From assembly GCF_016862195.1 (NCBI RefSeq), contig NZ_BOMM01000003.1, positions 1 through 64,000 of the forward strand: 64,000 nucleotides of DNA, read 5' to 3'. The translations under genes were made by a program, and so were the position numbers. Positions 1 to 64,000 of this stretch are shown here, in pieces. Numbering within the stretch: position 1 is the stretch's first letter; each line of letters opens with the position of its first letter. The notes below the pieces were generated by a model. That model did no database searches. It saw only the letters and a list, made by a program, of their open reading frames with translations, and was not told the origin of the DNA. Origin of the DNA: Paractinoplanes ferrugineus. Its GTDB lineage: Bacteria; Actinomycetota; Actinomycetes; Mycobacteriales; Micromonosporaceae.

Positions 1-50
1 CCGAGCCCATGAACAGGACCGAGCCCTGAACAGAACCGAGCCCTGAGTAA
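1..50. repeat. Imperfect ~17-bp tandem repeat
   Basis: Three imperfect copies of a unit beginning CCGAGCCC, at 1-18, 19-35 and 36-50, lie beyond the terminator of the tldDE operon. The unit is truncated in the third copy. No coding role is visible. Confidence 0.5.
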
Positions 51-85
51 AGAGGAACGCGAAGGGCCCCGACAACAGCGGTGCG

Positions 86-120
86 GACGCCGGCTGCCGT
101 GGAGGAGGGCAGCCGGCGTC
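86..120 (-). terminator. Stem-loop terminator of tldD-tldE
   Basis: Perfect 13-bp inverted repeat (GACGCCGGCTGCC at 86-98 against its complement at 108-120) with a 9-nt loop. It begins 5 nt beyond the tldE stop codon on the minus strand. No T-run follows, as is common for GC-rich actinobacterial terminators. Confidence 0.65.
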
Positions 121-125
121 GACGG

Positions 126-1742
126 TCAGCCGGAGGCGTTGCCGGTGAGGTTCCAGCTGGCCAGGTGCAAGGCGGGGGCGGCGAAGCGGATGCCGGGGAA
201 GTTGTCGGGGAGCAGGACGGTTTCGCTGCCGATGCCGCGCACCGCGCCGATGCCCAGCGCCTGGGGATAGGACTGGGTGAAGCGCATATTGCTGACGGCG
301 GCGGTCACCTCGCCGTCCTCGACGAGCCAGACGCCGTTGCGGGTCAGGCCGGTGATGATGAGGCTCTTCTGGTCGAGGACCCGGGTGTACCAGAAGTCGG
401 TGATCAGCAGGCCGCGCTCCATGCGGGCGACCAGCGGGCGGGCCGACTCGGCGGTGGGGCCGGCCGGGTCGGTCGCTGGGCCGGGGGTCGAGGTCTGGGC
501 GCGCGGAGAGGTCTGGGCACGCGGAGAGGTCTGGGCGCGCGGAGAGGTCTGGGCCCGGGAAGAGGTCTGGGACTGGGTCTGCGAAGAGCTCTGCGACGAG
601 GCCTGGGACTGGGTTTGGGAAGAGGCCGGGGCTGGGAGGGGAGTGGTGCCGGGCGGCGATGCTTCCAGGCGTAGGTGGGTGGTCATCGGGCCCCACGTGC
701 TGGAGGACTCGGAGGCGTGACCGGTTGACTGGGTGCCCACCTCGGCGGCTGAGCGGCGGTCGTGGGCCACCGCCTTGGTGACGCCGTCGCGGACCAGGAC
801 CAGGGACTGGCGGGGCGTGCCCTCGACGTCAAAGGGGAGGCCGGGGGCGGGCTCGCCGCGGCTGCCGAGGGGGTCGTCCACGATGGTCACGGACGGGTCG
901 AACTGTTCGACGCCGAGGTCGGCGAAGGACTGCTTCTGCGCGAACGTCTTGCCGTTGAAGCCGAAGTAGGCGAAGTTGCCGAGAATGTCGGCGACCGCCG
1001 TGGGCTCCAGCACCACCTCGTAACGGCCGGGTGGCAGCTCGACCGGGCGCTGACCGGCTCGGGCCTTGGCCGCGGCCCGCGCGCCGAGCACCGAGCCGTC
1101 GAGGTCGGCGAGTCGGCCGGCGGCCAGCCGGGCGACGCCGTCGGAGCCGTCCAGCCGGGCGATGCCGTCCATCGCGGCGTCGGCGGTGCGGCCCTCGACG
1201 GCCTGGCCGGCCGTGTTGGCGAACGCCGCGGAGGTGTAGACGGTGCGGCAGAAGCCGGCCGTCTCGAGACCGTCGGCGGCCCGCACGAAGTCGCGCACCC
1301 GTTCGGCCCGTTCGGCCGGGGTGGCCCGCGCGGTCGCCTCGTCGAAACCGAAGTCGAGGCCGGACCGGGGCCCGGAGCCATGGTAGCCGGCCGAGTGGTG
1401 CAGCGGGGTCGGCGCGGTGAGGCCGGGCCACGTCGGGTCGGCCGGGCTGACCCGGACCGCCGCGATCGTGCGCTCGACCAGGGTGTGCAGGCCGTCCGGC
1501 CCGGTGAGCGTGGTGGAGGCGCTCGCCGTGCGGCCGTCGAGGTGCAGCCGCAGCCGCACCGAGGTGGTCGCCTCGGCCACGTTCTGATGGATGGCCGAGT
1601 TGGCGAACCGGGTCAGGGCCTGGGCGTCGTGCTGCACCATGACCTCGGCCGCGGCGGCCGGGCCGGCCGCCGCGCGGACCAGTTCGATGACCCGGGCGGC
1701 CAGTTCCAGTTCGGCGCCCGTGCGGGCGATGTCGATGCTCAT
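126..1742 (-). CDS. tldE: TldE/PmbA-family metallopeptidase subunit
   Basis: 538-residue homologue of TldE/PmbA, the partner of TldD in a heterodimeric zinc protease known for degrading or processing small and modified peptides. It lacks the HExxxH zinc motif, as expected for the TldE side. The ATG at 1742 overlaps the tldD stop by 4 bp, so translation is coupled. Unusual: a low-complexity insert of about 75 residues (roughly residues 362-440), rich in Ser, Gln and Thr and containing tandem SPRAQT units, interrupts the C-terminal domain just before the conserved ITDFWYTRVLDQKS segment. The insert corresponds to an 18-bp DNA tandem repeat and is probably a disordered loop. A much longer upstream start in the same frame only reads antisense to tldD and is rejected. 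Confidence 0.85.
   Translation of the reverse strand: MSIDIARTGAELELAARVIELVRAAAGPAAAAEVMVQHDAQALTRFANSAIHQNVAEATTSVRLRLHLDGRTASASTTLTGPDGLHTLVERTIAAVRVSPADPTWPGLTAPTPLHHSAGYHGSGPRSGLDFGFDEATARATPAERAERVRDFVRAADGLETAGFCRTVYTSAAFANTAGQAVEGRTADAAMDGIARLDGSDGVARLAAGRLADLDGSVLGARAAAKARAGQRPVELPPGRYEVVLEPTAVADILGNFAYFGFNGKTFAQKQSFADLGVEQFDPSVTIVDDPLGSRGEPAPGLPFDVEGTPRQSLVLVRDGVTKAVAHDRRSAAEVGTQSTGHASESSSTWGPMTTHLRLEASPPGTTPLPAPASSQTQSQASSQSSSQTQSQTSSRAQTSPRAQTSPRAQTSPRAQTSTPGPATDPAGPTAESARPLVARMERGLLITDFWYTRVLDQKSLIITGLTRNGVWLVEDGEVTAAVSNMRFTQSYPQALGIGAVRGIGSETVLLPDNFPGIRFAAPALHLASWNLTGNASG
490..561. repeat. 18-bp tandem repeat inside tldE
   Basis: Four consecutive 18-bp units (core GAGGTCTGGGCGCGCGGA, with single-base variants) at 490-507, 508-525, 526-543 and 544-561, continuing as degraded units to about 615. 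In the coding frame each unit encodes six residues (SPRAQT-like). The unit length keeps the reading frame, so copy number can vary without breaking the gene. Confidence 0.8.
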
Positions 1743-3166
1743 CCGCGCACCCCCACGCGTACGTTGGTGAAGCGAGCCGGGGCCGCCGAATGGGCGGTGT
1801 GACCGACCTGGCCGGGTTGGCCCTTGCCGCAGTTCGGAATGCCGACCGGGGTGATCTCGGACGACAGCATGTCCATCGACTGCCAGAACTTCGGGCCGAT
1901 GCCGGTGTATGTCGGGTTGCGCAGCATGCGGCCGCGCTTGCCGTTCTTGATCTCGTAGCCGATCTCGCACCCGAACTGGAAGTTGAGCCGGCGGTCGTCG
2001 ATCGACCAGGACCGGTTGGTCTCCATGTAGATGCCGTCGTCGGTGGCCGCGATGATCTCGTCGAGGGTGTGCGGACCGGGCTCGAGGCCGACGTTCGTCA
2101 TCCGCACCATCGGCAGCCGGGCCCATCCGTCGGAGCGGACGCTGCCGGCGTAGTCGAGCCCGGCGACCGCGGCCGAGTCGCGCCCGGCCAGCACCCCCAC
2201 CCAGATGCCGTCGCGCACCGCGTCACGCTTGGCGGCGGGCGTGCCCTCGTCGTCGTAGCCGAAGCTGCCGAGGGCGCCGGGGATGGTCGGGTCGATCGTG
2301 ATGTTCATCAGCTCGGAGCCGTATCGCAGCGAGCCCAGCTTTTCCAGGTCGAGCCAGCTCGTGCCGGCGAACGCGGCCTCCCAGCCGAGGATGCGGTCGA
2401 GCTCGATGGCGTGCCCGACCGACTCGTGGATCTGCAGCGCGAGCTGGTCGGCTGCCAGGATCAGCGAGGTCTCGCCGGGCGGGCAGACCGGCGCGGTCAA
2501 CAGGGCGCGCGCCTCCTCGGCCATCCGCGGTGCGTTGGCCACCAGGTCGAGTTCCTCGATCAGCTCCCAGCCACGGGTGCCGTATTGCTGCCCGTAGGAC
2601 CGGCGCTGCACCTCGCCGTCGCCGAGCACGCTGGCGATCACGCCGCCGCCGCACTCGCGGATGTGCTGGTCGATGCGGTGGCCGTCGCTGGAGACGAACC
2701 ACTTGCGGGTGTCCCAGTTGGCGTAGTGCGCCTCGGCCTGGTCGGCGCCCGCCTCCTTGGCCGCGGTGGTGGCCCGCACCATCAGGTCACCCTTGTCGGC
2801 CAGCGGCACCGCCAACGGGTCGATGCGGCAGTCACTGGCCCAGCTGCCGCCACCGGCCCCGGCCGGCACCAGGTCGATCGGCGGCCCCGGCACGCCGGCG
2901 CTGGCCGCCGCGATCTGGGCCGCGCGCCGCCCGGCGGCGCGGGCGGCCGCGTCGGACAGGTCGGGCACCGCATAGAAGCCCCAGCTCGAGCCGACCAGGG
3001 CTCGAACGCCGAGACCGGCGCTCTCATCGGAACTGAGATCCTCGACATCCCCGTTACGGGCGCTCATCGACTCGGTGCGGCGCAGCATGATCCGCGCATC
3101 GGCATAACGCGCCCCGGCGTCCAGGGCGGCCTGCACCGCCGAGTACGCCTCATCGAAGTGGCTCAT
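1739..3166 (-). CDS. tldD: TldD-family zinc metallopeptidase
   Basis: 475-residue TldD. The zinc motif HESVGH is at residues 247-252 (family HExxxH), followed by the usual AIELDR context. TldD supplies the metal site of the TldD/TldE cytosolic protease. First gene of a two-gene minus-strand operon with tldE (ATGA overlap). The start is the ATG at 3166: a TAGGGT element lies 6 nt upstream and no Shine-Dalgarno sequence is present, so the transcript is probably leaderless. Length is normal for the family. Confidence 0.9.
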   Translation of the reverse strand: MSHFDEAYSAVQAALDAGARYADARIMLRRTESMSARNGDVEDLSSDESAGLGVRALVGSSWGFYAVPDLSDAAARAAGRRAAQIAAASAGVPGPPIDLVPAGAGGGSWASDCRIDPLAVPLADKGDLMVRATTAAKEAGADQAEAHYANWDTRKWFVSSDGHRIDQHIRECGGGVIASVLGDGEVQRRSYGQQYGTRGWELIEELDLVANAPRMAEEARALLTAPVCPPGETSLILAADQLALQIHESVGHAIELDRILGWEAAFAGTSWLDLEKLGSLRYGSELMNITIDPTIPGALGSFGYDDEGTPAAKRDAVRDGIWVGVLAGRDSAAVAGLDYAGSVRSDGWARLPMVRMTNVGLEPGPHTLDEIIAATDDGIYMETNRSWSIDDRRLNFQFGCEIGYEIKNGKRGRMLRNPTYTGIGPKFWQSMDMLSSEITPVGIPNCGKGQPGQVGHTAHSAAPARFTNVRVGVRG

Positions 3167-3178
3167 GTACCGACCCTA
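3167..3178 (-). promoter_or_regulatory. Leaderless -10 element of tldD
   Basis: Reading the minus strand, TAGGGT (3178-3173) is followed by 6 nt and then the tldD ATG. This matches the TAnnnT-to-start geometry typical of actinobacterial leaderless transcripts. Confidence 0.5.
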
Positions 3179-3198
3179 GGGGACCGGTACGACAATTC

Positions 3199-3348
3199 TC
3201 AGACCGGCGGAAGCAACTCTTCCGGATCGATGGTGGCGATGATCGGCTCGGTGAGGCGCAGGATCTCCCCGGCCTTGGTGGCCGACTCCTCCTGGTAGGT
3301 GCCGTCGACCAGCCGGTGGAGCTGAACTGTGCGGGCCGTGGGGTCGAA
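3199..3348 (-). pseudogene. Uma2 (DUF820)-like C-terminal remnant
   Basis: Immediately after the TAG stop of the S9 peptidase, the same frame stays open for 49 codons to a TGA at 3199-3201. The conceptual peptide contains FDPTARTVQLHRLVDG, KAGEILRLTEP and ATIDPEELLPP. These resemble the C-terminal end of Uma2/DUF820 endonuclease-like proteins, which are abundant in actinomycetes. No start codon, catalytic core or ribosome binding site is present, so it is probably a relic left by recombination that also removed the end of the peptidase. The family assignment is by eye. Confidence 0.4.
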
Positions 3349-5220
3349 CTATTGCGTGCCTGCGGTTCGCAGGAAGGCCAGCTCTTCGTCGAGTGTGGCC
3401 GCCGGGACCGAGTCGAAACCGGGCAGCGTCGCACCCACCAGCAGCAGGGGCCGGTCGCGGTCGGACTGGGCGGCGGCCTCGAGCAGGCTGTGGTGGGCGT
3501 AGACGTCGGCCACGTCGAGTCGATCGCCCAGGTAGCGCTCGGCGAACGGGGCCGGCAACTCGGCCCAGTCGGTCACCGGCCGGCGGGCCACGGCCCGGTG
3601 GAAGACCTCGGGCCGGCGCAGCACCGCCATCGCCGCGAGCCAGCCACCGAGCCCGCTGCCGAGCACCGACACCGACGAGAGGTCCAGGTCGGGATGCTTG
3701 CCGAGCAGCACGTGCAGGGCGTCGGCGTGATCGGTCAGGGCCACGTCCACGAGGCGCCGGTGCACGACCTTCTCGAAGCTGGGCGCGACCCCCGGCGTAC
3801 CCCGGCTGTCGACACTGACGACGGCGAAGCCGGAGTCGGCCCACCACTGCCGTTCCTGCCACGCGGCCGGGTCCGAGATCACCTGCTGATGGCCGGGGCC
3901 GTCGCCAAGGGTGACCAGTACCGGGATCTTCGATCCGCCCACGAAGCCGGCCGGGTAGAGCACGGCGGCGGGCAGTCGCCGGTCGGTGACGCGTTCGAAG
4001 GTCGGGCGCGGGTGGTAGGGCAGGGGTGCGGCGAAGTTACCGAGCGTGGCGACGCGGGCCTCGCCTCGCCACACGGTGTCGTCGACGACGAGTACGTCGC
4101 CGCCGGCGACGGCCCGATGCCAGCCGGGGGTCAAGCTGATCTTGCGGGCTTCCGCTCCGCCGCCGCCGCCGAGGGAGGTACGCACCCGGAAGACCGACTG
4201 GGTCGCCGGGTCGCCGTCGGTGCCCACGACCACGAGATCGGGCGCGCCGGACGGGGTGCCCTGACGCGGGAGCGTGCCGATGACCTGCCGGACGTAGAGG
4301 CCGGGTGGGGTGAGCAGGCTGCCGTCGGCGAACAGGCAGCGGGCGTCGAACCCGTCGTGGGCGAGTTCACCGCCGACCAGCACCCGGCCGTCCGGCAGAT
4401 GGCGCGGGGTGCCGTCGACCGGCTCGACCCAGCGGGCGTCGGCCAGTTCGGCGTGCACCTGGGTCTCGCCGGTGCGCGGGTCGATGGCCAGCACCAGGCC
4501 ATGCTGCTGGAGCCGGCGGAGCACGGTGATCAGCGGTCCACCGCCCTCGGCCCAGCGCACGTTGACCACATAGGGATAGGTCTCCCGGTCCCAGTGCACG
4601 TCCACCCAGCCCTCGTTGAGGTCGAGCAGGTGCAGGCTGGTCGCCGCGGCGGTGCGGGCGGCCAGGATCTGGTTTCCGTCGGGTGACCACCACCAGCCGC
4701 GCCGCCGGCCGAACTGGACCGCCGCCGGGTCGGGCACGCCCCAGGAGATGAGCCCGCCGTGCTCGCGCCAGGCGGTGCCGGGCTCGCCGGCCATCAACCG
4801 GTCGCCGCCGGGGCCGACCACCCGCAGCGCGGCCGAGCCGCCCGGCGTCACGTAGCCGATGTTGCGGCCGATCGGGTCGGGCCGGGGGTCCGACACCGGT
4901 TCATCGGTCGCCACCTCGGTGACGGTTCCGTCGATCAGGTCGGCGCGGAACAGGCGGCCGTCGCGGGCGAAGGCGGCGACGCGGGCGTCGCGATCAACGG
5001 CGTACGCGTCGATCGGTCCTTCGGCGATCTTGATTTCCGAAGCCAGGGGCACATTCAAGAGCCAGAGTGCCGGGTACGGGTCCTCGGGGCCGGCCGAGCG
5101 CAGGAACGTCACCCGGCTGCCGTCGCCGCCGACCGTGACGTCGCGCGGGGCTCCGTAGCTGAAGTGACCGGTGCGACCGGCGAGTCCGGGGTAGTCCACT
5201 GGTCCAGCATCGCTGATCAC
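3349..5220 (-). CDS. Truncated, probably inactive S9 (DPP-IV-type) peptidase
   Basis: 623 residues with a DPP-IV-like beta-propeller N-terminal part (GAPRDVTVGGDG..VTFLRSAGPEDPYPALWLL) and an alpha/beta-hydrolase C-terminal part. In the family the nucleophile sits in GWSxGG. Here the matching segment is LGSGLGGW, so the Ser position is Gly. The protein ends at AFLRTAGTQ, before the final segment that carries the catalytic His, so it is also about 45 residues short. The GTG start at 5220 fits the family N terminus. The same frame continues after the stop as a Uma2-like remnant. Most likely a decaying gene or a binding pseudo-enzyme; it is fully open apart from the truncation. Confidence 0.75.
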   Translation of the reverse strand: MISDAGPVDYPGLAGRTGHFSYGAPRDVTVGGDGSRVTFLRSAGPEDPYPALWLLNVPLASEIKIAEGPIDAYAVDRDARVAAFARDGRLFRADLIDGTVTEVATDEPVSDPRPDPIGRNIGYVTPGGSAALRVVGPGGDRLMAGEPGTAWREHGGLISWGVPDPAAVQFGRRRGWWWSPDGNQILAARTAAATSLHLLDLNEGWVDVHWDRETYPYVVNVRWAEGGGPLITVLRRLQQHGLVLAIDPRTGETQVHAELADARWVEPVDGTPRHLPDGRVLVGGELAHDGFDARCLFADGSLLTPPGLYVRQVIGTLPRQGTPSGAPDLVVVGTDGDPATQSVFRVRTSLGGGGGAEARKISLTPGWHRAVAGGDVLVVDDTVWRGEARVATLGNFAAPLPYHPRPTFERVTDRRLPAAVLYPAGFVGGSKIPVLVTLGDGPGHQQVISDPAAWQERQWWADSGFAVVSVDSRGTPGVAPSFEKVVHRRLVDVALTDHADALHVLLGKHPDLDLSSVSVLGSGLGGWLAAMAVLRRPEVFHRAVARRPVTDWAELPAPFAERYLGDRLDVADVYAHHSLLEAAAQSDRDRPLLLVGATLPGFDSVPAATLDEELAFLRTAGTQ

Positions 5221-5254
5221 GACGCCGTTGTGCCGGGCAAACCGGCAGCCCGGC

Positions 5255-5266
5255 TAAAGTGGCGCG
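5255..5266 (+). promoter_or_regulatory. Leaderless -10 element of mshB
   Basis: TAAAGT at 5255-5260 followed by 6 nt and the GTG start at 5267; no Shine-Dalgarno sequence is visible. Confidence 0.45.
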
Positions 5267-6169
5267 GTGACTGATGCCCTGCCCGCACGCCGTCTGCTGC
5301 TGGTGCACGCCCATCCCGACGACGAGGTCACCGGCACCGGTGCCACGATGGCCCACTACGCCTCGACCGGCGCCCACGTGACGCTCGTGACCTGCACTCT
5401 CGGCGAGGAGGGTGAGATCCACGTGCCGGCGCTGGCCCAGCTCGAGGCCCGGCAGGCCGACCAGCTCGGCGGCTACCGCCTGGTCGAGCTGTCCCGGGCC
5501 TGCGCCGCGCTCGGCGTCACCGACCACCGCTTCCTCGGCGGGCCGGGGCGCTACCGCGACTCCGGCATGATGGGGCTGCCGACCAACGAGCACCCGCGGG
5601 CGTTCTGGCAGGCCGACCTCGACGAGGCGGCCGGCCTGCTGCTCGAGGTCATCAAGGAGGTCCGGCCGCAGGTCATGATCACCTATGACGCGAACGGCTT
5701 CTACGGTCATCCCGACCACATCCAGGCGCACCGGGTGGCGATGCGGGCGGCCGAGCTGGCCGGCGCCGACGGGCCGGCGAAGATCTACTGGACGGCCATG
5801 CCGCTGAGCGTGCTGCGCGAGGGCATGGAGGCGTTCCGCGAGCTCGACGACAACCCGTTCGCGGACGTCGAGAAGGTGGAGGATCTTCCGTTCGGGCACA
5901 GCGACGAGGAGATCGCGGCCCGGATGGACGGCACCGACCACTACGACCGGAAGGTCGCGGCGATGCGCGCGCACGCCACCCAGATCCCCGACAACTCCTG
6001 GTTGTACGGCATCGCCGGGGACTTCGGCGGCGAGTTCATGGGCGTCGAGTACTTCCTGCTGGCCAAGGGCGAGCGCGGTCCCGGCGAGGGTCCGCACGAC
6101 TGGGAGAACGACCTGTTCAGCGGCCTGAGCCTGGGCGAGCCGACGGCCGCGGAGGCGGCCGCGATATGA
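5267..6169 (+). CDS. mshB: Mycothiol biosynthesis deacetylase MshB
   Basis: 300-residue LmbE/PIG-L-type zinc deacetylase. It removes the acetyl group from N-acetyl-glucosaminyl-inositol in mycothiol synthesis. Zinc ligands are visible in AHPDDE (residues 15-20) and GHPDH (H148 and H151). The MshB-specific [13 protein letters not shown] segment is present. GTG start at 5267, downstream of a leaderless-type -10 element. The next gene overlaps its stop by 4 bp. A mycoredoxin that uses mycothiol is encoded at 41.4 kb in the same window. Confidence 0.93.
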
Positions 6170-6627
6170 CCGAGGTCCAAGCCCCCGCTCCGCGGCGGAA
6201 GTGGAGCTGGGAGCCGGTGATCGTCATCGGTGGCATCGTCGTCTCGATCCTGGCCGCCTTCGTCACCGGCGTGCTCGAGGTCCTGCTGACCCCGCTGCGC
6301 GCGGGGGACGTGCTGACGATCTGGCGCGGGGAGGCGATCGGTTCCGGCGGCGGCCCGCCGATCGGGCTGGCCATCCTGCTGGCGGTGGTGGCCAACTACG
6401 CGATCGCCTGGTTCGCCGTGAGCACTACCGCCAAGCGCTGGTCGCTCGGGCCGCCGTGGGCGCTCTGGACGATCCTGATGCTGTTCGCGGCCGGGACCCG
6501 AAGGAGCGAGGGTGACTACCTGATCGGCGGCAACGACTGGATCGCTCTGGTGACGATCCTGCTCGGCAGCCTGGCGTACGCGATCTTCTCGTACCGAATG
6601 ATCTTGAAGGGTTTTGCCCGGAACTGA
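6166..6627 (+). CDS. Small membrane protein downstream of mshB
   Basis: 153 residues with about four hydrophobic segments ([67 protein letters not shown]). The ATG overlaps the mshB TGA, so the two are translationally coupled. No catalytic motif is recognisable. Function unknown; linkage to mshB is the only clue. Confidence 0.75.
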
Positions 6628-6756
6628 CAGCGGACTGCCAGGGTTCGTGGCCGAGCACAGGGCGCGTCATCCGCGAAGATGACCGGCGGATCGAACACCG
6701 GGGGTTCGCCCGGAGTTACGATCCCGAGCCACGAGTTCCTGTTCCGGGGAGGACGC

Positions 6757-7227
6757 ATGAGGCAGCAGCGCTGGTTCCCGCCCGTGTCGCTGGCGGTCGG
6801 GTTGTTCGCGATAAACGTGGTGGCCCGCCTGGTCATCCGCCTCGGGTTCAACGGCGACGACACGGCGGGCGACCGCGCGACGCTCGTCATGTTCGCGGTG
6901 CTCGGCCTGACCTTCGCGGTCTGGACGTTCCTGGCCTGCCAGCGCAAGCGCCCGAGCGCCTGGCTGCTGCCCGACCTGGTCTTCGGCGCCGTCGGCGGCC
7001 TTCTCCTGACCGTCCTGGTCGGACCGTTCATCAGTGGCAACGAGCCGTTCCAGGCCGGCGCCGGCGACTTCTTCGCCCAGGTCTGGCTCTACGCCGGCTT
7101 CGCGATCGTCGGCACGCTCATCGGCTACTGGCTGGCTGTCGCGCTCGGACGTGACTACCGCTCGCGTTCGCTGAAGGCCTACACCGAGCGCACCCGGGCC
7201 AAGCCGCGCAAGGTCGTCCGCCGCTAG
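6757..7227 (+). CDS. Four-TM membrane protein, function unknown
   Basis: 156 residues beginning at the ATG at 6757, chosen because GGGGAGG lies just upstream; a longer in-frame start at 6679 lacks one. Predicted membrane segments near the N terminus (VSLAVGLFAINVVARLVI), then TLVMFAVLGLTFAVWTFLA, LLPDLVFGAVGGLLLTVLV and VWLYAGFAIVGTLIGYWLA. A basic tail ends in KPRKVVRR. Its stop codon shares the sequence CTAG (7224-7227) with the stop of the convergent acetyltransferase. Confidence 0.7.
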   Translation: MRQQRWFPPVSLAVGLFAINVVARLVIRLGFNGDDTAGDRATLVMFAVLGLTFAVWTFLACQRKRPSAWLLPDLVFGAVGGLLLTVLVGPFISGNEPFQAGAGDFFAQVWLYAGFAIVGTLIGYWLAVALGRDYRSRSLKAYTERTRAKPRKVVRR

Positions 7228-8189
7228 CCGGTCGGCGCCTCGCGCGTCAGATAGGTGTGGTGGGTCGTGAAGCCGATCCGACCGTAGAGGCCGACGGCGG
7301 CAGTGTTGCGCTCCTCCACCTGAAGGTAGGCCCGGGTGCTTCCGCGCTGTGCCGCCCACTGCGCCAGGCCGCGCATCACCTGCTGGGCGATGCCGCGCCG
7401 GCGCGCGGCCGGAGCCGTCTGCAGCAGCGAGATGCCGAGCCACCGGTCGGGGCCGGTGACCGCGCCGCGGGCCACCGCGAGGAGGCTGCCGTCGGCGTCG
7501 CGGACATGGGCGAAGACCACTTCCGGTACGCCGGTGAGAATGCGCACGGCGGTCGGCGGCAGGGTGCCCTTGTGCTCGGCCACCATCGCGAACCAGTCGT
7601 CGCCGGGCGAGTCGGCCAACTCCACCGGGGGCAGCTCGGCGCGCGGCTCGATCCTGCCGAGCAACGGCCCGAGCAGGGCGGTCTGCACCAGGGTGAGCGG
7701 GCGGGCGGTCCAGCCGCGGGCATCGAGGGCGGCGTTCACCGGGGCGGCGAGCGGCATCGGTGCGTTGATCAACGGTCGCTGGCCATGTGCTTCGTACCAC
7801 TGGACGACGGCGTCGATCGCGGCCTCGAGGGTGCGGTCGGGGTCGCCGACGGCAAGCGCCGAGTTGGCCCGGCCGGTCCAGTTGCCGGCCGCCCGCAGGA
7901 TCCAGTGGCCGAGCCGGGACTGGACCGGGGCCGGCCAGGCATGGTTCGCGGCGAGCTCCAGAGCGACCACATCCGCAGCTGGGGGCCGGCGCGCCGGAGG
8001 CACCCGCTTGGCCCGGTGCACCTCGTGCAGCGGGACGCGGAGCGTGCCCTTGGAGGTGGCGATTGTGAGATCGGTCTCGGTCAGGTCGACGAGCTCCCCG
8101 AGAGCATCCGAATACAGGGTCCGATCCTGGGAAACGCCTACAATCCGACGCACTACTACCCGGTGTCCCACATCCTGTCGACGGAGCAC
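7224..8189 (-). CDS. GNAT-family N-acetyltransferase
   Basis: 321 residues. The N-terminal ~60 residues form a small beta-rich domain (RRIVGVSQDRTLYSDALGE). The C-terminal half is a GNAT fold: LLQTAPAARRRGIAQQVMRGL is the acetyl-CoA loop (R/Q-x-x-G-x-A), followed by RAYLQVEERNTAAVGLYGRIGF. Substrate unknown. GTG start at 8189 with a strong AAGGAGGTGA Shine-Dalgarno. Divergent from fdxA; the two stops of the convergent pair overlap in CTAG. Confidence 0.85.
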   Translation of the reverse strand: MLRRQDVGHRVVVRRIVGVSQDRTLYSDALGELVDLTETDLTIATSKGTLRVPLHEVHRAKRVPPARRPPAADVVALELAANHAWPAPVQSRLGHWILRAAGNWTGRANSALAVGDPDRTLEAAIDAVVQWYEAHGQRPLINAPMPLAAPVNAALDARGWTARPLTLVQTALLGPLLGRIEPRAELPPVELADSPGDDWFAMVAEHKGTLPPTAVRILTGVPEVVFAHVRDADGSLLAVARGAVTGPDRWLGISLLQTAPAARRRGIAQQVMRGLAQWAAQRGSTRAYLQVEERNTAAVGLYGRIGFTTHHTYLTREAPTG

Positions 8190-8271
8190 GTGTCACCTCC
8201 TTCGGCGGAGATACTAGGCTCTGCATTTGTCGCCGACTGTTCTCGCGGCGTGGCTTTGGAGGGAAAGACCC

Positions 8272-8595
8272 GTGACCTACATCATCGCTGAGCCGTGCGT
8301 CGATGTGCTCGACAAGGCATGCATCGAGGAATGCCCGGTCGACTGCATCTACGAAGGCAACCGGATGCTCTACATCCACCCCGATGAATGCGTTGACTGC
8401 GGGGCCTGCGAGCCGGTCTGCCCCGTGGAGGCGATCTTCTACGAGGACGACGTCCCGGAGCAGTGGAAGGACTACACCAACGCGAACTACGAGTTCTTCG
8501 AGGATCTCGGTTCGCCCGGTGGTGCTTCCAAGCTCGGCAAGGTCGACAAGGACGCTTCGTTCGTGGTGCAGCAGCCGCCCCGAGGCGAGCACTGA
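8272..8595 (+). CDS. fdxA: 7Fe ferredoxin FdxA
   Basis: 107 residues with the FdxA pattern: C9, C17, C21 (followed by Pro) and C25 in the first cluster, and [16 protein letters not shown] in the second, giving one [3Fe-4S] and one [4Fe-4S] centre in this family. Small cytosolic electron carrier. The GTG start at 8272 has GGAGGG upstream and gives the canonical [10 protein letters not shown] terminus. Its TGA overlaps the inferred dapC start. The fdxA-dapC order is common in actinobacteria. Confidence 0.93.
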
Positions 8596-9683
8596 GCGCT
8601 CTCGCGTCGGCTCTGCCGGACTTCCCCTGGGACCTCCTGGAGCCGGCGAAGGCGAAGGCCGCGGCACATCCGGGCGGGATCGTCGACCTGTCGGTCGGCA
8701 CCCCGGTCGATCCGGTGCCCGCGCTGATCCGCCGGGCCCTCGCCGAGGAGTCCGACACGCCGGGCTACCCGCTGACCGCGGGCACTCCGGCGTTGCGGGC
8801 GGCGATCACCGGCTGGCTCACTCGCACCACCGGCGCGTCCGGCGATTTCGGGGTGCTGCCCACGATCGGTTCCAAGGAGCTCGTCGCCTGGCTGCCCACG
8901 CTGCTCGGCGTGGGGCCGGGCGACATCGTGGTCATCCCGTCGGTCTGTTACCCGACCTATGAGGTGGGTGCGCTGCTGGCGGGCGCGACCGTGGTGCGCT
9001 CCGACTCGCTGACCGCGGTCGGCCCCAGCCCTCGGGTCAAGCTGATCTGGGTCAACTCGCCGTCCAACCCGACCGGCCGGGTGCTGCCGGCCGAGCACCT
9101 GCGCAAGGTGGTCGACTGGGCCCGCGAGCGGGGCGCGGTGGTGGCCAGCGACGAGTGCTACCTCGCGCTGGGCTGGGAGACGCACCCGGTGTCGGTGCTG
9201 TCCGACGCGGTGACGGCCGGCGACTACACGGGCGTCCTGTCCGTGCACTCCCTGTCGAAGCGCTCCAACCTGGCCGGTTATCGCGCCGGGTTCCTCGGTG
9301 GCGATCCAGCGTTGATCGCCGGGCTGCTCGCCGTCCGCAAGCACGCCGGCATGATCCTCCCGGCGCCGGTGCAGGCGGCGATGGTCGCGGCGCTGGGCGA
9401 CGAGACCCACGTGGTGGAGCAGCGCGAGCGATACCGGGCGCGCCGCGACACGCTGCGGACAGCTCTCACCAAGGCGGGTTTCGAGATCACCAACTCGGAG
9501 GCCGGCCTCTACCTGTGGGCGAGTCGCGGCGAGGAGTGCTGGCAGACCGTCGACTGGCTCGCCGAGCGGGGCATCCTGGCCGCTCCCGGCGCCTTCTACG
9601 GCCCGGCCGCGGCGCAGCACGTACGCATCGCGCTGACCGCCACCGACGAGCGGGTGGCCGCCGCGGTGACCCGACTTATCTGA
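8592..9683 (+). CDS. dapC: Succinyldiaminopimelate transaminase DapC
   Basis: Class I/II PLP aminotransferase of about 363 residues. It converts N-succinyl-2-amino-6-ketopimelate to N-succinyl-LL-DAP in lysine/DAP synthesis. The PLP lysine is in SLSKRSN (K223 from this start), and [10 protein letters not shown] is the cofactor-loop motif. Start is unusual: no ATG, GTG or TTG lies in frame between the end of fdxA and the conserved [10 protein letters not shown] infer CTG at 8592, whose CTGA overlaps the fdxA stop; the reading frame itself is certain. dapD, dapE and the lysE exporter lie within 10 kb. Confidence 0.85.
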
Positions 9684-9818
9684 CACTTCGGTCCTCTCCC
9701 GACATTCCCGAAACGCCGCCGCAACGGCGAGGAGTTGGCACGATCTTCGCGGCCTGGGGGTCGTCTGCGTGCCCACCGTGGGTTACTCTCAGTGCCGCTG
9801 AGATCGGGGGGATCTTCG

Positions 9819-10391
9819 GTGTTTCCGTCTGTCCAATCAGAACGTGACGATGCGCGGGTCGGGGACGCGCACCGCTTCGCATCCGAGGTCGAACGGTTGG
9901 CGGTGCTGGCATTCGGGGGAGGCCGGCCGCTGCGACTCGACCGCATCACCGGGTCGGACCGCACCGGCACGGCGTTTGCCGTGGTCGATGCGTTCGGCCG
10001 GTTTGTCGACGTCGGTCTGCACCCGGGCTGGTGGACCGCACTGGGTCCGTCGGGGGTGGCGTCCGGCCTGCTCGAGGCGCTTTCCGCGGCGCGGCTGAAG
10101 GCTGCCATCGTGCCGTTGATTCTGCGTCGCCTCGACTACTCCAAGTCACCAATAGATGTCATGGGGCAACATACGCCCGGTAACGACGCGCTCCTTGAGG
10201 GTATTGCCGAGGCGCGTCGCTCCATCGATGCCGAACAGGTGGCGGCCCGGATCGTCACCGGCCGGCACACGCTGTTCCGCCTGCACGTACGGGGTGGCCG
10301 GATCGACCGGGCGGAGGCGGCGCCCGGCCTTACCGCCGACGACACCGATGCGCTGGTGGCCGACGCGCGGGAGGCTCTGGCGGGGCGCTAG
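9819..10391 (+). CDS. YbaB/EbfC-like conserved protein
   Basis: 190 residues from the GTG at 9819, which follows GGGGGG at a suitable distance. The central part (RLDRITGSDRTGTAFAVVDAFGRFVDVGL..WWTALGPSGVASGLLEALSAARLKAA) resembles YbaB/EbfC nucleoid-associated proteins as annotated in actinomycetes. The C-terminal half has no recognised domain. Its TAG stop is part of the -10-like TAGCGT preceding the next gene. Assignment is by eye and tentative. Confidence 0.55.
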   Translation: MFPSVQSERDDARVGDAHRFASEVERLAVLAFGGGRPLRLDRITGSDRTGTAFAVVDAFGRFVDVGLHPGWWTALGPSGVASGLLEALSAARLKAAIVPLILRRLDYSKSPIDVMGQHTPGNDALLEGIAEARRSIDAEQVAARIVTGRHTLFRLHVRGGRIDRAEAAPGLTADDTDALVADAREALAGR

Positions 10392-10400
10392 CGTCAGGGG

Positions 10401-11036
10401 ATGCAGCCGACGATCGTAGTGCGCGGTGAGTCGATCAGTGAGGTCCCGCCCGAGCAGGCCGTCTTCTCCGTCACGGTGACGGCTCGCGGCCGGGACAAAG
10501 ACACGGTGCTCACCCAACTGACCGAGCGGGCGGCGGTGCTGCGCGCGGCACTGGACGGCTACGGCGAGGCGATCGAGCGCCGGGAGACCGGCGGAGTGCA
10601 CGTGTTTCCCGAGTTCAAGCGGGGCACCGACCGCCCGGCTGGGTGGACCGGAAACGTCGACACGACGGTGACAGTGACCGACTTCACGGCGCTCGGGGAG
10701 ATGCTGCCCCGGTTGGCCGGCCTGGATCAGGTGGCGATCGCCGGCCCGTGGTGGCAGCTGCGGCCGGGCAGCACCGCGAGCTCCGAGGTGCGCCGGGCCG
10801 CGATCGCCGACGCGCTCGACCGGGCCCGCGAATACGCGGCGGCGGTCGGCAGCACGATCGACCGGCTCGTGGAGATCTCCGACGAGATCGGCGGGGGCGG
10901 CGGTTTCCACTCCAAGGCGGCTCGTGCGGCGATGGCGGCCGACACGGCCGGCCTCGAGCTGGATCCACAGGTGCAGACGGTGCAGGCGTCGGTGATCGTC
11001 CGGGTAACTATCACCGATCCCGACCTGTCCTTATAA
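10401..11036 (+). CDS. SIMPL (DUF541) domain protein
   Basis: 211 residues. IVVRGESISEVPPEQAVFSVTVTARG and the C-terminal AREYAAAVGSTIDRLVEISDE followed by VQASVIVRVTI are typical of SIMPL/DUF541 proteins. No signal peptide is apparent, unlike many family members, so it is probably cytosolic. ATG at 10401; TAGCGT ends 6 nt upstream, overlapping the previous stop codon, so a leaderless transcript is possible. Role unknown. Confidence 0.8.
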   Translation: MQPTIVVRGESISEVPPEQAVFSVTVTARGRDKDTVLTQLTERAAVLRAALDGYGEAIERRETGGVHVFPEFKRGTDRPAGWTGNVDTTVTVTDFTALGEMLPRLAGLDQVAIAGPWWQLRPGSTASSEVRRAAIADALDRAREYAAAVGSTIDRLVEISDEIGGGGGFHSKAARAAMAADTAGLELDPQVQTVQASVIVRVTITDPDLSL

Positions 11037-11093
11037 ACAAGTAAAATTCGGTTTTGTCCGCGAAGTCCGGCCTGATCGGCAAGACTCGGCACC

Positions 11094-12485
11094 ATGCCGA
11101 ACGGTCGTCGAGACGTCCTGCTGAAGGTGGCGAACGTCAATCCGGACAGTGTGAGCACGCACACCGACCGGGTCCTCTACTCCGCCATCGGCGTGTTCGT
11201 CCTGCTGTACTTCGTGTACGCCACCGTCGGCGGTGCCGCGTTCATCGACGCCAGCTCCAACTACCAGCAGCCGTGGTACCGCTGGCTGGTCGGCCCGATG
11301 ATCGCGGCCGGGGTGGTCGCCTACGACCGGGCGGTGATCGGCCGAGTCGGGATCAGCTACGACAAGCTGGAGTCCACCGACCCGCACGAGTTCCTCCGCA
11401 AGCCGACCGTCGGCCTCTACCTGGGCCGGCTGGGCCTCGCCGTGCTCTTCGCGGTGCTGATCACCGAGCCGTTGATGCTCGCCCGCTACCAGGGTGAGAT
11501 CGACGCCCGGCTCAACGTGATGCACAACGAGCAGCTCAACGAGATCGACCGGCACGGCGTGGTCGGCACCTGGACGGCCCGGCTCAACCAGCTCAAGCAG
11601 GAGGCGGCGGCCGACGACGCGGTCGTCCGCGACCTCACCGAACGGGCCGCGCAGAAACGTCGTGACGCCCGCACCATGTACCAGCAGGCGATCGACGACT
11701 CGGCCGGCGACGGGGTCTCCCGCAACACCGGCTGCCCGCACGGCGGTTACTGCGATCAGCTGGTGCGGCGCTCCCGAAGCCTCGACGACCAGGCCGCGGT
11801 GCTCGACCAGCAGGCCGGGACCCTTCTCGACACGCAGCGGTCGGCCCGCGACGCCCGGGCCACCGAACAGGCCGAGCTCACCCGGCAGATCGCTGAGCAG
11901 CGGCAGACCAACCACGACGCGGTGCGGGCCGACGCCGGCTTCGGGGCCCGTACGGCCGCCATGTGGTACCTGGTGACCAGCGACTTCTGGGGCGTCGGCG
12001 TCTTCTACCTGGGCATCACGCTGCTGCTGGTGGCCCTGGACTGTGCCGCGGTCGGGCTCAAGTTCGCCTCCCGGGGCAACGCGTACGAGCGCAACGAGGC
12101 CCGCATCGCCCGCCGCCGGGAGCACGAGGCGGCCCTGCTGCACGAGCGGGAGATCGAGGACGCGCGCACCTACAGCCTGGCGATGGCCAAGGTCGTGACG
12201 GACGGCATCCAGACCGCGATCCACGACGAGAAGGTCGCCCGGGAAGCGGCCGAGCGGGCCGGTGCGGTGCTGTTCACCTCGGTGGCGCTGCCGGAGGCGG
12301 TACGCAAGCTGACCGCGCACCGGGGCCGGCACTACCGGCCCGTGCACGGCGAGTTGCTGGGCACCGACGACGAGAACGAGCCGATGCGCAACGGCCGGCA
12401 CCGCCGGTCGATCCGTACCCCGGTGATCATCGACGGGGAGCCGACCGTCCTTCCGGCAAACGGGCGGCACTACCGCCCGCTCTAG
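11094..12485 (+). CDS. DUF4407 membrane protein
   Basis: 463 residues with a DUF4407 layout: N-terminal membrane segments (RVLYSAIGVFVLLYFVYATVGG, WLVGPMIAAGVVAYDRAVIG, LGRLGLAVLFAVLITEPLML), a long Gln/Glu/Arg-rich coiled-coil stretch (about residues 135-290), a fourth membrane segment (GVGVFYLGITLLLVALDCAAVG), and a charged cytoplasmic tail ending in repeated GRHYRP-type motifs. The motif N/R-GR-H-R/Y recurs four times near the C terminus. Function unknown. The stop shares CTAG (12482-12485) with the convergent gene. Confidence 0.8.
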   Translation: MPNGRRDVLLKVANVNPDSVSTHTDRVLYSAIGVFVLLYFVYATVGGAAFIDASSNYQQPWYRWLVGPMIAAGVVAYDRAVIGRVGISYDKLESTDPHEFLRKPTVGLYLGRLGLAVLFAVLITEPLMLARYQGEIDARLNVMHNEQLNEIDRHGVVGTWTARLNQLKQEAAADDAVVRDLTERAAQKRRDARTMYQQAIDDSAGDGVSRNTGCPHGGYCDQLVRRSRSLDDQAAVLDQQAGTLLDTQRSARDARATEQAELTRQIAEQRQTNHDAVRADAGFGARTAAMWYLVTSDFWGVGVFYLGITLLLVALDCAAVGLKFASRGNAYERNEARIARRREHEAALLHEREIEDARTYSLAMAKVVTDGIQTAIHDEKVAREAAERAGAVLFTSVALPEAVRKLTAHRGRHYRPVHGELLGTDDENEPMRNGRHRRSIRTPVIIDGEPTVLPANGRHYRPL

Positions 12486-13075
12486 CCGAGCGCCTCCAGG
12501 CGTACGCCGGCGGCCTCGAGCGGAACCGTGAAGGTGGCGCCGTCGCAGGTCCGGCCGGAGTCGGTACGCATGGTCAGCGCCCCCGGGATGGTGAACGCGC
12601 CGATCGTGTTGCGGGGCACCTCCCACGAAACCGGGAAGTGGCTGCGGGTGACCCGCACCCGGCAGCCCGCGTTCCGATGCTCGGCGTCGGCCGCGACCTT
12701 CGCGGCACCGGGGGTGACCGAGGTGATCCGGATCGGGAAGTCGTAGTCGTTGGTCACCGTCACGGTGAGCGCGCCGGCCTGCCCGCGCAGCAGTGGACGG
12801 TTGAGGTCGGAGCGCGCCCGCAGCAGCAGCTCGATCGAGGTCTCGCTGCCCGGGGGTCCGGTCTCCGAGCCGGTGGTCCGCCAGTACACCCAGGCCGCGG
12901 CGGCGTTCACCACGACCGCAGCGACGGCGGCGGCGGACAGGATTCGCCGGGTGTGGCTGTCAAGCCGGCGCCTCCGCTGATCACCGGGCCGGACCTCCCA
13001 GGTCGGCTCCTCGTGGTCGGCCGGGCGCAACTCGATGTGCCCCGACGGGTCCGGTTCGCTGCTGAGCGTTCGCAT
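12482..13075 (-). CDS. Single-pass membrane protein, extracytoplasmic domain
   Basis: 197 residues from the ATG at 13075, preceded by AGGAGG. A cytoplasmic charged segment of ~50 residues, one membrane anchor (ILSAAAVAAVVVNAAAAWVYW), then an extracytoplasmic domain with two cysteines (NAGCRVRV and GRTCDGATF) that could form a disulfide. Unrecognised family. A longer start reaching 13219 lacks a ribosome binding site. Confidence 0.65.
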   Translation of the reverse strand: MRTLSSEPDPSGHIELRPADHEEPTWEVRPGDQRRRRLDSHTRRILSAAAVAAVVVNAAAAWVYWRTTGSETGPPGSETSIELLLRARSDLNRPLLRGQAGALTVTVTNDYDFPIRITSVTPGAAKVAADAEHRNAGCRVRVTRSHFPVSWEVPRNTIGAFTIPGALTMRTDSGRTCDGATFTVPLEAAGVRLEALG

Positions 13076-13432
13076 GCGGACGCGTTCCTCCTGCTCCTCG
13101 GACCGACTGGGACTGGTTGTTTCAACGTTCCCCGACGACCACCGGTAGTGCGATCGGGATTCCGTTCGCCGTTGTACGCGGATATATCGCACAGGTGGGA
13201 CTATCCGGCTTAACTCCAATGGGGGACGCCATTCTCACCCCCGTTGATCAGCGCGAACGCTTTATCCCGGGTAACTCGGAAAGCTGTATTCGTCCATCGC
13301 CCCGGAGCCTGAGGAAACAACCACGGCCGCTCGGCCTAATCCGTACGCGCCGAAGGAATAGATCGCGCCGCGAGCGGCCGGACCGAAAAGGCCACGCGCA
13401 GTTATGCCGGTCTTCGCGATATAACCGTCGGC
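13076..13432. other. Intergenic region upstream of a divergent remnant
   Basis: 357 bp, less GC-rich than its surroundings, between the minus-strand membrane protein and the methyltransferase remnant. TATAAC at 13420-13425 lies 7 nt before the ATG at 13433, a leaderless-type promoter that now serves only the remnant. No credible small gene is seen. Confidence 0.4.
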
Positions 13433-13591
13433 ATGGCCCTCGTCTTCGGTGAGGTGGCCTCGACCTACGACGACGCGCGCCCCGGCTACCCGGACGTGCC
13501 CGCCACCCTGGACGAGCTGGGCACGCTGCTCGACGGCTTCGGCGGCGAGTCGACCCTCGACCTGCGGACCACCGTGGTTCTCGCCCGGGGC
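13433..13591 (+). pseudogene. Internally deleted SAM methyltransferase
   Basis: Starts with MALVFGEVASTYDDARPGYP, the characteristic N terminus of a class I methyltransferase family, but passes directly into ATLDELGTLLDGFGGESTLDLRTTVVLARG, which looks like the C-terminal strands of the same family. The SAM-binding core (about 200 residues) is absent. There is no natural stop: the frame runs on antisense to the convergent hydrolase gene. An in-frame internal deletion is the simplest reading. The end coordinate is where homology is lost. Confidence 0.55.
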
Positions 13592-14299
13592 CTAAACGCA
13601 GGCCAGCGACCCGGCCACCATGGTGGCGCGGGCGATCTCACCGGCTGTCCGACTGGCCCGGGCGGCAACGGTGCCGTCCGGCGCCCAGATCCCGGAACGT
13701 CCGGCGGTCTCGGTGTAACCGCCACCGGTCGGCCCGGCGAAGGAGGCGAACGCCACCCACACCGAGTGCTCCGCCGTGATGCGCTCGGCCCGCTGCGCCG
13801 CCACCACCGCGTCGGCCGGCGAGTCGAGCACCCCGGCCACGTACGCGTCGATGCCCAGCGCCGCCGTGTCCGCGATGTGTTCGGCGATGCCGGTCTCCCG
13901 GCAGATCCCCAGACCGAGGCGCCACCCGTCGATCTCGAGAACCTCCGGGCCGGGGCCGGGACGGAACGGCTCGCCGCTGGGATGCGGGTACTGCTTGCGG
14001 TAGGCGACCCGGACACCCTCCCGATCGACCGCGAGCATCGCGATGTGCGGACCCTCGACCGGCGCCCCCACCAGGGCGACCGTGTCGGTGGCGGCGCAGG
14101 CGGCGACGAGCGGCGCGAGGCGGGGATCGTCGGGGGCGATCAGCGCCGCGTCCATCTCGTAACCGGTGAGGGAGAGCTCGGGGAAGACGACCACCCGGGC
14201 CGACGCGGCGCGCACGGCGGAGGCGTGGACCAGGGCGTTGGCGGCGACATCGTGGGGAGTTACGCGAGGTTGGGCGACGGCGATGATGAGGGAGCGCAT
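13592..14299 (-). CDS. Carbon-nitrogen hydrolase (nitrilase superfamily)
   Basis: 235 residues with the Glu-Lys-Cys triad of the superfamily: E41 in FPELSLTGY, K102 in YRKQYPH, and C133 in GICRET. Members hydrolyse amides, nitriles or carbamoyl groups; the substrate cannot be told here. ATG at 14299 with TAGGAG upstream. Lies 22 bp downstream of a methyltransferase gene on the same strand, probably one transcript. Confidence 0.87.
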   Translation of the reverse strand: MRSLIIAVAQPRVTPHDVAANALVHASAVRAASARVVVFPELSLTGYEMDAALIAPDDPRLAPLVAACAATDTVALVGAPVEGPHIAMLAVDREGVRVAYRKQYPHPSGEPFRPGPGPEVLEIDGWRLGLGICRETGIAEHIADTAALGIDAYVAGVLDSPADAVVAAQRAERITAEHSVWVAFASFAGPTGGGYTETAGRSGIWAPDGTVAARASRTAGEIARATMVAGSLACV

Positions 14300-14321
14300 G
14301 GGGGATTAACTCCTAAGGTGG

Positions 14322-15053
14322 CTAACCGCGGACTGCTTGAACCAGGAAGCGGTGGGTGGTGACGGTGAGCTCGCCGTGCAACCGGATGAACAGGCCGAGG
14401 CGGTCGAGCGCCTGGGCGTACCGCTGTGGGTTGAAGTCTCGGACCTGCCAGGGCAGGTCGCGCAGTTGCCGGACCACGGAGCCGACGTCGCGGAACGCGA
14501 CGGCCGGGCGCTCCTCGCGCACGTCGGTGACCTCGAGCCCGGCCGCCTCGAGAGAGGCGACCGCGACGTCGGCGTTCCACCGGCGGGGGTAGGCCGGTGG
14601 TGCGCCGAGCGCCGTGTTGAGGCCGGCCAGGTCGTCGCTGCCGACCTGCTGGCTGAGGAGCGTGCCGCCGGGGCGGAGCAGCCGGAAGATGTCGGGCGCG
14701 GGCAGGCGCCCATGCCGGCTGAGGACGACGTCGAACTCGTCCTCCCCGCCGGGTAGTTCGGTCAGGACCGGCACGCCGTAGGGGGCGAGCCGGTCCCGGG
14801 CGACAGCGGTGTTGCGGGTCCAGCTCTCCACCGCGACGGTGTGCGGCGGGAGCGGAGCCAGCTCGGCGAGCAGTTCGCCGTTGCCGGTGTCGAGGTCGAG
14901 CAGGGACTCGGTGCGGCGCAGGAGGGCGCGGGCAAGATCGGGGTATGACCAGCTCGCCTCGCCGAGCCGCCCGTCCAGCCAGGCAAACTCCCAGCCGGTG
15001 GCGCGCTCGCCGAGGGCGTCGGCCGACCCGCTGTACTGCTGCCCGCTGCGCAC
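14322..15053 (-). CDS. Class I SAM-dependent methyltransferase
   Basis: 243 residues. LLDLDTGNGELL is the SAM-binding glycine motif, followed by VAVESWTRNTAVARDRL and FDVVLSRHGRLPAPDIFRLLRPGG. C-terminal segment TVTTHRFLVQAVRG. I chose the GTG at 15053 because TACGGT sits 6 nt upstream, giving leaderless geometry; a TTG at 15083 would add ten residues and has no ribosome binding site. Substrate unknown. First gene of a likely two-gene operon with the carbon-nitrogen hydrolase. Confidence 0.8.
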   Translation of the reverse strand: MRSGQQYSGSADALGERATGWEFAWLDGRLGEASWSYPDLARALLRRTESLLDLDTGNGELLAELAPLPPHTVAVESWTRNTAVARDRLAPYGVPVLTELPGGEDEFDVVLSRHGRLPAPDIFRLLRPGGTLLSQQVGSDDLAGLNTALGAPPAYPRRWNADVAVASLEAAGLEVTDVREERPAVAFRDVGSVVRQLRDLPWQVRDFNPQRYAQALDRLGLFIRLHGELTVTTHRFLVQAVRG

Positions 15054-15153
15054 CTGCTGACCGTAACCAGCCAAGCTGTGCAACAGGCAGGGGTGTGACC
15101 TGTCTCAAGCCTGAAACATGGTTACGGTATGGCATCTACGCCCGATCGAGTGG

Positions 15154-16206
15154 TCAGTCGCGCACCGGCATCAGGATCGAGAAGCGGGAGTCGTTGCCCG
15201 CGACCCGCAGCGCGAGCGGCTTGATCGGCCCGTCCAGTTCCAGCACGAGCTGCCCCGGACCGCCGGCATCGATCGCTTGCAGCAGGAACTCCCGGTTTAC
15301 CGCGACATGCCGCTCGGCGGCCTGCGTCCACTCGCTCTCGGCTGCCAGGCGGAGGCTTCCGGCCTGGTCAACCCCCAAGATCGCGACATCGTACGGGGTT
15401 CCGTGGTGCTCCCGGTGCACAAGCGGCGCGGCCGTCAGCAACTCCCGCAAGCGCGCGGTGTCGATGGTCACCCGCGTCGCCGGCTCGTCGAGCTCGACCA
15501 GACGGCGGTAGTCGGGGAAGTCGACCGGCAGCGGCTTGCCGTCGACGACCCGGCCGCCGGTCTCGGCCCGGATCGCGTCGCCGGCCAACTCCAGCACGAC
15601 CTCACCGGCACCGGAGGACAGCAGCTCGTCGACGAACGACACCGGCAACGACAGCCGCACGGGCGGCCCCTCGACATCGGCCGGCACGGTGGCGAGCGCC
15701 ATCCGGAACCGGTCGGTCGCGACCAGGGTCAGTCCGCGATCGCCGGTCTCGAACAGGACGCCGGGCAACAGGCCGGCCGGGTCGGCGGCGGCGAAGCGCA
15801 CGGCGTGGAGGCCCGCAGCGAGTGCGGCGGCGGGCAGCGTGATGCGTGTCATGAGTTTCTCCTCCAGGTCAAGCAGGGCATGGATGCGCAGAAGCTCACG
15901 CTTGGCGTCGGCCAGACCGTCCTCGAGCCGCCGACGATGCTCGTCGAGCCGGCGGCGAACCGAATCCGGTCTGTTGCTCAGTTCCTGGACCGCCAGCGCG
16001 ATCTCCGCGACCGGCATGCCCACTCGGCGCAGCCCGGCGATCAACCGGGCCGCCCGAAGCTGTTCGGCGCTGTATCGGCGATAGCCGGTGGCCGCGTCCA
16101 CCTCGGCCGGCACCAGCACGCCGGCACCGTCGTAGAACCGCAGCGCACTCACCGACAGCCCACTGGCCCGAGCCATCTCGCCGATGCCGCGCATGTCTCC
16201 TCGCAC
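15154..16206 (-). CDS. MerR regulator fused to a DnaN clamp-like module
   Basis: 350 residues. Residues ~5-115 are a MerR DNA-binding domain and dimerisation helix (GIGEMARASGLSVSALRFYD, GYRRYSAEQL, coiled RRRLDEHRRRLEDGLADAKREL). Residues ~119-350 match the second and third domains of the bacterial DNA polymerase III beta clamp: ETGDRGLTLVATDRFRMA, VDFPDYRRLVE, VAVNREFLLQAI, KPLALRV and the C-terminal ILMPVR. Domain I of the clamp is missing. GTG start at 16206; ATG at 16194 is an alternative. A strong internal start at 15852 could give the clamp module alone. A MerR-type operator lies just upstream. Confidence 0.8.
   Translation of the reverse strand: MRGDMRGIGEMARASGLSVSALRFYDGAGVLVPAEVDAATGYRRYSAEQLRAARLIAGLRRVGMPVAEIALAVQELSNRPDSVRRRLDEHRRRLEDGLADAKRELLRIHALLDLEEKLMTRITLPAAALAAGLHAVRFAAADPAGLLPGVLFETGDRGLTLVATDRFRMALATVPADVEGPPVRLSLPVSFVDELLSSGAGEVVLELAGDAIRAETGGRVVDGKPLPVDFPDYRRLVELDEPATRVTIDTARLRELLTAAPLVHREHHGTPYDVAILGVDQAGSLRLAAESEWTQAAERHVAVNREFLLQAIDAGGPGQLVLELDGPIKPLALRVAGNDSRFSILMPVRD
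15850..15866 (-). promoter_or_regulatory. Internal ribosome binding site and ATG
   Basis: GGAGGAG (complement of 15860-15866) is followed at ideal spacing by an ATG (15852-15850) in frame at codon 119 of the MerR-clamp gene, exactly at the domain junction. Initiation here would give a free 232-residue clamp-like protein. Confidence 0.55.
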
Positions 16207-16223
16207 CCCGCTGACCTTGGTGT

Positions 16224-16244
16224 CTCAACCTGGTCGAGAGTCAA
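16224..16244 (-). promoter_or_regulatory. Putative MerR-type operator/promoter
   Basis: Inverted repeat CTCAACC-T-GGTCGAG (16224-16238; one mismatch per arm) directly downstream of a minus-strand TTGACT -35-like hexamer (complement of 16239-16244). MerR regulators typically bind such a dyad in the spacer of their own promoter. It overlaps the end of the lysE gene. Confidence 0.5.
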
Positions 16245-16837
16245 CCAAGGAGGAGGCTGAGCGCAATGCCCGCCATGACCACCGCGATCAGGCCGTCGAG
16301 AACCCGCCAGGCAGCCGGCCGGGAGAGCAGCGGAGCCAGCCGGTGCGCCCCCGCGCCCAGAGCGGTGAACCAGACCAGGCTGGCCGCGGCCGCACCCAGC
16401 CCGAAGATCCAGCGATGCGGGTGCCGCTGCGCGACCGAGCCGAGCAACAGCACCGTGTCGAGGTAGACGTGCGGGTTGAGGTAGGTCAGGGCCAGGCAGG
16501 TGAGCACCGTCGCGCCGAGCGTGGCCGGCGCGCGGTCGGCCGGCTGCAGCTGGGCGGGACGCATCGCCCGGCGGGCCGCCATGATCGCGTAGGCCGTCAG
16601 GAAAGCGGCTCCGACCCAGCGGATCAGCGTGACCGCGTCGGGGCGTGCGGTGACCACGGCGCCGAGGCCGCCGATGCCGACCAGGATCAGGAACAGGTCG
16701 GACAGGGCGCAGACGGCCACGACGGCGACCACGTGCTCGCGACGCAGCCCCTGCCGCAGGACGAACGCATTCTGCGCGCCGATCGCGATGATCAGGACGG
16801 CGGAGGCGGCGAACCCGGCGAGGGCGGAGGTGAGCAC
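16241..16837 (-). CDS. lysE: LysE/ArgO-family basic amino acid exporter
   Basis: 198-residue inner-membrane exporter with about six hydrophobic segments and the family hallmarks IGAQNAFVLRQGL near the N terminus and LTYLNPHVYLDT in the middle. It exports lysine and/or arginine. Divergent from the LysR-type regulator at 16909, the standard lysE-lysG arrangement. Only 34 bp separate it from the downstream MerR-clamp gene. Confidence 0.9.
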   Translation of the reverse strand: MLTSALAGFAASAVLIIAIGAQNAFVLRQGLRREHVVAVVAVCALSDLFLILVGIGGLGAVVTARPDAVTLIRWVGAAFLTAYAIMAARRAMRPAQLQPADRAPATLGATVLTCLALTYLNPHVYLDTVLLLGSVAQRHPHRWIFGLGAAAASLVWFTALGAGAHRLAPLLSRPAAWRVLDGLIAVVMAGIALSLLLG

Positions 16838-16878
16838 GGATTCGAGGCTAGGCGGTGCTCGAGGCGTACTCCAGCTAA

Positions 16879-16903
16879 AGATTTTGGGGATGAGTTAGAT
16901 TTT
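16879..16903. promoter_or_regulatory. Candidate LysG-type control region
   Basis: In the 71-bp gap between lysE and its divergent regulator, AGATTTT occurs twice in direct orientation (16879-16885 and 16897-16903) within an AT-rich patch. By position it is the likely regulator-binding site; not otherwise supported. Confidence 0.35.
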
Positions 16904-16908
16904 CTTAC

Positions 16909-17760
16909 GTGGATCAGGTGCAGTTGACGACTTTCCAGGCCGTGGTGGAGACCGGAAGCTTCGAGGCCGCCGCCCGCCAGTTGCACGTCACGCCGTCGGC
17001 GGTGAGCCAGCGGATCAAGGCCCTGGAGAGCGCGGTCGGCCAGGTGCTCGTCCGGCGGGCGAAACCGTGCGTGGCGACGACGGCGGGGGAGGCACTGGTC
17101 CGGTTCGCCGGGCAGGTCGCGCTGCTGGAGCGCGAGGCGCTCGCCCAGGCCCGTGACCGCGCCCGCGTCTCGATCGTGGTCAACGCCGACTCGCTCTACC
17201 TGTGGTTCCTGCCGGCCCTGGCGGCGGTGCCCGGTCCGATGTACGAGTTGCACACCGACGACCAGGACTACACCGCCGACCGGCTGCGATCCGGCACAGC
17301 GATGGCGGCGGTGACCGCCGAGCACGTCCCGGTGCAAGGCTGCCGGATCGAAGCACTCGGCTCGATGCGCTACCTCGCGGTCGGCCCGTCGACCGACCTG
17401 TCGGACCTGGCGATGATCGTCTACAACCGCAAGGACCAGTTGCAGCACCGCTTCCTGGCCTCGATCCGCCGCCGGATCGATCCGCCCATCCATTACGTGC
17501 CCGCCGCGGCGTCCTTCGTCGACGCCATCCGATTCGGATTGGGCTGGGGCATGGTGCCGGAGCCGATCGCCCGAAAGGACATCGCCCTGGGCCACTACGT
17601 CGAAATAGCGCCCGGCACACATCTGGACGTGCCGCTCTATTGGCAATACTGGAAAATCGACTCGACGGTTCTGAAGGACCTGACCGCGGCCGTCAAATCA
17701 GCCGCCGCGCAGTTCCTCGACCGGCCCGCTCCCGACCCCCGGGCCGGAATCGCGGAGTAG
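16909..17760 (+). CDS. lysG: LysR-family regulator, LysG/ArgP type
   Basis: 283 residues. N-terminal winged helix (LTTFQAVVETGSFEAAARQLHVTPSAVSQRIKALE) and effector-binding domain with the ArgP/LysG features VVNADSLYLWFLPAL and ELHTDDQDYT. In this family the protein senses lysine or arginine and activates the divergent exporter. GTG at 16909. Convergent with dapD, 13 bp between stops. Confidence 0.88.
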   Translation: MDQVQLTTFQAVVETGSFEAAARQLHVTPSAVSQRIKALESAVGQVLVRRAKPCVATTAGEALVRFAGQVALLEREALAQARDRARVSIVVNADSLYLWFLPALAAVPGPMYELHTDDQDYTADRLRSGTAMAAVTAEHVPVQGCRIEALGSMRYLAVGPSTDLSDLAMIVYNRKDQLQHRFLASIRRRIDPPIHYVPAAASFVDAIRFGLGWGMVPEPIARKDIALGHYVEIAPGTHLDVPLYWQYWKIDSTVLKDLTAAVKSAAAQFLDRPAPDPRAGIAE

Positions 17761-17773
17761 CACGCGGTGGGCC

Positions 17774-18721
17774 TCAGTCGTTGGCGTGCAGGGCGGCGTT
17801 CAGCTCGATGCCCTGGCCCTGACGCGGCTTGGCCTCCAGGGCGCCGGTCACCGAGTTCTGCCAGAAGAGCAGGTTGTCCTGGCCGGAGAGCTCACGTGCC
17901 TTGACCACCCGGCCGTCCGGCAGGGTGACCTTGGAGCCGGCGGTGATGTAGATGCCGGCCGCCACCACGCAGTCGTCGCCGAGGGAGATGCCGATGCCGG
18001 CGTTGGCGCCGAGCAGGCTGCGCTCGCCGATGCTGACCCGGTCCTTCCCGCCGCCGGAGAGTGTGCCCATGATGGACGAACCGCCGCCGATGTCGGAACC
18101 GTCGCCCACCACGACGCCCTGCACGATGCGGCCCTCGACCATCGAGGTGCCGAGCGTGCCGGCGTTGAAGTTGACGAAGCCCTCGTGCATGACGGTGGTG
18201 CCGGCGGCCAGGTGGGCGCCGAGGCGCACCCGGTCGGCGTCGGCGATCCGCACGCCGGAGGGGACGACGTAATCGGTCATCCGCGGGAACTTGTCGACGC
18301 CGTAGACGGCCAGGTGACGGCCGCCGGCGCGCTCGATCAGGCGCAACTCGTCGACCCGGTCGGCGGGGCACGGGCCGGCCGAGGTCCAGGCCACGTTGGC
18401 CAGCGAGCCGAAGATGCCGTCCAGGTTCATCGCGTTGGGCCGGACCAGCCGGTGGGACAGCAGATGGAGGCGGAGGTAGGCGTCGGTGGCGTCCTTGATC
18501 GGGTCGACGAGCGAGCCGATCGTGACGCGGGCCTCAACCGTGGACAGGCCCGGAAGCGCACGCGGGCCGGTCAGCCCGGCCGGCAGCACCGGCGGCTCGG
18601 CCGGCGTCTCGCCCAGACCGAGGAAGCCCTCGGGGAACCAGGTGTCGAGCACCTGCCCGTCGGTCGTGACGGTCGCGAGGCCGATGCCCCACGCGGGCGA
18701 GGTCGAGATCACGGTGTCCAC
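17774..18721 (-). CDS. dapD: Tetrahydrodipicolinate N-succinyltransferase
   Basis: 315 residues of the actinobacterial DapD type. [22 protein letters not shown] opens the protein; the left-handed beta-helix segment includes [16 protein letters not shown] [10 protein letters not shown] and [21 protein letters not shown]. It succinylates tetrahydrodipicolinate in the succinylase branch of lysine/DAP synthesis. GTG at 18721 was chosen: TAGGGT lies 7 nt upstream, and a longer frame to 18868 would overlap the divergent dapE promoter and gene. Confidence 0.92.
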
Positions 18722-18782
18722 GCCGGGAACCCTACTGGTAACTGGCGGGGGCCATTCACCCTGGCCCGGTATGGTGCGCCCT
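18722..18782. promoter_or_regulatory. Divergent leaderless promoters of dapD and dapE
   Basis: 61-bp intergenic region. On the minus strand TAGGGT (complement of 18729-18734) is 7 nt from the dapD GTG. On the plus strand TATGGT (18770-18775) is 7 nt from the dapE ATG. Neither gene has a Shine-Dalgarno sequence at a usable place. Confidence 0.6.
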
Positions 18783-19856
18783 ATGGCCAACCCGCTTACC
18801 CCGGACGTTCTGGCGGACCCGGTCGCGTTGACCCGCGCCCTGGTCGACGTCGAGTCCATGTCCCGCAACGAGAAGGAGATCGCCGATTACGTCGACGAGG
18901 TCCTGCGGCAGATCCCGCACCTGAGTGTGGACCGGCTCGGCAACACGGTGATGGCCCGGACGGATCTCGGGCGGGAACAGCGGGTGGTCCTCGCGGGTCA
19001 CCTCGACACGGTCGCGATCAACGACAACTTTCCATCGACTGTAGTCGATGATCTCATCTACGGCTGCGGCGCCTCCGACATGAAGTCCGGCACCGCGCTG
19101 GCCCTGCACCTGGCCGCCACGCTGCCCGACCCCGGCTACGACATCACCTACCTCTTCTACGAGGCCGAGGAGATCGAGTCGAGATACAACGGTCTGGCGC
19201 TGGTCGCCGAGTCCCGGCCGGAGTGGCTGCTCGCCGACTTCGCGGTGCTGCTCGAGCCGACCTACGGCGTGGTCGAGGCGGGCTGCCAGGGCACCCTGCG
19301 GGTGTCGGTGCGCACCACCGGCCGGCGGGCCCACACCGCCCGCGCCTGGCGCGGGGTCAACGCGATCCACGCGGCCGGCGAGGTGCTGCGGCGGCTTTCG
19401 GATTACCGGCCCCGCACGGTCACTATCGACGGCTGTACGTACCGGGAAGGCCTGAGCGCGGTACGCGTCTCGGGTGGCGTGGCCGGCAACGTGGTGCCCG
19501 ACGAGTGTGTCGTCGAGGTCAACATGCGGTTCGCGCCGGATCGCACCGAGAAGCAGGCGCTCGAACACGTGCACGAGATCTTCGACGGTTACGAGCTGGA
19601 GCTGACCGATTCGGCACCCGGCGCACTGCCCGGTCTCACCGCCGCGCCGGCCCGGGAGTTCCTCACCGCCGTCGGCGCCGAGCCGGCCGCGAAGCTGGGC
19701 TGGACCGACGTGGCCCGGTTCGCCGCGCTGGGCATCCCGGCGCTCAACTACGGCCCGGGTGACCCGCTGCTGGCGCACGCCCCGGACGAGCACGTGGAGA
19801 TCGGCAAGATCCGGGACGGTGCGGCCACGCTGCACCGATGGCTTGCGTCTGACTGA
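18783..19856 (+). CDS. dapE: Succinyl-diaminopimelate desuccinylase
   Basis: 357-residue M20 metallopeptidase-fold enzyme. Metal and catalytic motifs: [24 protein letters not shown] (catalytic and ligand Glu) and LLEPT. It hydrolyses N-succinyl-LL-DAP to LL-DAP plus succinate, the step after DapC. ATG at 18783 with leaderless-type -10. Together with dapC, dapD and the lysE/lysG pair it makes this a lysine-metabolism neighbourhood. Confidence 0.93.
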
Positions 19857-19860
19857 GAGG

Positions 19861-20037
19861 TCAGATGGCCGACGCCGACACCCGGCCGATGGCCCGCAGA
19901 GCCTGGGGCGGGATCTCCACCGTGCGTTCCGGATCACTGGCCTGGGCGGCGCGAGCCACCCGGCGCTCCTCGACCACCAGCTGGATGCGCCGCTGCATGC
20001 GACGCTGCGCCTTCAACTGCTCGTGTCGGTTCGTCAC
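19861..20037 (-). CDS. Small conserved-looking basic protein
   Basis: 58 residues from a GTG at 20037 with GAGGAG five nt upstream. Starts VTNRHEQLKAQRRMQRRIQ and ends RAIGRVSASAI; Arg-rich N-terminal helix, then TVEIPPQALRAIG. Convergent with dapE, 4 bp between stops. Too short for easy detection, but the ribosome binding site and codon pattern support it. Function unknown. Confidence 0.6.
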   Translation of the reverse strand: MTNRHEQLKAQRRMQRRIQLVVEERRVARAAQASDPERTVEIPPQALRAIGRVSASAI

Positions 20038-20186
20038 GGTGGCTCCTCTGCCCAGGAGCCCGGATGGTGACCGGGCGCCGTGCTTGCCGTCGATTTCGGT
20101 AACAGTACAGACGCTTCAGAGCTACCGTCCGTTGCTTCAATCTGGCAAAAAGGCAAGCCGGTCGCAATCCTCTTACCGAAACCCAA

Positions 20187-20230
20187 CCGGTTATTCACCG
20201 GTTACTGACCGTCCGCACTACCTTGGTGGC
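20187..20230 (+). promoter_or_regulatory. Promoter region of the LOG gene pair
   Basis: Direct repeat CCGGTTA at 20187-20193 and 20198-20204 (11 bp apart, one helical turn), then TACCTT (20219-20224) exactly 6 nt before the ATG at 20231. The repeat may be a regulator site; the rest is leaderless promoter geometry. Confidence 0.4.
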
Positions 20231-21010
20231 ATGACGGACAGCACCAACGGGCGACGGCGGGTGGGGGCGGAGCGTCATCGCGGAGCGGTCACACTCCGCC
20301 GCGAGTCCATCCCGCCGAGCACCGCCGACGAGAAACTGCTCGACTCCCATCACCGCGGCGAGTGGAAGACCAAGGACGCCTGGCGGGCCTTGCGCATCCT
20401 GTCCGAGTTCGTCGAGGGCTTCGACACCCTGGCCGACCTGCCGCCCGCGGTGAGCGTCTTCGGCTCCGCCCGCAGCACCCCCGACAGCCCCGAGTGCGAA
20501 CTGGCCGCCGATCTCGGTGCCGCCCTCGCCGAGGCGGGCTACGCGGTGATCACCGGCGGCGGGCCGGGCGTGATGGAGGCGGCCAACCGGGGCGCCACCG
20601 AGGCCGGCGGCATGTCGGTGGGCCTCGGCATCGAGCTCCCGTTCGAGCAGGGCCTCAACGACTGGGTCGACATCGGCATCGACTTCCGCTATTTCTTCGT
20701 CCGCAAGACCATGTTCGTCAAGTACGCCCAGGCGTTCGTCGTCCTGCCCGGCGGGTACGGCACGCTCGACGAGCTGTTCGAGGCGATCACGTTGGTGCAG
20801 ACCAAGAAGGTCACCCGCTTCCCGGTGATCCTGATGGGCGTCGACTACTGGACCGGCCTGCTCGAGTGGATCAAGTCGACCCTGCTGAAGGGCGGCAAGA
20901 TCAGCGAGGCCGACCTGGAACTCATCCAGGTGACCGACGACGTCGACGAGGCGGTACAGATAATCGTGGACGCCGACGCGGCACTCGCCGAGGCCAACGG
21001 GAACCGGTGA
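20231..21010 (+). CDS. LOG-family (TIGR00730) protein, first paralogue
   Basis: 259 residues with the Rossmann-fold LOG signature: SVFGSARS, VITGGGPGVMEAANRGA and PGGYGTLDELFE (about residues 173-184). Family members hydrolyse nucleoside 5'-monophosphates to base and ribose 5-phosphate; in plants and some bacteria this releases cytokinins. A ~60-residue basic N-terminal extension distinguishes it from the following paralogue. Two bp separate the genes. Confidence 0.85.
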   Translation: MTDSTNGRRRVGAERHRGAVTLRRESIPPSTADEKLLDSHHRGEWKTKDAWRALRILSEFVEGFDTLADLPPAVSVFGSARSTPDSPECELAADLGAALAEAGYAVITGGGPGVMEAANRGATEAGGMSVGLGIELPFEQGLNDWVDIGIDFRYFFVRKTMFVKYAQAFVVLPGGYGTLDELFEAITLVQTKKVTRFPVILMGVDYWTGLLEWIKSTLLKGGKISEADLELIQVTDDVDEAVQIIVDADAALAEANGNR

Positions 21011-21011
21011 C

Positions 21012-21566
21012 ATGGCTGCCATCTGTGTGTTCTGCGCGTCGTCCAGCACCCTCGAACCGAAGTGGCTCGACCTGGCCACCCGTACCGGAAATGAATTGGC
21101 CGCCCGCGGGCACAGCCTCGTCTCCGGGGGCGGCTGCGTCGGCATGATGGGCGCCGTCGCCGACGGCGCCCGAGCCGGCGGGGCGCACACCCTCGGGGTG
21201 ATCCCGCAGTCCCTGGTCGACCTCGAGGTGGCCGACATGTCGTCGGACGAGCTGGTCGTCACCGCCGACATGGGCGCCCGCAAGAACATCATGATCGAGC
21301 GCTCGGACGCGTTCCTCACGCTGCCCGGCGGCCTCGGCACGCTCGACGAGTTGTTCGAGGTGTGGACCACGGCCACGCTCGACCTGCACGCCAAGCCGAT
21401 CGTGCTGCTCGACCCGGACGGCTTCTACGACGGCATGCTGCGCTGGCTGGACCAACTGGCCGACACCGCGTTCGTGCGGACGTCGGCGCTGGAGAAGGTC
21501 GTGATCGCCAAGTCGATCGGCGCCGCCCTCGACGAGATCGAGGGGCGTCTGAGCGCAACCGGGTGA
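21012..21566 (+). CDS. LOG-family (TIGR00730) protein, second paralogue
   Basis: 184 residues: ICVFCASSSTLEPKW, LVSGGGCVGMMGAVADGA, MGARKNIMIERSDAFLTLPGGLGTLDELFEV. This is the compact form closest to characterised cytokinin riboside 5'-monophosphate phosphoribohydrolases. Clearly paralogous to its upstream neighbour, sharing the GGG and PGGxGTxxE motifs. Co-transcribed. The specific substrate is not known from sequence. Confidence 0.85.
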   Translation: MAAICVFCASSSTLEPKWLDLATRTGNELAARGHSLVSGGGCVGMMGAVADGARAGGAHTLGVIPQSLVDLEVADMSSDELVVTADMGARKNIMIERSDAFLTLPGGLGTLDELFEVWTTATLDLHAKPIVLLDPDGFYDGMLRWLDQLADTAFVRTSALEKVVIAKSIGAALDEIEGRLSATG

Positions 21567-21652
21567 CCACGCCCGCCGGATGAATCGCGCCGGGTGGGTG
21601 TCACCGGACCGCCCCGCGAAGAACGTCGTACCCCCGTGGTTTCCTAGATGCC

Positions 21653-24600
21653 GTGAGCGCGCCGGTCAGCAACCCAGCGGTGCGCCGGCCGGCCTACCGC
21701 CTGGTCCGGCGCCCCCGGCCGGCCGTGCCCACGTTGCGCCCCGACGAGCTGCAGCGCTATGTGGCGGGCCACGTCGACGGTCCCCTCCTGGTGATCGGCG
21801 GCCCCGGCACCGGCAAGACCACCACGCTCGTCGAGTCGGTCGCCGCCCGCATCGCCGAGGGTGTCGACCCCGAGCACATCCTGGTGCTGACCTTCGGCCG
21901 CCGGGGGGCGACCGCCCTGCGTGACCGCATCGAGGCCCGCATCGCCGACGACCCCGGCCGCATCGTGCACGAGCCTTTGGTGCGCACCTTCCACGCGTAC
22001 GCGTTCGCTCTGCTGCGCCGAGCCGCCGCCGAACGAGGTGAGCCGTCCCCGCGCCTGCTCACCGGCCCCGAGCAAGACCTGATCATCCGTGAACTCCTGC
22101 AGGTCGTCGGGGACGACGAGGCCACCGACGAGATCAACTGGCCGGAGTCCCTGCGCCCGGCCCTGCCCACCAAGGCGTTCGCCCAGCAGCTGCGCGACCT
22201 GATGCAGCGAGCCGCCGAGCGCGGTGTCGACGCCGCCGAGCTGGCCCGCATCGGCGAGCGGGTGGGCCGAGCCGACTGGCCCGCCGCCGCCCGCTTCCTG
22301 CGGCAATACGTCGCGGTCCTGGCCCTGCGCGACGTCACCACCCGCGGCTCGGCCGCCTACGACCCGGCCGAGCTGGTGCGAGCGGCATCCGGCCTGCTCG
22401 CCGACGACCCGTCCCTGCTGGCCGCCGAGCGTGACCGCCTGGCCTACGTCTACGTCGACGAGCTGGCCGACACCGACCCCGCCCAGATCGAGCTGCTCCA
22501 CCTGGTCGCCGGCGGCGGCAAGCCCCTTGTCGCATTCGCCGATCCGGATTCCTCGATCTACGGCTTCCGCGGCGCCGACCCGACAGTGGTCTCCTCCTTC
22601 CCCCAGCATTTCCGCACCGCCTCCGGCGCCGTGGCCGAGGTGATCACCCTCCACACGAATTACCGGGCGACGCCCCCGCTGCTGACCTCCACCACACTCG
22701 TGGCCCGCCACATGCGAGGCCCGATCAAACACCGCCCGATGCACCCCCCACCCCCGGAGCCCCCCACCCCTCCACCCGCTCCGCCACCTGCTGGCCCCGC
22801 TCCTGCTTCGCCCGCCCCTGCTTCGCCCGCATCCACTGGACCGGTCTCCTCGGCACCCGGTGAGCCCGCCTCGACCCCACCGGGCCGGCTTGCGGCGAGC
22901 GGCGGGAGTGCGCTTGCGGTCGACGCCGGCCGGAGCGATCCGACCGCCGGCGCTGGGGCTGGGACGGGGGCGGCGGTGGTGCGGACCTTCCGGTCACCGA
23001 CCGCGGAGACTGCCTATGTCGCGCATGCTCTGCGCGAGGCCCACCTTCTCGATCGGATTCCATGGTCGCGGATGGCGGTGGTGCTTCGGTCCACCTCGTT
23101 GCAGCTGCCCTCCATGCAGCGGGCGCTGGCCGCCGCCGGCGTGCCGACCGTGACGCACGCCGAAGACCTGCCGCTGCATCTGCAACCAGCGGTGGCGCCG
23201 TTCCTGCTTCTCCTTCGGTGTGCGCTGCAGCCTGAGCTGCTCGATGAGGAAGCCGCCGTCGCTCTGCTGCACTCGCCGCTCGGTGGCGCCGATCCGCTGG
23301 CCGAACGGCGGCTCCGCCAGGGGCTTCGGGCGCTGGCGCTGGCCGCGGGTGACCGGCGGCCGTCCGGCGAGCTGCTGGTCGACTCGGTGCGTGACCCGGC
23401 CGGGCTCGACATGGTGGAACGCCGCTGGGCCAAACCGGCACAAACCGTGGCCCGACTTCTGGCCACCGCCCGCGAGGCGGCCGCCGCTCCGGGCGCGACA
23501 GCCGAGCAGGTGCTCTGGACGGTCTGGCAGGAAAGCGGACTCAACGAACGCTGGTACGGCCTGAGCACCCGCCCGCTCGCCTCCGACGATCCCGATGCCG
23601 GGCGGGCACGGCAGTGGCGAGCCGAAGCCGCCGACCGTGACCTCGACTCGATGGTGGTGCTGTTCGACGCGGCGGCCCGGTTCGTCGACCGGCTGCCCGG
23701 CGCGCGTACCGAGGTCTTCCTCGACCACGTGCTCGGCCAGGACCTGCCGGCCGACTCCATCGCCCCCAGCGCCGACCGTGGCGAGGCTGTCCGGCTGCTC
23801 ACCGCGCACGCCGCCAAGGGCCTCGAGTGGGACGTGGTGGTGCTGGCCGGCGTGCAGGAAGGCATCTGGCCCGATCTGCGACTGCGCGGCAGCCTGCTCG
23901 GCTCCGAGCGGCTGATCGACTACCTGGCCGGCCGGGCCACCAGCGGCCCGGCCGCCGTCGTCGGCGAGACGTCCGCATTGCTCGACGAGGAGCGCCGCCT
24001 CTTCTACGTAGCCACCACCCGAGCCCGCCGCCAACTGATCGTCACCGCCGTGGCCTCGGCCGGCGTGGGCGGTTCCGAGGGCGAGGAACAGCCAAGCCGC
24101 TTCCTGACCGAGCTGGCCGTCGCCATCCCCGGCCGCACCCCCGACTCCCCGGGCGCCCCGGGCCCCGACACCCCGCCCCCACCCGACCCATGGGACACCG
24201 ACCCGGACGGCCCGACCGACCCGGACGGCCCGACCGACCCGGACAGCCCCGACGGTCCGGTCGGCCCTGGCGGCCCGAACAACTCGGCCGGCCCAGCCGG
24301 CCCCGGCGGCCCGGACAACCCGGACGGCCCGGTAAGCCCCGCTGACTCGGCCGGCCCGAACAATCCGGTGCGGGCGGAGGAGGCCTCGGCGGGGCGGGAT
24401 GACTCCTCGGGTCCGGGCTCGCCGGCCGTCTCGGTCGAGACCGATCCGTGGGAGCTGGACCCGGATGGGCGGCCCGCGTCGGACGGCCCGGAGCGGGCGG
24501 TGGGAAGCGATCCGGGCCGGGTGGACAAATCGCCCGCGGTGGCCCTGGTCGGGCCGGACGGGCGGGAGCATGTCGTCGAGCCGGGGCCGGGGGAGAGCTC

Positions 24601-25660
24601 GGAACCGCCGGTCGGGGGCGGGGATGCGGCGTCGGCGGTGACGGAGCGGGTCGATGCGGCCATCGAGCTTCCGGTCGGGCGGGCGCCACGTGCTCTGACG
24701 CTGGCGGGACTGGTCGCCGAACTGCGTACCGTCGTGGTGGCGAAGGACGAGACGCCCAGCCGGCGGCGCGCGGCGGCGGCTGAGCTCGCCCGGCTGGCGG
24801 CTTCCGGGGTGCCGGGCGCTCATCCGGACGAGTGGTGGGGGCTTCGGCCGCTCAGTGACGACCGTCCCCTCGTCGACGAGGGGCAGCCGGTCAAGGTCAC
24901 CCCCTCCTCGATGGAGAGTGCGCTTCGCTGCAGTCTGCGCTGGCTGCTCGAACGTCATGGCGGGTCGGCGCCGGCCGGGCCGGCGCAGGGTGTGGGCAAC
25001 CTGGTGCACGCGGCCGCGATGCTGGCCGAGGACGCCAACGCCGATCGGGAGAAGCTCGTCGAGTACGTGTCGGCCCGGTTCGACGCCATCGAGCTGGCCG
25101 CGCGCTGGCTGGCCGGCCCAGAGCAGGAGCGGGCCCAGGGCATGGTGGACAAGCTGCTTCGCTGGCTGGCCGTCAATCCGCGGCGGTTGCTGGCGATCGA
25201 GCACGAGTTCACGGTTCGGCTCGAGGACGAGACGCGGCCCATTCAGCTCACCGGGCGGGTCGACCGGCTCGAGATCGACGAGGAGGGCCGGCTCGTCGTC
25301 GTCGACTTGAAGACCGGCAAGAGCACCACTGTGTCGTCGGCCGACCTGGAAGAGCACGCCCAGCTGGCCGGCTATCAGGCGGCGGTGGAGGCGGGCGCGT
25401 TCGCCGACTACGGGGCGCAGAGCGGCGGCGCGGCGCTCGTGCAGCTCGGGCCGGGCAAGGATGCACGGGAGCAGATGCAGTTGCCGCTCGCCGAGGCGGT
25501 CGATCCGCAGTGGGCGCACGCGATGGTCAAGCGGACCGCTGAGACGATGGCGGCCTCCACTTTCTCGGCCGTGGCCAACAGCCGGTGCCGCGTCTGCCCG
25601 GTCCGCACGAGTTGCCCGATTTCCGGCAAGGGACGTCAGGTAGTAGAAGATACGCAGTGA
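21653..25660 (+). CDS. adnA: AdnA helicase-nuclease subunit
   Basis: 1335-residue UvrD-type helicase with a C-terminal RecB-like nuclease, the AdnA subunit of the AdnAB end-resection machine. Walker A GGPGTGKTT at residues 49-57; motif II is DELAD rather than DEYQD; TAHAAKGLEWDVVVLAG is a late helicase motif. Nuclease motif DLKTGKS, with an iron-sulfur Cys set (ALRCSL plus CRVCPVRTSC). Two low-complexity inserts, at about residues 361-444 (Pro/Ala) and 826-1013 (Pro/Gly/Asp repeats), make it longer than the ~1050-1100 residues usual for mycobacterial AdnA. GTG start at 21653; GTGA overlap with adnB. Confidence 0.9.
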   Translation: MSAPVSNPAVRRPAYRLVRRPRPAVPTLRPDELQRYVAGHVDGPLLVIGGPGTGKTTTLVESVAARIAEGVDPEHILVLTFGRRGATALRDRIEARIADDPGRIVHEPLVRTFHAYAFALLRRAAAERGEPSPRLLTGPEQDLIIRELLQVVGDDEATDEINWPESLRPALPTKAFAQQLRDLMQRAAERGVDAAELARIGERVGRADWPAAARFLRQYVAVLALRDVTTRGSAAYDPAELVRAASGLLADDPSLLAAERDRLAYVYVDELADTDPAQIELLHLVAGGGKPLVAFADPDSSIYGFRGADPTVVSSFPQHFRTASGAVAEVITLHTNYRATPPLLTSTTLVARHMRGPIKHRPMHPPPPEPPTPPPAPPPAGPAPASPAPASPASTGPVSSAPGEPASTPPGRLAASGGSALAVDAGRSDPTAGAGAGTGAAVVRTFRSPTAETAYVAHALREAHLLDRIPWSRMAVVLRSTSLQLPSMQRALAAAGVPTVTHAEDLPLHLQPAVAPFLLLLRCALQPELLDEEAAVALLHSPLGGADPLAERRLRQGLRALALAAGDRRPSGELLVDSVRDPAGLDMVERRWAKPAQTVARLLATAREAAAAPGATAEQVLWTVWQESGLNERWYGLSTRPLASDDPDAGRARQWRAEAADRDLDSMVVLFDAAARFVDRLPGARTEVFLDHVLGQDLPADSIAPSADRGEAVRLLTAHAAKGLEWDVVVLAGVQEGIWPDLRLRGSLLGSERLIDYLAGRATSGPAAVVGETSALLDEERRLFYVATTRARRQLIVTAVASAGVGGSEGEEQPSRFLTELAVAIPGRTPDSPGAPGPDTPPPPDPWDTDPDGPTDPDGPTDPDSPDGPVGPGGPNNSAGPAGPGGPDNPDGPVSPADSAGPNNPVRAEEASAGRDDSSGPGSPAVSVETDPWELDPDGRPASDGPERAVGSDPGRVDKSPAVALVGPDGREHVVEPGPGESSEPPVGGGDAASAVTERVDAAIELPVGRAPRALTLAGLVAELRTVVVAKDETPSRRRAAAAELARLAASGVPGAHPDEWWGLRPLSDDRPLVDEGQPVKVTPSSMESALRCSLRWLLERHGGSAPAGPAQGVGNLVHAAAMLAEDANADREKLVEYVSARFDAIELAARWLAGPEQERAQGMVDKLLRWLAVNPRRLLAIEHEFTVRLEDETRPIQLTGRVDRLEIDEEGRLVVVDLKTGKSTTVSSADLEEHAQLAGYQAAVEAGAFADYGAQSGGAALVQLGPGKDAREQMQLPLAEAVDPQWAHAMVKRTAETMAASTFSAVANSRCRVCPVRTSCPISGKGRQVVEDTQ
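24203..24360. repeat. 18-bp tandem repeat region in adnA
   Basis: Two exact 18-bp units (24203-24220 and 24221-24238, CCGGACGGCCCGACCGAC) followed by degenerate CCGGACRGCC/GGCCCG units to about 24360. Encodes DPDGPT and (P/A)GGP-(D/N)NP(D/A) repeats in the disordered insert of AdnA. Confidence 0.7.
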
Positions 25661-28600
25661 CCCAGCCCAGCCTCTTCGCCGACGAACCGGCGGCGCCCCG
25701 CCGTCGTGCCGACTCGGGACCGCGCTACACGCCGGCCGAGTTGGCCGGATTGCTGCGCCTGCCGCGGCCCACCGACGAGCAGGAAAAGATCATCTCGGCG
25801 CCGGTGCAGCCGTTCCTGGTGGTGGCCGGAGCCGGGTCGGGCAAGACCGAGACGATGGCGTCGCGGGTGGTGTGGCTGGTCGCCAACAATTACGTACGTC
25901 CCGACCAGATCCTGGGCCTGACGTTCACCCGTAAGGCGGCCGGCGAGCTGGCGCATCGGGTCCGCACCCGGCTCGGGCAGCTCATCCGCCGGGTGGGCCG
26001 CGACGACGCGTTCGCCGGTGAGGCCACCATCTCCACCTACCACTCGTACGCCGCTCGGATCGTCACCGAGCACGGCCTGCGAGCGGGTTACGAGCCGTCG
26101 GCGCGGCTGCTCACCGAGGCCGCGCGCTGGCAGATCGTCGATTCGCTGGTCCGTTCCTACACGGGTGAGATGACCGGGGTGAACCGGGCGCCGGGCACGG
26201 TCACCGACGATGTGCTGGCGCTCTCCGGTGAGCTGGCCGAGCACCTGATCAGCCCGGACGAGTTGGCCGCCTGGACCGGCCGGTTCTTCGCCGCGGTGCA
26301 GGAGATGCCGGGCCGGGTCTACAAGGACGTCGCCGACGTGCTCGCGCGGCAGCGTCACCGGTTGACCCTGCTGCCCCTGGTGCGGCTCTACGAGCAGCGC
26401 AAACTGGACCTGGAGGCGATGGACTTCGGCGACCAGATGGCCCGGGCCGCACTGGTGGCCCGCGATCACCCCGAGGTCGGCGAGGTCGAGCGCGACCGGT
26501 TCCGGATCGTGCTGCTGGACGAGTATCAGGACACCAGTCACGCCCAGGTGACGATGCTGAACAACCTGTTCGGCGGCGGTCATCCGGTGACGGCGGTCGG
26601 TGACCCGTGCCAGTCGATCTACGGGTGGCGCGGGGCGTCGGCCGGCACACTCGACCGCTTCCCCCGAGTTTTTCCGGACCGCTCGGGCGGCGACGCCGAA
26701 GTGCTCGGGCTGACCAAGAGCTGGCGCAACCGGCCGCAAATTCTCGAGGTGGCGAACGAGCTGTCCCGGCCGCTGCGAACCGCGGGCGCACGGGTGGCCA
26801 CGCTGGTCGCGGCGCCGCGGGTGGCGGCCCCGGTCGGTGGCCGTACCGTGACGACGGCACTGCTGGAGACGTACGCGCAAGAGGCTGACTGGATCGCCCA
26901 CCAGATTCTCACCGCCTGGCGGATCGCGTCCGGCCGGCCGCAGGCCGAAGCCGACGAGATCCCGGTGGAACTGCGCCCGACCAGCGCCGTGCTCGTGCGG
27001 GTACGCAGTCAGATCCCGGCGATCGAGCAGGCGCTGCGGAACGCGGGCCTGCCGGTCGAGGTGGTCGGTCTGGGCGGTTTGCTGGACACCCCTGAGGTAC
27101 GCGACGTGACGTCGACCCTGCGGGTGCTGGCCGACCCGACCGACGGCGCCTCGCTGCTTCGTCTGCTGACCGGGCCGCGCTGGCGGATCGGGCCACGTGA
27201 CCTGGTCGCCCTGCACCGGCGGGCCCGTGGGCTGGCGGCGGCCCGCGCCGAGGTGGTCAACCGGGTCGATCCGGAGGAGATCGTCGGCGACCGGCTGGAC
27301 GACGCCACCCTGATCGAGGCGATGGCCGATCTGGGCGCCCCGCAGCAGTTCTCGGCCGAGGGCTATCTGCGGCTGCGGTCGTACAGCCGGGAGTTGAGCG
27401 CCCTTCGGCAGCGGCTCGACCAGCCGTTGCCCGATCTGGTCGCGGACATCGAGCGCACCATCGGCCTCGATGTCGAGGTCGCGGTGCGCGGCTGGCACGC
27501 CGGGGACGCCGGCCTGGCCCGCGGTCACCTTGATGCGCTGGGTGACGTGGCGGCGCGCTACGCGGGCGAGACCGACGGCGGCACGCTCGCCGGTTTCCTG
27601 GCCTTCCTGACCGCGGCCGAGGAGGAGGAGCGTGGTCTCGAACCGGGCCAGGTCGACGTGGTCGAGGGCGCCGTGCAGATCCTCACCGCGCACGCCGCCA
27701 AGGGCCTGGAATGGGACGTGGTGTCGGTGGCCGGCCTGGCCAAGGGGGTGTGGCCGGGGCTGACCCGGGGCACCGACCACTACCTGATGGGCATCGGGGT
27801 GCTGCCGTTCCCGCTGCGTGGTGACGCGGATGGGTTGCCCGAGCTGGACCTGTCGGAGGCGGTCGACCAGAAGGGTGTGCTGGCCGCGGTGACCGCGTTC
27901 GTGCGGGCCTGGCGGGAGCACGACGAGCGGGAGGAGCGCCGGCTCGCGTACGTGGCGGTGACTCGCCCCCGCCGGCTCCTGCTCTGCTCCGGTTACTGGT
28001 GGGGGGACGGGGTGAAGCGCCCGCGGGGCCCGTCGGTCTTTCTGGACGAGGTCCGGGCGACCTGCGCGGGTGGTGCCGGGGTGGTCGACGTGTGGACTCC
28101 CGAGCCGGCCTCGGACGCGGTCAACCCGGCGGCCACCGAGGCCGAGCCGATGCAGTGGCCGTTCGACCCGCTGGGCCGGCGCCGGCCGGCCATGACGGTG
28201 GCCGCCGACCTGATCCGCCGGATGATCGCCGACCCGTCCGCGTCGGCCGCGGAGGCGTTCGCCGAGCTGGCCACCCGTGATCCGGAGATCGCGGCGCGGG
28301 CCGGCTTCGCGGCCGAGCTGGTCGGCATCCCGGACGGGGTGGAACCGGACATCGCCCGCTGGCGGCGGGAGGCGAGTCTGCTGCTTGCCGAGCGGGAGGA
28401 GAAGGCGCACCACGACGGCCCGCTGGAGGTGGCGCTGCCCGCCCACCTGTCGGTCTCCCAGTTGGTGGTGCTGCGACGTGACCCGCAGGGCCTGGCCCGG
28501 TCGCTGCGCCGGCCGCTGCCGCAGCGGCCGGCCCCGCAGGCTCGCCGCGGAACCGCCTTCCACGCGTGGCTGGAGCAGCGGTTCGGGTCGGCCCGGCTGA

Positions 28601-29055
28601 TCGACATCGACGAGCTGCCGGGTGCGGCCGACGAGGACGCGGCGGCCGACGAGGAACTGGCGGCGCTGCAGGAGGCGTTCCTGTCCGGCGAGTGGGCCGA
28701 CCGCACGCCGTACGAGGTGGAGGTCCCGTTCGCGACGTCGGTGGCCGGGGTGGTGGTGCGCGGCCGGATGGACGCCGTCTTCACCGAGTCCGGCAACCGC
28801 TGGGACGTGATCGACTGGAAGACCGGCCGCCGCCCGTCCGGTCCCGAGGCGGAGGCCGCCGCCGTGCAGTTGGCCGCCTATCGGATCGCCTGGGCGTCGC
28901 TGGCCGGGGTGCCGGTCAACCGGGTCCGGGCCGGCTTCCACTACGTACGCGAGCAGGTCACGGTGCGACCGGCCGACCTGCTCGACGCGGCCGCGCTGGA
29001 GGACCTGGTGGCCGAGGTGCCGTTACTGGTTGATCGAGGCCAGCAGGTGCAGTAG
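25657..29055 (+). CDS. adnB: AdnB helicase-nuclease subunit
   Basis: 1132 residues. Intact UvrD motor: Walker A VVAGAGSGKTE near residues 56-66, LTFTRKAAGELAHRV, DEYQDTSHAQV, AVGDPCQSIYGWRGAS, and TAHAAKGLEWDVVSVAGL. C-terminal nuclease motif VIDWKTGRRPSG. Partner of AdnA in actinobacterial double-strand-break resection. The GTG at 25657 overlaps the adnA TGA. The last 33 bp overlap the end of the convergent gene at 29023. Length matches mycobacterial AdnB. Confidence 0.92.
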   Translation: MTQPSLFADEPAAPRRRADSGPRYTPAELAGLLRLPRPTDEQEKIISAPVQPFLVVAGAGSGKTETMASRVVWLVANNYVRPDQILGLTFTRKAAGELAHRVRTRLGQLIRRVGRDDAFAGEATISTYHSYAARIVTEHGLRAGYEPSARLLTEAARWQIVDSLVRSYTGEMTGVNRAPGTVTDDVLALSGELAEHLISPDELAAWTGRFFAAVQEMPGRVYKDVADVLARQRHRLTLLPLVRLYEQRKLDLEAMDFGDQMARAALVARDHPEVGEVERDRFRIVLLDEYQDTSHAQVTMLNNLFGGGHPVTAVGDPCQSIYGWRGASAGTLDRFPRVFPDRSGGDAEVLGLTKSWRNRPQILEVANELSRPLRTAGARVATLVAAPRVAAPVGGRTVTTALLETYAQEADWIAHQILTAWRIASGRPQAEADEIPVELRPTSAVLVRVRSQIPAIEQALRNAGLPVEVVGLGGLLDTPEVRDVTSTLRVLADPTDGASLLRLLTGPRWRIGPRDLVALHRRARGLAAARAEVVNRVDPEEIVGDRLDDATLIEAMADLGAPQQFSAEGYLRLRSYSRELSALRQRLDQPLPDLVADIERTIGLDVEVAVRGWHAGDAGLARGHLDALGDVAARYAGETDGGTLAGFLAFLTAAEEEERGLEPGQVDVVEGAVQILTAHAAKGLEWDVVSVAGLAKGVWPGLTRGTDHYLMGIGVLPFPLRGDADGLPELDLSEAVDQKGVLAAVTAFVRAWREHDEREERRLAYVAVTRPRRLLLCSGYWWGDGVKRPRGPSVFLDEVRATCAGGAGVVDVWTPEPASDAVNPAATEAEPMQWPFDPLGRRRPAMTVAADLIRRMIADPSASAAEAFAELATRDPEIAARAGFAAELVGIPDGVEPDIARWRREASLLLAEREEKAHHDGPLEVALPAHLSVSQLVVLRRDPQGLARSLRRPLPQRPAPQARRGTAFHAWLEQRFGSARLIDIDELPGAADEDAAADEELAALQEAFLSGEWADRTPYEVEVPFATSVAGVVVRGRMDAVFTESGNRWDVIDWKTGRRPSGPEAEAAAVQLAAYRIAWASLAGVPVNRVRAGFHYVREQVTVRPADLLDAAALEDLVAEVPLLVDRGQQVQ

Positions 29056-29430
29056 CGCCGCCGCGTACGCCTGCTCCGGGGTCGAAGCCGGGAACGACCG
29101 CTCCGCGCCCAGCAGATCGATTTCCGCGGCATAGCCGGCGGCGTCGCGCCGCAGTGCGCGGAAGGTTCCGCCGAGCAGTTCCCGCAACTGGTCCTCGCGC
29201 GGCAACCAGGTCGTTTCGTCGATCTCCACGTCGTCCAGAGCCCACTCCGTGGTGCCGTTGAAACCGATCACCTGACCCTCCGGAACCGTGTGCACCTCGA
29301 TGGTCATATTGCTCAGGACAAAGACCTCTTCGTCCAGGTCACGGTCGGGTATGGCGAAGCGGTCGCCGAGCGCCGGCTTCCATGCCAGACCGGCCTCTTT
29401 CAGTCGCTGTGCCAGTTCTATGTTGATCAC
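29023..29430 (-). CDS. Conserved hypothetical (often labelled CpaE-like)
   Basis: 135 residues: [27 protein letters not shown], then [33 protein letters not shown], and [20 protein letters not shown]. Small acidic cytosolic protein widespread in actinomycetes. The name pilus assembly protein CpaE used for relatives is not supported by any ATPase motif here. GTG start at 29430. Its 3' end overlaps adnB by 33 bp. Confidence 0.7.
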
Positions 29431-29493
29431 CGCTGACGCCCTTCTGCCGTGCTACGCTCCGACCGTTGTTCGTTTGGTTCCCAAGTACTTAGG

Positions 29494-29630
29494 AGCGCCT
29501 GTGGGGGAATTTGCCCAGGCGCTCTTTGTCGTAACCCGGGTTTCTCCGGTACGGGCGATCAGTACGGCGACACGAGACTCGGGAAATCCGAGTTTTACTA
29601 CCACGCTCCCGTCCATAATGGCCGGGAGCG
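29494..29630 (+). promoter_or_regulatory. Structured 5' leader of the cold-shock gene
   Basis: Three hairpins precede the csp ATG: AGCGCCTG/CAGGCGCT (29494-29501 with 29516-29523); ACTCGG/CCGAGT (29577-29582 with 29588-29593) followed directly by TTTTA, terminator-like; and CGCTCCCG/CGGGAGCG (29604-29611 with 29623-29630). By analogy with other csp genes, such a leader could sense temperature; that role is inference. Confidence 0.5.
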
Positions 29631-29653
29631 GATTGACCGTCGAGGAGACGAGC

Positions 29654-29857
29654 ATGGTTACCGGCGTTGTGAAGTGGTTCAACGCGGACAAGGGCTTCGG
29701 GTTCATCACCCCCGACGACGGCGGCGCCGACGTCTTCGCCCACTTCTCCGCAATCCAGATGTCGGGTTACCGCAGCCTGGAGGAGAACCAGCGGGTGGAG
29801 TTCGAGGTGACCCAGGGCCAGAAGGGCCCGCAGGCCGCCAACATCCGCGCGATCTGA
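29654..29857 (+). CDS. Cold-shock domain protein (CspA family)
   Basis: 67 residues, complete cold-shock domain: [20 protein letters not shown] contains RNP1 (KGFGFI), VFAHFSAI contains RNP2, and it ends [10 protein letters not shown]. Single-stranded nucleic acid chaperone. ATG at 29654 preceded by GAGGAGA. Followed by a strong terminator. Long structured leader upstream. Confidence 0.95.
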
Positions 29858-29882
29858 TCCAGGTTCAGCGTTAAAACGAGAG

Positions 29883-29914
29883 CGGCGTCGCATCCCGATA
29901 GGGCTGCGACGCCG
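29883..29914 (+). terminator. Terminator of the cold-shock gene
   Basis: 10-bp stem CGGCGTCGCA (29883-29892) with TGCGACGCCG (29905-29914), an inner CCC/GGG pairing in the loop, then TTTGCTTT. It separates csp from the convergent acyltransferase and may act in both directions. Confidence 0.75.
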
Positions 29915-29936
29915 TTTGCTTTCCCCGGCCGAGACC

Positions 29937-30650
29937 CTAGACGGCCGCTGCCTCCGGCAGCGGCGCCGTGCCACCCATGTGCGCGGGCAGCCACCAGCGA
30001 TCGTCCGGGCCGGCCGGCTTGTCCGGGTACGCCTTCTGCGCGGCGTCGAGCAGTTCGCTGAGCCGTTCACGCAACGTGACCGTCAACGCGTCGGGCGAGA
30101 CACCCTTGGGGATCTCGATGGCCTCGCCGACCTTGATGATCACCGGCACGTGCCGTTTGGTGAGTTCCTTCTTGCGGCCCTTGGTCCACAGCCGGTGCGG
30201 ACCCCAGACCACGATCGGGATCAGCGGCACCTTGGCCGTGCGGGCCAGCCGGACCGCACCCGATTTCAGCTCCTTGACGGTGAACGACTCACTGATCGTC
30301 GCCTCCGGGAAGACCCCGACCACCTCGCCGTTCTTCAGGGCGTTGGTGGCCGCCCGGAACGAGGCGGCACCGGCGTCACGATCGACCGGGATGTGCCGCA
30401 TGCCGCGCATCAGCGGGCCGCTGATCTTGTGGTCGAAGACCTGCTTCTTCGCCATGAACCGGACCAGCCGCTTGGACGGCTGGGCGGCGAGACCGCAGAG
30501 GGTGAAGTCGAGGTAGCTCACGTGGTTGCTCGCCAGCACTGCCCCGCCGTCGGTCGGGATGTGCTCGGCCCCATCGATCTCGATTCGCATGTCGAGTGCG
30601 CGGAACATCGTCTTGGCTAGGACGATGACCGGGGGATACACGAGTTCCAT
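29937..30650 (-). CDS. Lysophospholipid acyltransferase (PlsC-like)
   Basis: 237 residues. NHVSYLDF is the catalytic HX4D motif; FMAKKQVFDHKISGPLMRGMRHIPVDRD and VGVFPEATIS are the second and third acyltransferase blocks. Acylates lysophosphatidate or a related lipid at the membrane. ATG at 30650 chosen since TACCGT lies 6 nt upstream (leaderless); an ATG at 30671 is possible. The C-terminal ~25 residues (DDRWWLPAHMGGTAPLPE) are typical of actinobacterial members. Confidence 0.88.
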   Translation of the reverse strand: MELVYPPVIVLAKTMFRALDMRIEIDGAEHIPTDGGAVLASNHVSYLDFTLCGLAAQPSKRLVRFMAKKQVFDHKISGPLMRGMRHIPVDRDAGAASFRAATNALKNGEVVGVFPEATISESFTVKELKSGAVRLARTAKVPLIPIVVWGPHRLWTKGRKKELTKRHVPVIIKVGEAIEIPKGVSPDALTVTLRERLSELLDAAQKAYPDKPAGPDDRWWLPAHMGGTAPLPEAAAV

Positions 30651-30741
30651 GGGCAGACGGTAGCGGAACATCCTGAAGATCTGCTGGGCCGGGTGCAACC
30701 AGTTCGAGCTTCCCAGCGTCTTACTCGGTGACGCAAATTTC

Positions 30742-30765
30742 CTGTGCACCAGTTCGCTGTGCACC
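30742..30765 (+). promoter_or_regulatory. Direct repeat CTGTGCACC
   Basis: Two exact copies of CTGTGCACC, at 30742-30750 and 30757-30765, each containing the palindrome GTGCAC, 18 bp before a 40-codon gene. Candidate regulator-binding site. Confidence 0.3.
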
Positions 30766-30782
30766 GCCCTGGGGGGATCCGC

Positions 30783-30905
30783 ATGCGCACCACGACAGCC
30801 CGCCGTGAGCTCGGGTTCGTGCTCGGGGTTTCGTTCGTCGGCCTGGCCCTGGTGCTCGTGGTCGTCTTCACCCCGTGGTACGCGTCGGTGCCACTCGCCG
30901 GTTGA
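30783..30905 (+). CDS. 40-residue single-pass membrane protein
   Basis: ATG at 30783 with GGGGGGA upstream, TGA at 30903. Short basic N terminus (MRTTTARRE), one hydrophobic helix (FVLGVSFVGLALVLVVVF) and a short external tail TPWYASVPLAG. Clean charge-in topology and a ribosome binding site support it; unknown function. Confidence 0.5.
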   Translation: MRTTTARRELGFVLGVSFVGLALVLVVVFTPWYASVPLAG

Positions 30906-30948
30906 CGCCGTGACGCGATAGCGACGATCGTGGTGTTCACTGGAACCC

Positions 30949-31836
30949 ATGTCCGAGCCGACCTTCTCCTGGCAACAGCCGGGCGGGAGCCTGTCGTCGG
31001 GCATGGTCACGGCGCCCGGCCCGCCGCCGGCCACGCCCCCGCCGACTGATCCGCCGCCGTCCGCGCCGAAACCGGAGCCGACCGGGCCGCAACGGCGCCG
31101 CAGGCAGATGCTGATCTTCGCGGGCATCGCCGGCGGCATCCTGGCGATCGGTCTGACGGTCATCCTGGTGCTGGTCTTCTCGTCGTCGACGAACCCGTTC
31201 AGCCGCAAGGCCGCCGGTCCCGCCGACGTGCGGCCGCCGCTGGCCCGGGCCTGCCCGCCGCCCAACGCGTCCCCGAGTGCGGCGCCCACCCAGGCACCGA
31301 GCGTTCAGCCGCCGGAATCAGGCGCGCGGACGGTCGATCCCGACGCCGGCATCTCGTACAAGACCTACGGAGCTCCCTGGGAGCCGTGGAACACCGTCTG
31401 GCGGGCCGGGACGCTCGAGGTGCCGTACAAGGTCGGCCAGCACTTCGTGACCGAGACCTACAGCGGCGGGCAATATCACGCGTCGATCCTGTCCGCGGCG
31501 GTGCCGGCCACCGACAACGACGGCGGGATCGTCGACCTCGAATGCGTGGGCCGGCAGGTGGCCGCGGATGTGCGCGCGGAGTACTACCCGCAGCCCAACA
31601 CCATGGAGACGATGCGGGACGGGATGACCACGCTGGGCGGGAAGCCGGCCTACGTGAACGAGTTCCGGTTGCACTTCCGTTCCGAGGGGCTGACCGCCAC
31701 CGACGAGCTCTCGGCGGTGGCGGTCATCGATGTCGGCAAGCCCTCGGCGGCCGTCCTCTACGTCTCCATCCCGGGGACCCACAAGCAGTTCGACTACGTG
31801 ATCGACGACGTCTTCAAATCGGTCAGGAGCCCGTGA
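30949..31836 (+). CDS. Proline-rich membrane-anchored protein
   Basis: 295 residues: Pro-rich cytoplasmic N terminus (~50 residues), RRRR stop, one membrane segment (LIFAGIAGGILAIGLTVILVLVF), a second Pro/Ser linker and a folded extracytoplasmic domain from about residue 125 (ISYKTYGAPWEPWNTVW ... KQFDYVIDDVFKSV). Resembles actinobacterial membrane proteins of unknown role. Overlaps the convergent permease gene by 14 bp. Confidence 0.7.
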   Translation: MSEPTFSWQQPGGSLSSGMVTAPGPPPATPPPTDPPPSAPKPEPTGPQRRRRQMLIFAGIAGGILAIGLTVILVLVFSSSTNPFSRKAAGPADVRPPLARACPPPNASPSAAPTQAPSVQPPESGARTVDPDAGISYKTYGAPWEPWNTVWRAGTLEVPYKVGQHFVTETYSGGQYHASILSAAVPATDNDGGIVDLECVGRQVAADVRAEYYPQPNTMETMRDGMTTLGGKPAYVNEFRLHFRSEGLTATDELSAVAVIDVGKPSAAVLYVSIPGTHKQFDYVIDDVFKSVRSP

Positions 31837-32761
31837 GGCCCCACCGCTTGCGCAACGCGTTGTCGGCCGCGTTGAACAAGACGTCGATGAAAATGCCGAT
31901 GACGAGTACGACGATGATGTAGCAGATCACCAGGCTCGAGTCGGACAGGTCCCGGGCCTGCTGCATGCGTACGCCGATGGACAGCGCCCCCGGCACGATG
32001 ACCAGCAGCTCGCCGGCCATCAGGCTGCGCCAGGAGAACGCCCAGCCCTGCTTGAGCCCGGAGATGAACGACGGCAGCGACGCCGGCAGGATCAGGTGCC
32101 GGTATTTCGCGAAGCCCTTCATGCCGAGCACCTGGCCGACCCGCAGCCACGTGCGCGGGACGTAGTCGATGCCGCTGATCAGGCCGTTCGCCACGGACGG
32201 GGCGGCGCCGATGATGACCACGAACATGATGGCGCTCTCGCTGATCTGGAACAGCAGGATCGCCAGCGGGAACCACATGATCGACGGCATCGTCTGCAGG
32301 CCGGTGATCAGCGAGCCGATCGCGGCCCGCAGCGGCGCGAACCGGGACACCGCGGCGCCGACGACGGTGCCGATCAGTACGGCCAGCCCGAAGCCGGTGA
32401 CGGCCCGGCGCAGGGTGAGCAGCACGCCGTCCCAGAAGTCGCCGGTCTTGAGGACGTCACCCAGGTCACCGAAGACGGTGCCGGGGCCGGGCAGCACGTA
32501 GTCGGGCTTCCATTTCGACCACACCACGATCTGCCAGAGAAGCACCACGATGGCGATGGCCATCAGCTTGGGCCAGGTGTTGCGCCAGATCCGCCGGCCG
32601 AGCGTCCCCCGGTCGGTCTGCGGGCCGAGCTCGAGCGCGTCGAGGCCGGAGACCTCGCTGCCCTCGGGGTTCACGCCGACCTTCGCCGGGGTCCGCGGGG
32701 TCGCGGTCTCGCCACTGACGCCGTCCAGGCCGGCGCGTGCGGAGGGGTACTTAATTGGCAT
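31823..32761 (-). CDS. ABC transporter permease (SsuC/TauC type)
   Basis: 312 residues. About 65 charged N-terminal residues, then a BPD-type permease domain: IVVLLWQIVVW, TLRRAVTGFGLAVLIGTVVGAAVSR, SIMWFPLAILLFQISE, and the EAA-like loop VLGMKGFAKYRHLILPASLPSFISGLKQGWAFSW. Third gene of the transporter operon, overlapping the ATPase gene by 11 bp. Confidence 0.88.
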   Translation of the reverse strand: MPIKYPSARAGLDGVSGETATPRTPAKVGVNPEGSEVSGLDALELGPQTDRGTLGRRIWRNTWPKLMAIAIVVLLWQIVVWSKWKPDYVLPGPGTVFGDLGDVLKTGDFWDGVLLTLRRAVTGFGLAVLIGTVVGAAVSRFAPLRAAIGSLITGLQTMPSIMWFPLAILLFQISESAIMFVVIIGAAPSVANGLISGIDYVPRTWLRVGQVLGMKGFAKYRHLILPASLPSFISGLKQGWAFSWRSLMAGELLVIVPGALSIGVRMQQARDLSDSSLVICYIIVVLVIGIFIDVLFNAADNALRKRWGLTGS

Positions 32762-33542
32762 GGCGGGCGACCTCCGCGCGGAGCCGGTCGGTGATCTCGG
32801 CGGCCTGGCCGGAGACCTCGGGCGAGTCGATGCGCCGGGGGCGCTCGTGGGTGATCGGGTAGTCCTCGATCACCTTGCCGGGGCGGCTGCTGAGCAGGAT
32901 CACCCGGTCGCCGAGCCGGACCGCCTCGCGCACGTTGTGCGTCACGAACAGCACGGTCAACTTCTGTTCCCGCCAGATCCGCTCGAGTTCGTCGTGCAGG
33001 ATGTCGCGGGTCATCGCGTCGAGCGCGCCGAACGGCTCGTCCATCAGCAGGATGTCGGCGTTCTGGGCGAGGGCGCGGGCCAGGGCCACACGCTGGCGCA
33101 TGCCGCCGGAGAGCTCGTGCGGCCGCTTGTGGCCGAAGCCGCTGAGTCGCACGATCTCCAGCAGTTCCTCGGCGCGCTTGCGCCGTTCGGCCTTGCCGAC
33201 CCCCTGCAGGCGCAGCGGCAGCTCGACGTTGCCGGCCACCGAGAGCCAGGGGAACAGGGCGGCTTCCTGGAACATCAGCGAGACGTGCCGGCCGCCGATG
33301 TCCAGGGTGCCGCCGGTGATCTTGTCGAGCCCGGCAACCAGCGAGAGCAGCGTGCTCTTGCCGCAGCCGGAGGCGCCCAGCAGGCAGACGAACTCGCCCT
33401 GCCGGACGGTCAGCGAGATGCGGTCCAGGGCGAGCAGGGCGTTGCTGCCGGACCCGTACTGCTTGGAGACGTTCTCTAGGCGGACGACCGCGTCCCCGCG
33501 GCCGGTCACCGGCCGCGGGGTCTGGGTTTCAACAAGGCTCAC
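32751..33542 (-). CDS. ABC transporter ATPase (SsuB/TauB type)
   Basis: 263 residues: Walker A LLGASGCGKSTLL, Q-loop LMFQEAALFPWL, signature LSGGMRQRVALARAL, Walker B ILLMDEPFGALD, and H-loop FVTHNVREAVRLGDRV. Energises import of sulfonates, taurine or nitrate-type substrates in this subfamily. GTG at 33542 with GGGAGAG upstream; 18 bp after the binding-protein gene. Confidence 0.9.
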   Translation of the reverse strand: MSLVETQTPRPVTGRGDAVVRLENVSKQYGSGSNALLALDRISLTVRQGEFVCLLGASGCGKSTLLSLVAGLDKITGGTLDIGGRHVSLMFQEAALFPWLSVAGNVELPLRLQGVGKAERRKRAEELLEIVRLSGFGHKRPHELSGGMRQRVALARALAQNADILLMDEPFGALDAMTRDILHDELERIWREQKLTVLFVTHNVREAVRLGDRVILLSSRPGKVIEDYPITHERPRRIDSPEVSGQAAEITDRLRAEVARHAN

Positions 33543-33560
33543 TGGCTCTCCCTGCTCGGA

Positions 33561-34670
33561 TCAGGCCGCAGCGTCGCTGACCGTCGGCTGGCCGGCCGTG
33601 GTCAGCAGCTGGTTCAGCGCGTTGAGGTCGTAGATGCCCTTGAGGTCGACGGACTTGAGCAGTCCGACCTCCTCGGCGTGCTTGGCGCTGGTGTACAGCG
33701 ACGCGGCGATCGGGTCGGCGGTGAACGTGAGGTTCTTGAACGCGGCCGCGAGCACGTTGTCCTTCAGCGGCTTACCGCTGAGTGCCGCGATCTGGGCGTT
33801 GGCCGCCTTCTGCGCGTCGGCGTCGTTGGACTTGATGAACTCGAGCGCCTTCAGGTGCCCCTGGATCAGCTTGGTGACCGTCCCCGGCGACTTCTTCAGG
33901 AAGTCCTGGCTGACGATCAGGTGGGTGGTGACGAACTGGCCGCTCGTGCTGGTCCACAGGTCCTTCTCGTTGACCAGCAGCTTGGCGCCGGCCTCGAGCT
34001 GGAACCGGCTCAGGAACGGCTCCGGCAGCCAGGCGCCGTCGATCGAGCCCTGCTGGAAGGCCTGCAACGAGGTGGCGTTGTCCTGCGGGAGGACGGAGAC
34101 GTCGCCGCCGCCCTGGGCGTTCGCGGTGAGGTTGTTCGACTTGAGCCAGGCGCGCAGTGCCACGTCCTGGGTGTTGCCCAGCTGCGGCGTGGCGATCTTC
34201 TTGCCCTTGAGGTCGGCCGGGCCGTTGATGGCCGGCTTGACCACCAGACCGGCCCCGCCCGAGGTGCTGCCCGCGATGATCTTCAAGGACCGGCCCTTGG
34301 ACTGCGCCCAGCTGTTGATCGCCGGGTTCGGGCCGATGTAGGTGGCGTCGATGGCGCCGGAGATCAGTGCCTCGATCGCGGCCGGGCCGGCGTTGAAGGT
34401 CTTCGCGTCGAGCTTGGTGCTGCCCAGCGCCTCGGCGAAGAGGCCCTTGTCGACGCCGACGAGAGCGGGCGCGTGGGTGATGTTCGGGAAGTAGCCGAGC
34501 CGGATCGTGCCCGCTTCGGCGCCACCGGACGCGGACGTGGTGGGAGCGCCGTCCTCGTCGTCGTCACCGCAGGCCGCGAGGGCGGACGCGGTCAGCAGAG
34601 CGCCGGCGATGGCGAACACACGCCGTCGCGGCAACCCGGCGCCCAGCTGCGGAAAGGTGGGGGAGCTCAT
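33561..34670 (-). CDS. ABC substrate-binding lipoprotein (SsuA-like)
   Basis: 369 residues. Signal with RRRVF and lipobox LAAC (cleavage before the Cys of LAACGDDD), so a lipoprotein, possibly Tat-exported. Binding domain: IRLGYFPNITHAPALVGVDKGLFAE, TYIGPNPAINSW, LKGKKIATPQLGNTQDV, SIDGAWLPEPFLSRF. Sulfonate/nitrate-type binding protein. ATG at 34670 with AGGAG. Confidence 0.88.
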   Translation of the reverse strand: MSSPTFPQLGAGLPRRRVFAIAGALLTASALAACGDDDEDGAPTTSASGGAEAGTIRLGYFPNITHAPALVGVDKGLFAEALGSTKLDAKTFNAGPAAIEALISGAIDATYIGPNPAINSWAQSKGRSLKIIAGSTSGGAGLVVKPAINGPADLKGKKIATPQLGNTQDVALRAWLKSNNLTANAQGGGDVSVLPQDNATSLQAFQQGSIDGAWLPEPFLSRFQLEAGAKLLVNEKDLWTSTSGQFVTTHLIVSQDFLKKSPGTVTKLIQGHLKALEFIKSNDADAQKAANAQIAALSGKPLKDNVLAAAFKNLTFTADPIAASLYTSAKHAEEVGLLKSVDLKGIYDLNALNQLLTTAGQPTVSDAAA

Positions 34671-34713
34671 CTCACTCCTAGTTCTCAGTTTTTATCGGGG
34701 CGTTTGGTGGTTC

Positions 34714-35145
34714 TTAGTTCTTGATCGGGACGGTGTCGTGCGCCTTGGCGAGTCGGGACAGCTCGGCCATGGTCCTGTGGTCGACGACGCCCTCGATGGC
34801 TTCCTCGACGGCCACCCACACGTCGCGAAGCCCGTAGGCCGCGCCGTGGTAGCTGGTGTTGTTGGTGGGGAGCCCGCGGACGGTGGTCAGCGCGCCGCCG
34901 ACGGCCCGGACGACGTCACCGACCGTGATCTCCGTGGCGGGGCGGGCGAGTGCGTAGCCCCCGTCGACTCCGCGGTGGCTGTGCAGCAGGCCGGCCCGGC
35001 GGAGGTCGAGGAGAATTCCCTGCAGGAAGCTCAGCGGGATGTCCTGGGTGGCGGCCAGGCCGGCGGCCTTGACCAGGTGCGGGTGCTCAACCGTGATGGC
35101 GAGCATGGCCCGGACGGCGTAATCGGTGCGTGCCGACACGTACAC
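34714..35145 (-). CDS. Rrf2-family regulator without cysteines
   Basis: 143 residues: SARTDYAVRAMLAITVEHP, SFLQGILLDLRRAGLLHSHRGVDGGYALARP is the winged-helix and wing signature of Rrf2. No Cys anywhere, so it cannot hold an iron-sulfur cluster; this is the CymR-like type that controls sulfur metabolism in other bacteria. GTG at 35145 after AGGAGG. Directly upstream of the sulfonate-type transporter, which it probably controls along with itself. Confidence 0.87.
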   Translation of the reverse strand: MYVSARTDYAVRAMLAITVEHPHLVKAAGLAATQDIPLSFLQGILLDLRRAGLLHSHRGVDGGYALARPATEITVGDVVRAVGGALTTVRGLPTNNTSYHGAAYGLRDVWVAVEEAIEGVVDHRTMAELSRLAKAHDTVPIKN

Positions 35146-35191
35146 GATCTGGCCCTCCTCTCCGGTCTCCCCGTTCGAAACTCTGCTTTCT

Positions 35192-35224
35192 CTATCTGAT
35201 GGATGGGAATAATGGATGAGATAG
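35192..35224. promoter_or_regulatory. Putative Rrf2 operator (33-bp dyad)
   Basis: Outer inverted repeat CTATCTGAT (35192-35200) with ATGAGATAG (35216-35224), eight of nine paired, flanking an AT-rich centre with GGAATA. Lies 47 bp upstream of the Rrf2 gene, in an unusually AT-rich patch. Confidence 0.5.
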
Positions 35225-35319
35225 GAGTGGTAGGTCAAGGCCCGATCCGCATGGCGGGACTCGGGCGGGTGATGTCCGGCTTGGTGACCTGCCGTCGCGA
35301 CCGGATACACGGAGCGCGC

Positions 35320-35331
35320 TAATGTCAGGTC
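35320..35331 (+). promoter_or_regulatory. Leaderless -10 element of the M16 pair
   Basis: TAATGT at 35320-35325 followed by 6 nt and the GTG at 35332. Confidence 0.5.
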
Positions 35332-36639
35332 GTGGCGCGCAGCAGAAAAATCCCCGCAACGAAGTACCCGGTCGAACGCTTCACGCTGGAGAACGGCTTG
35401 CGGGTCGTGCTCACGCCCGACCGCAGCGCTCCGGTGGTGGGGGTGGCCGTCGTCTACGACGTCGGCATCCGGTCCGAGCCCGAGGGGCGCACCGGCTTCG
35501 CCCACCTGTTCGAGCACCTGATGTTCCAGGGTTCGGAAAACCTGGAGAAACTCGCCCACTTCCGCCACGTGCAGGGGGCCGGGGGCACCTTCAACGGCTC
35601 CACCCACCTCGACTACACCGACTATTTCGAGGTGCTGCCGGCCGGCGCCCTGGAACGGGCGCTCTTCCTCGAGGCCGACCGCATGCGCGGCCCGCGGCTG
35701 ACCGAGGAGAACCTGCTCAACCAGATCGACGTGGTCAAGGAAGAGATCCGGGTAAACGTCCTCAACCGGCCCTACGGCGGGTTCCCCTGGCTCAAGCTGC
35801 CACCGGTGATGTTCGAGACGTTCCCCAACGCGCACGACGGCTACGGCTCGTTCGGTGACCTCGAGAGCGCCACGGTCGACGACGCCAAGGCCTTCTTCGA
35901 CCGCTACTACGCGGCCGGCAACGCCACCCTCGCCGTGGCCGGTGACTTCGACGTGGCCCAGGCGACCGCGATGATCCAGCGGCACTTCGGCGACGTACCG
36001 GCCCGGCCGGCGCCCAAGTTGCCGGATTTCGACGAGCCCGGCCTGACCGCCGAGCGCCGCGACACCTACACCGACCGGCTCGCCCCGATCGGCGGCGTGG
36101 CCAGCGCCTGGCGGGTGCCTGACCCGATCGGCGACTTCGCCGACTACCTGCCGTTCGTGGTGCTCGCCGAGGTGCTCACCGATGGCGAGGCGTCCCGGCT
36201 GGTCGAGCGGCTGGTCCAGCGTGACCGCTCGGTCACCAGCATCGGCGGCTACATCGGCTTCATGGGCGACGAGTTCGGCGTACGCAATCCGACCGCTCTT
36301 CTGCTGCAGGCGCACATGCCGCCCGGCGGTGACTCCGAGAAGGTCCTGCGCACGGTCGACGAGGAGCTCGACCGGCTGGTCCACGACGGCCTCACCCCGG
36401 GCGAGCTCGAGCGCACCCAGGCTCGTATCGCCACCCATCTGCTGCGCGACACCGACGCGGTGCTCGGCCGGGCGCTGCCGATGGCCGTGCTCGAGCTCCA
36501 GCGCGGGAACCCGGGGCTGCTCAACGATCTGCCGAAACTCATCGGTGAGGTCACCGAGGCCCAGATCGTCACCGCCGCGGCCACCCTGCGCCCCGATCAG
36601 CGCGCCACCGTCGAGGTCCTTCCCGGAGCTGCCGCATGA
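35332..36639 (+). CDS. M16-family zinc peptidase (catalytic)
   Basis: 435 residues. Inverted zinc motif HLFEH at residues 58-62 with downstream glutamates in EADRM and VVKEE. GGTFNGSTHLDYTDYFEVLP is the conserved substrate-side loop. Members process peptides or unfolded exported polypeptides. Pairs with the next gene, which lacks the zinc motif, in a 4-bp ATGA overlap, suggesting an obligate heterodimer as in mitochondrial-processing-type M16B enzymes. Confidence 0.9.
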   Translation: MARSRKIPATKYPVERFTLENGLRVVLTPDRSAPVVGVAVVYDVGIRSEPEGRTGFAHLFEHLMFQGSENLEKLAHFRHVQGAGGTFNGSTHLDYTDYFEVLPAGALERALFLEADRMRGPRLTEENLLNQIDVVKEEIRVNVLNRPYGGFPWLKLPPVMFETFPNAHDGYGSFGDLESATVDDAKAFFDRYYAAGNATLAVAGDFDVAQATAMIQRHFGDVPARPAPKLPDFDEPGLTAERRDTYTDRLAPIGGVASAWRVPDPIGDFADYLPFVVLAEVLTDGEASRLVERLVQRDRSVTSIGGYIGFMGDEFGVRNPTALLLQAHMPPGGDSEKVLRTVDEELDRLVHDGLTPGELERTQARIATHLLRDTDAVLGRALPMAVLELQRGNPGLLNDLPKLIGEVTEAQIVTAAATLRPDQRATVEVLPGAAA

Positions 36640-37949
36640 GCACCAAGACCCTGCCCGACCTGGTCCCCGACGCCAAGCTCAAGTTGCCCAAAGAGGTCGA
36701 GCGCACGCTGCCCAGCGGGCTGACCGTGATCGCCATCCGGCGCACCTCGGTGCCGCTGGTCGAGGTGCGGTTGCGGGTGCCGTTCAGCAAGGCTCCGCTG
36801 CCCCGGGCCACCCTGCTGTCCCAATCGCTGTTCACCGGCACCGGCACGATGTCGAGCGTCGACATCGCGGCCGAGCTGCAGAAGGTCGGCGGCGGGCTGT
36901 CCGCCGGCCTCGACCCCGACCGGCTGCTGGTCACCGGCAACGCGCTGGCCGGCGGGCTCGACCGGATGCTGGAGATCCTGGCCGCGGTGCTCACCGACCC
37001 GGCCTACCCCAAGCAGGAGGTGGTCACCGAGCGCGACCGCCTCGTCGACCACCTCCAGGTGGCACTCCAGCAGCCGGCTCATCTGGCCCGCACCGCCCTG
37101 CTCAAGCGCATGTACGGCAGCCACCCGTACGCGGTGCAGACCCCCGAGCCCGAGCAGATCCGGGCCGTCCGGCCGGCCGGACTGCGCAGCCTGCACGCCG
37201 ACCGGGTGAGCCCGACCGGTGCCGTGCTGGTGCTGGTCGGCGACATCAACCCGGAGAAGGCGATCGACGCCGCCGAGAAGGCGCTCGGCAGCTGGACCGG
37301 CCCCGGCCGCGACGAGAACCTGCCCGCCGCCCCGGCTCTCGAGCCCGGCCCGCTGCTGCTGGTGGACCGGCCCGGCTCGGTGCAGTCCTCGCTGCGGATG
37401 GCCCTGCCCGCGGTGCCGCGCACCGACCCGAGCTACGCACCGCTTCAGCTGGCCAACCTGATCTTCGGTGGCTACTTCTCGTCCCGCTGGGTGGAGAACA
37501 TTCGGGAGGACAAGGGCTACACGTACGGCCCGCACACCTCGATCGAGCACTACCTGGCCGGCTCGGCCCTGATGGTGGCGGCCGAGGTCGCCACCGAGGT
37601 GACCGGCCCGTCCCTGCTCGAGACGCTCTACGAGTTGGGCCGGATCGCCAGTCTGCCGCCCCGCGAGGAGGAGCTCGAGCAGGCCCGCCGCTACGCTCTC
37701 GGCACCCTGCGACTGGGCATGTCGACCCAGGCCGGTCTGGCCGGGCTGGCGAGCATGTACGCGAGCTTCGGCCTGCGCCTGGAACACCTGCGTGAGCACT
37801 CGGCGGCCCTGGCCGGCGCGACGCTCGACCAGGTGGCCGCGGCGGCGGCCGAGTTCATGGCTCCGTCCCGGGCGGTCACCGTCGTGCTCGGCGACGCCGC
37901 TCGGATTCAGGCGCCCCTGGCGGCGCTGACCACGATCGAGCCCGCGTGA
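36636..37949 (+). CDS. M16-family non-catalytic partner
   Basis: 437 residues. M16 fold (LPSGLTVIAIRRTSVPLVEVRLRVPF ... RWVENIREDKGYTYGPHTSIEH, including the R/Y pair) but the zinc motif position reads ATLLSQSLFTG, so no HxxEH. The RxxxxxxxGYTYG region of the second half is intact, which in M16B dimers completes the partner's active site. Translationally coupled to the catalytic subunit, and its GTGA end overlaps nudC. Confidence 0.87.
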   Translation: MSTKTLPDLVPDAKLKLPKEVERTLPSGLTVIAIRRTSVPLVEVRLRVPFSKAPLPRATLLSQSLFTGTGTMSSVDIAAELQKVGGGLSAGLDPDRLLVTGNALAGGLDRMLEILAAVLTDPAYPKQEVVTERDRLVDHLQVALQQPAHLARTALLKRMYGSHPYAVQTPEPEQIRAVRPAGLRSLHADRVSPTGAVLVLVGDINPEKAIDAAEKALGSWTGPGRDENLPAAPALEPGPLLLVDRPGSVQSSLRMALPAVPRTDPSYAPLQLANLIFGGYFSSRWVENIREDKGYTYGPHTSIEHYLAGSALMVAAEVATEVTGPSLLETLYELGRIASLPPREEELEQARRYALGTLRLGMSTQAGLAGLASMYASFGLRLEHLREHSAALAGATLDQVAAAAAEFMAPSRAVTVVLGDAARIQAPLAALTTIEPA

Positions 37950-38908
37950 CCATCCCGCCGGAGTTCGCCAGTGACGTTCCGCCGCTGGCCCGCAGCACCC
38001 TCGACCGGTCGGCGCTGCGCCGGCGCGACGACGCCTGGTTGGCCGACGCCTGGACGCGTGGTCAGGTGCTCGTCGTCGACCTGACCAAGGGCGGCCGGGC
38101 CCTGGTCGCCGACCGGCCGGACGGCGGGGCCGGACTGGTGCTGAGGCCGGCGGCCGAGGTGCCGGGCAGCGAGCACTGGTTCCTCGGGGTCGACCCGGAC
38201 GGCACCCCGCTCTGGACGGTGGCGGGGCCGTTGCCCGAGGTCGAGGGCACCCGGGCGGCCAGTCTTCGGGACGTCGGGCACCTGCTCGACGATCGGGACG
38301 CGGGGCTGTTCACGACCGCGGCCGCGCTCGGCAACTGGCACGCCAGCCACCAGTTCTCGCCGCGTACCGGTCTGCCCACCGAGGTGGTCGAGGCCGGTTG
38401 GGCGCGTAAGGACGCCGAGGGCAACACGATGTGGCCGCGCACCGACCCGGCGATGATCGTGCTGGTGCATGACGGCGCCGACGGGCCGGCCGGGCGGTGT
38501 CTGCTCGGGCACAACGCCACCTGGGGCACCGCGCCCGACGGGGTGCGCCGCTTCTCCTGCCTGGCCGGTTACGTCGAGCCGGGCGAGTCGGCCGAGGCGG
38601 CGGTCTGGCGCGAGGTGGCCGAGGAGGTGGGCATCGGGCTCTCCGCGCTGACGTACGCCGGAAGTCAGTCCTGGCCGTTCCCCGGCTCGCTGATGCTGGG
38701 CTTCCACGCCACCGCCGATCCCGACGCGCCGATCCACCTCGACCCCGAGGAGATCGACGAAGCCCACTGGTTCACGCGCGACGACGTGGCCAAGATGATC
38801 GCCGGCGATTTCGTTCACGCCGATACGGGCATCAAGATGAGCCTTCCTATGCGATCCTCTATCGCGTTCTACCTGATTGAGACTTGGTTGGGCGGTTTCG
38901 GCCGATAA
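37946..38908 (+). CDS. nudC: NAD(+) diphosphatase NudC, zinc site lost
   Basis: 320 residues. Nudix box GYVEPGESAEAAVWREVAEEVGI (about 208-230) and the NudC hallmark SQSWPFP (240-246). It hydrolyses NADH/NAD and, in E. coli, removes NAD caps from RNA. The region normally holding the four-Cys zinc ribbon (about residues 130-160) reads HQFSPRTGLPTEV, with Ser138 and Thr141 at the first CxxC and no later Cys pair, so the structural zinc is absent. GTG at 37946 overlaps the previous stop. Confidence 0.9.
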   Translation: MTIPPEFASDVPPLARSTLDRSALRRRDDAWLADAWTRGQVLVVDLTKGGRALVADRPDGGAGLVLRPAAEVPGSEHWFLGVDPDGTPLWTVAGPLPEVEGTRAASLRDVGHLLDDRDAGLFTTAAALGNWHASHQFSPRTGLPTEVVEAGWARKDAEGNTMWPRTDPAMIVLVHDGADGPAGRCLLGHNATWGTAPDGVRRFSCLAGYVEPGESAEAAVWREVAEEVGIGLSALTYAGSQSWPFPGSLMLGFHATADPDAPIHLDPEEIDEAHWFTRDDVAKMIAGDFVHADTGIKMSLPMRSSIAFYLIETWLGGFGR

Positions 38909-39010
38909 CGGATCGATATTGCTCGAAGTAGAGAAGTTTTCTGCTTCCGGAGTAACCAAAACGGGCCTCGACCGCGTCTCGAAAGACAAAGACCGAGAGG
39001 TGGATATTCG
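38909..39010. other. Gap between nudC and the dioxygenase
   Basis: 102 bp, lower in GC. A hairpin (38925-38932 pairing with 38940-38947, one U-G pair, 7-nt loop) may terminate the M16-nudC transcript. A ribosome binding site GAGAGGTGG precedes the dioxygenase ATG. Confidence 0.4.
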
Positions 39011-39904
39011 ATGACGCAGGTGGAAGCGCCCGCATGGACCTCCATGACGGAGGACGAGCGTGCCACGTTCGACCGGGATGGCATCCTCGTCGTGCCCGGG
39101 GTGCTCAGCGAGAGCGAGATCGAGAAGGGGCAGAGGGCGATCCAGGGCGCGTACGAGCGGGCTCAGGAGCCCGGCGGTCACGGGCTCAACGCGACCGGCG
39201 CCCTGCACCAGCTCTCCGCGGTGACCTCGGTCCCCGAGCTTGCCTACCTGATCGACCACCCGACCGCGTTCAAGTACATCTGGTCGCTGCTGGGGTGGAA
39301 CATTCACATCTACCACTCCCACGTGGACGTGCACCCGCAGATCCACGAGAAGCAGAAGGAGTGGTGGCACTGGCACCAGGACGGTGGCCGCCAGAACCGG
39401 GAGATCGAGACCGACCCCCGCCCGATGTTCTCGGTGAAGCTGGCGTTCTGGTTCTCCGACGTGAGCGAGACCGGTCGCGGCAACTTCACGGTGATCCCGG
39501 GCAGCCACAAGACCAACTGGCTCCCCGGCCCGCCGAGCCGTGGCGTGCCGTGGCCGCAGCCCGAGGGTGCCACCCAGATCACCGCCAACCCGGGTGACCT
39601 GGTCGTCTTCGACCGGCGCATCTGGCACGCCCGCTCCGACAACTACTCGCCCGTCACCCGCATGGGCGCGTTCTTCGGCTACACCCCGCGCTGGATCGCC
39701 GGTCGTGACGACACCGCCGGCCTGCCGCAGCAGGAGTGGTTCGACGGCCTCAACCCGGTGCAGAAGCAGCTGCTCGGCCACTGCCCCGAGGGCGACGGCA
39801 GCGGCGACCACGCCTGGGGCCACTACCCGGAGACCACGCCGCTCTACGGCGCTCTCAAGGAGCGGGGTCTGCTCGACTCCAGCATTCCGGCTCTCATCCC
39901 GTAG
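39011..39904 (+). CDS. PhyH-type Fe(II)/2-oxoglutarate dioxygenase
   Basis: 297 residues. Iron ligands H122 and D124 in WHQDGG and H206 in RRIWHARSDN; R217 is a likely 2-oxoglutarate anchor. Phytanoyl-CoA dioxygenase/ectoine hydroxylase superfamily; WHWHQDGGRQ and FTVIPGSHKTNWLP follow the pattern. The substrate is not evident: no ectoine, fatty acid or natural-product genes adjoin it. ATG at 39011 with a good ribosome binding site. Confidence 0.87.
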   Translation: MTQVEAPAWTSMTEDERATFDRDGILVVPGVLSESEIEKGQRAIQGAYERAQEPGGHGLNATGALHQLSAVTSVPELAYLIDHPTAFKYIWSLLGWNIHIYHSHVDVHPQIHEKQKEWWHWHQDGGRQNREIETDPRPMFSVKLAFWFSDVSETGRGNFTVIPGSHKTNWLPGPPSRGVPWPQPEGATQITANPGDLVVFDRRIWHARSDNYSPVTRMGAFFGYTPRWIAGRDDTAGLPQQEWFDGLNPVQKQLLGHCPEGDGSGDHAWGHYPETTPLYGALKERGLLDSSIPALIP

Positions 39905-39919
39905 GGCCCTTTCACCGGT

Positions 39920-39931
39920 TAGAGTCCGCAT
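39920..39931 (+). promoter_or_regulatory. Leaderless -10 element of the paralogous pair
   Basis: TAGAGT at 39920-39925, 6 nt, then the GTG start at 39932; no Shine-Dalgarno sequence. Confidence 0.5.
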
Positions 39932-40408
39932 GTGGGGCAAACCGGGACATTAGACAAAGCAGCGACCGCGGCGGGCCGGCTCATCCTCGAGGCAATGGGG
40001 GAGGAGCGCCCGGCGCGGTCGCTGTCTCGTCTCAACGACTCACCACGAGCCGTCCGCCTGCTGCGCGAGCTGTTCACCGTGGCGGTCCGCCGCAGTTTCG
40101 TCGGCCGTGATCCGCGAGATGTCACGCGGTACGTCCGCGACCTGCTCGAATATCAGACGCTGCCGGCCGGGGGCGAGCTCGCCCGCCAGGCCGAGGCGAT
40201 GATCCGCGGGGCCATCGGCGAGCCGGAACTGGCGCACGGGGTGCCCGAGCTGCGCCGCTTCGAGCTGATCTGCCACGTGATCGGCGACCTGACCCGGCCG
40301 CCCGGCGTGCCCGCGGCCGAGCTGTTCGCGCTGGTCGACCAGGCCGAGAAGCGGGTGGCCCGCTTCGACCGTCCGCGCAACCGTGTCGTCGGCCGGAGGT
40401 CGATGTGA
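39932..40408 (+). CDS. Unknown protein, paralogue of the next gene
   Basis: 158 residues, all-helical by appearance. The segment from about residue 38 (AVRLLRELFTVAVRRSFVGRDP ... RRFELICHVIGDLTRPPGVPAAELFALVDQAEKRVARF) aligns with the C-terminal domain of the downstream protein (VWEIAFGLVVRRRFEPDSP ... FASIADELALGDEELDAIVAEAEEKV). No enzymatic motif. Overlaps the next gene by 4 bp (GTGA), so the two are coupled and probably form a complex. Ends with a basic RPRNRVVGRRSM. Confidence 0.65.
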   Translation: MGQTGTLDKAATAAGRLILEAMGEERPARSLSRLNDSPRAVRLLRELFTVAVRRSFVGRDPRDVTRYVRDLLEYQTLPAGGELARQAEAMIRGAIGEPELAHGVPELRRFELICHVIGDLTRPPGVPAAELFALVDQAEKRVARFDRPRNRVVGRRSM

Positions 40409-41304
40409 GCAAGAACCGTCGCCGTTCCACGCAAAGCACCGCCGCGATCCGGGAGCAGCTGAGCGACACCGCCGGTACGTCGCCGACAGTGGCCGGGGGC
40501 CGTCGCCGATCACTCCAGCCCACTCCCGCGGCACCGTCGCTCGCGGCCGACGCGATCGAGGAGCCGGCGCCCGGCGCGAGCAACGGCCGCCGCCGGTCGA
40601 TCCCGCCGGCCGAGGCCGATCCGCACTGGGACGCGGAGGGGAACCGTCGCTCCGCAGCGGCGGAACCGCCGGCCGAGCGGGGCCGGCGTCGCCCCGCGCA
40701 GGGACAGCCGGAGGGCGCCGGCGCGCAGCCCCGGCTGGACCCGGCTGAGCCGGAGCGCGCGGGCCGAGGCCGCCGCCGGTCGGCACCGGATGCCGGGACG
40801 GCCGCGCCGGAGCCGAGCGCGGAGCACACCGTCGGGGCGCTCTCCGGACAACTGCCGCACGGCACGGAATACCGGGCCGGCGAGATCTCCACCGAGGCCG
40901 GGCGTTACCTGCGGCGGGCCGCGCGGGACGACGCGCCGGCCCGGTTCGGTGCGCCCACCGGTGCGGTGGACGACGCGGCCCGACAGGTGTGGGAGATCGC
41001 TTTCGGTCTTGTGGTGCGACGTCGCTTCGAACCGGACTCGCCGCTCGCCGAGATCAGCCGCACCGTGGCGACGGCGGTGCACGAACACGCGGCGGCGGGG
41101 CTGCCGGCACTCGACGCCGAGATGCTCGTGCGCCACGCGCTCGGCGAGATCGTCCCGGTCGGCGACCTTCCCGGCGACGTCCTGGTGGCCGTGCACCTGC
41201 TGCTCTTCGCGTCGATCGCGGACGAGTTGGCACTCGGTGACGAGGAACTCGACGCGATCGTCGCGGAGGCCGAGGAGAAGGTGTCGGCCCTCGTTCCGGC
41301 GTGA
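40405..41304 (+). CDS. Unknown protein with repeated RRRS motifs
   Basis: 299 residues. Residues 1-135 are disordered and carry a recurring (G/N)-(R)RR-(S/P) motif: KNRRRST, GGRRRSL, NGRRRSI, GNRRSA, GRRRPA and GRGRRRSA, spaced about 20-30 residues apart. Residues ~165-299 form an alpha-helical domain paralogous to the preceding protein. Basic repeats suggest nucleic acid or membrane binding, or serial Ser/Thr-kinase targets; that is inference. Followed by a strong terminator. Confidence 0.65.
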   Translation: MSKNRRRSTQSTAAIREQLSDTAGTSPTVAGGRRRSLQPTPAAPSLAADAIEEPAPGASNGRRRSIPPAEADPHWDAEGNRRSAAAEPPAERGRRRPAQGQPEGAGAQPRLDPAEPERAGRGRRRSAPDAGTAAPEPSAEHTVGALSGQLPHGTEYRAGEISTEAGRYLRRAARDDAPARFGAPTGAVDDAARQVWEIAFGLVVRRRFEPDSPLAEISRTVATAVHEHAAAGLPALDAEMLVRHALGEIVPVGDLPGDVLVAVHLLLFASIADELALGDEELDAIVAEAEEKVSALVPA

Positions 41305-41311
41305 AGACGAA

Positions 41312-41342
41312 GACCCCGCTCACGACGTACGTGAGCGGGGTC
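41312..41342. terminator. Bidirectional terminator
   Basis: Perfect 12-bp stem GACCCCGCTCAC (41312-41323) with GTGAGCGGGGTC (41331-41342) and a 7-nt loop, between the convergent RRRS gene and mrx1. Confidence 0.75.
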
Positions 41343-41357
41343 CTGATCTTGCAGGGG

Positions 41358-41600
41358 TTACGCGGCGAGAGCCGCGAGGTGTTCCTTGACCTGGATGATC
41401 GACGGGTTCGTCAGCGCCGAACCGTCGTCGAACTTCAGGGTCGGAACGGTCCGGTTACCGCCGTTGACGCTCTGCACGAACTCGGCCGACACCTCGTCCT
41501 GTTCGATGTCGACGACGTCATAGGCGATGCCCTCCCGGTCCAGCTGCGACTTGAGTCGGTGGCAGTAACCACACCAGGACGTCGAATACATGGTCAACAT
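41358..41600 (-). CDS. mrx1: Mycoredoxin/glutaredoxin-like protein
   Basis: 80 residues, thioredoxin fold with active site WCGYCHRLK (C10, C13), the pattern of mycoredoxin-1. cis-Pro is in RTVPTLKF. It reduces mycothiol mixed disulfides. ATG at 41600. Divergent from uvrD2; the same neighbourhood (mrx1, uvrD2, whiB7) is known in mycobacteria. mshB in this window makes part of its cofactor. Confidence 0.9.
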   Translation of the reverse strand: MLTMYSTSWCGYCHRLKSQLDREGIAYDVVDIEQDEVSAEFVQSVNGGNRTVPTLKFDDGSALTNPSIIQVKEHLAALAA

Positions 41601-41668
41601 CGGTCAGGATCCTCTCGGCTGGGTCACATGGCACTCCGCCCTGCGACATAACGTCGGACCGGAGTGCC

Positions 41669-43804
41669 ATGATTCCCGACGTGCTGAGTGATGCGGTGCT
41701 GGCCGGGCTCGACCCCGAGCAGCGGACGGCGGTGACCGCCCCGGCCGGGCCGGTCTGCATCCTCGCGGGCGCGGGCACCGGCAAGACCCGGGCGATCACC
41801 CACCGCATCGCTTACCGGACCCTCACCGGCGAGATCAGCCCCCGGCACGTGCTGGCCGTGACGTTCACCGCCCGAGCCGCCGCCGAGATGCGGGCCCGGC
41901 TCGGAGCGCTCGGGGCGACCGGCGTGCAGGCGCGCACCTTCCACGCTGCCGCCTTGCGCCAGTTGCGCTATTTCGCGCCCCGCTTGCTCGATGGCCGGGC
42001 GGTGCCCGAGCTGGTCGAGTCGAAGGTGCGGCTGATCGGTCTCGCCGCCGCCAAGGCCGGCGTGCGCGCCGACCGCACCGGCGCCCGGGACCTGGCCGGC
42101 GAGATCGAGTGGGCCAAGTCGTCGCTCGTCGAGCCCGCGGAGTACGCGGTGGCCGCCACCAAAGCGCACCGGGAGCCGCCGCACGAGCCGGCCAGGGTCG
42201 CCGAGGTCTTCGCCGCCTACGAGACCCTCAAGCGGCGCCAGGGCGTGATCGACTTCGAGGACATGCTGCGTGCCGTCGTGTGGGGCATCGAGGAACACGC
42301 CGACGTGGCCGACGAGATCCGCGCGCAGTACAGGCATTTCGTGGTCGACGAATATCAGGACGTCAACCCGCTCCAGCAGCGCCTGCTCGACGCCTGGCTG
42401 GGTGGTCGCGACGATCTCACAGTGGTCGGCGACGCGAGCCAGACGATCTATTCGTTCACCGGTGCCACCTCGGGCTACCTGATCGACTTCGCCCGGCAGC
42501 GGCGTGCGGCCGTGGTGGTCCGGCTGGTCCGTGACTATCGCTCGACCCCGCAGGTGGTCGGCCTCGCCAACGCGGTCATCCGGCAGGCGCGCGGCAACGA
42601 GGCCCGGCTCCGCCTCGAACTCGTCGGCCAGCGCCCGCCCGGCGCCGAGCCCGAACTGAAGATCTTCCCCGACGAGGCCGGGGAGGCCGCCGCGGTGGCC
42701 CGCCGGTGCCGCGAGCTGATCGCCGCCGGCACGCCGGCCAGCGAGATCGCTGTGCTGTTCCGCATCAACGCCCAGTCCGAGGCCTATGAGGAGGCGCTCG
42801 CCGAGGCCCAGGTGCCCTACATGGTGCGTGGCGCCGAGCGGTTCTTCGAACGGCCCGAGGTCCGGCAGGCGATGATCGCGTTGCGTGCGGCTGTGCGGTC
42901 CACGCCCGGCGAGACCCCGCTGGTGACCGCGGTGGTCGATGCGCTCGCCGCGACCGGCTGGGCGCGCGGGCAACCCCCGACCGGCGGTGCGGCGCGCGAG
43001 CAGTGGGAGGCGCTCGCGGCGCTGGTCACGCTGGCCGAGGAATATGAGAAAGCACCCGCACTCCTGCCGATCGGGCAGGCCGGTGCCGTGCAACGGGACG
43101 TCACGCTGTCCGCTTTCAACGACGAGCTGGCTCGCCGCGCCGAGCAGCAGCATGCCCCGACCCTGTCCGGTGTGACGCTCGCCTCACTGCACGCAGCCAA
43201 GGGCCTCGAATGGGATGCGGTCTTCCTGGTGGGCCTCGCCGACGGCACTCTTCCGACGACGTACGCGAAGACGCCCGACCAGCTCGAGGAGGAGCGCCGG
43301 CTGCTCTACGTCGGGGTGACCCGGGCCCGCGAGTGGCTGTGGCTCTCCTACGGCCAGACACGGTCCGGCGGCGGCCGGGCGCGCCGTCCGTGCCGCTTCC
43401 TGCCGCAGCTGGAGCGGCATTCACCGACCGAACGGGCGGGTGCCGCCGACCGCAGTCGCAAACCCGACCGTAGGCGCTCTCAGGTGTCCTCCTGCCGCAT
43501 CTGCGGGGCCACCCTGCTGGCCGGCGCCGATCGCAAGCTGGGGCGCTGCCCGACGTGCCCCTCCGACCTCGATCAGGACCTGCTCGACCGCCTCACCGAG
43601 TGGCGTTCGGCGACCGCGGCCGAGCTCAAAGTTCCTGCTTATGTCGTGTTCACCGATGCGACGCTGGTGGCCCTGGCCGAGCGCCGGCCGTCGTCACCGG
43701 CCGAGTTGCTGGCGATCGCCGGGATCGGGCCGCGCAAGCTCGGCCAGTACGGCGCCGCGGTCTTTGCTCTCGTGGGCGGCACCACACCCGACACGGCCTC
43801 GTAA
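41669..43804 (+). CDS. uvrD2: ATP-dependent DNA helicase UvrD2
   Basis: 711 residues. Walker A LAGAGTGKTR (about 32-41), VVDEYQDVNPLQQ, VVGDASQTIYSFTGA, VRLVRDYRS and LHAAKGLEWDAVFLVGL. After the motor comes a CRICGATLL..GRCPTCPSDL tetracysteine motif (about residue 608-630) and a C-terminal HRDC domain (about 635-705, PAYVVFTDATLVALAERRP). This architecture is specific to actinobacterial UvrD2. ATG at 41669 with CCGGAG upstream. Confidence 0.93.
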   Translation: MIPDVLSDAVLAGLDPEQRTAVTAPAGPVCILAGAGTGKTRAITHRIAYRTLTGEISPRHVLAVTFTARAAAEMRARLGALGATGVQARTFHAAALRQLRYFAPRLLDGRAVPELVESKVRLIGLAAAKAGVRADRTGARDLAGEIEWAKSSLVEPAEYAVAATKAHREPPHEPARVAEVFAAYETLKRRQGVIDFEDMLRAVVWGIEEHADVADEIRAQYRHFVVDEYQDVNPLQQRLLDAWLGGRDDLTVVGDASQTIYSFTGATSGYLIDFARQRRAAVVVRLVRDYRSTPQVVGLANAVIRQARGNEARLRLELVGQRPPGAEPELKIFPDEAGEAAAVARRCRELIAAGTPASEIAVLFRINAQSEAYEEALAEAQVPYMVRGAERFFERPEVRQAMIALRAAVRSTPGETPLVTAVVDALAATGWARGQPPTGGAAREQWEALAALVTLAEEYEKAPALLPIGQAGAVQRDVTLSAFNDELARRAEQQHAPTLSGVTLASLHAAKGLEWDAVFLVGLADGTLPTTYAKTPDQLEEERRLLYVGVTRAREWLWLSYGQTRSGGGRARRPCRFLPQLERHSPTERAGAADRSRKPDRRRSQVSSCRICGATLLAGADRKLGRCPTCPSDLDQDLLDRLTEWRSATAAELKVPAYVVFTDATLVALAERRPSSPAELLAIAGIGPRKLGQYGAAVFALVGGTTPDTAS

Positions 43805-43835
43805 AAAAACTTTGAAAACTAGTCCGTTAATTCGT

Positions 43836-43865
43836 TTGCCCTCGCTTGCGCGAGAGGCTTAGCCT
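43836..43865 (+). promoter_or_regulatory. Putative whiB7 promoter
   Basis: TTGCCC (43836-43841), 18-bp spacer, TAGCCT (43860-43865). The -35 is preceded by an AT-rich block (TTAATT at 43827-43832, and further up a run of seven A), which fits the known preference of WhiB7 for AT-rich DNA beside -35; autoregulation is therefore likely. Confidence 0.5.
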
Positions 43866-43957
43866 CAGTGCACACCTTGCGGGGCGTCCTGCTCTACCGG
43901 GTGGCTGAGCACGTAAAACGAACTACGAGCGCAATGCGAATGGAGGAGGTGGCAACG

Positions 43958-44293
43958 ATGGAGATCTACACGATGACGAGTCTGTCGATGCCGCTGACCC
44001 TTGCCTGCGCTCCGTCCGCTCTGTTGCCGGTGGCCCCCGTGGCGCCGGCCGCTGAGCGGGCTTGGGTCCCGGCCGAGGCCGTCCGACCGATGGCGATTCT
44101 TGCCGCCGAGCGGGCTCCGGTTTCGCGGGTGCACCAGGTCCAGGTCCAGGCCGAGCTGGCCATGGCCCTGCTGCGCACCGACGGGATCAATGGCACCAAT
44201 GGCACCACCACTGGGTTCAAGGGCTCCAAAGTCTCCACGAAGCGCTACGCGGATGGTGGCAGCGGTGTCCCGCCTCGAGGAAGGCCGGTCTGA
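43958..44293 (+). CDS. Upstream ORF of the whiB7 leader
   Basis: 111 codons from the ATG at 43958, preceded by GGAGGAGG at ideal spacing, to a TGA at 44291. Begins MEIYTMTSLSMPLTLAC; the C-terminal part is TDGINGTNGTTTGFKGSKV. No domain. Its stop codon lies inside an 18-bp palindrome just before an intrinsic terminator. In other actinobacteria a translated upstream ORF controls read-through into whiB7 when ribosomes stall; this ORF is longer than expected for a pure leader peptide, so the true start could be an internal Met. Confidence 0.6.
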   Translation: MEIYTMTSLSMPLTLACAPSALLPVAPVAPAAERAWVPAEAVRPMAILAAERAPVSRVHQVQVQAELAMALLRTDGINGTNGTTTGFKGSKVSTKRYADGGSGVPPRGRPV

Positions 44294-44371
44294 TTAATCA
44301 GACCTCCGGCTCACCTCGAGGCCGCGGAACCCTTACAGGGTCCCGCGGCCTTAATTTTTTGCCGGCTCACC
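44287..44371 (+). promoter_or_regulatory. Attenuator of whiB7
   Basis: Perfect palindrome GGTCTGATTAATCAGACC (44287-44304) spanning the upstream-ORF stop; then intrinsic terminator with stem 44320-44332/44338-44350 (GGCCGCGGAACCC arm, one A-C mismatch), loop TTACA and a TTAATTTTTT tail. CCGGCTCACC occurs on both sides of the terminator (44306-44315 and 44362-44371), and GCCGG at 44284-44288 can pair with it, giving alternative folds. Classic ribosome-dependent attenuation layout. Confidence 0.75.
44320..44360 (+). terminator. Intrinsic terminator in the whiB7 leader
   Basis: 13-bp stem with one mismatch, 5-nt loop and a T-rich tail ending in six T (44355-44360). The strongest canonical intrinsic terminator in the window, yet it lies 73 bp before a gene on the same strand, so it acts as a regulated attenuator. 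Confidence 0.8.
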
Positions 44372-44432
44372 GGTCGGTGTAACACCCGACGATCCAGAAG
44401 ATCGCTGAAAAAGAGAGAGGTGACCGGGCTTT

Positions 44433-44795
44433 ATGAGTCTGGCGCTGGCCCCGATCGACGTGAGCGTCGACATCGAGGCAAACCTGCCCTGCCGGAAGTT
44501 CGACCCGGACCTGTGGTTCTCGGACTCCCCGGCCCAGCTGGAGCTGGCCAAGTCGCTCTGCGGGGAGTGCCCGCTGCGCGTCGAGTGCCTCGCCGGTGCG
44601 GTCGAGCGGAACGAGCCCTGGGGTGTCTGGGGCGGCGAGATCTTCGAGCGTGGAGCCGTGGTTCCCCGCAAGCGGCCGCGTGGCCGTCCGCGTAAGGCGG
44701 ACGTGGCTCGCGACGCCGAGCTCGCCGTGGAGGTCGAGGAGCGGCTCGCCGCGAACGGTCTCGACTCCCGCAACCAGGTCCGCCTCGCGGCCTGA
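44433..44795 (+). CDS. whiB7: WhiB7 transcriptional regulator
   Basis: 120 residues. [4Fe-4S] ligands C20, C43, C46 and C52 (C..CxxCxxxxxC), GVWGG turn at 64-68, and C-terminal AT-hook RGRPRK at 83-88, the feature that separates WhiB7 from other Wbl proteins. It binds the housekeeping sigma factor and activates intrinsic antibiotic-resistance genes. Downstream of an upstream ORF and attenuator. Gene order with uvrD2 and mrx1 as in mycobacteria. Confidence 0.95.
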   Translation: MSLALAPIDVSVDIEANLPCRKFDPDLWFSDSPAQLELAKSLCGECPLRVECLAGAVERNEPWGVWGGEIFERGAVVPRKRPRGRPRKADVARDAELAVEVEERLAANGLDSRNQVRLAA

Positions 44796-44848
44796 GAACT
44801 GTCCCTCCCCGACGGCCATCAGGCCATCAACCGAAAGCTGAGAACGAA

Positions 44849-45019
44849 ATGAACACGAGTGGAGCCAGCAAGATGAGACTTATCCAAGAAGCGCTCTCCA
44901 GGGCTCGAATGCCTCGGCCTCAGCGTGACTTCACACCTGAGGCGCACCGCCCCGCTCGCCTGGTAGCCATGCGAGCTCAGCACCGGGCTTCCCGCGAACT
45001 CGGCGGCGGTCGCTTCTGA
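44849..45019 (+). CDS. Small basic protein downstream of whiB7
   Basis: 56 residues: MNTSGASKMRLIQEALSRAR, then MPRPQ, LVAMRAQHRASREL and GGGRF. The second Met (codon 9) has GGAG at a better distance and could be the true start. Arg-rich amphipathic helices; no known domain. 53 bp after whiB7 and followed by a terminator, so probably in the whiB7 transcript. Confidence 0.6.
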   Translation: MNTSGASKMRLIQEALSRARMPRPQRDFTPEAHRPARLVAMRAQHRASRELGGGRF

Positions 45020-45035
45020 TTGCTGAAATGAGTTG

Positions 45036-45068
45036 AAGGCCCGTCCGCGTTCGACGCGGACGGGCCTT
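45036..45068. terminator. Bidirectional terminator after whiB7 operon
   Basis: 14-bp perfect stem AAGGCCCGTCCGCG (45036-45049) with CGCGGACGGGCCTT (45055-45068), loop TTCGA, followed by TCTTC. Lies between the convergent small gene and the M18 peptidase. Confidence 0.85.
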
Positions 45069-45077
45069 TCTTCACGT

Positions 45078-46349
45078 CTACGGCAGGCCGGTGAAGAAGA
45101 CCTCGGCGGCGGCGGACAGGCGGCCGGGGTCGGCCACGTGGCACAACTCCCGGGCCGAGTGCATCGACAGCACCGGCGTGCCCACGTCCAGCGTCGGGAT
45201 CCCCAGGCGGGTCGCGGTGATCGGGCCGATGGTGGAGCCGCACGGAACCGCGTTGTTGGAAACGAACTCCTGGAACGGCACACCCGCCTTGTCGCAGGTG
45301 CGGGCCCACAGCGCGGCGCCGATCGCGTCGGTCGTGTAGCGCTGGTTGGCGTTGATCTTCAGAAGTGGGCCGCCACCCGCGATCGGGCGGTTGGCCGGGT
45401 CGTGGCGTTCCGGCCGGTTGGGGTGCACGGCGTGACCGGCGTCGGCTGACAGGTGCCACGAGGCGAAGATCGCTCGGGCCAGGTCGTCGCGGGTGCCGCC
45501 GAGCGCCGACGAGACGCGCTCCAGAACCGTCGCGAGCAGCGGGCCGGCCGCGCCGGACCGGCTTTCCGAGCCGATCTCCTCGTGGTCGAAGGCGGCCAGC
45601 ACCGCGATCGCCGGACCGGGCGCCGCGCGCAGCAGTGCGGTCAGGCCGGCGTGCACCGACGACAGGTTGTCCAGACGGGCCGCGGCGAACAGCGAATCGT
45701 CGGCACCGAACCGGGCGGCGGGTGTCGAGTCGACGGTCACCACGTCGAAGCCGCCCACGTCGTGAGCCGAGGACAGGCCGGCCAGATGGGCCAGGTGGGT
45801 GAGCACGTCGGGTCCGGACACCCCGAAGATCGGCTGGGTGTCGCGCTGTTTGTCGGGGGTGAACCCGGTGTTGACCTCGCGATCCAGGTGGACGGCCAGG
45901 TGCGGGATGCGGGCGAACGCGCCGGTGCGCACCAGATGGACGATGCCGTCCCGGTCGACCAGGCGGCCCGCGAACTCCAGTTCGCGGTCGAACCAGGAAG
46001 CGATGATCGGCCCGCCGTAGACCTCGACGCCGGCCTGGAGCCAGCCGTTCGAGGTGAGTGCCGGCTTCGGCTTCAGCTTGAACGTCGGCGAATCGGTATG
46101 CGCGCCGAGGATGCGGAACGGGGTGGCCGGGCCGGCCTGGGCGGGCAGCGCCAGCGCGATCACCGCACCGTCGCGAACCAGCACGAGTTTGGCTCCCGGC
46201 CGCACGATCTCGTGCCAGTCGGACCTCTCGTCGAGGGTGGCATAACCCGCGTCGTCCAGCCGGCGGGCCACCTCGGCCGCCGCATGGTACGAACTGGGCG
46301 AGGCCGCGATGAAGCTTCCAAGGTCGTCGATGTGGCCGGTGGCATCCAT
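45078..46349 (-). CDS. M18-family aminopeptidase
   Basis: 423 residues. Metal-binding motifs: GAHTDSPTFKLKP, VTVDSTPAARFGADDSLFAAARLDNLSSV, AAFDHEEIGSESRSGAAGP and, near the end, TLDVGTPVLSMHSAREL. Dodecameric cytosolic aminopeptidase family (aspartyl/leucyl preference). ATG at 46349 selected; ATG at 46358 is equally possible. Same strand as the AarF gene, 34 bp downstream of it. Confidence 0.9.
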   Translation of the reverse strand: MDATGHIDDLGSFIAASPSSYHAAAEVARRLDDAGYATLDERSDWHEIVRPGAKLVLVRDGAVIALALPAQAGPATPFRILGAHTDSPTFKLKPKPALTSNGWLQAGVEVYGGPIIASWFDRELEFAGRLVDRDGIVHLVRTGAFARIPHLAVHLDREVNTGFTPDKQRDTQPIFGVSGPDVLTHLAHLAGLSSAHDVGGFDVVTVDSTPAARFGADDSLFAAARLDNLSSVHAGLTALLRAAPGPAIAVLAAFDHEEIGSESRSGAAGPLLATVLERVSSALGGTRDDLARAIFASWHLSADAGHAVHPNRPERHDPANRPIAGGGPLLKINANQRYTTDAIGAALWARTCDKAGVPFQEFVSNNAVPCGSTIGPITATRLGIPTLDVGTPVLSMHSARELCHVADPGRLSAAAEVFFTGLP

Positions 46350-46383
46350 GCCCCTCATCGAATCATGGTCGGCCCCGTGTTGG

Positions 46384-47730
46384 TCAGGCGACCGGCGCAA
46401 ACCCCGGAAGCCACTTCTCGACGATCGCGCGGTAGGGCGCCTCGGCTTCGAGCTGGCACAGCACCCCGATCGATCCCAGGGTGACTCGGTGGATCATCAG
46501 GTAGGACGGCGGCAGGTTGAGCTTGCGACTCAACTGGTAAGCCGGGGAGCGTGGGCTGGTCAGCCGGGTCGCCTCGCCACGCAGCCAGGAGCGGGTGAAC
46601 TGGAATTCGTCGACGGCCAACGGCTCGATCATCGGCCGCAGGAAAGTCAGCACCGCCTCGGCGTCGACCTCGTCGTCGGGCTTGATGAAGCCCTCCTCGC
46701 GCAGCCCGTCGACGACCGCCTCGGCCTCGCCGGCCAGGGCGAGCCGCACCAGCCGGCCGATCAGCTCGGGATGCCCGTCGGGAAGACGGGCCACGGCGCC
46801 GAAGTCGATCACGGCGAGCCGGCCGTCGGGCAGCATGCGGAAGTTGCCGGGGTGCGGGTCGGCGTGCAGCAGGCCGGCCCGGGCCGGCGCCGAGAAGTGC
46901 AGGGTGGCCATGAGTCGCCCGGCCTCGTCGCGCTCCTCCCGGGTGCCCTCGCTGATCACCCGGGCCAGCGGGGTGCCCTCGACCCACTCGGTGATCAGCA
47001 CGCGCTCGGCCGAGGCGATCACCCGCGGGACGAAGATCTCTTCGTCGCCGGCGAACGCGTCGGCGAAGGCCGTCTGGGTCTCGGCCTCCATCGCGTAGTC
47101 GAGCTCCTCGGTGATGCGCTCACGCAGCTCGGCCAGCAGCGGCTTGATGTCCATGCCGGGCTGGATGATCTTGAACATGCCGGCCAGCAGGGACAGCTGC
47201 TTCAGGTCGGCCAGCAGCGCGTCGCCGGCTCCCGGGTATTGCACCTTGACCGCGACCGGGATGGTCTTGGGCTTCGCGTTCTTGCGGGCCGGGGGCAGTT
47301 TCCACAGCGCGCGGTGCACCTGGCCGATGCTCGCGGCGGCGGCCGGGACGTCGTCGAACTCGGCGAACTTGTCGCGCCAGTCCGGGCCCAACTGCTCGGC
47401 GAGCGCCTTGTGCAGGCTGGCCACCGGCATCGGCGGCGCGGCCTCCTGAAGCTTGTTGAGGGCCTGCCGATAGGGGCCGGCCATCTCTTCGGGCATGGCG
47501 GCCTCGAAGACCGACAGCGCCTGGCCGAACTTCATCGCTCCGCCCTTGAGCTGGCCGAGGACGCTGAACAGTTGCTCGGCCGTGCGCTGCTGGATGTCGG
47601 TCGCGATGACGTCGGAGGCGATGCCGACCGCGCGCTTGCCGAGCCCCAGGGCGGCGCGCCCGGCGAAGCCCAGGGGCAGCGCGGCCAGCTTCGCGGTGCG
47701 GGAGGCAGCACGACGTGGAATGTCGGTCAC
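46384..47730 (-). CDS. ABC1/AarF atypical kinase-like protein
   Basis: 448 residues of the UbiB/ABC1 family: KxGQ motif as MKFGQALSVFEAAMP, VAVKVQYPG (ATP Lys), EELDYAMEAET, LHADPHPGNF and VIDFGAVARLPDG. Family roles concern quinone or lipid metabolism; in mycobacteria the homologue sits beside whiB7. GTG at 47730 inferred from the family N terminus (TDIPRRAASRTAKLAALP). No hydrophobic C-terminal anchor is seen. Confidence 0.88.
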   Translation of the reverse strand: MTDIPRRAASRTAKLAALPLGFAGRAALGLGKRAVGIASDVIATDIQQRTAEQLFSVLGQLKGGAMKFGQALSVFEAAMPEEMAGPYRQALNKLQEAAPPMPVASLHKALAEQLGPDWRDKFAEFDDVPAAAASIGQVHRALWKLPPARKNAKPKTIPVAVKVQYPGAGDALLADLKQLSLLAGMFKIIQPGMDIKPLLAELRERITEELDYAMEAETQTAFADAFAGDEEIFVPRVIASAERVLITEWVEGTPLARVISEGTREERDEAGRLMATLHFSAPARAGLLHADPHPGNFRMLPDGRLAVIDFGAVARLPDGHPELIGRLVRLALAGEAEAVVDGLREEGFIKPDDEVDAEAVLTFLRPMIEPLAVDEFQFTRSWLRGEATRLTSPRSPAYQLSRKLNLPPSYLMIHRVTLGSIGVLCQLEAEAPYRAIVEKWLPGFAPVA

Positions 47731-47813
47731 CAGATCATTGTGACCGACGGTTCGCCGAGCGTCCGCCTGCCTGCGTGGCCTTCGCCCGCTTATGGGCAAA
47801 AAGATCGGATAAG

Positions 47814-48806
47814 TCATTGCCGGGCGCAGGGGCAAGACGGGTGCGCGGGCCAGGTGCGTCGGCGGACACGGCCGGGACTGGTGAGCTCGATCGTGGCGCC
47901 GGCGGTCGGCGGCCGGCCACCGTCGAGGAAGGCCAGCACCTCCCCGGCCGCGAACGCGGTGGCGGCCAGCAGTGTGGTGACCGCGCAGGGCTCCGGAACG
48001 GACGCGGTCGCCGGCGGGCCGGGCCAGGTCGAGTCGCGATCTTTACGGTGCAGGTCGAGACAGTTGAGGCACGGCTGCCCGGACGCCGGCACGAGCGGGC
48101 CGATCACCACCGCGCCCTCGCGGATGGTAACGGTCAGATGAGCCTGCCGGCGGGCGGCCATGGCGGCGGCGAGCAGGTTGACGGGCTGGTCGTGGTCGAA
48201 CTGGACGACCAGGTCGGCGGGGCCCTGCCGACCGCCGGTCGGGCCGGTCACGCGGGATATCGCGTCACTGATCGCGGCCCGCCGGGGCCGCCCGACGTCG
48301 GACGCGCGAAGTGGGCCGCCGGCCAGCTCGCCCGGCCGGACCGCGCCGGCCACGTCGGGGTGCACGTGCCCCACGCCGGCCTCGACCAGCGTCACCGCGA
48401 TGCCGGCGGCGAGCCGGCCCTGACCGGCGAGAACCACCTGGGCGGTCTGGCGGCGGCGCAGGACGTCGGCCGGCGGACCGGAGTCGCGCAGCGCGAGAGC
48501 GGCGGCCTCGCCGGTGAGATGGTCGGTCCGGCCCTTCGGCAACAGCGCCGACCGGGGCAGGACGAGGCCGGCCTGCTGCAACGTCGCCAACAGGGAACGG
48601 CACTCGTCGGCCGGGACGCCGAGCTCGGCGGCGCGGAGCACGACCAGACGCTCCGATCGGGTGCCGTCGAGCAGGTCGAGGACCTGGGCGACCCGGCGGT
48701 CGGGAAGCTGGAGCAGCAGGGCCCGAGCCGGGTCGGAACCGATCTGCAGCTCGGCGGGGCCACGCCAGAGCCGAGGCAGGCCGGGGATGAGGGTGGGACG
48801 GTTCAC
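47814..48806 (-). CDS. ThiF/TOMM-cyclodehydratase-like protein
   Basis: 330 residues. The C-terminal part has PCLNCLDLHRKDRDSTWPG (CxxC) and ends PSCPCARQ (CxC), the four zinc cysteines and LHRxDRD signature seen in TOMM leader-binding/ocin-ThiF proteins. The middle (AQVVLAGQGRLAAGIAVTLVEAGVGHV) is a degenerate E1-like nucleotide fold. No precursor peptide or YcaO gene is nearby, so a RiPP role is doubtful; relatives occupy this locus in actinomycetes. GTG at 48806. Confidence 0.72.
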   Translation of the reverse strand: MNRPTLIPGLPRLWRGPAELQIGSDPARALLLQLPDRRVAQVLDLLDGTRSERLVVLRAAELGVPADECRSLLATLQQAGLVLPRSALLPKGRTDHLTGEAAALALRDSGPPADVLRRRQTAQVVLAGQGRLAAGIAVTLVEAGVGHVHPDVAGAVRPGELAGGPLRASDVGRPRRAAISDAISRVTGPTGGRQGPADLVVQFDHDQPVNLLAAAMAARRQAHLTVTIREGAVVIGPLVPASGQPCLNCLDLHRKDRDSTWPGPPATASVPEPCAVTTLLAATAFAAGEVLAFLDGGRPPTAGATIELTSPGRVRRRTWPAHPSCPCARQ

Positions 48807-48823
48807 GGTGACAGCGTGTCACC
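48807..48823. promoter_or_regulatory. Perfect palindrome abutting a start codon
   Basis: GGTGACA-GCG-TGTCACC, directly adjoining the GTG start of the ThiF-like gene. Position suggests an operator or translation-blocking hairpin. Confidence 0.45.
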
Positions 48824-48845
48824 GACGGCATGCGGAGTGAATTGG

Positions 48846-48928
48846 TTGTCCACAGGGCCGGCGCGCCCGCGGAACGGGTTGTCCACAGCTACGAGCTAGT
48901 TATCCACAGGCTCTGCCGGTCGTCCACA
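48846..48928 (+). promoter_or_regulatory. Cluster of four DnaA boxes
   Basis: TTGTCCACA at 48846-48854 and 48879-48887, TTATCCACA at 48900-48908, and TCGTCCACA at 48920-48928; all in the same orientation, start-to-start distances 33, 21 and 20 bp. The first two match the actinobacterial consensus and the third the E. coli consensus. No dnaA or dnaN is adjacent, so this is an extra-oriC cluster between the ThiF-like gene and DUF5679. Confidence 0.7.
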
Positions 48929-48938
48929 GATTACTCAA

Positions 48939-48956
48939 CGTGTCGGCTCCGACACG
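48939..48956. promoter_or_regulatory. 18-bp palindrome beside the DnaA boxes
   Basis: CGTGTCGG-CT-CCGACACG, perfect 8-bp arms, 11 bp beyond the last DnaA box. Possible regulator site. Confidence 0.4.
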
Positions 48957-48961
48957 GTTAT

Positions 48962-48994
48962 GGGTAGAGCGGCACCCCTGGCACCGCTCTACCC
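48962..48994 (-). terminator. Terminator of the DUF5679 gene
   Basis: Perfect 11-bp stem GGGTAGAGCGG (48962-48972) with CCGCTCTACCC (48984-48994), 11 bp beyond the stop codon of the minus-strand gene at 49006. Confidence 0.7.
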
Positions 48995-49005
48995 GTAAGC
49001 GTGAA

Positions 49006-49167
49006 TCAGGCCTTCGCCTTGCCGAGGATCCGGTTCACGGTCGTGCCACAGACCGGGCACTTGCCCTTGGCCATGTTCATGCCGGTCTTCGAGACCTCCA
49101 CGGTGCCCTGGAAGTCGCGCTTCTCCTTGCACTTCACGCAGTAGCCGTTGTACGTGTTGTCGGCCAC
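49006..49167 (-). CDS. DUF5679 zinc-ribbon protein
   Basis: 53 residues: YNGYCVKCKEKRDFQG (CxxC) and KGKCPVCGTTVNRILGKAKA (CxxC), a compact zinc ribbon found across actinobacteria as DUF5679. GTG at 49167 with AGGAGG six nt upstream. Small cytosolic protein, function unknown. Confidence 0.85.
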   Translation of the reverse strand: MADNTYNGYCVKCKEKRDFQGTVEVSKTGMNMAKGKCPVCGTTVNRILGKAKA

Positions 49168-49617
49168 GGTTCCTCCTAGTCGTGTCGTCGGCCGGGCTTT
49201 CGCAGCTTGTCGCTGGCCCTCCCGGCCACGTGGATGTGTGGCCTCCCGCCAGTGGCCGTCACTACCCATGTCCGGCCCATTCCATGTCTGGCCGGTCAAG
49301 TCGGTACGGCGCCGGCGGTGTCGCCGCCGTCGTGAGTGTGCCGGGAGAAAACGCCCTTTTCGCGAAGTTCCGCCTAAACACGCCGAGAATTACCGGCAAA
49401 CGTGATCAAAGCGGACTTTCCACGCGTTTTGTCAGCATCGTGACGTGCGCTAGGTTGGCAAATCCGTGCGGATGTTGCGGCCCGGAAAATTTTTTCGGTT
49501 ATACCGGGAGCAAGCGCACATATCCGGCGCGTGTCATCGGCCGTACCCTTGCGGTGACATGGGTCTCACGGTTTAGCGTCTCAACGTGAACCCGAATCCG
49601 GGCCGCGCGAGCCGGTA
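49168..49617. other. 450-bp intergenic region
   Basis: Gap between two divergent genes, AT content rising toward 49350-49510. Weak promoter candidate toward the DUF45 gene: TTGCGG (49549-49554), 19-bp spacer, TAGCGT (49574-49579). A GGCCGGG/CCCGGCC inverted repeat with a long loop spans 49190-49227. No convincing small gene or structured RNA found. Confidence 0.4.
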
Positions 49618-50151
49618 ATGGCCCGGACGCGTAAGCCTGTCGTCGAAGTGCGGCGCAGCCAGCGCCGGCGTCGGACGGTGTCCGCATATCGAGACGGCGA
49701 GCGCGTGGTCGTCCTCATCCCCGACCGGTTCTCCCGGGCCGAGGAGACGGAGTGGGTCGAGCGGATGCTCGCCCGGCTTGCGGCCCGCGAGGAACGCATC
49801 CGCCGCACCGACGACGAATTGCTGGCCCGGGCCCGCCGCCTGACCAGCCGCTACCTGGGCGATCACGCGCACCGGGTGGCCCCGGCAAGCGTTCGCTGGG
49901 TGACCAATCAGAACGGGCGCTGGGGCTCCTGCACTCCCGACGACGGCACGATCCGCATCTCCCACCGCATTCAGGAGATGCCCGACTGGGTGATCGACTA
50001 CGTGCTGTTGCACGAGTTGTCCCACCTGGTCGTGCCCAGCCACAGCGCCGACTTCTGGGAGCTGGTGAGCCGCTTCCCCAAGGCCGAGCGCGCCCGCGGC
50101 TACCTCGAGGGCATCTCCGCCGCCACCGGCCTGGTTCTCAGCGACGACTAG
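49618..50151 (+). CDS. YgjP/DUF45-type metallopeptidase
   Basis: 177 residues. HELSH at residues 132-136 and H142 give the HExxHxxxxxH zinc site; WGSCTPDDGTIRISHRI is the conserved preceding strand. Annotated in relatives as M48 or DUF45 metallopeptidase. Highly basic N terminus. ATG at 49618. The next gene's -10 overlaps its stop. Confidence 0.85.
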   Translation: MARTRKPVVEVRRSQRRRRTVSAYRDGERVVVLIPDRFSRAEETEWVERMLARLAAREERIRRTDDELLARARRLTSRYLGDHAHRVAPASVRWVTNQNGRWGSCTPDDGTIRISHRIQEMPDWVIDYVLLHELSHLVVPSHSADFWELVSRFPKAERARGYLEGISAATGLVLSDD

Positions 50152-50160
50152 GGTTGGCCC

Positions 50161-50757
50161 GTGGTCCGACGGGTTGTTGCGGCGCTTCTGGTCCCGGTGA
50201 CGTGGAGTCCGCCCGGGGTTGATCAGCGGGCCTGGCGCTCCGCTCTCGCCGAGGACGTGGTCGACCTGCTGGCGCGGCTCGCCCAGGCCGAGGCGGCCAT
50301 CGCCGCCACCGCCGGCGACCGGGCACTGGCCGAGGAGATCGCCTGGCCGGGCATGCGGATCTACGAGGTGCCGTCCGCGACCTATCTGCCGGTCCTGGCC
50401 GCGGCCGCCGCCGACGGCTTCGACCAGGCCGCTGTCATCGCGGCCGACGCGCCCGACATGCCCGGGATGATCCTCGGGAAACTGCTCCAGCCGCTCGACG
50501 GCAAAGCGGTGACGGTTGCCCCGGGCGGCCCTGGAAACGGCCTGATGGGCGTGGCTGCCGGGCTGCCGGTGCCCGAGTGGCTGGTCGACTGCGAGCTCGA
50601 CAGCGCTTCCGCTCAGCTCCTGCGCAAGACCGCGCCGCGCCCGGGCGACGTCGGCTCCACCCCGGAGTGGCGCCGGCTTCGCGGGGCCGCCGAGCTGGCC
50701 ACGCTCGACCCCGCCCTGGAAGGCTGGGAGAACACCCGAGCCCTCCTGGGCGGTTGA
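50161..50757 (+). CDS. Hypothetical, nucleotidyl-/glycosyltransferase-like
   Basis: 198 residues: LLARLAQAEAAIAATAGD, MRIYEVPSATYLPVLAAAAADGFDQAAVIAADAPDMPGMILGKLLQPL. The AADAPDMP segment is reminiscent of the sugar-nucleotide fold of the DUF2064/TIGR04282 group, but the N-terminal signature is missing, so the family is uncertain. TAGGGT (50149-50154) lies 6 nt before the GTG and includes the previous stop codon. Confidence 0.6.
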   Translation: MVRRVVAALLVPVTWSPPGVDQRAWRSALAEDVVDLLARLAQAEAAIAATAGDRALAEEIAWPGMRIYEVPSATYLPVLAAAAADGFDQAAVIAADAPDMPGMILGKLLQPLDGKAVTVAPGGPGNGLMGVAAGLPVPEWLVDCELDSASAQLLRKTAPRPGDVGSTPEWRRLRGAAELATLDPALEGWENTRALLGG

Positions 50758-50758
50758 G

Positions 50759-51997
50759 CTATTTCTCCTCGGGACCCTTGTCGAGGTCGTCGAGCTCGCT
50801 GATGTCCCACTCGCTGCTGCCCTGGGCGAAGACCTGCGGGTCGGCGAAGTCCTCGTCGGTCGGCAGCAGGTCGGGGTGACCCCAGAGAGCGTCCCGGCCC
50901 TGGATGCCCCGCTGCTCGGTGACCGCCGACCACAGCGCGCCGGCCTCCCGCAGACGACGCGGGCGCAGCTCGAGGCCGACCAGCGCGGCGAAGGTCTGCT
51001 CGGCCGGGCCACCGGCGGCCCGGCGCCGGCGGAACGCCTCGGCCAGCGAGGCGACACTCGGCAGGCGGTCGGCGACAGCCGAGTCGACGACGTGGCCGAC
51101 CCAGCCCTCGATCAGCGCGAGCGCCGTCTCGAGGCGGGCCAGACTCGCCTTCTGCTGCGGCGTGTCCTCCGGCGTGAAGATGCCTTCGAGGGCCATGGCC
51201 TGCATCGACTCGGGATCGCTCGGGTCGACGCGGCTCATCGCCTCCTCGATCGCCTCACGGTTGACCGTGATGCCGTTCGCGTAGGTCTCGACGGCGGTCA
51301 GCACGTGTGCCCGCAGCCACGGGACATGCCCGAAAAGGCGCTGGTGGGCGGCCTCGCGCAGAGCCACGTACAGCCGGACCTGGTCTTCCGGAAGCTCCAG
51401 GCCCTCGCCGTACGCCTTGATGTTGGCCGGGACCAACGCGGCCGTGCCGGTCGGTCCGAGCGGGAGGCCGATGTCGCCCGCCGAGAGCACCTCGGCGGCG
51501 AGCTGACCCAGCGCCTGCCCGAGCTGGCCGCCGAAGAGCGCGCCACCGAGCGTGGCCACCATCGACTGCATCGGGCCGAGCTGGGCTTTCGCCTCGTCGG
51601 GCACGAGGTCGCCCATCGCGCCGACCATCCGCCCGGCGATCGGATCGCAGAGCTTCTTCCAGACCTCGAGAGTGTTGAAGATCCACTCGTTGCGGTTCCA
51701 CGCGGCGGCGACCCGAATGCCGCTCGGCAGCGCGGAGACAGGGTCGAGCCACAGGTCGGCGAGGCGGAGGGCCTCCTCGACATGATGGCGCTCATACATG
51801 GTCACGGCCGGGTCGCCGGAGCCGGCCAGCTGACTTGCCGCGACCTGCCGGGCGAGGTCCCAGTTGACCGGACCGTTGTCGGGGCCACCGGCGAACATCT
51901 GCTGCAGCTGGGCCATGAACTGCTGCATCTGCTGCGGGTCGGAGGGGTCGGGCGGCTGGGCGCCCGGCAGTGAGAAGCCGAACGGGATATCAGGCAC
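50759..51997 (-). CDS. DUF2342 zinc-dependent metalloprotease-like protein
   Basis: 412 residues. Gln/Pro-rich start, then VNWDLARQVA, LPSGIRVAAAWNRNEWI, LGGALFGGQLGQALGQLAAEVLSAGDIGLPLG, and ALREAAHQRLFGHVPWLR, the DUF2342 metal-binding helix. Actinobacterial family of unresolved role; the mycobacterial homologue also sits next to ylbL. GTG at 51997, with TACGGT 6 nt upstream. Convergent with 50161 (1 bp between stops). Confidence 0.87.
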   Translation of the reverse strand: MPDIPFGFSLPGAQPPDPSDPQQMQQFMAQLQQMFAGGPDNGPVNWDLARQVAASQLAGSGDPAVTMYERHHVEEALRLADLWLDPVSALPSGIRVAAAWNRNEWIFNTLEVWKKLCDPIAGRMVGAMGDLVPDEAKAQLGPMQSMVATLGGALFGGQLGQALGQLAAEVLSAGDIGLPLGPTGTAALVPANIKAYGEGLELPEDQVRLYVALREAAHQRLFGHVPWLRAHVLTAVETYANGITVNREAIEEAMSRVDPSDPESMQAMALEGIFTPEDTPQQKASLARLETALALIEGWVGHVVDSAVADRLPSVASLAEAFRRRRAAGGPAEQTFAALVGLELRPRRLREAGALWSAVTEQRGIQGRDALWGHPDLLPTDEDFADPQVFAQGSSEWDISELDDLDKGPEEK

Positions 51998-52086
51998 GTG
52001 TCAACCGTACGCGCGAAACGCCCGCTTCGGACCTAGGGCGGAGTCAGCTCAGAGAGAACTCAGGGTAGGGCGATAGTCTCACGCGC
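51998..52086. promoter_or_regulatory. Divergent leaderless promoters, DUF2342 and ylbL
   Basis: Minus strand: TACGGT (complement of 52004-52009), 6 nt from the DUF2342 GTG. Plus strand: TAGTCT (52074-52079), 7 nt from the ylbL ATG. Confidence 0.55.
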
Positions 52087-53115
52087 ATGAGACGTCGCGG
52101 TGTCACCGTCATCCTCGGCGCCCTGCTCACCGCGCTGCTGGCAGTCGGTGTCATGGCTGCCCCCCTGCCGTACGTCGTGCTGAAGCCGGGGCCCACGGTG
52201 AACACCCTTGGTTCCAGCAACGGCGCCGAGGTGATCCAGGTGACGGACGCGAAGACCTCGACCTCGGCCGGTCAGCTGCGGCTGACCACGGTGAACGTGC
52301 AGTCGCAGGTGGAGCTGGTGTGGGCGATCAGCGGGTGGTTCAGCCACAAGGACGCGGTCGTGCCGCGCGCCTTGATCTACCCGCCCGACACCACCGAGAA
52401 GCAGGTCGAGGCGCAGAACGCGCAGGAGTGGACCGAGTCGCAGAACAGCGCGGTCACGGTGGCCCTGACCAAGCTCGGCTACCCGGTGCAGACCGTGGTC
52501 AAGAACGTGACCGCGGGCGGCGCGGCGACCGGGCTGCTCGAGGCCGGTGACGTGCTCACCGCCGTCGACGACACCAAGATCACCGATCCCGGCAAGCTGA
52601 CCGACGTGGTCCGCGGCAAGTCGGTCGGCACCACGTTCACGGTCGCCTACACCCGTGCGGGCAAGGCCGGCACCGCCCGGATCACGACCAAGGCGACGGG
52701 TGACGACAAGACCCCGCGCCTCGGCATCGAGATCGAGAAGAAACAGCCGTACCCGTTCAAGATCAAGATTGATCTTGACAAGATCGGCGGACCGAGCGCC
52801 GGCCTCATGTTCACCCTCGGGATCATGGACAAGCTCGAGCCGGCGGATCTGACCGGCGGCAAGATCATCGCCGGGACCGGCACCATCGACGACGAAGGCA
52901 ACGTCGGACCGATCGGTGGCATCCCGCAGAAGCTGGTCGGCGCCAAGAGCGCCGGCGCTCAACTGTTCCTGGTGCCGAAGGACAACTGCGCCGAGGCCCT
53001 CAAGAACGCGGTCGACGGACTCCCGATGGCCGAGGTGGCCACCGTGGACGACGCGCTCACCGCGCTCAAGACGTTCACCTCCGGCGGCACCCCGAAGCCC
53101 TGCTCAGCGTCCTGA
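52087..53115 (+). CDS. ylbL: YlbL: PDZ and Lon-type S16 protease
   Basis: 342 residues: N-terminal membrane anchor (VTVILGALLTALLAVGVMAA), PDZ domain (about 145-215, GGAATGLLEAGDVLTAVDDTKI), and an S16 domain with Ser237 in GGPSAGLMF and Lys282 in GIPQKLVGA as catalytic dyad. Membrane-bound serine protease with an extracytoplasmic catalytic domain. ATG at 52087, leaderless-type promoter. Confidence 0.9.
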   Translation: MRRRGVTVILGALLTALLAVGVMAAPLPYVVLKPGPTVNTLGSSNGAEVIQVTDAKTSTSAGQLRLTTVNVQSQVELVWAISGWFSHKDAVVPRALIYPPDTTEKQVEAQNAQEWTESQNSAVTVALTKLGYPVQTVVKNVTAGGAATGLLEAGDVLTAVDDTKITDPGKLTDVVRGKSVGTTFTVAYTRAGKAGTARITTKATGDDKTPRLGIEIEKKQPYPFKIKIDLDKIGGPSAGLMFTLGIMDKLEPADLTGGKIIAGTGTIDDEGNVGPIGGIPQKLVGAKSAGAQLFLVPKDNCAEALKNAVDGLPMAEVATVDDALTALKTFTSGGTPKPCSAS

Positions 53116-53169
53116 CAGATGTCGTAATGTGAGACACCGCCGCCCAAATGATGTGTGGAGCCCACGTTG

Positions 53170-56100
53170 GTGATGCGTAACAGTCCGCTACCGAGGATGA
53201 GCCGGCGCGGTCGCGTCACTGTCGGCGTCCTGGTCGGGGTCTTCCTTCTATTCACGCTGCTCGGTTGGGGAATCGACGCCTATACGGACTACCTCTGGTT
53301 CCATGAGGTGGATTTCGTCAACGTCTTCTCCGGCGTACTGATTACTCGACTGCTTCTTTTCCTGGTCATCGGCCTGGCCGTGGCACTGATCATCGGCGCC
53401 AACCTCTACCTGGCGTACCGATTGCGCCCCCTGCTCCGGCCGCACTCGGCCGAACAGGCGACGCTCGAGCGCTACCGCATGGTGATCGGCCCGCGCCTGG
53501 GCACCTGGATCTCCGTACTCTGCGTGATCATCGGTTTCTTCGCCGGCCTGTCCGCCCAAGGCCGCTGGAAAGACTGGATGCTCTTCCAGAACGCCCAGCC
53601 GTTCGGCGTCACCGACCCGCAGTTCAAGGTGGACATCGGGTTCTACGTCTTCGAATACCCGCTCTGGCGCTACCTCCTCGGCGTCGCCTTCACCGCGGTC
53701 GTGCTCTCGGTGCTCGGCTCGCTCGCCGTCCACTACATCTTCGGCGGCGTGCGCCTGCAGGGCGTCGGCGACCGGATGACGACCGCCGCGCGGGCCCACC
53801 TGACCACGTTGGTCGCGGTCTTCGTGCTGCTCAAAGCGGTGGCGTACGTTCTCGACAGGCGTGCCCTGCTGCTCGAGCAGCACGTATCCCCGGGGTTGTA
53901 CGGCGCCGGCTACACCGACGTCAACGCGCTGCTCCCGGCCAAGGAGATCCTCGCGTACATCTCCATCGTGGTGGCCATCGCGATCATCATCTTCTCCAAC
54001 GCGGGCATGCGAAACCTGGTGTGGCCGGGCATCTCGCTGGCGCTGCTGGCCATCTCGGCCGTCGCGATCGGCGGCATCTACCCGCTGGCCGTGCAGAGCT
54101 TCTCGGTCAAGCCCAGCCTCGCCGACAAGGAAGCGCCGTACATCCAGCGGTCGATCAACGCGACCCGCGACGCGTTCGGGTTGAACACCACGAAGATCGC
54201 GCAGTATCAGGCCAACAACGTGACCCCGCAGGAAGGGCTGAGCAGCGACACCAGCGCGCAGAACGCCCGGCTCGTCGACCCGCAGCTGGTGTCGCAGGCG
54301 TTCACCCAGTCGCAGCAGTCCCGCGGCTTCTACGACTTCGGCAAGAAGCTCGACGTCGACCGCTACACGGTCGGCAACACGACCTCCGACTACGTGGTCG
54401 GCGCCCGGGAGATCAACGACGACAAGCTGACCCCGCAGCAGCGCAACTGGATCAACCGGCACACCGTCTACACGCACGGCTACGGCCTCGTGGCGGCGCC
54501 CGCCAACCAGGTCGTCTGCGGTGGTCTGCCGTACTTCGTCTCCGGCTTCCTCGGTGACGACCGGCAGGCGAACTGTTCGTCGGCGACCGACCAGATCCCG
54601 GTCCAGCAGCCGCGCATCTACTTCGGTGAGCAGTCCACCGAATACGCGATCGTCGGCCAGGAGGACAAGGCCCGCAACGTCGAGTTCGACCGGCCGCAGG
54701 TCAGCAACAACAACGCCGAGGAGCTCTACACCTACGACGGCAAGGGCGGCGTCGCGATCGGCTCGTTCTTCCGCCGGTTGGTCTTCTCGGTGAAGATGAC
54801 CGAGAGCAACTTCCTGCTCTCCGACGCGGTCAACTCCAAGTCGAAGCTGATGTACATCCGTGATCCGCGCTCCCGGGTCGAGAAGGTCGCGCCCTTCCTG
54901 ACCATCGACGGCGACCCGTACCCGGCCGCCGTCGACGGCCGGATCGTGTGGATCCTCGACGGATACACGACGTCGCAGAGCTACCCGTACTCCCAGAAGA
55001 TCAACCTGGCCAACGAGACCAAGGACGAACTGACCGGGCAGGGGCAGTTCGCCCTCGCCCGCGACGACGTCAACTACATGCGCAACTCGGTGAAGGCCAC
55101 CGTCGACGCGTACGACGGCACGGTCAAGCTGTACCAGTTCGACGACAAGGACCCGGTCCTCAAGGCCTGGAACAAGGCGTTCGGCGGCGACCTGATCGTC
55201 CCGAAGGCGGAGATCCCGCCCTCGCTCGCGGCGCACTTCCGTTACCCGCAGGACCTCTTCAAGGTGCAGCGCAACCTGCTGACCAAGTTCCACGTCACCG
55301 ACCCGCGGGCGTTCTTCTCCGGCCAGGACTTCTGGCAGGTGCCGAACGCGCCGGACGCGCCGTCGAGCAACGTCAAGCAGCCGCCGTACTACCTGAACCT
55401 CAAACTGCCCGAGCAGGACGACACGAGGTTCCAACTGACCGCCGCGGTCACCCCGTTCAACCGGGAAAACCTGGCGGCGTTGGTCTCCGGCTCCTACGTC
55501 AACAACCAGCCGACCTTGCAAGTGCTCGAATTACCCGACCAGACGGTCATCCCCGGCCCGGTGCAGGTCCATCAGAAGATGACCAACAACGCCGCGGTCA
55601 GACAGCAGCTGAGCCTGCTGTCGACGAACAACAGCCAGGCCCAGGTCCTCTACGGCAACCTGATCTCGCTGCCGGTGGAAAGCGGCATCCTGTACGTCGA
55701 GCCGGTCTACGTGAAGACCGGCAACCAGGAAACCGCGGCCCCGTTGCTGCAGAAGATCCTGATGTCGTACGGCGACGGCGGCACCTACGTGGTCCTCGCC
55801 GACAACCTCAAATCCGGCCTGCAAGCCCTTGCCAACCAGGGCAAACAGGCAGGCAACAACGCCGGCACCGGTAACCCGGGCAACACCGGCAACACGGGTA
55901 ACACCGGCGGCGCCCCGCCGGCCACCCTGCCGACCGAACTCGCCCAAGCCGCCTCCGAACTCGACACGGCCATCCAGAACGTGAAGACCGCCCAGCAGTC
56001 CGGCGACTTCGCGAAATACGGTGAAGCCCTGTCCGCCCTCGACGCGGCCATGAGCAAGTTCCAGAACGCCCAGAAGGGCGCCAACGGCACCACGCCGTCG

Positions 56101-56181
56101 GCCAACCCCTCCGGCACACCCGCCCCCAGCGCCGGGGCGAGCACACCCGTCAACCCCGCCCCCAGCGCCAGCGGCGGATAA
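53170..56181 (+). CDS. UPF0182 large membrane protein
   Basis: 1003 residues. About seven N-terminal membrane segments (VGVLVGVFLLFTLLGWGID ... ISLALLAISAVAIGGIYP), then a long extracytoplasmic region typical of UPF0182 (YIQRSINATRDAFGL, YTYDGKGGVAIGSFFRRLVFS, VDGRIVWILDGYTTS, GNLISLPVESGILYVEPVYV). C-terminal low-complexity GNTGNTGNTGG and Ser/Pro tail. I chose GTG 53170 with GGAG nine nt upstream; GTG 53155 and ATG 53173 are alternatives. Confidence 0.9.
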   Translation: MMRNSPLPRMSRRGRVTVGVLVGVFLLFTLLGWGIDAYTDYLWFHEVDFVNVFSGVLITRLLLFLVIGLAVALIIGANLYLAYRLRPLLRPHSAEQATLERYRMVIGPRLGTWISVLCVIIGFFAGLSAQGRWKDWMLFQNAQPFGVTDPQFKVDIGFYVFEYPLWRYLLGVAFTAVVLSVLGSLAVHYIFGGVRLQGVGDRMTTAARAHLTTLVAVFVLLKAVAYVLDRRALLLEQHVSPGLYGAGYTDVNALLPAKEILAYISIVVAIAIIIFSNAGMRNLVWPGISLALLAISAVAIGGIYPLAVQSFSVKPSLADKEAPYIQRSINATRDAFGLNTTKIAQYQANNVTPQEGLSSDTSAQNARLVDPQLVSQAFTQSQQSRGFYDFGKKLDVDRYTVGNTTSDYVVGAREINDDKLTPQQRNWINRHTVYTHGYGLVAAPANQVVCGGLPYFVSGFLGDDRQANCSSATDQIPVQQPRIYFGEQSTEYAIVGQEDKARNVEFDRPQVSNNNAEELYTYDGKGGVAIGSFFRRLVFSVKMTESNFLLSDAVNSKSKLMYIRDPRSRVEKVAPFLTIDGDPYPAAVDGRIVWILDGYTTSQSYPYSQKINLANETKDELTGQGQFALARDDVNYMRNSVKATVDAYDGTVKLYQFDDKDPVLKAWNKAFGGDLIVPKAEIPPSLAAHFRYPQDLFKVQRNLLTKFHVTDPRAFFSGQDFWQVPNAPDAPSSNVKQPPYYLNLKLPEQDDTRFQLTAAVTPFNRENLAALVSGSYVNNQPTLQVLELPDQTVIPGPVQVHQKMTNNAAVRQQLSLLSTNNSQAQVLYGNLISLPVESGILYVEPVYVKTGNQETAAPLLQKILMSYGDGGTYVVLADNLKSGLQALANQGKQAGNNAGTGNPGNTGNTGNTGGAPPATLPTELAQAASELDTAIQNVKTAQQSGDFAKYGEALSALDAAMSKFQNAQKGANGTTPSANPSGTPAPSAGASTPVNPAPSASGG

Positions 56182-56189
56182 CGTGACGC

Positions 56190-56232
56190 GCGCAACCCGG
56201 AGGCCGTTTTGCAGGCGGCCTCCGGGTTGCGC
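56190..56232. terminator. 17-bp perfect stem-loop terminator
   Basis: Perfect 17-bp stem (56190-56206 with 56216-56232; core AACCCGGAGGCCG) and 9-nt loop, 8 bp after the UPF0182 stop. Its descending arm doubles as the spacer of the downstream tRNA promoter. Confidence 0.85.
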
Positions 56233-56238
56233 TAGTGT
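56210..56238 (+). promoter_or_regulatory. Promoter of the initiator tRNA gene
   Basis: TTGCAG (56210-56215) in the terminator loop, exactly 17 bp, then TAGTGT (56233-56238). Start would be near 56245, about 5 nt before the mature tRNA 5' end. Confidence 0.65.
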
Positions 56239-56249
56239 TAACAAGCCGA

Positions 56250-56323
56250 CGCGGGGTGGAGCAGCTCGGTAGCTCGCTGGGCTCATAACCCAGAGGTCGC
56301 AGGTTCAAATCCTGTCCCCGCTA
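56250..56323 (+). tRNA. Initiator tRNA-fMet (CAT)
   Basis: 74 nt, all arms foldable: acceptor GCGGGG/CCCCGC with an unpaired first position (C1 opposite U72), anticodon loop CTCATAA, and three consecutive G-C pairs (GGG/CCC) closing the anticodon stem. Unpaired 1-72 and the GGG/CCC stem are initiator hallmarks. The 3' CCA is not encoded (CGA follows). Confidence 0.95.
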
Positions 56324-56385
56324 CGAGTCCTAGGGGCCTTCTGTCCGCGGAGAACGCGGAGCAGGGGGCCTCTTCGCATTTCTTC

Positions 56386-56404
56386 CTGGGGGCCGAGCCC
56401 CCAG
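56386..56404 (+). terminator. Hairpin after the initiator tRNA
   Basis: CTGGGGGC-CGA-GCCCCCAG, perfect 8-bp stem with a 3-nt loop, 62 bp after the tRNA. Likely stops the tRNA transcript. Similar GGGGGC...GCCCCC elements are common in actinomycete intergenic DNA. Confidence 0.5.
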
Positions 56405-56428
56405 ACCCCCACGGTGCGATGGTTGCGC

Positions 56429-56468
56429 GTGGCTCGCTTCGCATCGGGGTGGCTCGCTTCGCATCGGG
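56429..56468. repeat. 20-bp direct tandem repeat
   Basis: GTGGCTCGCTTCGCATCGGG occurs twice head-to-tail (56429-56448 and 56449-56468). Confidence 0.8.
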
Positions 56469-57440
56469 AGTGAGTGGGTGGGTGGCGAGGGCTGGGTGCT
56501 TGGCTTGCGGGGTGTTTTGCCTGTCGGCACGCTGCTACTGCATGCCTGGTGAGGGTCTTTTGGGCTAGCTCGGGTGCTGCCTGCTGACTCGCTTCGGTTC
56601 TGGGCCCTGCGTGCATGCCTACCTGCTGGCTGGCAGCAGGGGCTGCTCCGCCGCGCCGCGACCAGCGCGACTCGCCGCGCTGCGACCCGCCCGCTCTGCC
56701 TGCCCCACCCCGCCTGCCCCGCTCTGCCTGCCCCCGCCCGGCTGGCTCGGCTCGGTCTGCCTGCTCTCCTCGGCACCCGGCCGGCCCCGCTCGATCCCTG
56801 ACTGACCAGCTCAGTCGCCCGGCGCGGTCCTACTGATTTGCCCGGCCTACGCCCTGGCCTACGCCCCAGCCCCGGCCCGGCTTGCCCGGCCCCGGCCCAG
56901 GCCCTCGCGCCGGCTCTGCCCGCGCCCGGCCCGGCTTGCCCGGCCCCGGCCTGTCCGGCTTGGCCAGATGGCGCTGGCCCCTGGTGGTGGCGGGGCGGGC
57001 GTCTTTCGGGGCTGTTGGGTGAGGCGGTCTCGTGGCGGCTGTTGGCCTGGGTCTGTTTGTGCGGCGGGTCCGGGGCATCTGCTGGTAGTGGCTGGAGTCG
57101 GTCTGTGGGGGCTGGTGGCTGGTGGCTGGTGGGGGTCTGGGGGCGCGGGACGGGGGGTTGGCTGGTGAGGGTCTGGGTGTTCGTGCTGGTGGCGGGCGGG
57201 GATCGGGTGGGCCGGCGGGTGGGTGGGGGTCTGGTGTGGAGAGAGGGCGGGTTCTGGTGTGGAGGGTGGGCGGGCGGAGGGGATCGGGAGAACGTGCAAT
57301 TTTTGGGAACGGGTGGGTTGTCTTTTCTGGGTGGATGGGATGTCGGGAAAGTCCCGTGGGAAAGGGCGGGTGCGGCTTGGTTTGTCGGGTGGCGTAATGC
57401 GTCTGCTATGTGTGCGTCCAAGGGGTGTAACACGGTGTGC

Positions 57441-57469
57441 TTGACCGTGAATTGTGGGATGGGCAATCT
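57441..57469 (+). promoter_or_regulatory. Promoter of the glycan operon
   Basis: TTGACC (57441-57446), 17-bp spacer, CAATCT (57464-57469). Five of six -35 bases match consensus. About 90 bp before the GtrA-like start, at the edge of the G-rich region. Confidence 0.45.
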
Positions 57470-57561
57470 GGGGAGGTGATTTATCTGCCAGTTTCGATTA
57501 TTGCGTCTCGGGCTCGTTGAGCAGCTATTTTCGCAACTGTTCATCAGGGGGTGACGGGGCG

Positions 57562-57993
57562 GTGCCGGGAAACGTGGATTTATTTCGGGTTCATCGGGGG
57601 CGCATTCTTCGGTTCGCGCTGGTCGGTGGGTTCTGCTTTGTGGTGCAGTACGCCGTGATGATCGGTCTGCGCCGAATTGGCATTGATCTTTCGGTGGCGA
57701 ACGCGGTGGGGTTCGCGGTTTCCGCGCAGCTCAACTTTGTGCTCAGTTCGGTGTTCACCTGGGGTGGCGGGGCTCGGCTGTCGTGGCTGCGGTGGGCGTC
57801 CTACAACTCGACTGCCCTGCTTGGACTGGCGGTCAACACGGTGGTCTTCAGCACTGTCCACAGTGCTGTGGGCGTACCGCTCGCCGCGGTCCTCGGGGTC
57901 GGGTCGGGTGCGGTCTTCACCTATCTGGTCTGCAACTTCCTGATCTTCAAGGTGCGCCGGGTGCCGGTCGCAGAAGCGGAGATTCCGGCATGA
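57562..57993 (+). CDS. GtrA-like membrane protein
   Basis: 143 residues with four membrane helices: ILRFALVGGFCFVVQYAVMIGLR, LSVANAVGFAVSAQLNFVLSSVFTWG, WASYNSTALLGLAVNTVVFSTV and LAAVLGVGSGAVFTYLVCNFLIF. The GtrA family moves lipid-linked sugars or accompanies polyprenyl-sugar synthesis. GTG at 57562 after GGGG; the upstream open frame is low-complexity and excluded. Overlaps the next gene by 4 bp (ATGA). Confidence 0.85.
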   Translation: MPGNVDLFRVHRGRILRFALVGGFCFVVQYAVMIGLRRIGIDLSVANAVGFAVSAQLNFVLSSVFTWGGGARLSWLRWASYNSTALLGLAVNTVVFSTVHSAVGVPLAAVLGVGSGAVFTYLVCNFLIFKVRRVPVAEAEIPA

Positions 57994-60311
57994 CCGCGAT
58001 GGCTGTTCCGGTTCGGCTGGCGGTGCGCACCTACACCGATGGTGTCGCGGTGGTCATGCCGGCCTACCACGAGCAGGACAATCTGACGGCGACGGTGACC
58101 GACTTCCTGCGTACGCTCGAGCAGGCCGGGCTTCCGCACGCGGTGGTGGTGGTCGACGACGGCAGCTCGGACCGGACCGGTGCGGTTCTGGACGCGCTCG
58201 CGGCCGCCAACCCGGGGCGGGTCGTCGCGGTCCACCACGAGGTCAACCAGGGGTACGGGGCGGCCGTGCGCAGCGGGATCGCGGCCGCGCTGGAGCAGAC
58301 CGAGCTGCGCTGGGTGCTGCTCACCGACTCGGACGGGCAGTTCCGCAGCGACGACCTCGTCGAGTTTCTCGAGGTGCGGCGGCGTGAGCGGGCGGACGCC
58401 GTGGTCGGCTACCGCGAACAGCGGGCGGATCCGTGGCGCCGGCGGTTGAACGCGTGGATCTGGACCTGGCTGTGCCGGATCGTGCTGCGGGTGCCGAGCC
58501 GCGACGTGGACTGCGCGTTCAAGCTGATCGACCGGCGGCTGCTCGAGGGAGTGCGGTTGACCGGGGAGGCGGCGGCGATCTCGCCGGAGCTCCTGGCCAA
58601 GCTCACCGCCCGGGAGGCGCGGCTGGTGGAGCATCCGGTGCGGCACCATCCACGCCTGCACGGTGAGCAGACCGGCGCCAAGTTGTCGGTCATCGCCCGG
58701 TCGCTGGCCAGCCTGGCGAGCATCTACGGGCAGATGGTGTGGGCGCCGGACAAGCAGTCGTGGGTGCGGCGGCTGTTGCGCCCCAAGGATCCGCTGCTGA
58801 CCCTGGTCACCGTGGCCGCCGTTCTGCTGTCGGTCGGCGGATATCTCTACTTCCGGCATCAGGGCGTGGTGCTGGCGTACAAGGATGCCAACTCGCACCT
58901 GCTGATCGCGCGGCGCGTGCTCGAGAGCCCGACCGCCGGCGCCGCCCAGCTCGGTGGCGTGTGGCTGCCTCTGCCGCACCTGCTCGCGCTGCCTCTGGTG
59001 TGGAGCGACGCGCTCTACCAGAACGGGCTGGCCGGTGCGGTCGTCTCGATGATCGCCTTCGTTTTCACGGTGCGCTATCTCTACCTGCTGGGGGCGTCAC
59101 TGGCGCGCAGCCGGTTCGCCGGGATCGCCACCGCGATGCTGTTCGCGGTCAACGCCAACGTGCTTTATCTGCAGTCGACGGCGATGACCGAGAGCCTGCT
59201 GTTCGCCTGCATCGTGGCGACCATTTACTACCTGCACGAGTGGTGCCGATTCGGGCGGTACAAGGATCTGATCGCTACCTCGCTTGCGATCTTCCTGGCC
59301 ACGCTGACGCGCTATGAGGGCTGGGTGCTGTGCCTGGCGGCACTGGCCGTGGTGACGTACACGGAGTTGCGGCGGCATCGGAGCTACATCCGTACCGAAG
59401 CCTCTTTCATCTTTTTCGGCTTCATCGCCTTTGCCGGCATCGCCGGGTGGTGTGTCTGGAACTTTGTGATCTTCCGGAATCCGCTGTACTGGAAGTTCGG
59501 CGAATACGCCGATTCGTCGTTGTGGGTCAAGAGCGGGGAAAAGGCCGTCGGCGACCTGGGGGTGGCCACCCGGACCTATTGGCTGGCGGCCGAGCACAAC
59601 ATCGGCCTGGCCACGCTGGTTCTGGGGGCGCTCGGGGTGGTCGCCTACGTGGCCCGTTACCGCCTGCGGTCGGAGGCGGTCGCGGTCTATCCGCTGCTGT
59701 TCTTCGGCGTCTTCTTCATCTATGCGTTGTATGCCGGCGAGCGGCCGTTGCACGTCAAGGAGATCAGCGGCGAACTGTACAACGTCCGGTTCGGGCTGAT
59801 CATGCTGTTGCCCGCGTCGATCTTCGCCGGTTATCTGATCGGCCTGGTGCCGTCGGTCGTGCGGCGGCCCGAGCTGGTCCGCGCGGCCAAGGGCGTCGCC
59901 GCGGCGGGGGTGCTGGCCACCGCGCTGGCCGTGCCGGGCGTCGTCACGCTCGACGAGGCGGTCGAGTTCCGGGGCAGCCAGTGGGAGTCGGCGAACGCCG
60001 CCGCGTCCGGGTGGCTCCGCGAGCATCACGACGGCGGGCTCACGCTGATGATGTCCTACGAGAACGAGTCGGTCACCTTCGACTCGAAGATCCCGACCCA
60101 GCGGATCGTCTACGAGGGCAGCTACCAGATGTGGGAGCCCGCGCTGCGGGACCCGGCCGCGCACCGCATCGAGTGGATCTACATGCGTGGGCTGCCCGGC
60201 TCGGAAGACCTGGTGTTCAAGCAGCTCCACGGAACTCCGCAGCTCACCAGGTCGTACGACCTGGTCTACAGCGCGGGCGATCGGATGATCTATCACCGGA
60301 AGGAGCAGTAG
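57990..60311 (+). CDS. GT2 fused to a membrane glycosyltransferase domain
   Basis: 773 residues. Residues ~1-240 are a GT-A family 2 domain of the polyprenyl-phosphate sugar synthase type (VVMPAYHEQDNL, VVVVDDGSSDRTG, LLTDSDGQF, RDVDCAFKLIDR). Residues ~265-660 carry about 8-10 membrane helices like PMT/GT39-GT83 enzymes, which use polyprenyl-linked sugars; the rest is extracytoplasmic. One polypeptide may thus make and use the lipid-linked donor. Coupled to the GtrA-like gene. Confidence 0.85.
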   Translation: MTAMAVPVRLAVRTYTDGVAVVMPAYHEQDNLTATVTDFLRTLEQAGLPHAVVVVDDGSSDRTGAVLDALAAANPGRVVAVHHEVNQGYGAAVRSGIAAALEQTELRWVLLTDSDGQFRSDDLVEFLEVRRRERADAVVGYREQRADPWRRRLNAWIWTWLCRIVLRVPSRDVDCAFKLIDRRLLEGVRLTGEAAAISPELLAKLTAREARLVEHPVRHHPRLHGEQTGAKLSVIARSLASLASIYGQMVWAPDKQSWVRRLLRPKDPLLTLVTVAAVLLSVGGYLYFRHQGVVLAYKDANSHLLIARRVLESPTAGAAQLGGVWLPLPHLLALPLVWSDALYQNGLAGAVVSMIAFVFTVRYLYLLGASLARSRFAGIATAMLFAVNANVLYLQSTAMTESLLFACIVATIYYLHEWCRFGRYKDLIATSLAIFLATLTRYEGWVLCLAALAVVTYTELRRHRSYIRTEASFIFFGFIAFAGIAGWCVWNFVIFRNPLYWKFGEYADSSLWVKSGEKAVGDLGVATRTYWLAAEHNIGLATLVLGALGVVAYVARYRLRSEAVAVYPLLFFGVFFIYALYAGERPLHVKEISGELYNVRFGLIMLLPASIFAGYLIGLVPSVVRRPELVRAAKGVAAAGVLATALAVPGVVTLDEAVEFRGSQWESANAAASGWLREHHDGGLTLMMSYENESVTFDSKIPTQRIVYEGSYQMWEPALRDPAAHRIEWIYMRGLPGSEDLVFKQLHGTPQLTRSYDLVYSAGDRMIYHRKEQ

Positions 60312-60313
60312 CG

Positions 60314-61747
60314 GTGACCCAGCTAGGTGTGGAAAAGCCCACCACGACGCTGAGCTCGGAGTTGACCGCCGAGCGGCTGCTCAGCCGCGGTCAGTCGGTC
60401 GGCGGGGCGGTGGCCGGCGCGGTCATCGTGGCGTTGCTCACCCTCTCGGCCTTCGGGATCGGGCCGTCGCTGCTGCGATGGGGCCAGCTCGCGGTGGCCG
60501 CGGTCACCGTGATCTACGTCGTCGTGATCGTCTTCAAGCTGGCCATGGTCTTCCGGGCGGGCGGGGCGCCGACGTTGCGGTTCGAGCCCGAGGACCTGCG
60601 CGCCATCCCCGATTCCGACCTGGCGGTCTACTCCATCCTGGTGCCGCTCTACCGCGAGGCGTCGGTCCTGCCCTACCTGGTGGACCGGCTGTCGGCGCTG
60701 GACTACCCGGCCGACAAGGTGCAGATCCTGCTGCTGATCGAGGAGGACGACACCGAGACCCGGGCCGCGCTCACGACGATGGAACTGGCGGCCCAGTTCG
60801 AGGTGGTGATCATTCCGGATTCGCCGCCCAAGACGAAGCCCAAGGCGTGCAACGTCGGGCTGGCCCGGGCCACCGGCGAGTTCTGCGTCATCTACGACGC
60901 CGAGGACCGGCCCGAGGCCGACCAGTTGCGCAAGGCGGTCCTGGCCTTCCGGCTGCTGCCCGAACGGGTGGTCTGCGTCCAGGCCGAGCTGCACTACTGG
61001 AACCCGTGGACGAACTGGCTCACCCGGTGCTTCGCGGCCGAGTACGCCACCAACTTCAGCCTCTCGCTGCGCGGACTCGACCGGCACCGGCTGGCCATCC
61101 CGCTCGGCGGCACCTCCAACCACTTCCGCACCGACGCGCTGCGCGAACTCGGCGGCTGGGACCAGTTCAACGTCACCGAGGACGCCGACCTGGGCATCCG
61201 CATCGCCCGGCGGGGCTGGGACGTGCGGATGATGGTCTCGGTCACCGAGGAGGAGGCCAACAGTCGGCTCGGCAACTGGGTCCGGCAGCGCAGCCGCTGG
61301 ATCAAGGGCTACATCCAGACCTGGCTGGTCCACTCCCGCCATCCGCTGCGGGTCTGGCGCGAGCTCGGCACCAAACGGGCCGTGGCGATGCACCTGACGC
61401 TCGGCTTCTCCACTTTCACCACGCTCGTCAATCCGATCTTCTGGGCACTGTTCGCCAGCTATCTGATCACCGGGCCGAAATATCTGGAGCCGCTCTTCCC
61501 GCCGCTCAGCCTCTATGCCGGCCTGGCCACGATGGTGCTGGGCAACGTGCTGATGTGCTACTGCCTGATGAACGGCTGCATGGAGCGTGGCCTGCACCGG
61601 GCAATGCGGGCGATGCTGACCGTACCGCTCTACTGGGGACTGATGAGCGTGGCCGCGTACAAGGCGGTCTTCCAGCTGCTGCGGCCGAGCAAGCGACATT
61701 TCTGGGAGCTGACCGAGCACGGGCTGGTCTCTCATGAGCCGGCTTAG
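60314..61747 (+). CDS. Cellulose-synthase-like GT2
   Basis: 477 residues. Two N-terminal membrane helices, GT2 catalytic core with VPLYREASVLPYLV, YDAEDRPEADQLRKA (DxD-like), TEDADLGIRIARRG (TED) and QRSRWIKGY (Q-x-x-RW), then C-terminal membrane helices. This set defines processive BcsA/hyaluronan-type synthases. GTG at 60314 with AAGGAG. The last 14 bp overlap the sugar dehydrogenase gene. Confidence 0.88.
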   Translation: MTQLGVEKPTTTLSSELTAERLLSRGQSVGGAVAGAVIVALLTLSAFGIGPSLLRWGQLAVAAVTVIYVVVIVFKLAMVFRAGGAPTLRFEPEDLRAIPDSDLAVYSILVPLYREASVLPYLVDRLSALDYPADKVQILLLIEEDDTETRAALTTMELAAQFEVVIIPDSPPKTKPKACNVGLARATGEFCVIYDAEDRPEADQLRKAVLAFRLLPERVVCVQAELHYWNPWTNWLTRCFAAEYATNFSLSLRGLDRHRLAIPLGGTSNHFRTDALRELGGWDQFNVTEDADLGIRIARRGWDVRMMVSVTEEEANSRLGNWVRQRSRWIKGYIQTWLVHSRHPLRVWRELGTKRAVAMHLTLGFSTFTTLVNPIFWALFASYLITGPKYLEPLFPPLSLYAGLATMVLGNVLMCYCLMNGCMERGLHRAMRAMLTVPLYWGLMSVAAYKAVFQLLRPSKRHFWELTEHGLVSHEPA

Positions 61748-64000
61748 CCTCGCGCTGCTTCTCGTCCTGGCCGTTCTCGTGGTGCCGCGACCGGCTGTCG
61801 CGGCACCACCGGCCGAGTTCGACAAGACGCTCGTCGCCGACGGGCTGGACGCGCCGACCGCGTTCCGGTTCGCCCCGGACGGAAGCATCTTCATCGCCGA
61901 GAAGAACGGCACCGTGCGGCTGTACGACCACGGCGAGCTGTCCGACCAGCCGATGATCACGGTGCCGACCGCGAACGCCGACGAGCGCGGGCTGCTCGGC
62001 CTCGAACTCGACCCGAACTTCACCGTCAACCACTACATCTACCTGGCCTACACGCACGTGGAGAACCTGGACCGGCTCAGCCGCTTCACGGTCACCGGCC
62101 ACACCATCGACCCGGCCTCGGAGTTCGTGCTGATCAAGAGCAACCAGCAGGCCAACGTCTTCCACCACGGCGGCGAGGTGCGCTTCGGGCCGGACGGCAA
62201 GCTCTACTGGTCGCTGGGCATCAACGTCTACAACCCCAACGCGCCCAACCTGGGCACGATCCACGGCAAGATCCTGCGGATCAATTCGGACGGTACGATC
62301 CCGCCCGACAACCCGTTCGTCGGCACTCCCGGGGCGGAACCGGCGATCTGGGCGTACGGGCTGCGCAACACGTTCCGCTTCGACATCATCCCGGACGGGC
62401 CGAACGCCGGAAAGCCGCTCGGTGGTGACGTCGGCGGCTCGCAGTTCGAAGAGCTCAACGTCATCGAGAAGGGCGCCGACTACGGCTGGCCGAACGCCGA
62501 AGGAGTCTGCGCCGGCTGCGGTTACGCGCAACCGGTCTGGACCTACCCGCACACCCCGCCACCGGCCAGCGCCGGTTCGATCACCTCGGTGGCGGTCATC
62601 GACCATGCCGTCTTCGTCGGCGACTACACGCTCGGATTCGTCAAATACCTCACGATGGACGAGACGTACACGAGCGTCATCGCCGTGCACGACTTCGACC
62701 TCGCCGCCGGCACCCCGGTGCAGTTGGCGGCGGGGCCGGACGGCGACATCTACCAGCTCAACATCTATCCCGGGGCGCTCTACCGGATCGCGCCGTCGGG
62801 CGGCAACCGGGCGCCGGTCGCCAAGGCAGCCGCCTCGCCGGACAACGGTCTCGGCCCGCTCCAGGTGTCGTTCTCCTCAGCCGGATCGGCCGACCTCGAC
62901 GGCACCCCGCTGACCTACAGCTGGAACTTCGGGGACGGCGGCACCTCCAGCTCGCGCAACCCCGCACACACGTACGCGGCCAACGGCGTCTACCACCCGA
63001 CGCTTACCGTGAGCGACGGCGAGAAGTCCGATACCGCCACGATCGAGGTGCAGGTCGGCAACCGAAGACCGACCGGGGTGATCACCGCCCCGATCGCCGA
63101 GTCGCGCTACGACGCGGGCGACACGATCAGCTACACCGGCACGTCCAGCGACCCCGATCAGGGCGCCCTGCCGGCAAGCGCGTACTCCTGGTCGGTGGTG
63201 TTCCACCACGCCGACCACGTGCATCCGTTCCTCGGCCCGATCACCGGCGTCACCGGGGGCTCGTTCACCATCCCGCGGATCGCCGACAACGTCGCCACGA
63301 CCTGGTACGAGATCAAGCTGACCGTCACCGACGGCGGCGGCCTCGCCCACACCTCGTCGGTGGCGGTCAAACCGAACCTGGTGCGGCTCACCTTCAAGGC
63401 CAACGTCGAGGGACTTCAGTACGCGGTCGACGGCATCCCGGCCACGGCGACGTACACCGAGGACGCGGTGGTCGGCGTGGAACGTACGCTCAGTGCCGCC
63501 TCGTCGCAGTTCCTGGCCGGGCAGCAGTACCTCTACCGGGGCTGGTCGGACGGGAAAGCCCAGACCCACGTCGTCACCACACCCGCCGTGGACGCCACCT
63601 ACACGGTCTCCTTCGACCAGATCAACCCGCCGCCGGCCCCGTGGACCAGCGACGACATCGGCACCCGGACCATCACCGGGCTCTCCTCCTACGAGGACGG
63701 CGTCTACCTGGTCAAGGGCGGCGGCCACGACATCTGGGACGCCACCGACGAGTTCCGCTACGTCTATCAGCCGCTCACCGGCGCCGGCGAGATCGTGGCC
63801 CGGCTGACCGCGCAGAGTGACACCTACGAATGGGCCAAGGCCGGCGTCATGATCAAGCAGTCGGCGGCGGCCGGCGCCCCGTACGCGTTGATCGCGGTCA
63901 CCCCCCGACACGGAATGCACTTCCAGGCCAAGTTCGACGAGGACGACGGCGAATTCCCGTACGCCCCGGCGAACGCGTGGATGAAGCTGACCCGGGTGGG
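61734..64000 (+). CDS. Secreted sugar dehydrogenase with PKD domains (partial)
   Basis: At least 755 residues, open at the window end. Signal peptide 1-23 (LALLLVLAVLVV ... AVA). Residues ~28-360: GSDH/SndH-type PQQ-dependent beta-propeller (DGSIFIAEKNG, DERGLLGLELDPNF, HHGGEVRFGPDGKLYWSLG, GLRNTFRFD). Next a PKD domain (about 365-445, SWNFGDGGTSSSRNPAHTY), a second PKD-like domain, an Ig-like segment (~550-625), and a C-terminal beta-sandwich similar to DUF1349. ATG at 61734 overlaps the synthase gene. Confidence 0.87.
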   Translation, partial: MSRLSLALLLVLAVLVVPRPAVAAPPAEFDKTLVADGLDAPTAFRFAPDGSIFIAEKNGTVRLYDHGELSDQPMITVPTANADERGLLGLELDPNFTVNHYIYLAYTHVENLDRLSRFTVTGHTIDPASEFVLIKSNQQANVFHHGGEVRFGPDGKLYWSLGINVYNPNAPNLGTIHGKILRINSDGTIPPDNPFVGTPGAEPAIWAYGLRNTFRFDIIPDGPNAGKPLGGDVGGSQFEELNVIEKGADYGWPNAEGVCAGCGYAQPVWTYPHTPPPASAGSITSVAVIDHAVFVGDYTLGFVKYLTMDETYTSVIAVHDFDLAAGTPVQLAAGPDGDIYQLNIYPGALYRIAPSGGNRAPVAKAAASPDNGLGPLQVSFSSAGSADLDGTPLTYSWNFGDGGTSSSRNPAHTYAANGVYHPTLTVSDGEKSDTATIEVQVGNRRPTGVITAPIAESRYDAGDTISYTGTSSDPDQGALPASAYSWSVVFHHADHVHPFLGPITGVTGGSFTIPRIADNVATTWYEIKLTVTDGGGLAHTSSVAVKPNLVRLTFKANVEGLQYAVDGIPATATYTEDAVVGVERTLSAASSQFLAGQQYLYRGWSDGKAQTHVVTTPAVDATYTVSFDQINPPPAPWTSDDIGTRTITGLSSYEDGVYLVKGGGHDIWDATDEFRYVYQPLTGAGEIVARLTAQSDTYEWAKAGVMIKQSAAAGAPYALIAVTPRHGMHFQAKFDEDDGEFPYAPANAWMKLTRV

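What the first reader, a model, noticed from the sequence alone, without database searches (positions are those of the whole stretch)
15154..16206. MerR regulator fused to a two-domain DNA sliding-clamp-like module
The C-terminal 232 residues carry DnaN hallmarks (LTLVATDRFRMA, FPDYRRLVE, KPLALRV, terminal MPVR) covering clamp domains 2 and 3; domain 1 is missing and a MerR DNA-binding domain stands in its place. A clamp pocket attached to a transcription factor could bind proteins with clamp-binding motifs (polymerases, mismatch repair) and link replication or damage state to transcription. MerR proteins dimerise, so two modules would form a four-domain partial ring. I recall similar annotations in actinomycetes but no characterised member.
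Basis: partly seen in the sequence, partly recalled or inferred. Interest (0 to 1): 0.85.

Follow-up and report, generated by a model that had tools for sequence, protein, structure and literature searches.

The report
Sliding clamp as drug-sensing switch
This actinomycete gene encodes a MerR-type gene switch fused to two of the three domains of the DNA sliding clamp and lies behind its own MerR-type promoter; it likely senses molecules that plug the clamp's docking pocket, such as clamp-targeting antibiotics, and would answer by making more of itself as a decoy.

The parts
15154..16206 (-). MerR-clamp fusion gene, GTG start, 350 aa; the GTG lies 7 nt after the -10, so the mRNA is likely leaderless
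16214..16244 (-). MerR-type self promoter: -35 TTGACT (16239-16244), 19-bp spacer (16220-16238), -10 CAAGGT (16214-16219)
   Evidence: same layout in 79 of 80 named loci and in 29 of 29 fusions of the class sample
16224..16238 (-). operator core CTCGACCAGGTTGAG, imperfect palindrome inside the spacer
15985..16185 (-). MerR winged-helix DNA-binding domain (residues 8-74 of the 350-aa form)
15871..15969 (-). long helix, residues 76-108 of the 346-aa form; likely the MerR dimerisation coiled coil (dimer inferred)
   Evidence: secondary structure of the model
15850..15865 (-). predicted internal translation start: GGAGGAG (15859-15865), 6 nt, ATG (15850-15852) at the first residues of the clamp module
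15511..15837 (-). clamp domain 2 (PF02767), with pocket residues TDRFRM (160-165); FPDYRRL (226-232, 346-aa numbering) runs on just past its end
15157..15483 (-). clamp domain 3, with pocket residues N300, F303 and the C-terminal LMPVR (341-345, 346-aa numbering)
   Evidence: Pfam PF02768 alone is below its cut-off

Best explanation
The protein joins a MerR DNA-binding domain to clamp domains 2 and 3, whose docking pocket is conserved while recalled DNA-lining and ring-closing positions are not, and it likely works like TipA: a ligand in the clamp pocket, probably a DnaN-targeting peptide antibiotic, would switch the likely MerR dimer to activate its own 19-bp-spacer promoter. Shown by sequence or model: the domain make-up, the fold, the pocket conservation, and the self-operator before all 29 sampled complete fusions. 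Predicted: a second, clamp-only product from the internal ATG, acting as a soluble decoy that soaks up the ligand. In other genomes of two genera the same operator also stands before MFS exporters and a TPR-like gene, and in Micromonospora-like genomes in the dnaA-dnaN region facing dnaN. There the switch would add efflux and more of the drug's target, DnaN. Inferred: the ligand, the direction (activation), the operator's binding by this protein, and the decoy's effect.
For: Fold. Pocket: the 18 pocket positions listed in PMC11139829 (passages) have mean entropy 0.87 bits against 1.87 for 209 other clamp columns over 56 fusions, p 7e-6; the T172, R176, M362 and P363 equivalents are invariant. 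Recalled DNA-lining positions (mean 1.93) and the 5 of 13 scorable D3-interface positions (2.65) are not conserved. Self-operator: 80 of 81 sequences, window included, and 29 of 29. Strict pattern: 16 sites in 14 of 20 fusion-bearing genomes, 14 of the 16 directly before the fusion, control 0. Internal start: 58 of 81 have ATG as best start there and all 58 have SD energy <= -6, against 12% of 297 other in-frame ATGs; Arg codons 2-6 codons before the start are AGG in 29 of 46 against 55 of 3080 elsewhere; AGG in 22 of 23 chosen Streptomyces loci. Cognate operator: the TPR-like gene lies within 1.5 kb of the fusion in 13 of 16 clade-II loci (five of the 13 only 30-34% alike), and among the 30 best TPR homologues of the window's genus, none within 1.5 kb of a fusion, 18 have the strict operator and 4 a near match upstream. 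Further targets: of 100 operator sites opened, 37 precede the fusion, 19 dnaN, 8 one MFS family; 3 more a second MFS type. dnaN operator in 18 of 30 genomes (16 strict, 2 near; 29 evenly drawn plus the centre G466), 688-714 nt upstream. TipA plan: PMC7762955 (passages and Discussion). Mycoplanecin and griselimycin in the DnaN pocket: PMC10817943 (passages and section 11).
Against: No ligand is shown; peptides of clamp partners use the same pocket. A first, recalled list of subsite-2 residues was not conserved (mean 1.76 vs 1.79), though the published subsite II list is (0.91). The window's own genome has only the self-operator under the strict pattern, none before dnaN and no TPR homologue at 1e-12. 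dnaN operators were seen only in the Micromonospora-like genus; 30 sites opened in the window's genus include none. 11 of 81 sequences lack a good internal start, and the five clade-II sequences of A1 show no Met there. The start test picks the best codon of a 24-codon stretch while the control takes all, so it is biased upward. A window-wide scan of synonymous constraint shows no peak at the internal start. The oriC operator block is no better conserved than the rest of that region (rank 352 of 781). 11 of the 100 operator sites have no identified target, so other MerR proteins may share the motif. Relatives are not independent of each other.
Confidence: 0.58

Rival explanations
1. Replication-state sensor, near the first reader's idea: the pocket binds clamp-binding-motif proteins (polymerases, MutL, clamp loader) when they exceed free clamp, and the switch then raises dnaN and itself to restore balance.
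For: The pocket is the shared docking site of clamp partners (PMC11139829 passages) and stays conserved. The operator lies in the dnaA-dnaN region facing dnaN in 18 of 30 Micromonospora-like genomes.
Against: Under the strict pattern the eight genomes of the Streptomyces-like genus g8 searched have no site but the self promoter, the 30 sites opened in the window's genus include no dnaN, and the window's own genome has none there. MFS exporters among the targets fit a small molecule better. A clamp-only short form would take partners from the real clamp. The gene is patchily distributed (complete in 29 of 394 class genomes), odd for a basic replication control.
Confidence: 0.22
2. Generic MerR multidrug sensor: the clamp module has become a loose hydrophobic pocket for unrelated lipophilic compounds, as in BmrR or TipA-class proteins, with no special link to DnaN inhibitors.
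For: MerR plan, efflux targets and a self-operator. Many unrelated small molecules sit on E. coli DnaN in solved structures (titles).
Against: The clamp residues kept are the DnaN docking residues themselves, and in one genus the operator lies before dnaN; a generic sensor would need neither.
Confidence: 0.14
3. Plain duplicate-clamp leftover: the clamp part serves only as a scaffold or dimer aid of an ordinary regulator and binds nothing.
For: Domain 1 is gone and recalled ring and DNA-lining positions are not conserved.
Against: Selective conservation of the pocket across two clades 27-34% identical.
Confidence: 0.06

Closest known systems
TipA class (TipAL/TipAS, MerR + TipAS domain)
   Same: MerR HTH and coiled coil plus a C-terminal ligand domain; one gene as sensor, activator and neutraliser; two products from two start codons in S. 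lividans (PMC7762955). Here: self-operator and a predicted internal start at the effector domain.
   Different: The effector is clamp domains 2-3, not the TipAS domain (PF07739 not among the hits); ligand unknown; internal start absent in part of the family.
DnaN, beta sliding clamp
   Same: Fold of domains 2-3 and the docking pocket.
   Different: No domain 1, DNA-lining and scorable dimer-interface positions not kept, fused to MerR, below the dnaN equivalog cut-off.
GriR / MypR, second DnaN proteins in griselimycin and mycoplanecin gene clusters (PMC10817943 passages)
   Same: Extra clamp tied to DnaN-binding antibiotics, if the reading here is right.
   Different: Those are described as DnaN genes in the biosynthetic pathways, implied in self-resistance; this is a partial clamp on a transcription factor. 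The recurrent neighbours of its loci did not look biosynthetic, but no cluster search was run.
BmrR and other MerR multidrug regulators; AlbA (PMC6078987 seen in a search listing only)
   Same: MerR-type or TipA-like drug binders; the MerR half matches BmrR-type chains.
   Different: Unrelated effector domains; I recall none that mimics the drug's own target.

Membership tests
MerR family regulators | N-terminal MerR winged helix-turn-helix | tested here: met
   PF13411 49.9 bits, cut-off 21.6; PF00376 43.3, cut-off 28.2
MerR family regulators | palindromic operator inside an over-long (19-20 bp) promoter spacer | tested here: met
   19-bp spacer in the window and across relatives; binding itself not tested
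TipA class | C-terminal TipAS domain (PF07739) | tested here: not met
   Pfam scan at E <= 1 lists no PF07739; the C-terminal part matches clamp models
TipA class | autoregulation: operator at its own promoter | tested here: met
   (location only; regulation not measured)
TipA class | short effector-only product from a second start codon | tested here: inconclusive
   SD + start in 70 of 81 sequences and rare AGG codon usage; absent in 11 of 81 and in the five clade-II sequences of A1; no protein data
TipA class | antibiotic binding activates transcription | not testable with these tools
   needs binding and reporter assays
DnaN sliding clamp | three clamp domains | tested here: not met
   only domains 2-3
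DnaN sliding clamp | score over the dnaN equivalog cut-off | tested here: not met
   60.1 bits against 137.65
DnaN sliding clamp | partner-binding pocket residues | tested here: met
   pocket entropy 0.87 vs 1.87; R152 and V344 equivalents not kept
DnaN sliding clamp | basic DNA-lining residues and dimer interface | tested here: not met
   position lists recalled and approximate; 8 of 13 interface positions could not be scored because of gaps

The most novel reading that the evidence does not exclude
A transcription factor that uses a piece of the replication clamp as bait: it detects clamp-blocking antibiotics by target mimicry and fires a dedicated clamp-stress regulon of decoy clamp, efflux pumps, a TPR-like protein and, in Micromonospora-like genomes, extra DnaN driven from a promoter inside the chromosome origin.
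Probability: 0.45. Interest if true: 0.92.

Novelty: new variant of a known kind. Interest (0 to 1): 0.78.

Why it matters
If true, actinomycetes carry a dedicated alarm for DnaN inhibitors, a drug class pursued against tuberculosis (griselimycins, mycoplanecins; PMC10817943). The sensor copies the drug's own target, so the operator could serve as a reporter to find new clamp inhibitors. It would also give a direct regulatory link between clamp-pocket occupancy and dnaN/oriC. The self promoter (16214-16244) and the separately expressed clamp module make the idea directly testable.

Tried and rejected
Neighbour clustering around 80 named loci plus the window with a crude gene caller: a LysE-type gene (13 loci) and a methyltransferase-like gene (15 loci) recur in Actinoplanes-type loci, what looks by eye like SerS in 19 Micromonospora loci; no cluster except the fusion itself runs across most genera, so no general operon in clade I.

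Phages: no match. Plasmids: 6 records, five Streptomyces and one Embleya; of these one was opened, an 898-kb linear record whose 15 annotated genes around the fusion include a P450 and ABC transporter genes but no NRPS.

A conserved leaderless peptide between the oriC operator and dnaN: of 13 genomes translated from the first start after the operator, 6 share a long open frame and 7 are cut short or read another frame, so I do not claim a gene. The oriC operator block is not more conserved than its surroundings (rank 352 of 781 windows).

Window-wide synonymous constraint at the internal start: no peak; only the codon choice at single positions stands out.

My first recalled pocket lists: main pocket 0.58 against 1.87 bits, but the recalled subsite-2 list was not conserved (1.76 against 1.79). 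The published list was then used. The recalled DNA-lining list also holds two positions that are not basic in E. coli.

Relaxed operator search (<= 3 mismatches) in 13 genomes: in the seven genomes whose rows were listed, the last only in part, the best site is the self promoter; weaker sites run above control counts (for G000 32 against 13), and no further targets are claimed from it.

Association of the dnaN operator with a canonical (clade-I) fusion: 23 of 33 (18 strict, 5 near-strict) against 0 of 7, Fisher p 0.001. The 40 genomes were picked partly by operator count and six of the seven are small genomes that may be one clade, so this is not a clean test. In one search the same table was entered as 22/11 by mistake; one search is right. 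The sample (16 strict + 2 near of 30, the centre G466 included) is the fairer prevalence.

The MerR paralogue of the window genome (G000:C65) ends in a sequence unlike the clamp, and the strict operator pattern has no site there.

One search read reverse-strand loci on the wrong strand and was discarded; one search is the corrected version. L006 (frame break) was left out of the alignments. L109 (internal stop) was left out of the alignments and of the Streptomyces codon set but stayed in the DNA-level counts.

Full report

FAMILY. A search of 5.8 billion proteins returned 2521 hits at E <= 1e-3 (7996 candidates scored, 120 listed). Nearly all of those listed cover 97-100% of the query; where named, they are mostly Actinoplanes or Paractinoplanes proteins called 'MerR family transcriptional regulator' or 'DNA polymerase III subunit beta family protein'. 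In 394 genomes of the class, 29 have a complete fusion; one more starts at model position 35, and two have split or partial matches (the call's tally of 364 also counts plain MerR and DnaN proteins). The fusions fall into two clades, 27-34% identical to each other: clade I with the window, and clade II, whose five members scanned all have PF02767 over cut-off. Eighty named loci near the window's clade come from Actinoplanes, Micromonospora, Streptomyces, Kitasatospora, Pseudonocardia, Geodermatophilus and others (capped at the best 80).

POCKET KEPT, RING LOST. Over 56 fusions aligned with E. coli DnaN, the 18 docking-pocket positions named in PMC11139829 (passages) have mean entropy 0.87 bits against 1.87 for 209 other clamp columns (p 7e-6). 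The equivalents of T172, R176, M362 and P363 never vary. R152 and V344 equivalents are not kept, and a first, recalled subsite-2 list was not conserved. DNA-lining positions (mean 1.93) and the D3 dimer-interface positions that could be scored (2.65; 8 of 13 could not) are not conserved; both lists are recalled and approximate. So the module looks like a pocket on a stalk, not a ring. A four-domain ring is not supported.

SELF PROMOTER. In the window the - strand reads TTGACT, 19 bp, CAAGGT, 7 nt, GTG, with CTCGACCAGGTTGAG inside the spacer. TTGAC[CT]CTC stands before the gene in 80 of 81 sequences (80 named loci plus window; the exception, L086, keeps the palindrome); -10 and palindrome sit at a fixed 19-bp spacing, and in 70 of these 80 the first ATG/GTG follows 5-8 nt after the -10, which suggests leaderless mRNA. 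In the class sample 29 of 29 complete fusions have such a promoter, clade II mostly with TTGACCTTC. With a strict pattern, 14 of 20 fusion-bearing genomes have 16 sites, 14 of them directly before the fusion and 2 extra in one genome; the reversed control pattern gives none. The six genomes without a site carry clade-II fusions. A clade-II pattern hits 5 of 11 genomes once each, always at the self promoter.

INTERNAL START. At the first residues of the clamp module most clade-I genes have an in-frame start after a strong Shine-Dalgarno: in the window GGAGGAG, 6 nt, ATG at 15852-15850. Of 81 sequences, 76 have an in-frame ATG/GTG in codons 105-128 and 70 have SD energy <= -4 there; all 58 whose best start is ATG reach -6, against 12% of 297 other in-frame ATGs (the target takes the best codon of the stretch, so the contrast is somewhat inflated). 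Arg codons 2-6 codons before the start are AGG in 29 of 46 cases against 55 of 3080 elsewhere, and the site is AGG in 22 of 23 Streptomyces loci that I chose. Eleven loci (ten Micromonospora, one Geodermatophilus) lack a good start, as do the five clade-II sequences of A1. A general scan for synonymous constraint shows no peak. I read this as a likely second product, the clamp module alone.

OTHER TARGETS. The strict operator was sought in 121 genomes of a Micromonospora-like genus (115 with a match, 2 control hits) and 67 of the window's genus (60 with a match, 3 control hits) (genus names inferred from protein names). Of 100 sites opened (70 and 30; taken from the head of the lists, not a random draw), 37 precede the fusion, 19 dnaN, 8 an MFS exporter, 36 something else. 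The 19 and the 8 are all Micromonospora-like. Among the 36, 18 have a TPR-like homologue in the stretch, 3 a second MFS type (two by Pfam, one by eye; one of the three in the window's genus), 4 a YunG-like gene (one by Pfam, three by eye), and 11 remain unidentified.

WHY THE OPERATOR LIKELY BELONGS TO THIS PROTEIN. The TPR-like gene lies within 1.5 kb of the fusion in 13 of 16 clade-II loci (five of them only 30-34% alike), in none of 13 clade-I loci of that sample, and in two Pseudonocardia loci of the 80 named. In the window's genus 45 of 67 genomes have a homologue; of the 30 best, none within 1.5 kb of a fusion, 18 have the strict operator within 400 nt upstream and 4 more a near match. 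One gene, two arrangements, one motif: this ties the motif to the fusion. The window's own genome has no TPR homologue at 1e-12.

dnaN. In 30 genomes of the Micromonospora-like genus (29 drawn evenly plus the centre G466), 16 have the strict operator and 2 a near match in the dnaA-dnaN region, always 688-714 nt upstream of dnaN and facing it. That region holds DnaA-box-like motifs and is the origin by general knowledge, so the promoter would read through the origin. In 40 genomes that I picked partly by operator count, 23 of 33 with a canonical fusion and 0 of 7 without have it. The window's genome has no such site before dnaN, and the 30 sites opened in its genus include no dnaN.

MECHANISM. 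PMC7762955 (passages and Discussion) describes TipA as a minimal autoregulated system: one gene, two start codons, sensor, activator and drug neutraliser. The layout here is the same, with clamp domains 2-3 as the ligand domain. PMC10817943 (passages and section 11) shows that mycoplanecin A and griselimycin bind this clamp pocket; griselimycins come from Streptomyces (abstract of PMC5676206 in a listing), mycoplanecins from Actinoplanes (recalled). I therefore propose: ligand in the pocket, MerR switch, self-activation, decoy; plus efflux and dnaN in some lineages. The ligand, the activation and the decoy effect are inferred. The main rival is a sensor of clamp-binding proteins.

NOVELTY. Searches of the held open-access library listed no paper whose title or shown abstract deals with a MerR-clamp protein: 15 of 51 papers listed; none; 3 of 3; none; 8 of 37; 12 of 13. 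Those papers were not opened for this, apart from PMC7762955, PMC10817943 and PMC11139829, and subscription journals are not covered. The family is visible in databases by name only, as far as seen. I rate it a new variant of the TipA kind, with a sensor domain that I do not know from that kind.

Noticed in passing
window 16241-16837 (-) and 16909-17760 (+): LysE-type exporter with a divergent LysR-type regulator, just upstream of the fusion; LysE recurs there in Actinoplanes-type loci.
   Followed up: partly
G671:C1:708685-709815 (-): Second full-length DnaN (75% identical to the window genome's DnaN) in one Micromonospora-like genome, reminiscent of the resistance clamps GriR/MypR.
   Followed up: no
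L008, L009, L010, L012, L120, L124, L127, L132, L137-L141; L148, L155, L173: TPR-like ~158-aa protein of unknown function: near the fusion in clade II, unlinked but with the operator elsewhere.
   Followed up: yes
G775:C1:5035600-5036800 and G745:C8:97600-99100: Clade-II-like fusion copies that look broken (a deletion remnant and a frame break), in small genomes without the clade-I operator.
   Followed up: partly
L161, L166, L198, L212, L222: Recurring operator site followed by a GTGACGT start in five loci, target gene not identified; L233, which has a YunG-like gene, begins alike.
   Followed up: no
L251-L286 region between the oriC operator and dnaN: From the first start after the oriC operator, 6 of 13 genomes share an open frame of roughly 145 codons across the DnaA-box region; 7 do not.
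   Followed up: partly
Streptomyces loci, codon 106 of the fusion (L106 numbering): Leu codon CTA in 17 of 23 loci, just before the internal start; I recall it as rare in these GC-rich genomes, and did not count its use elsewhere.
   Followed up: no
G713:C556:34313-34333: Operator before the TPR-like gene in a genome where no complete fusion was found; fragmented assembly (590 contigs).
   Followed up: no
window 11094-12485 (+): DUF4407 protein over cut-off near the finding.
   Followed up: no
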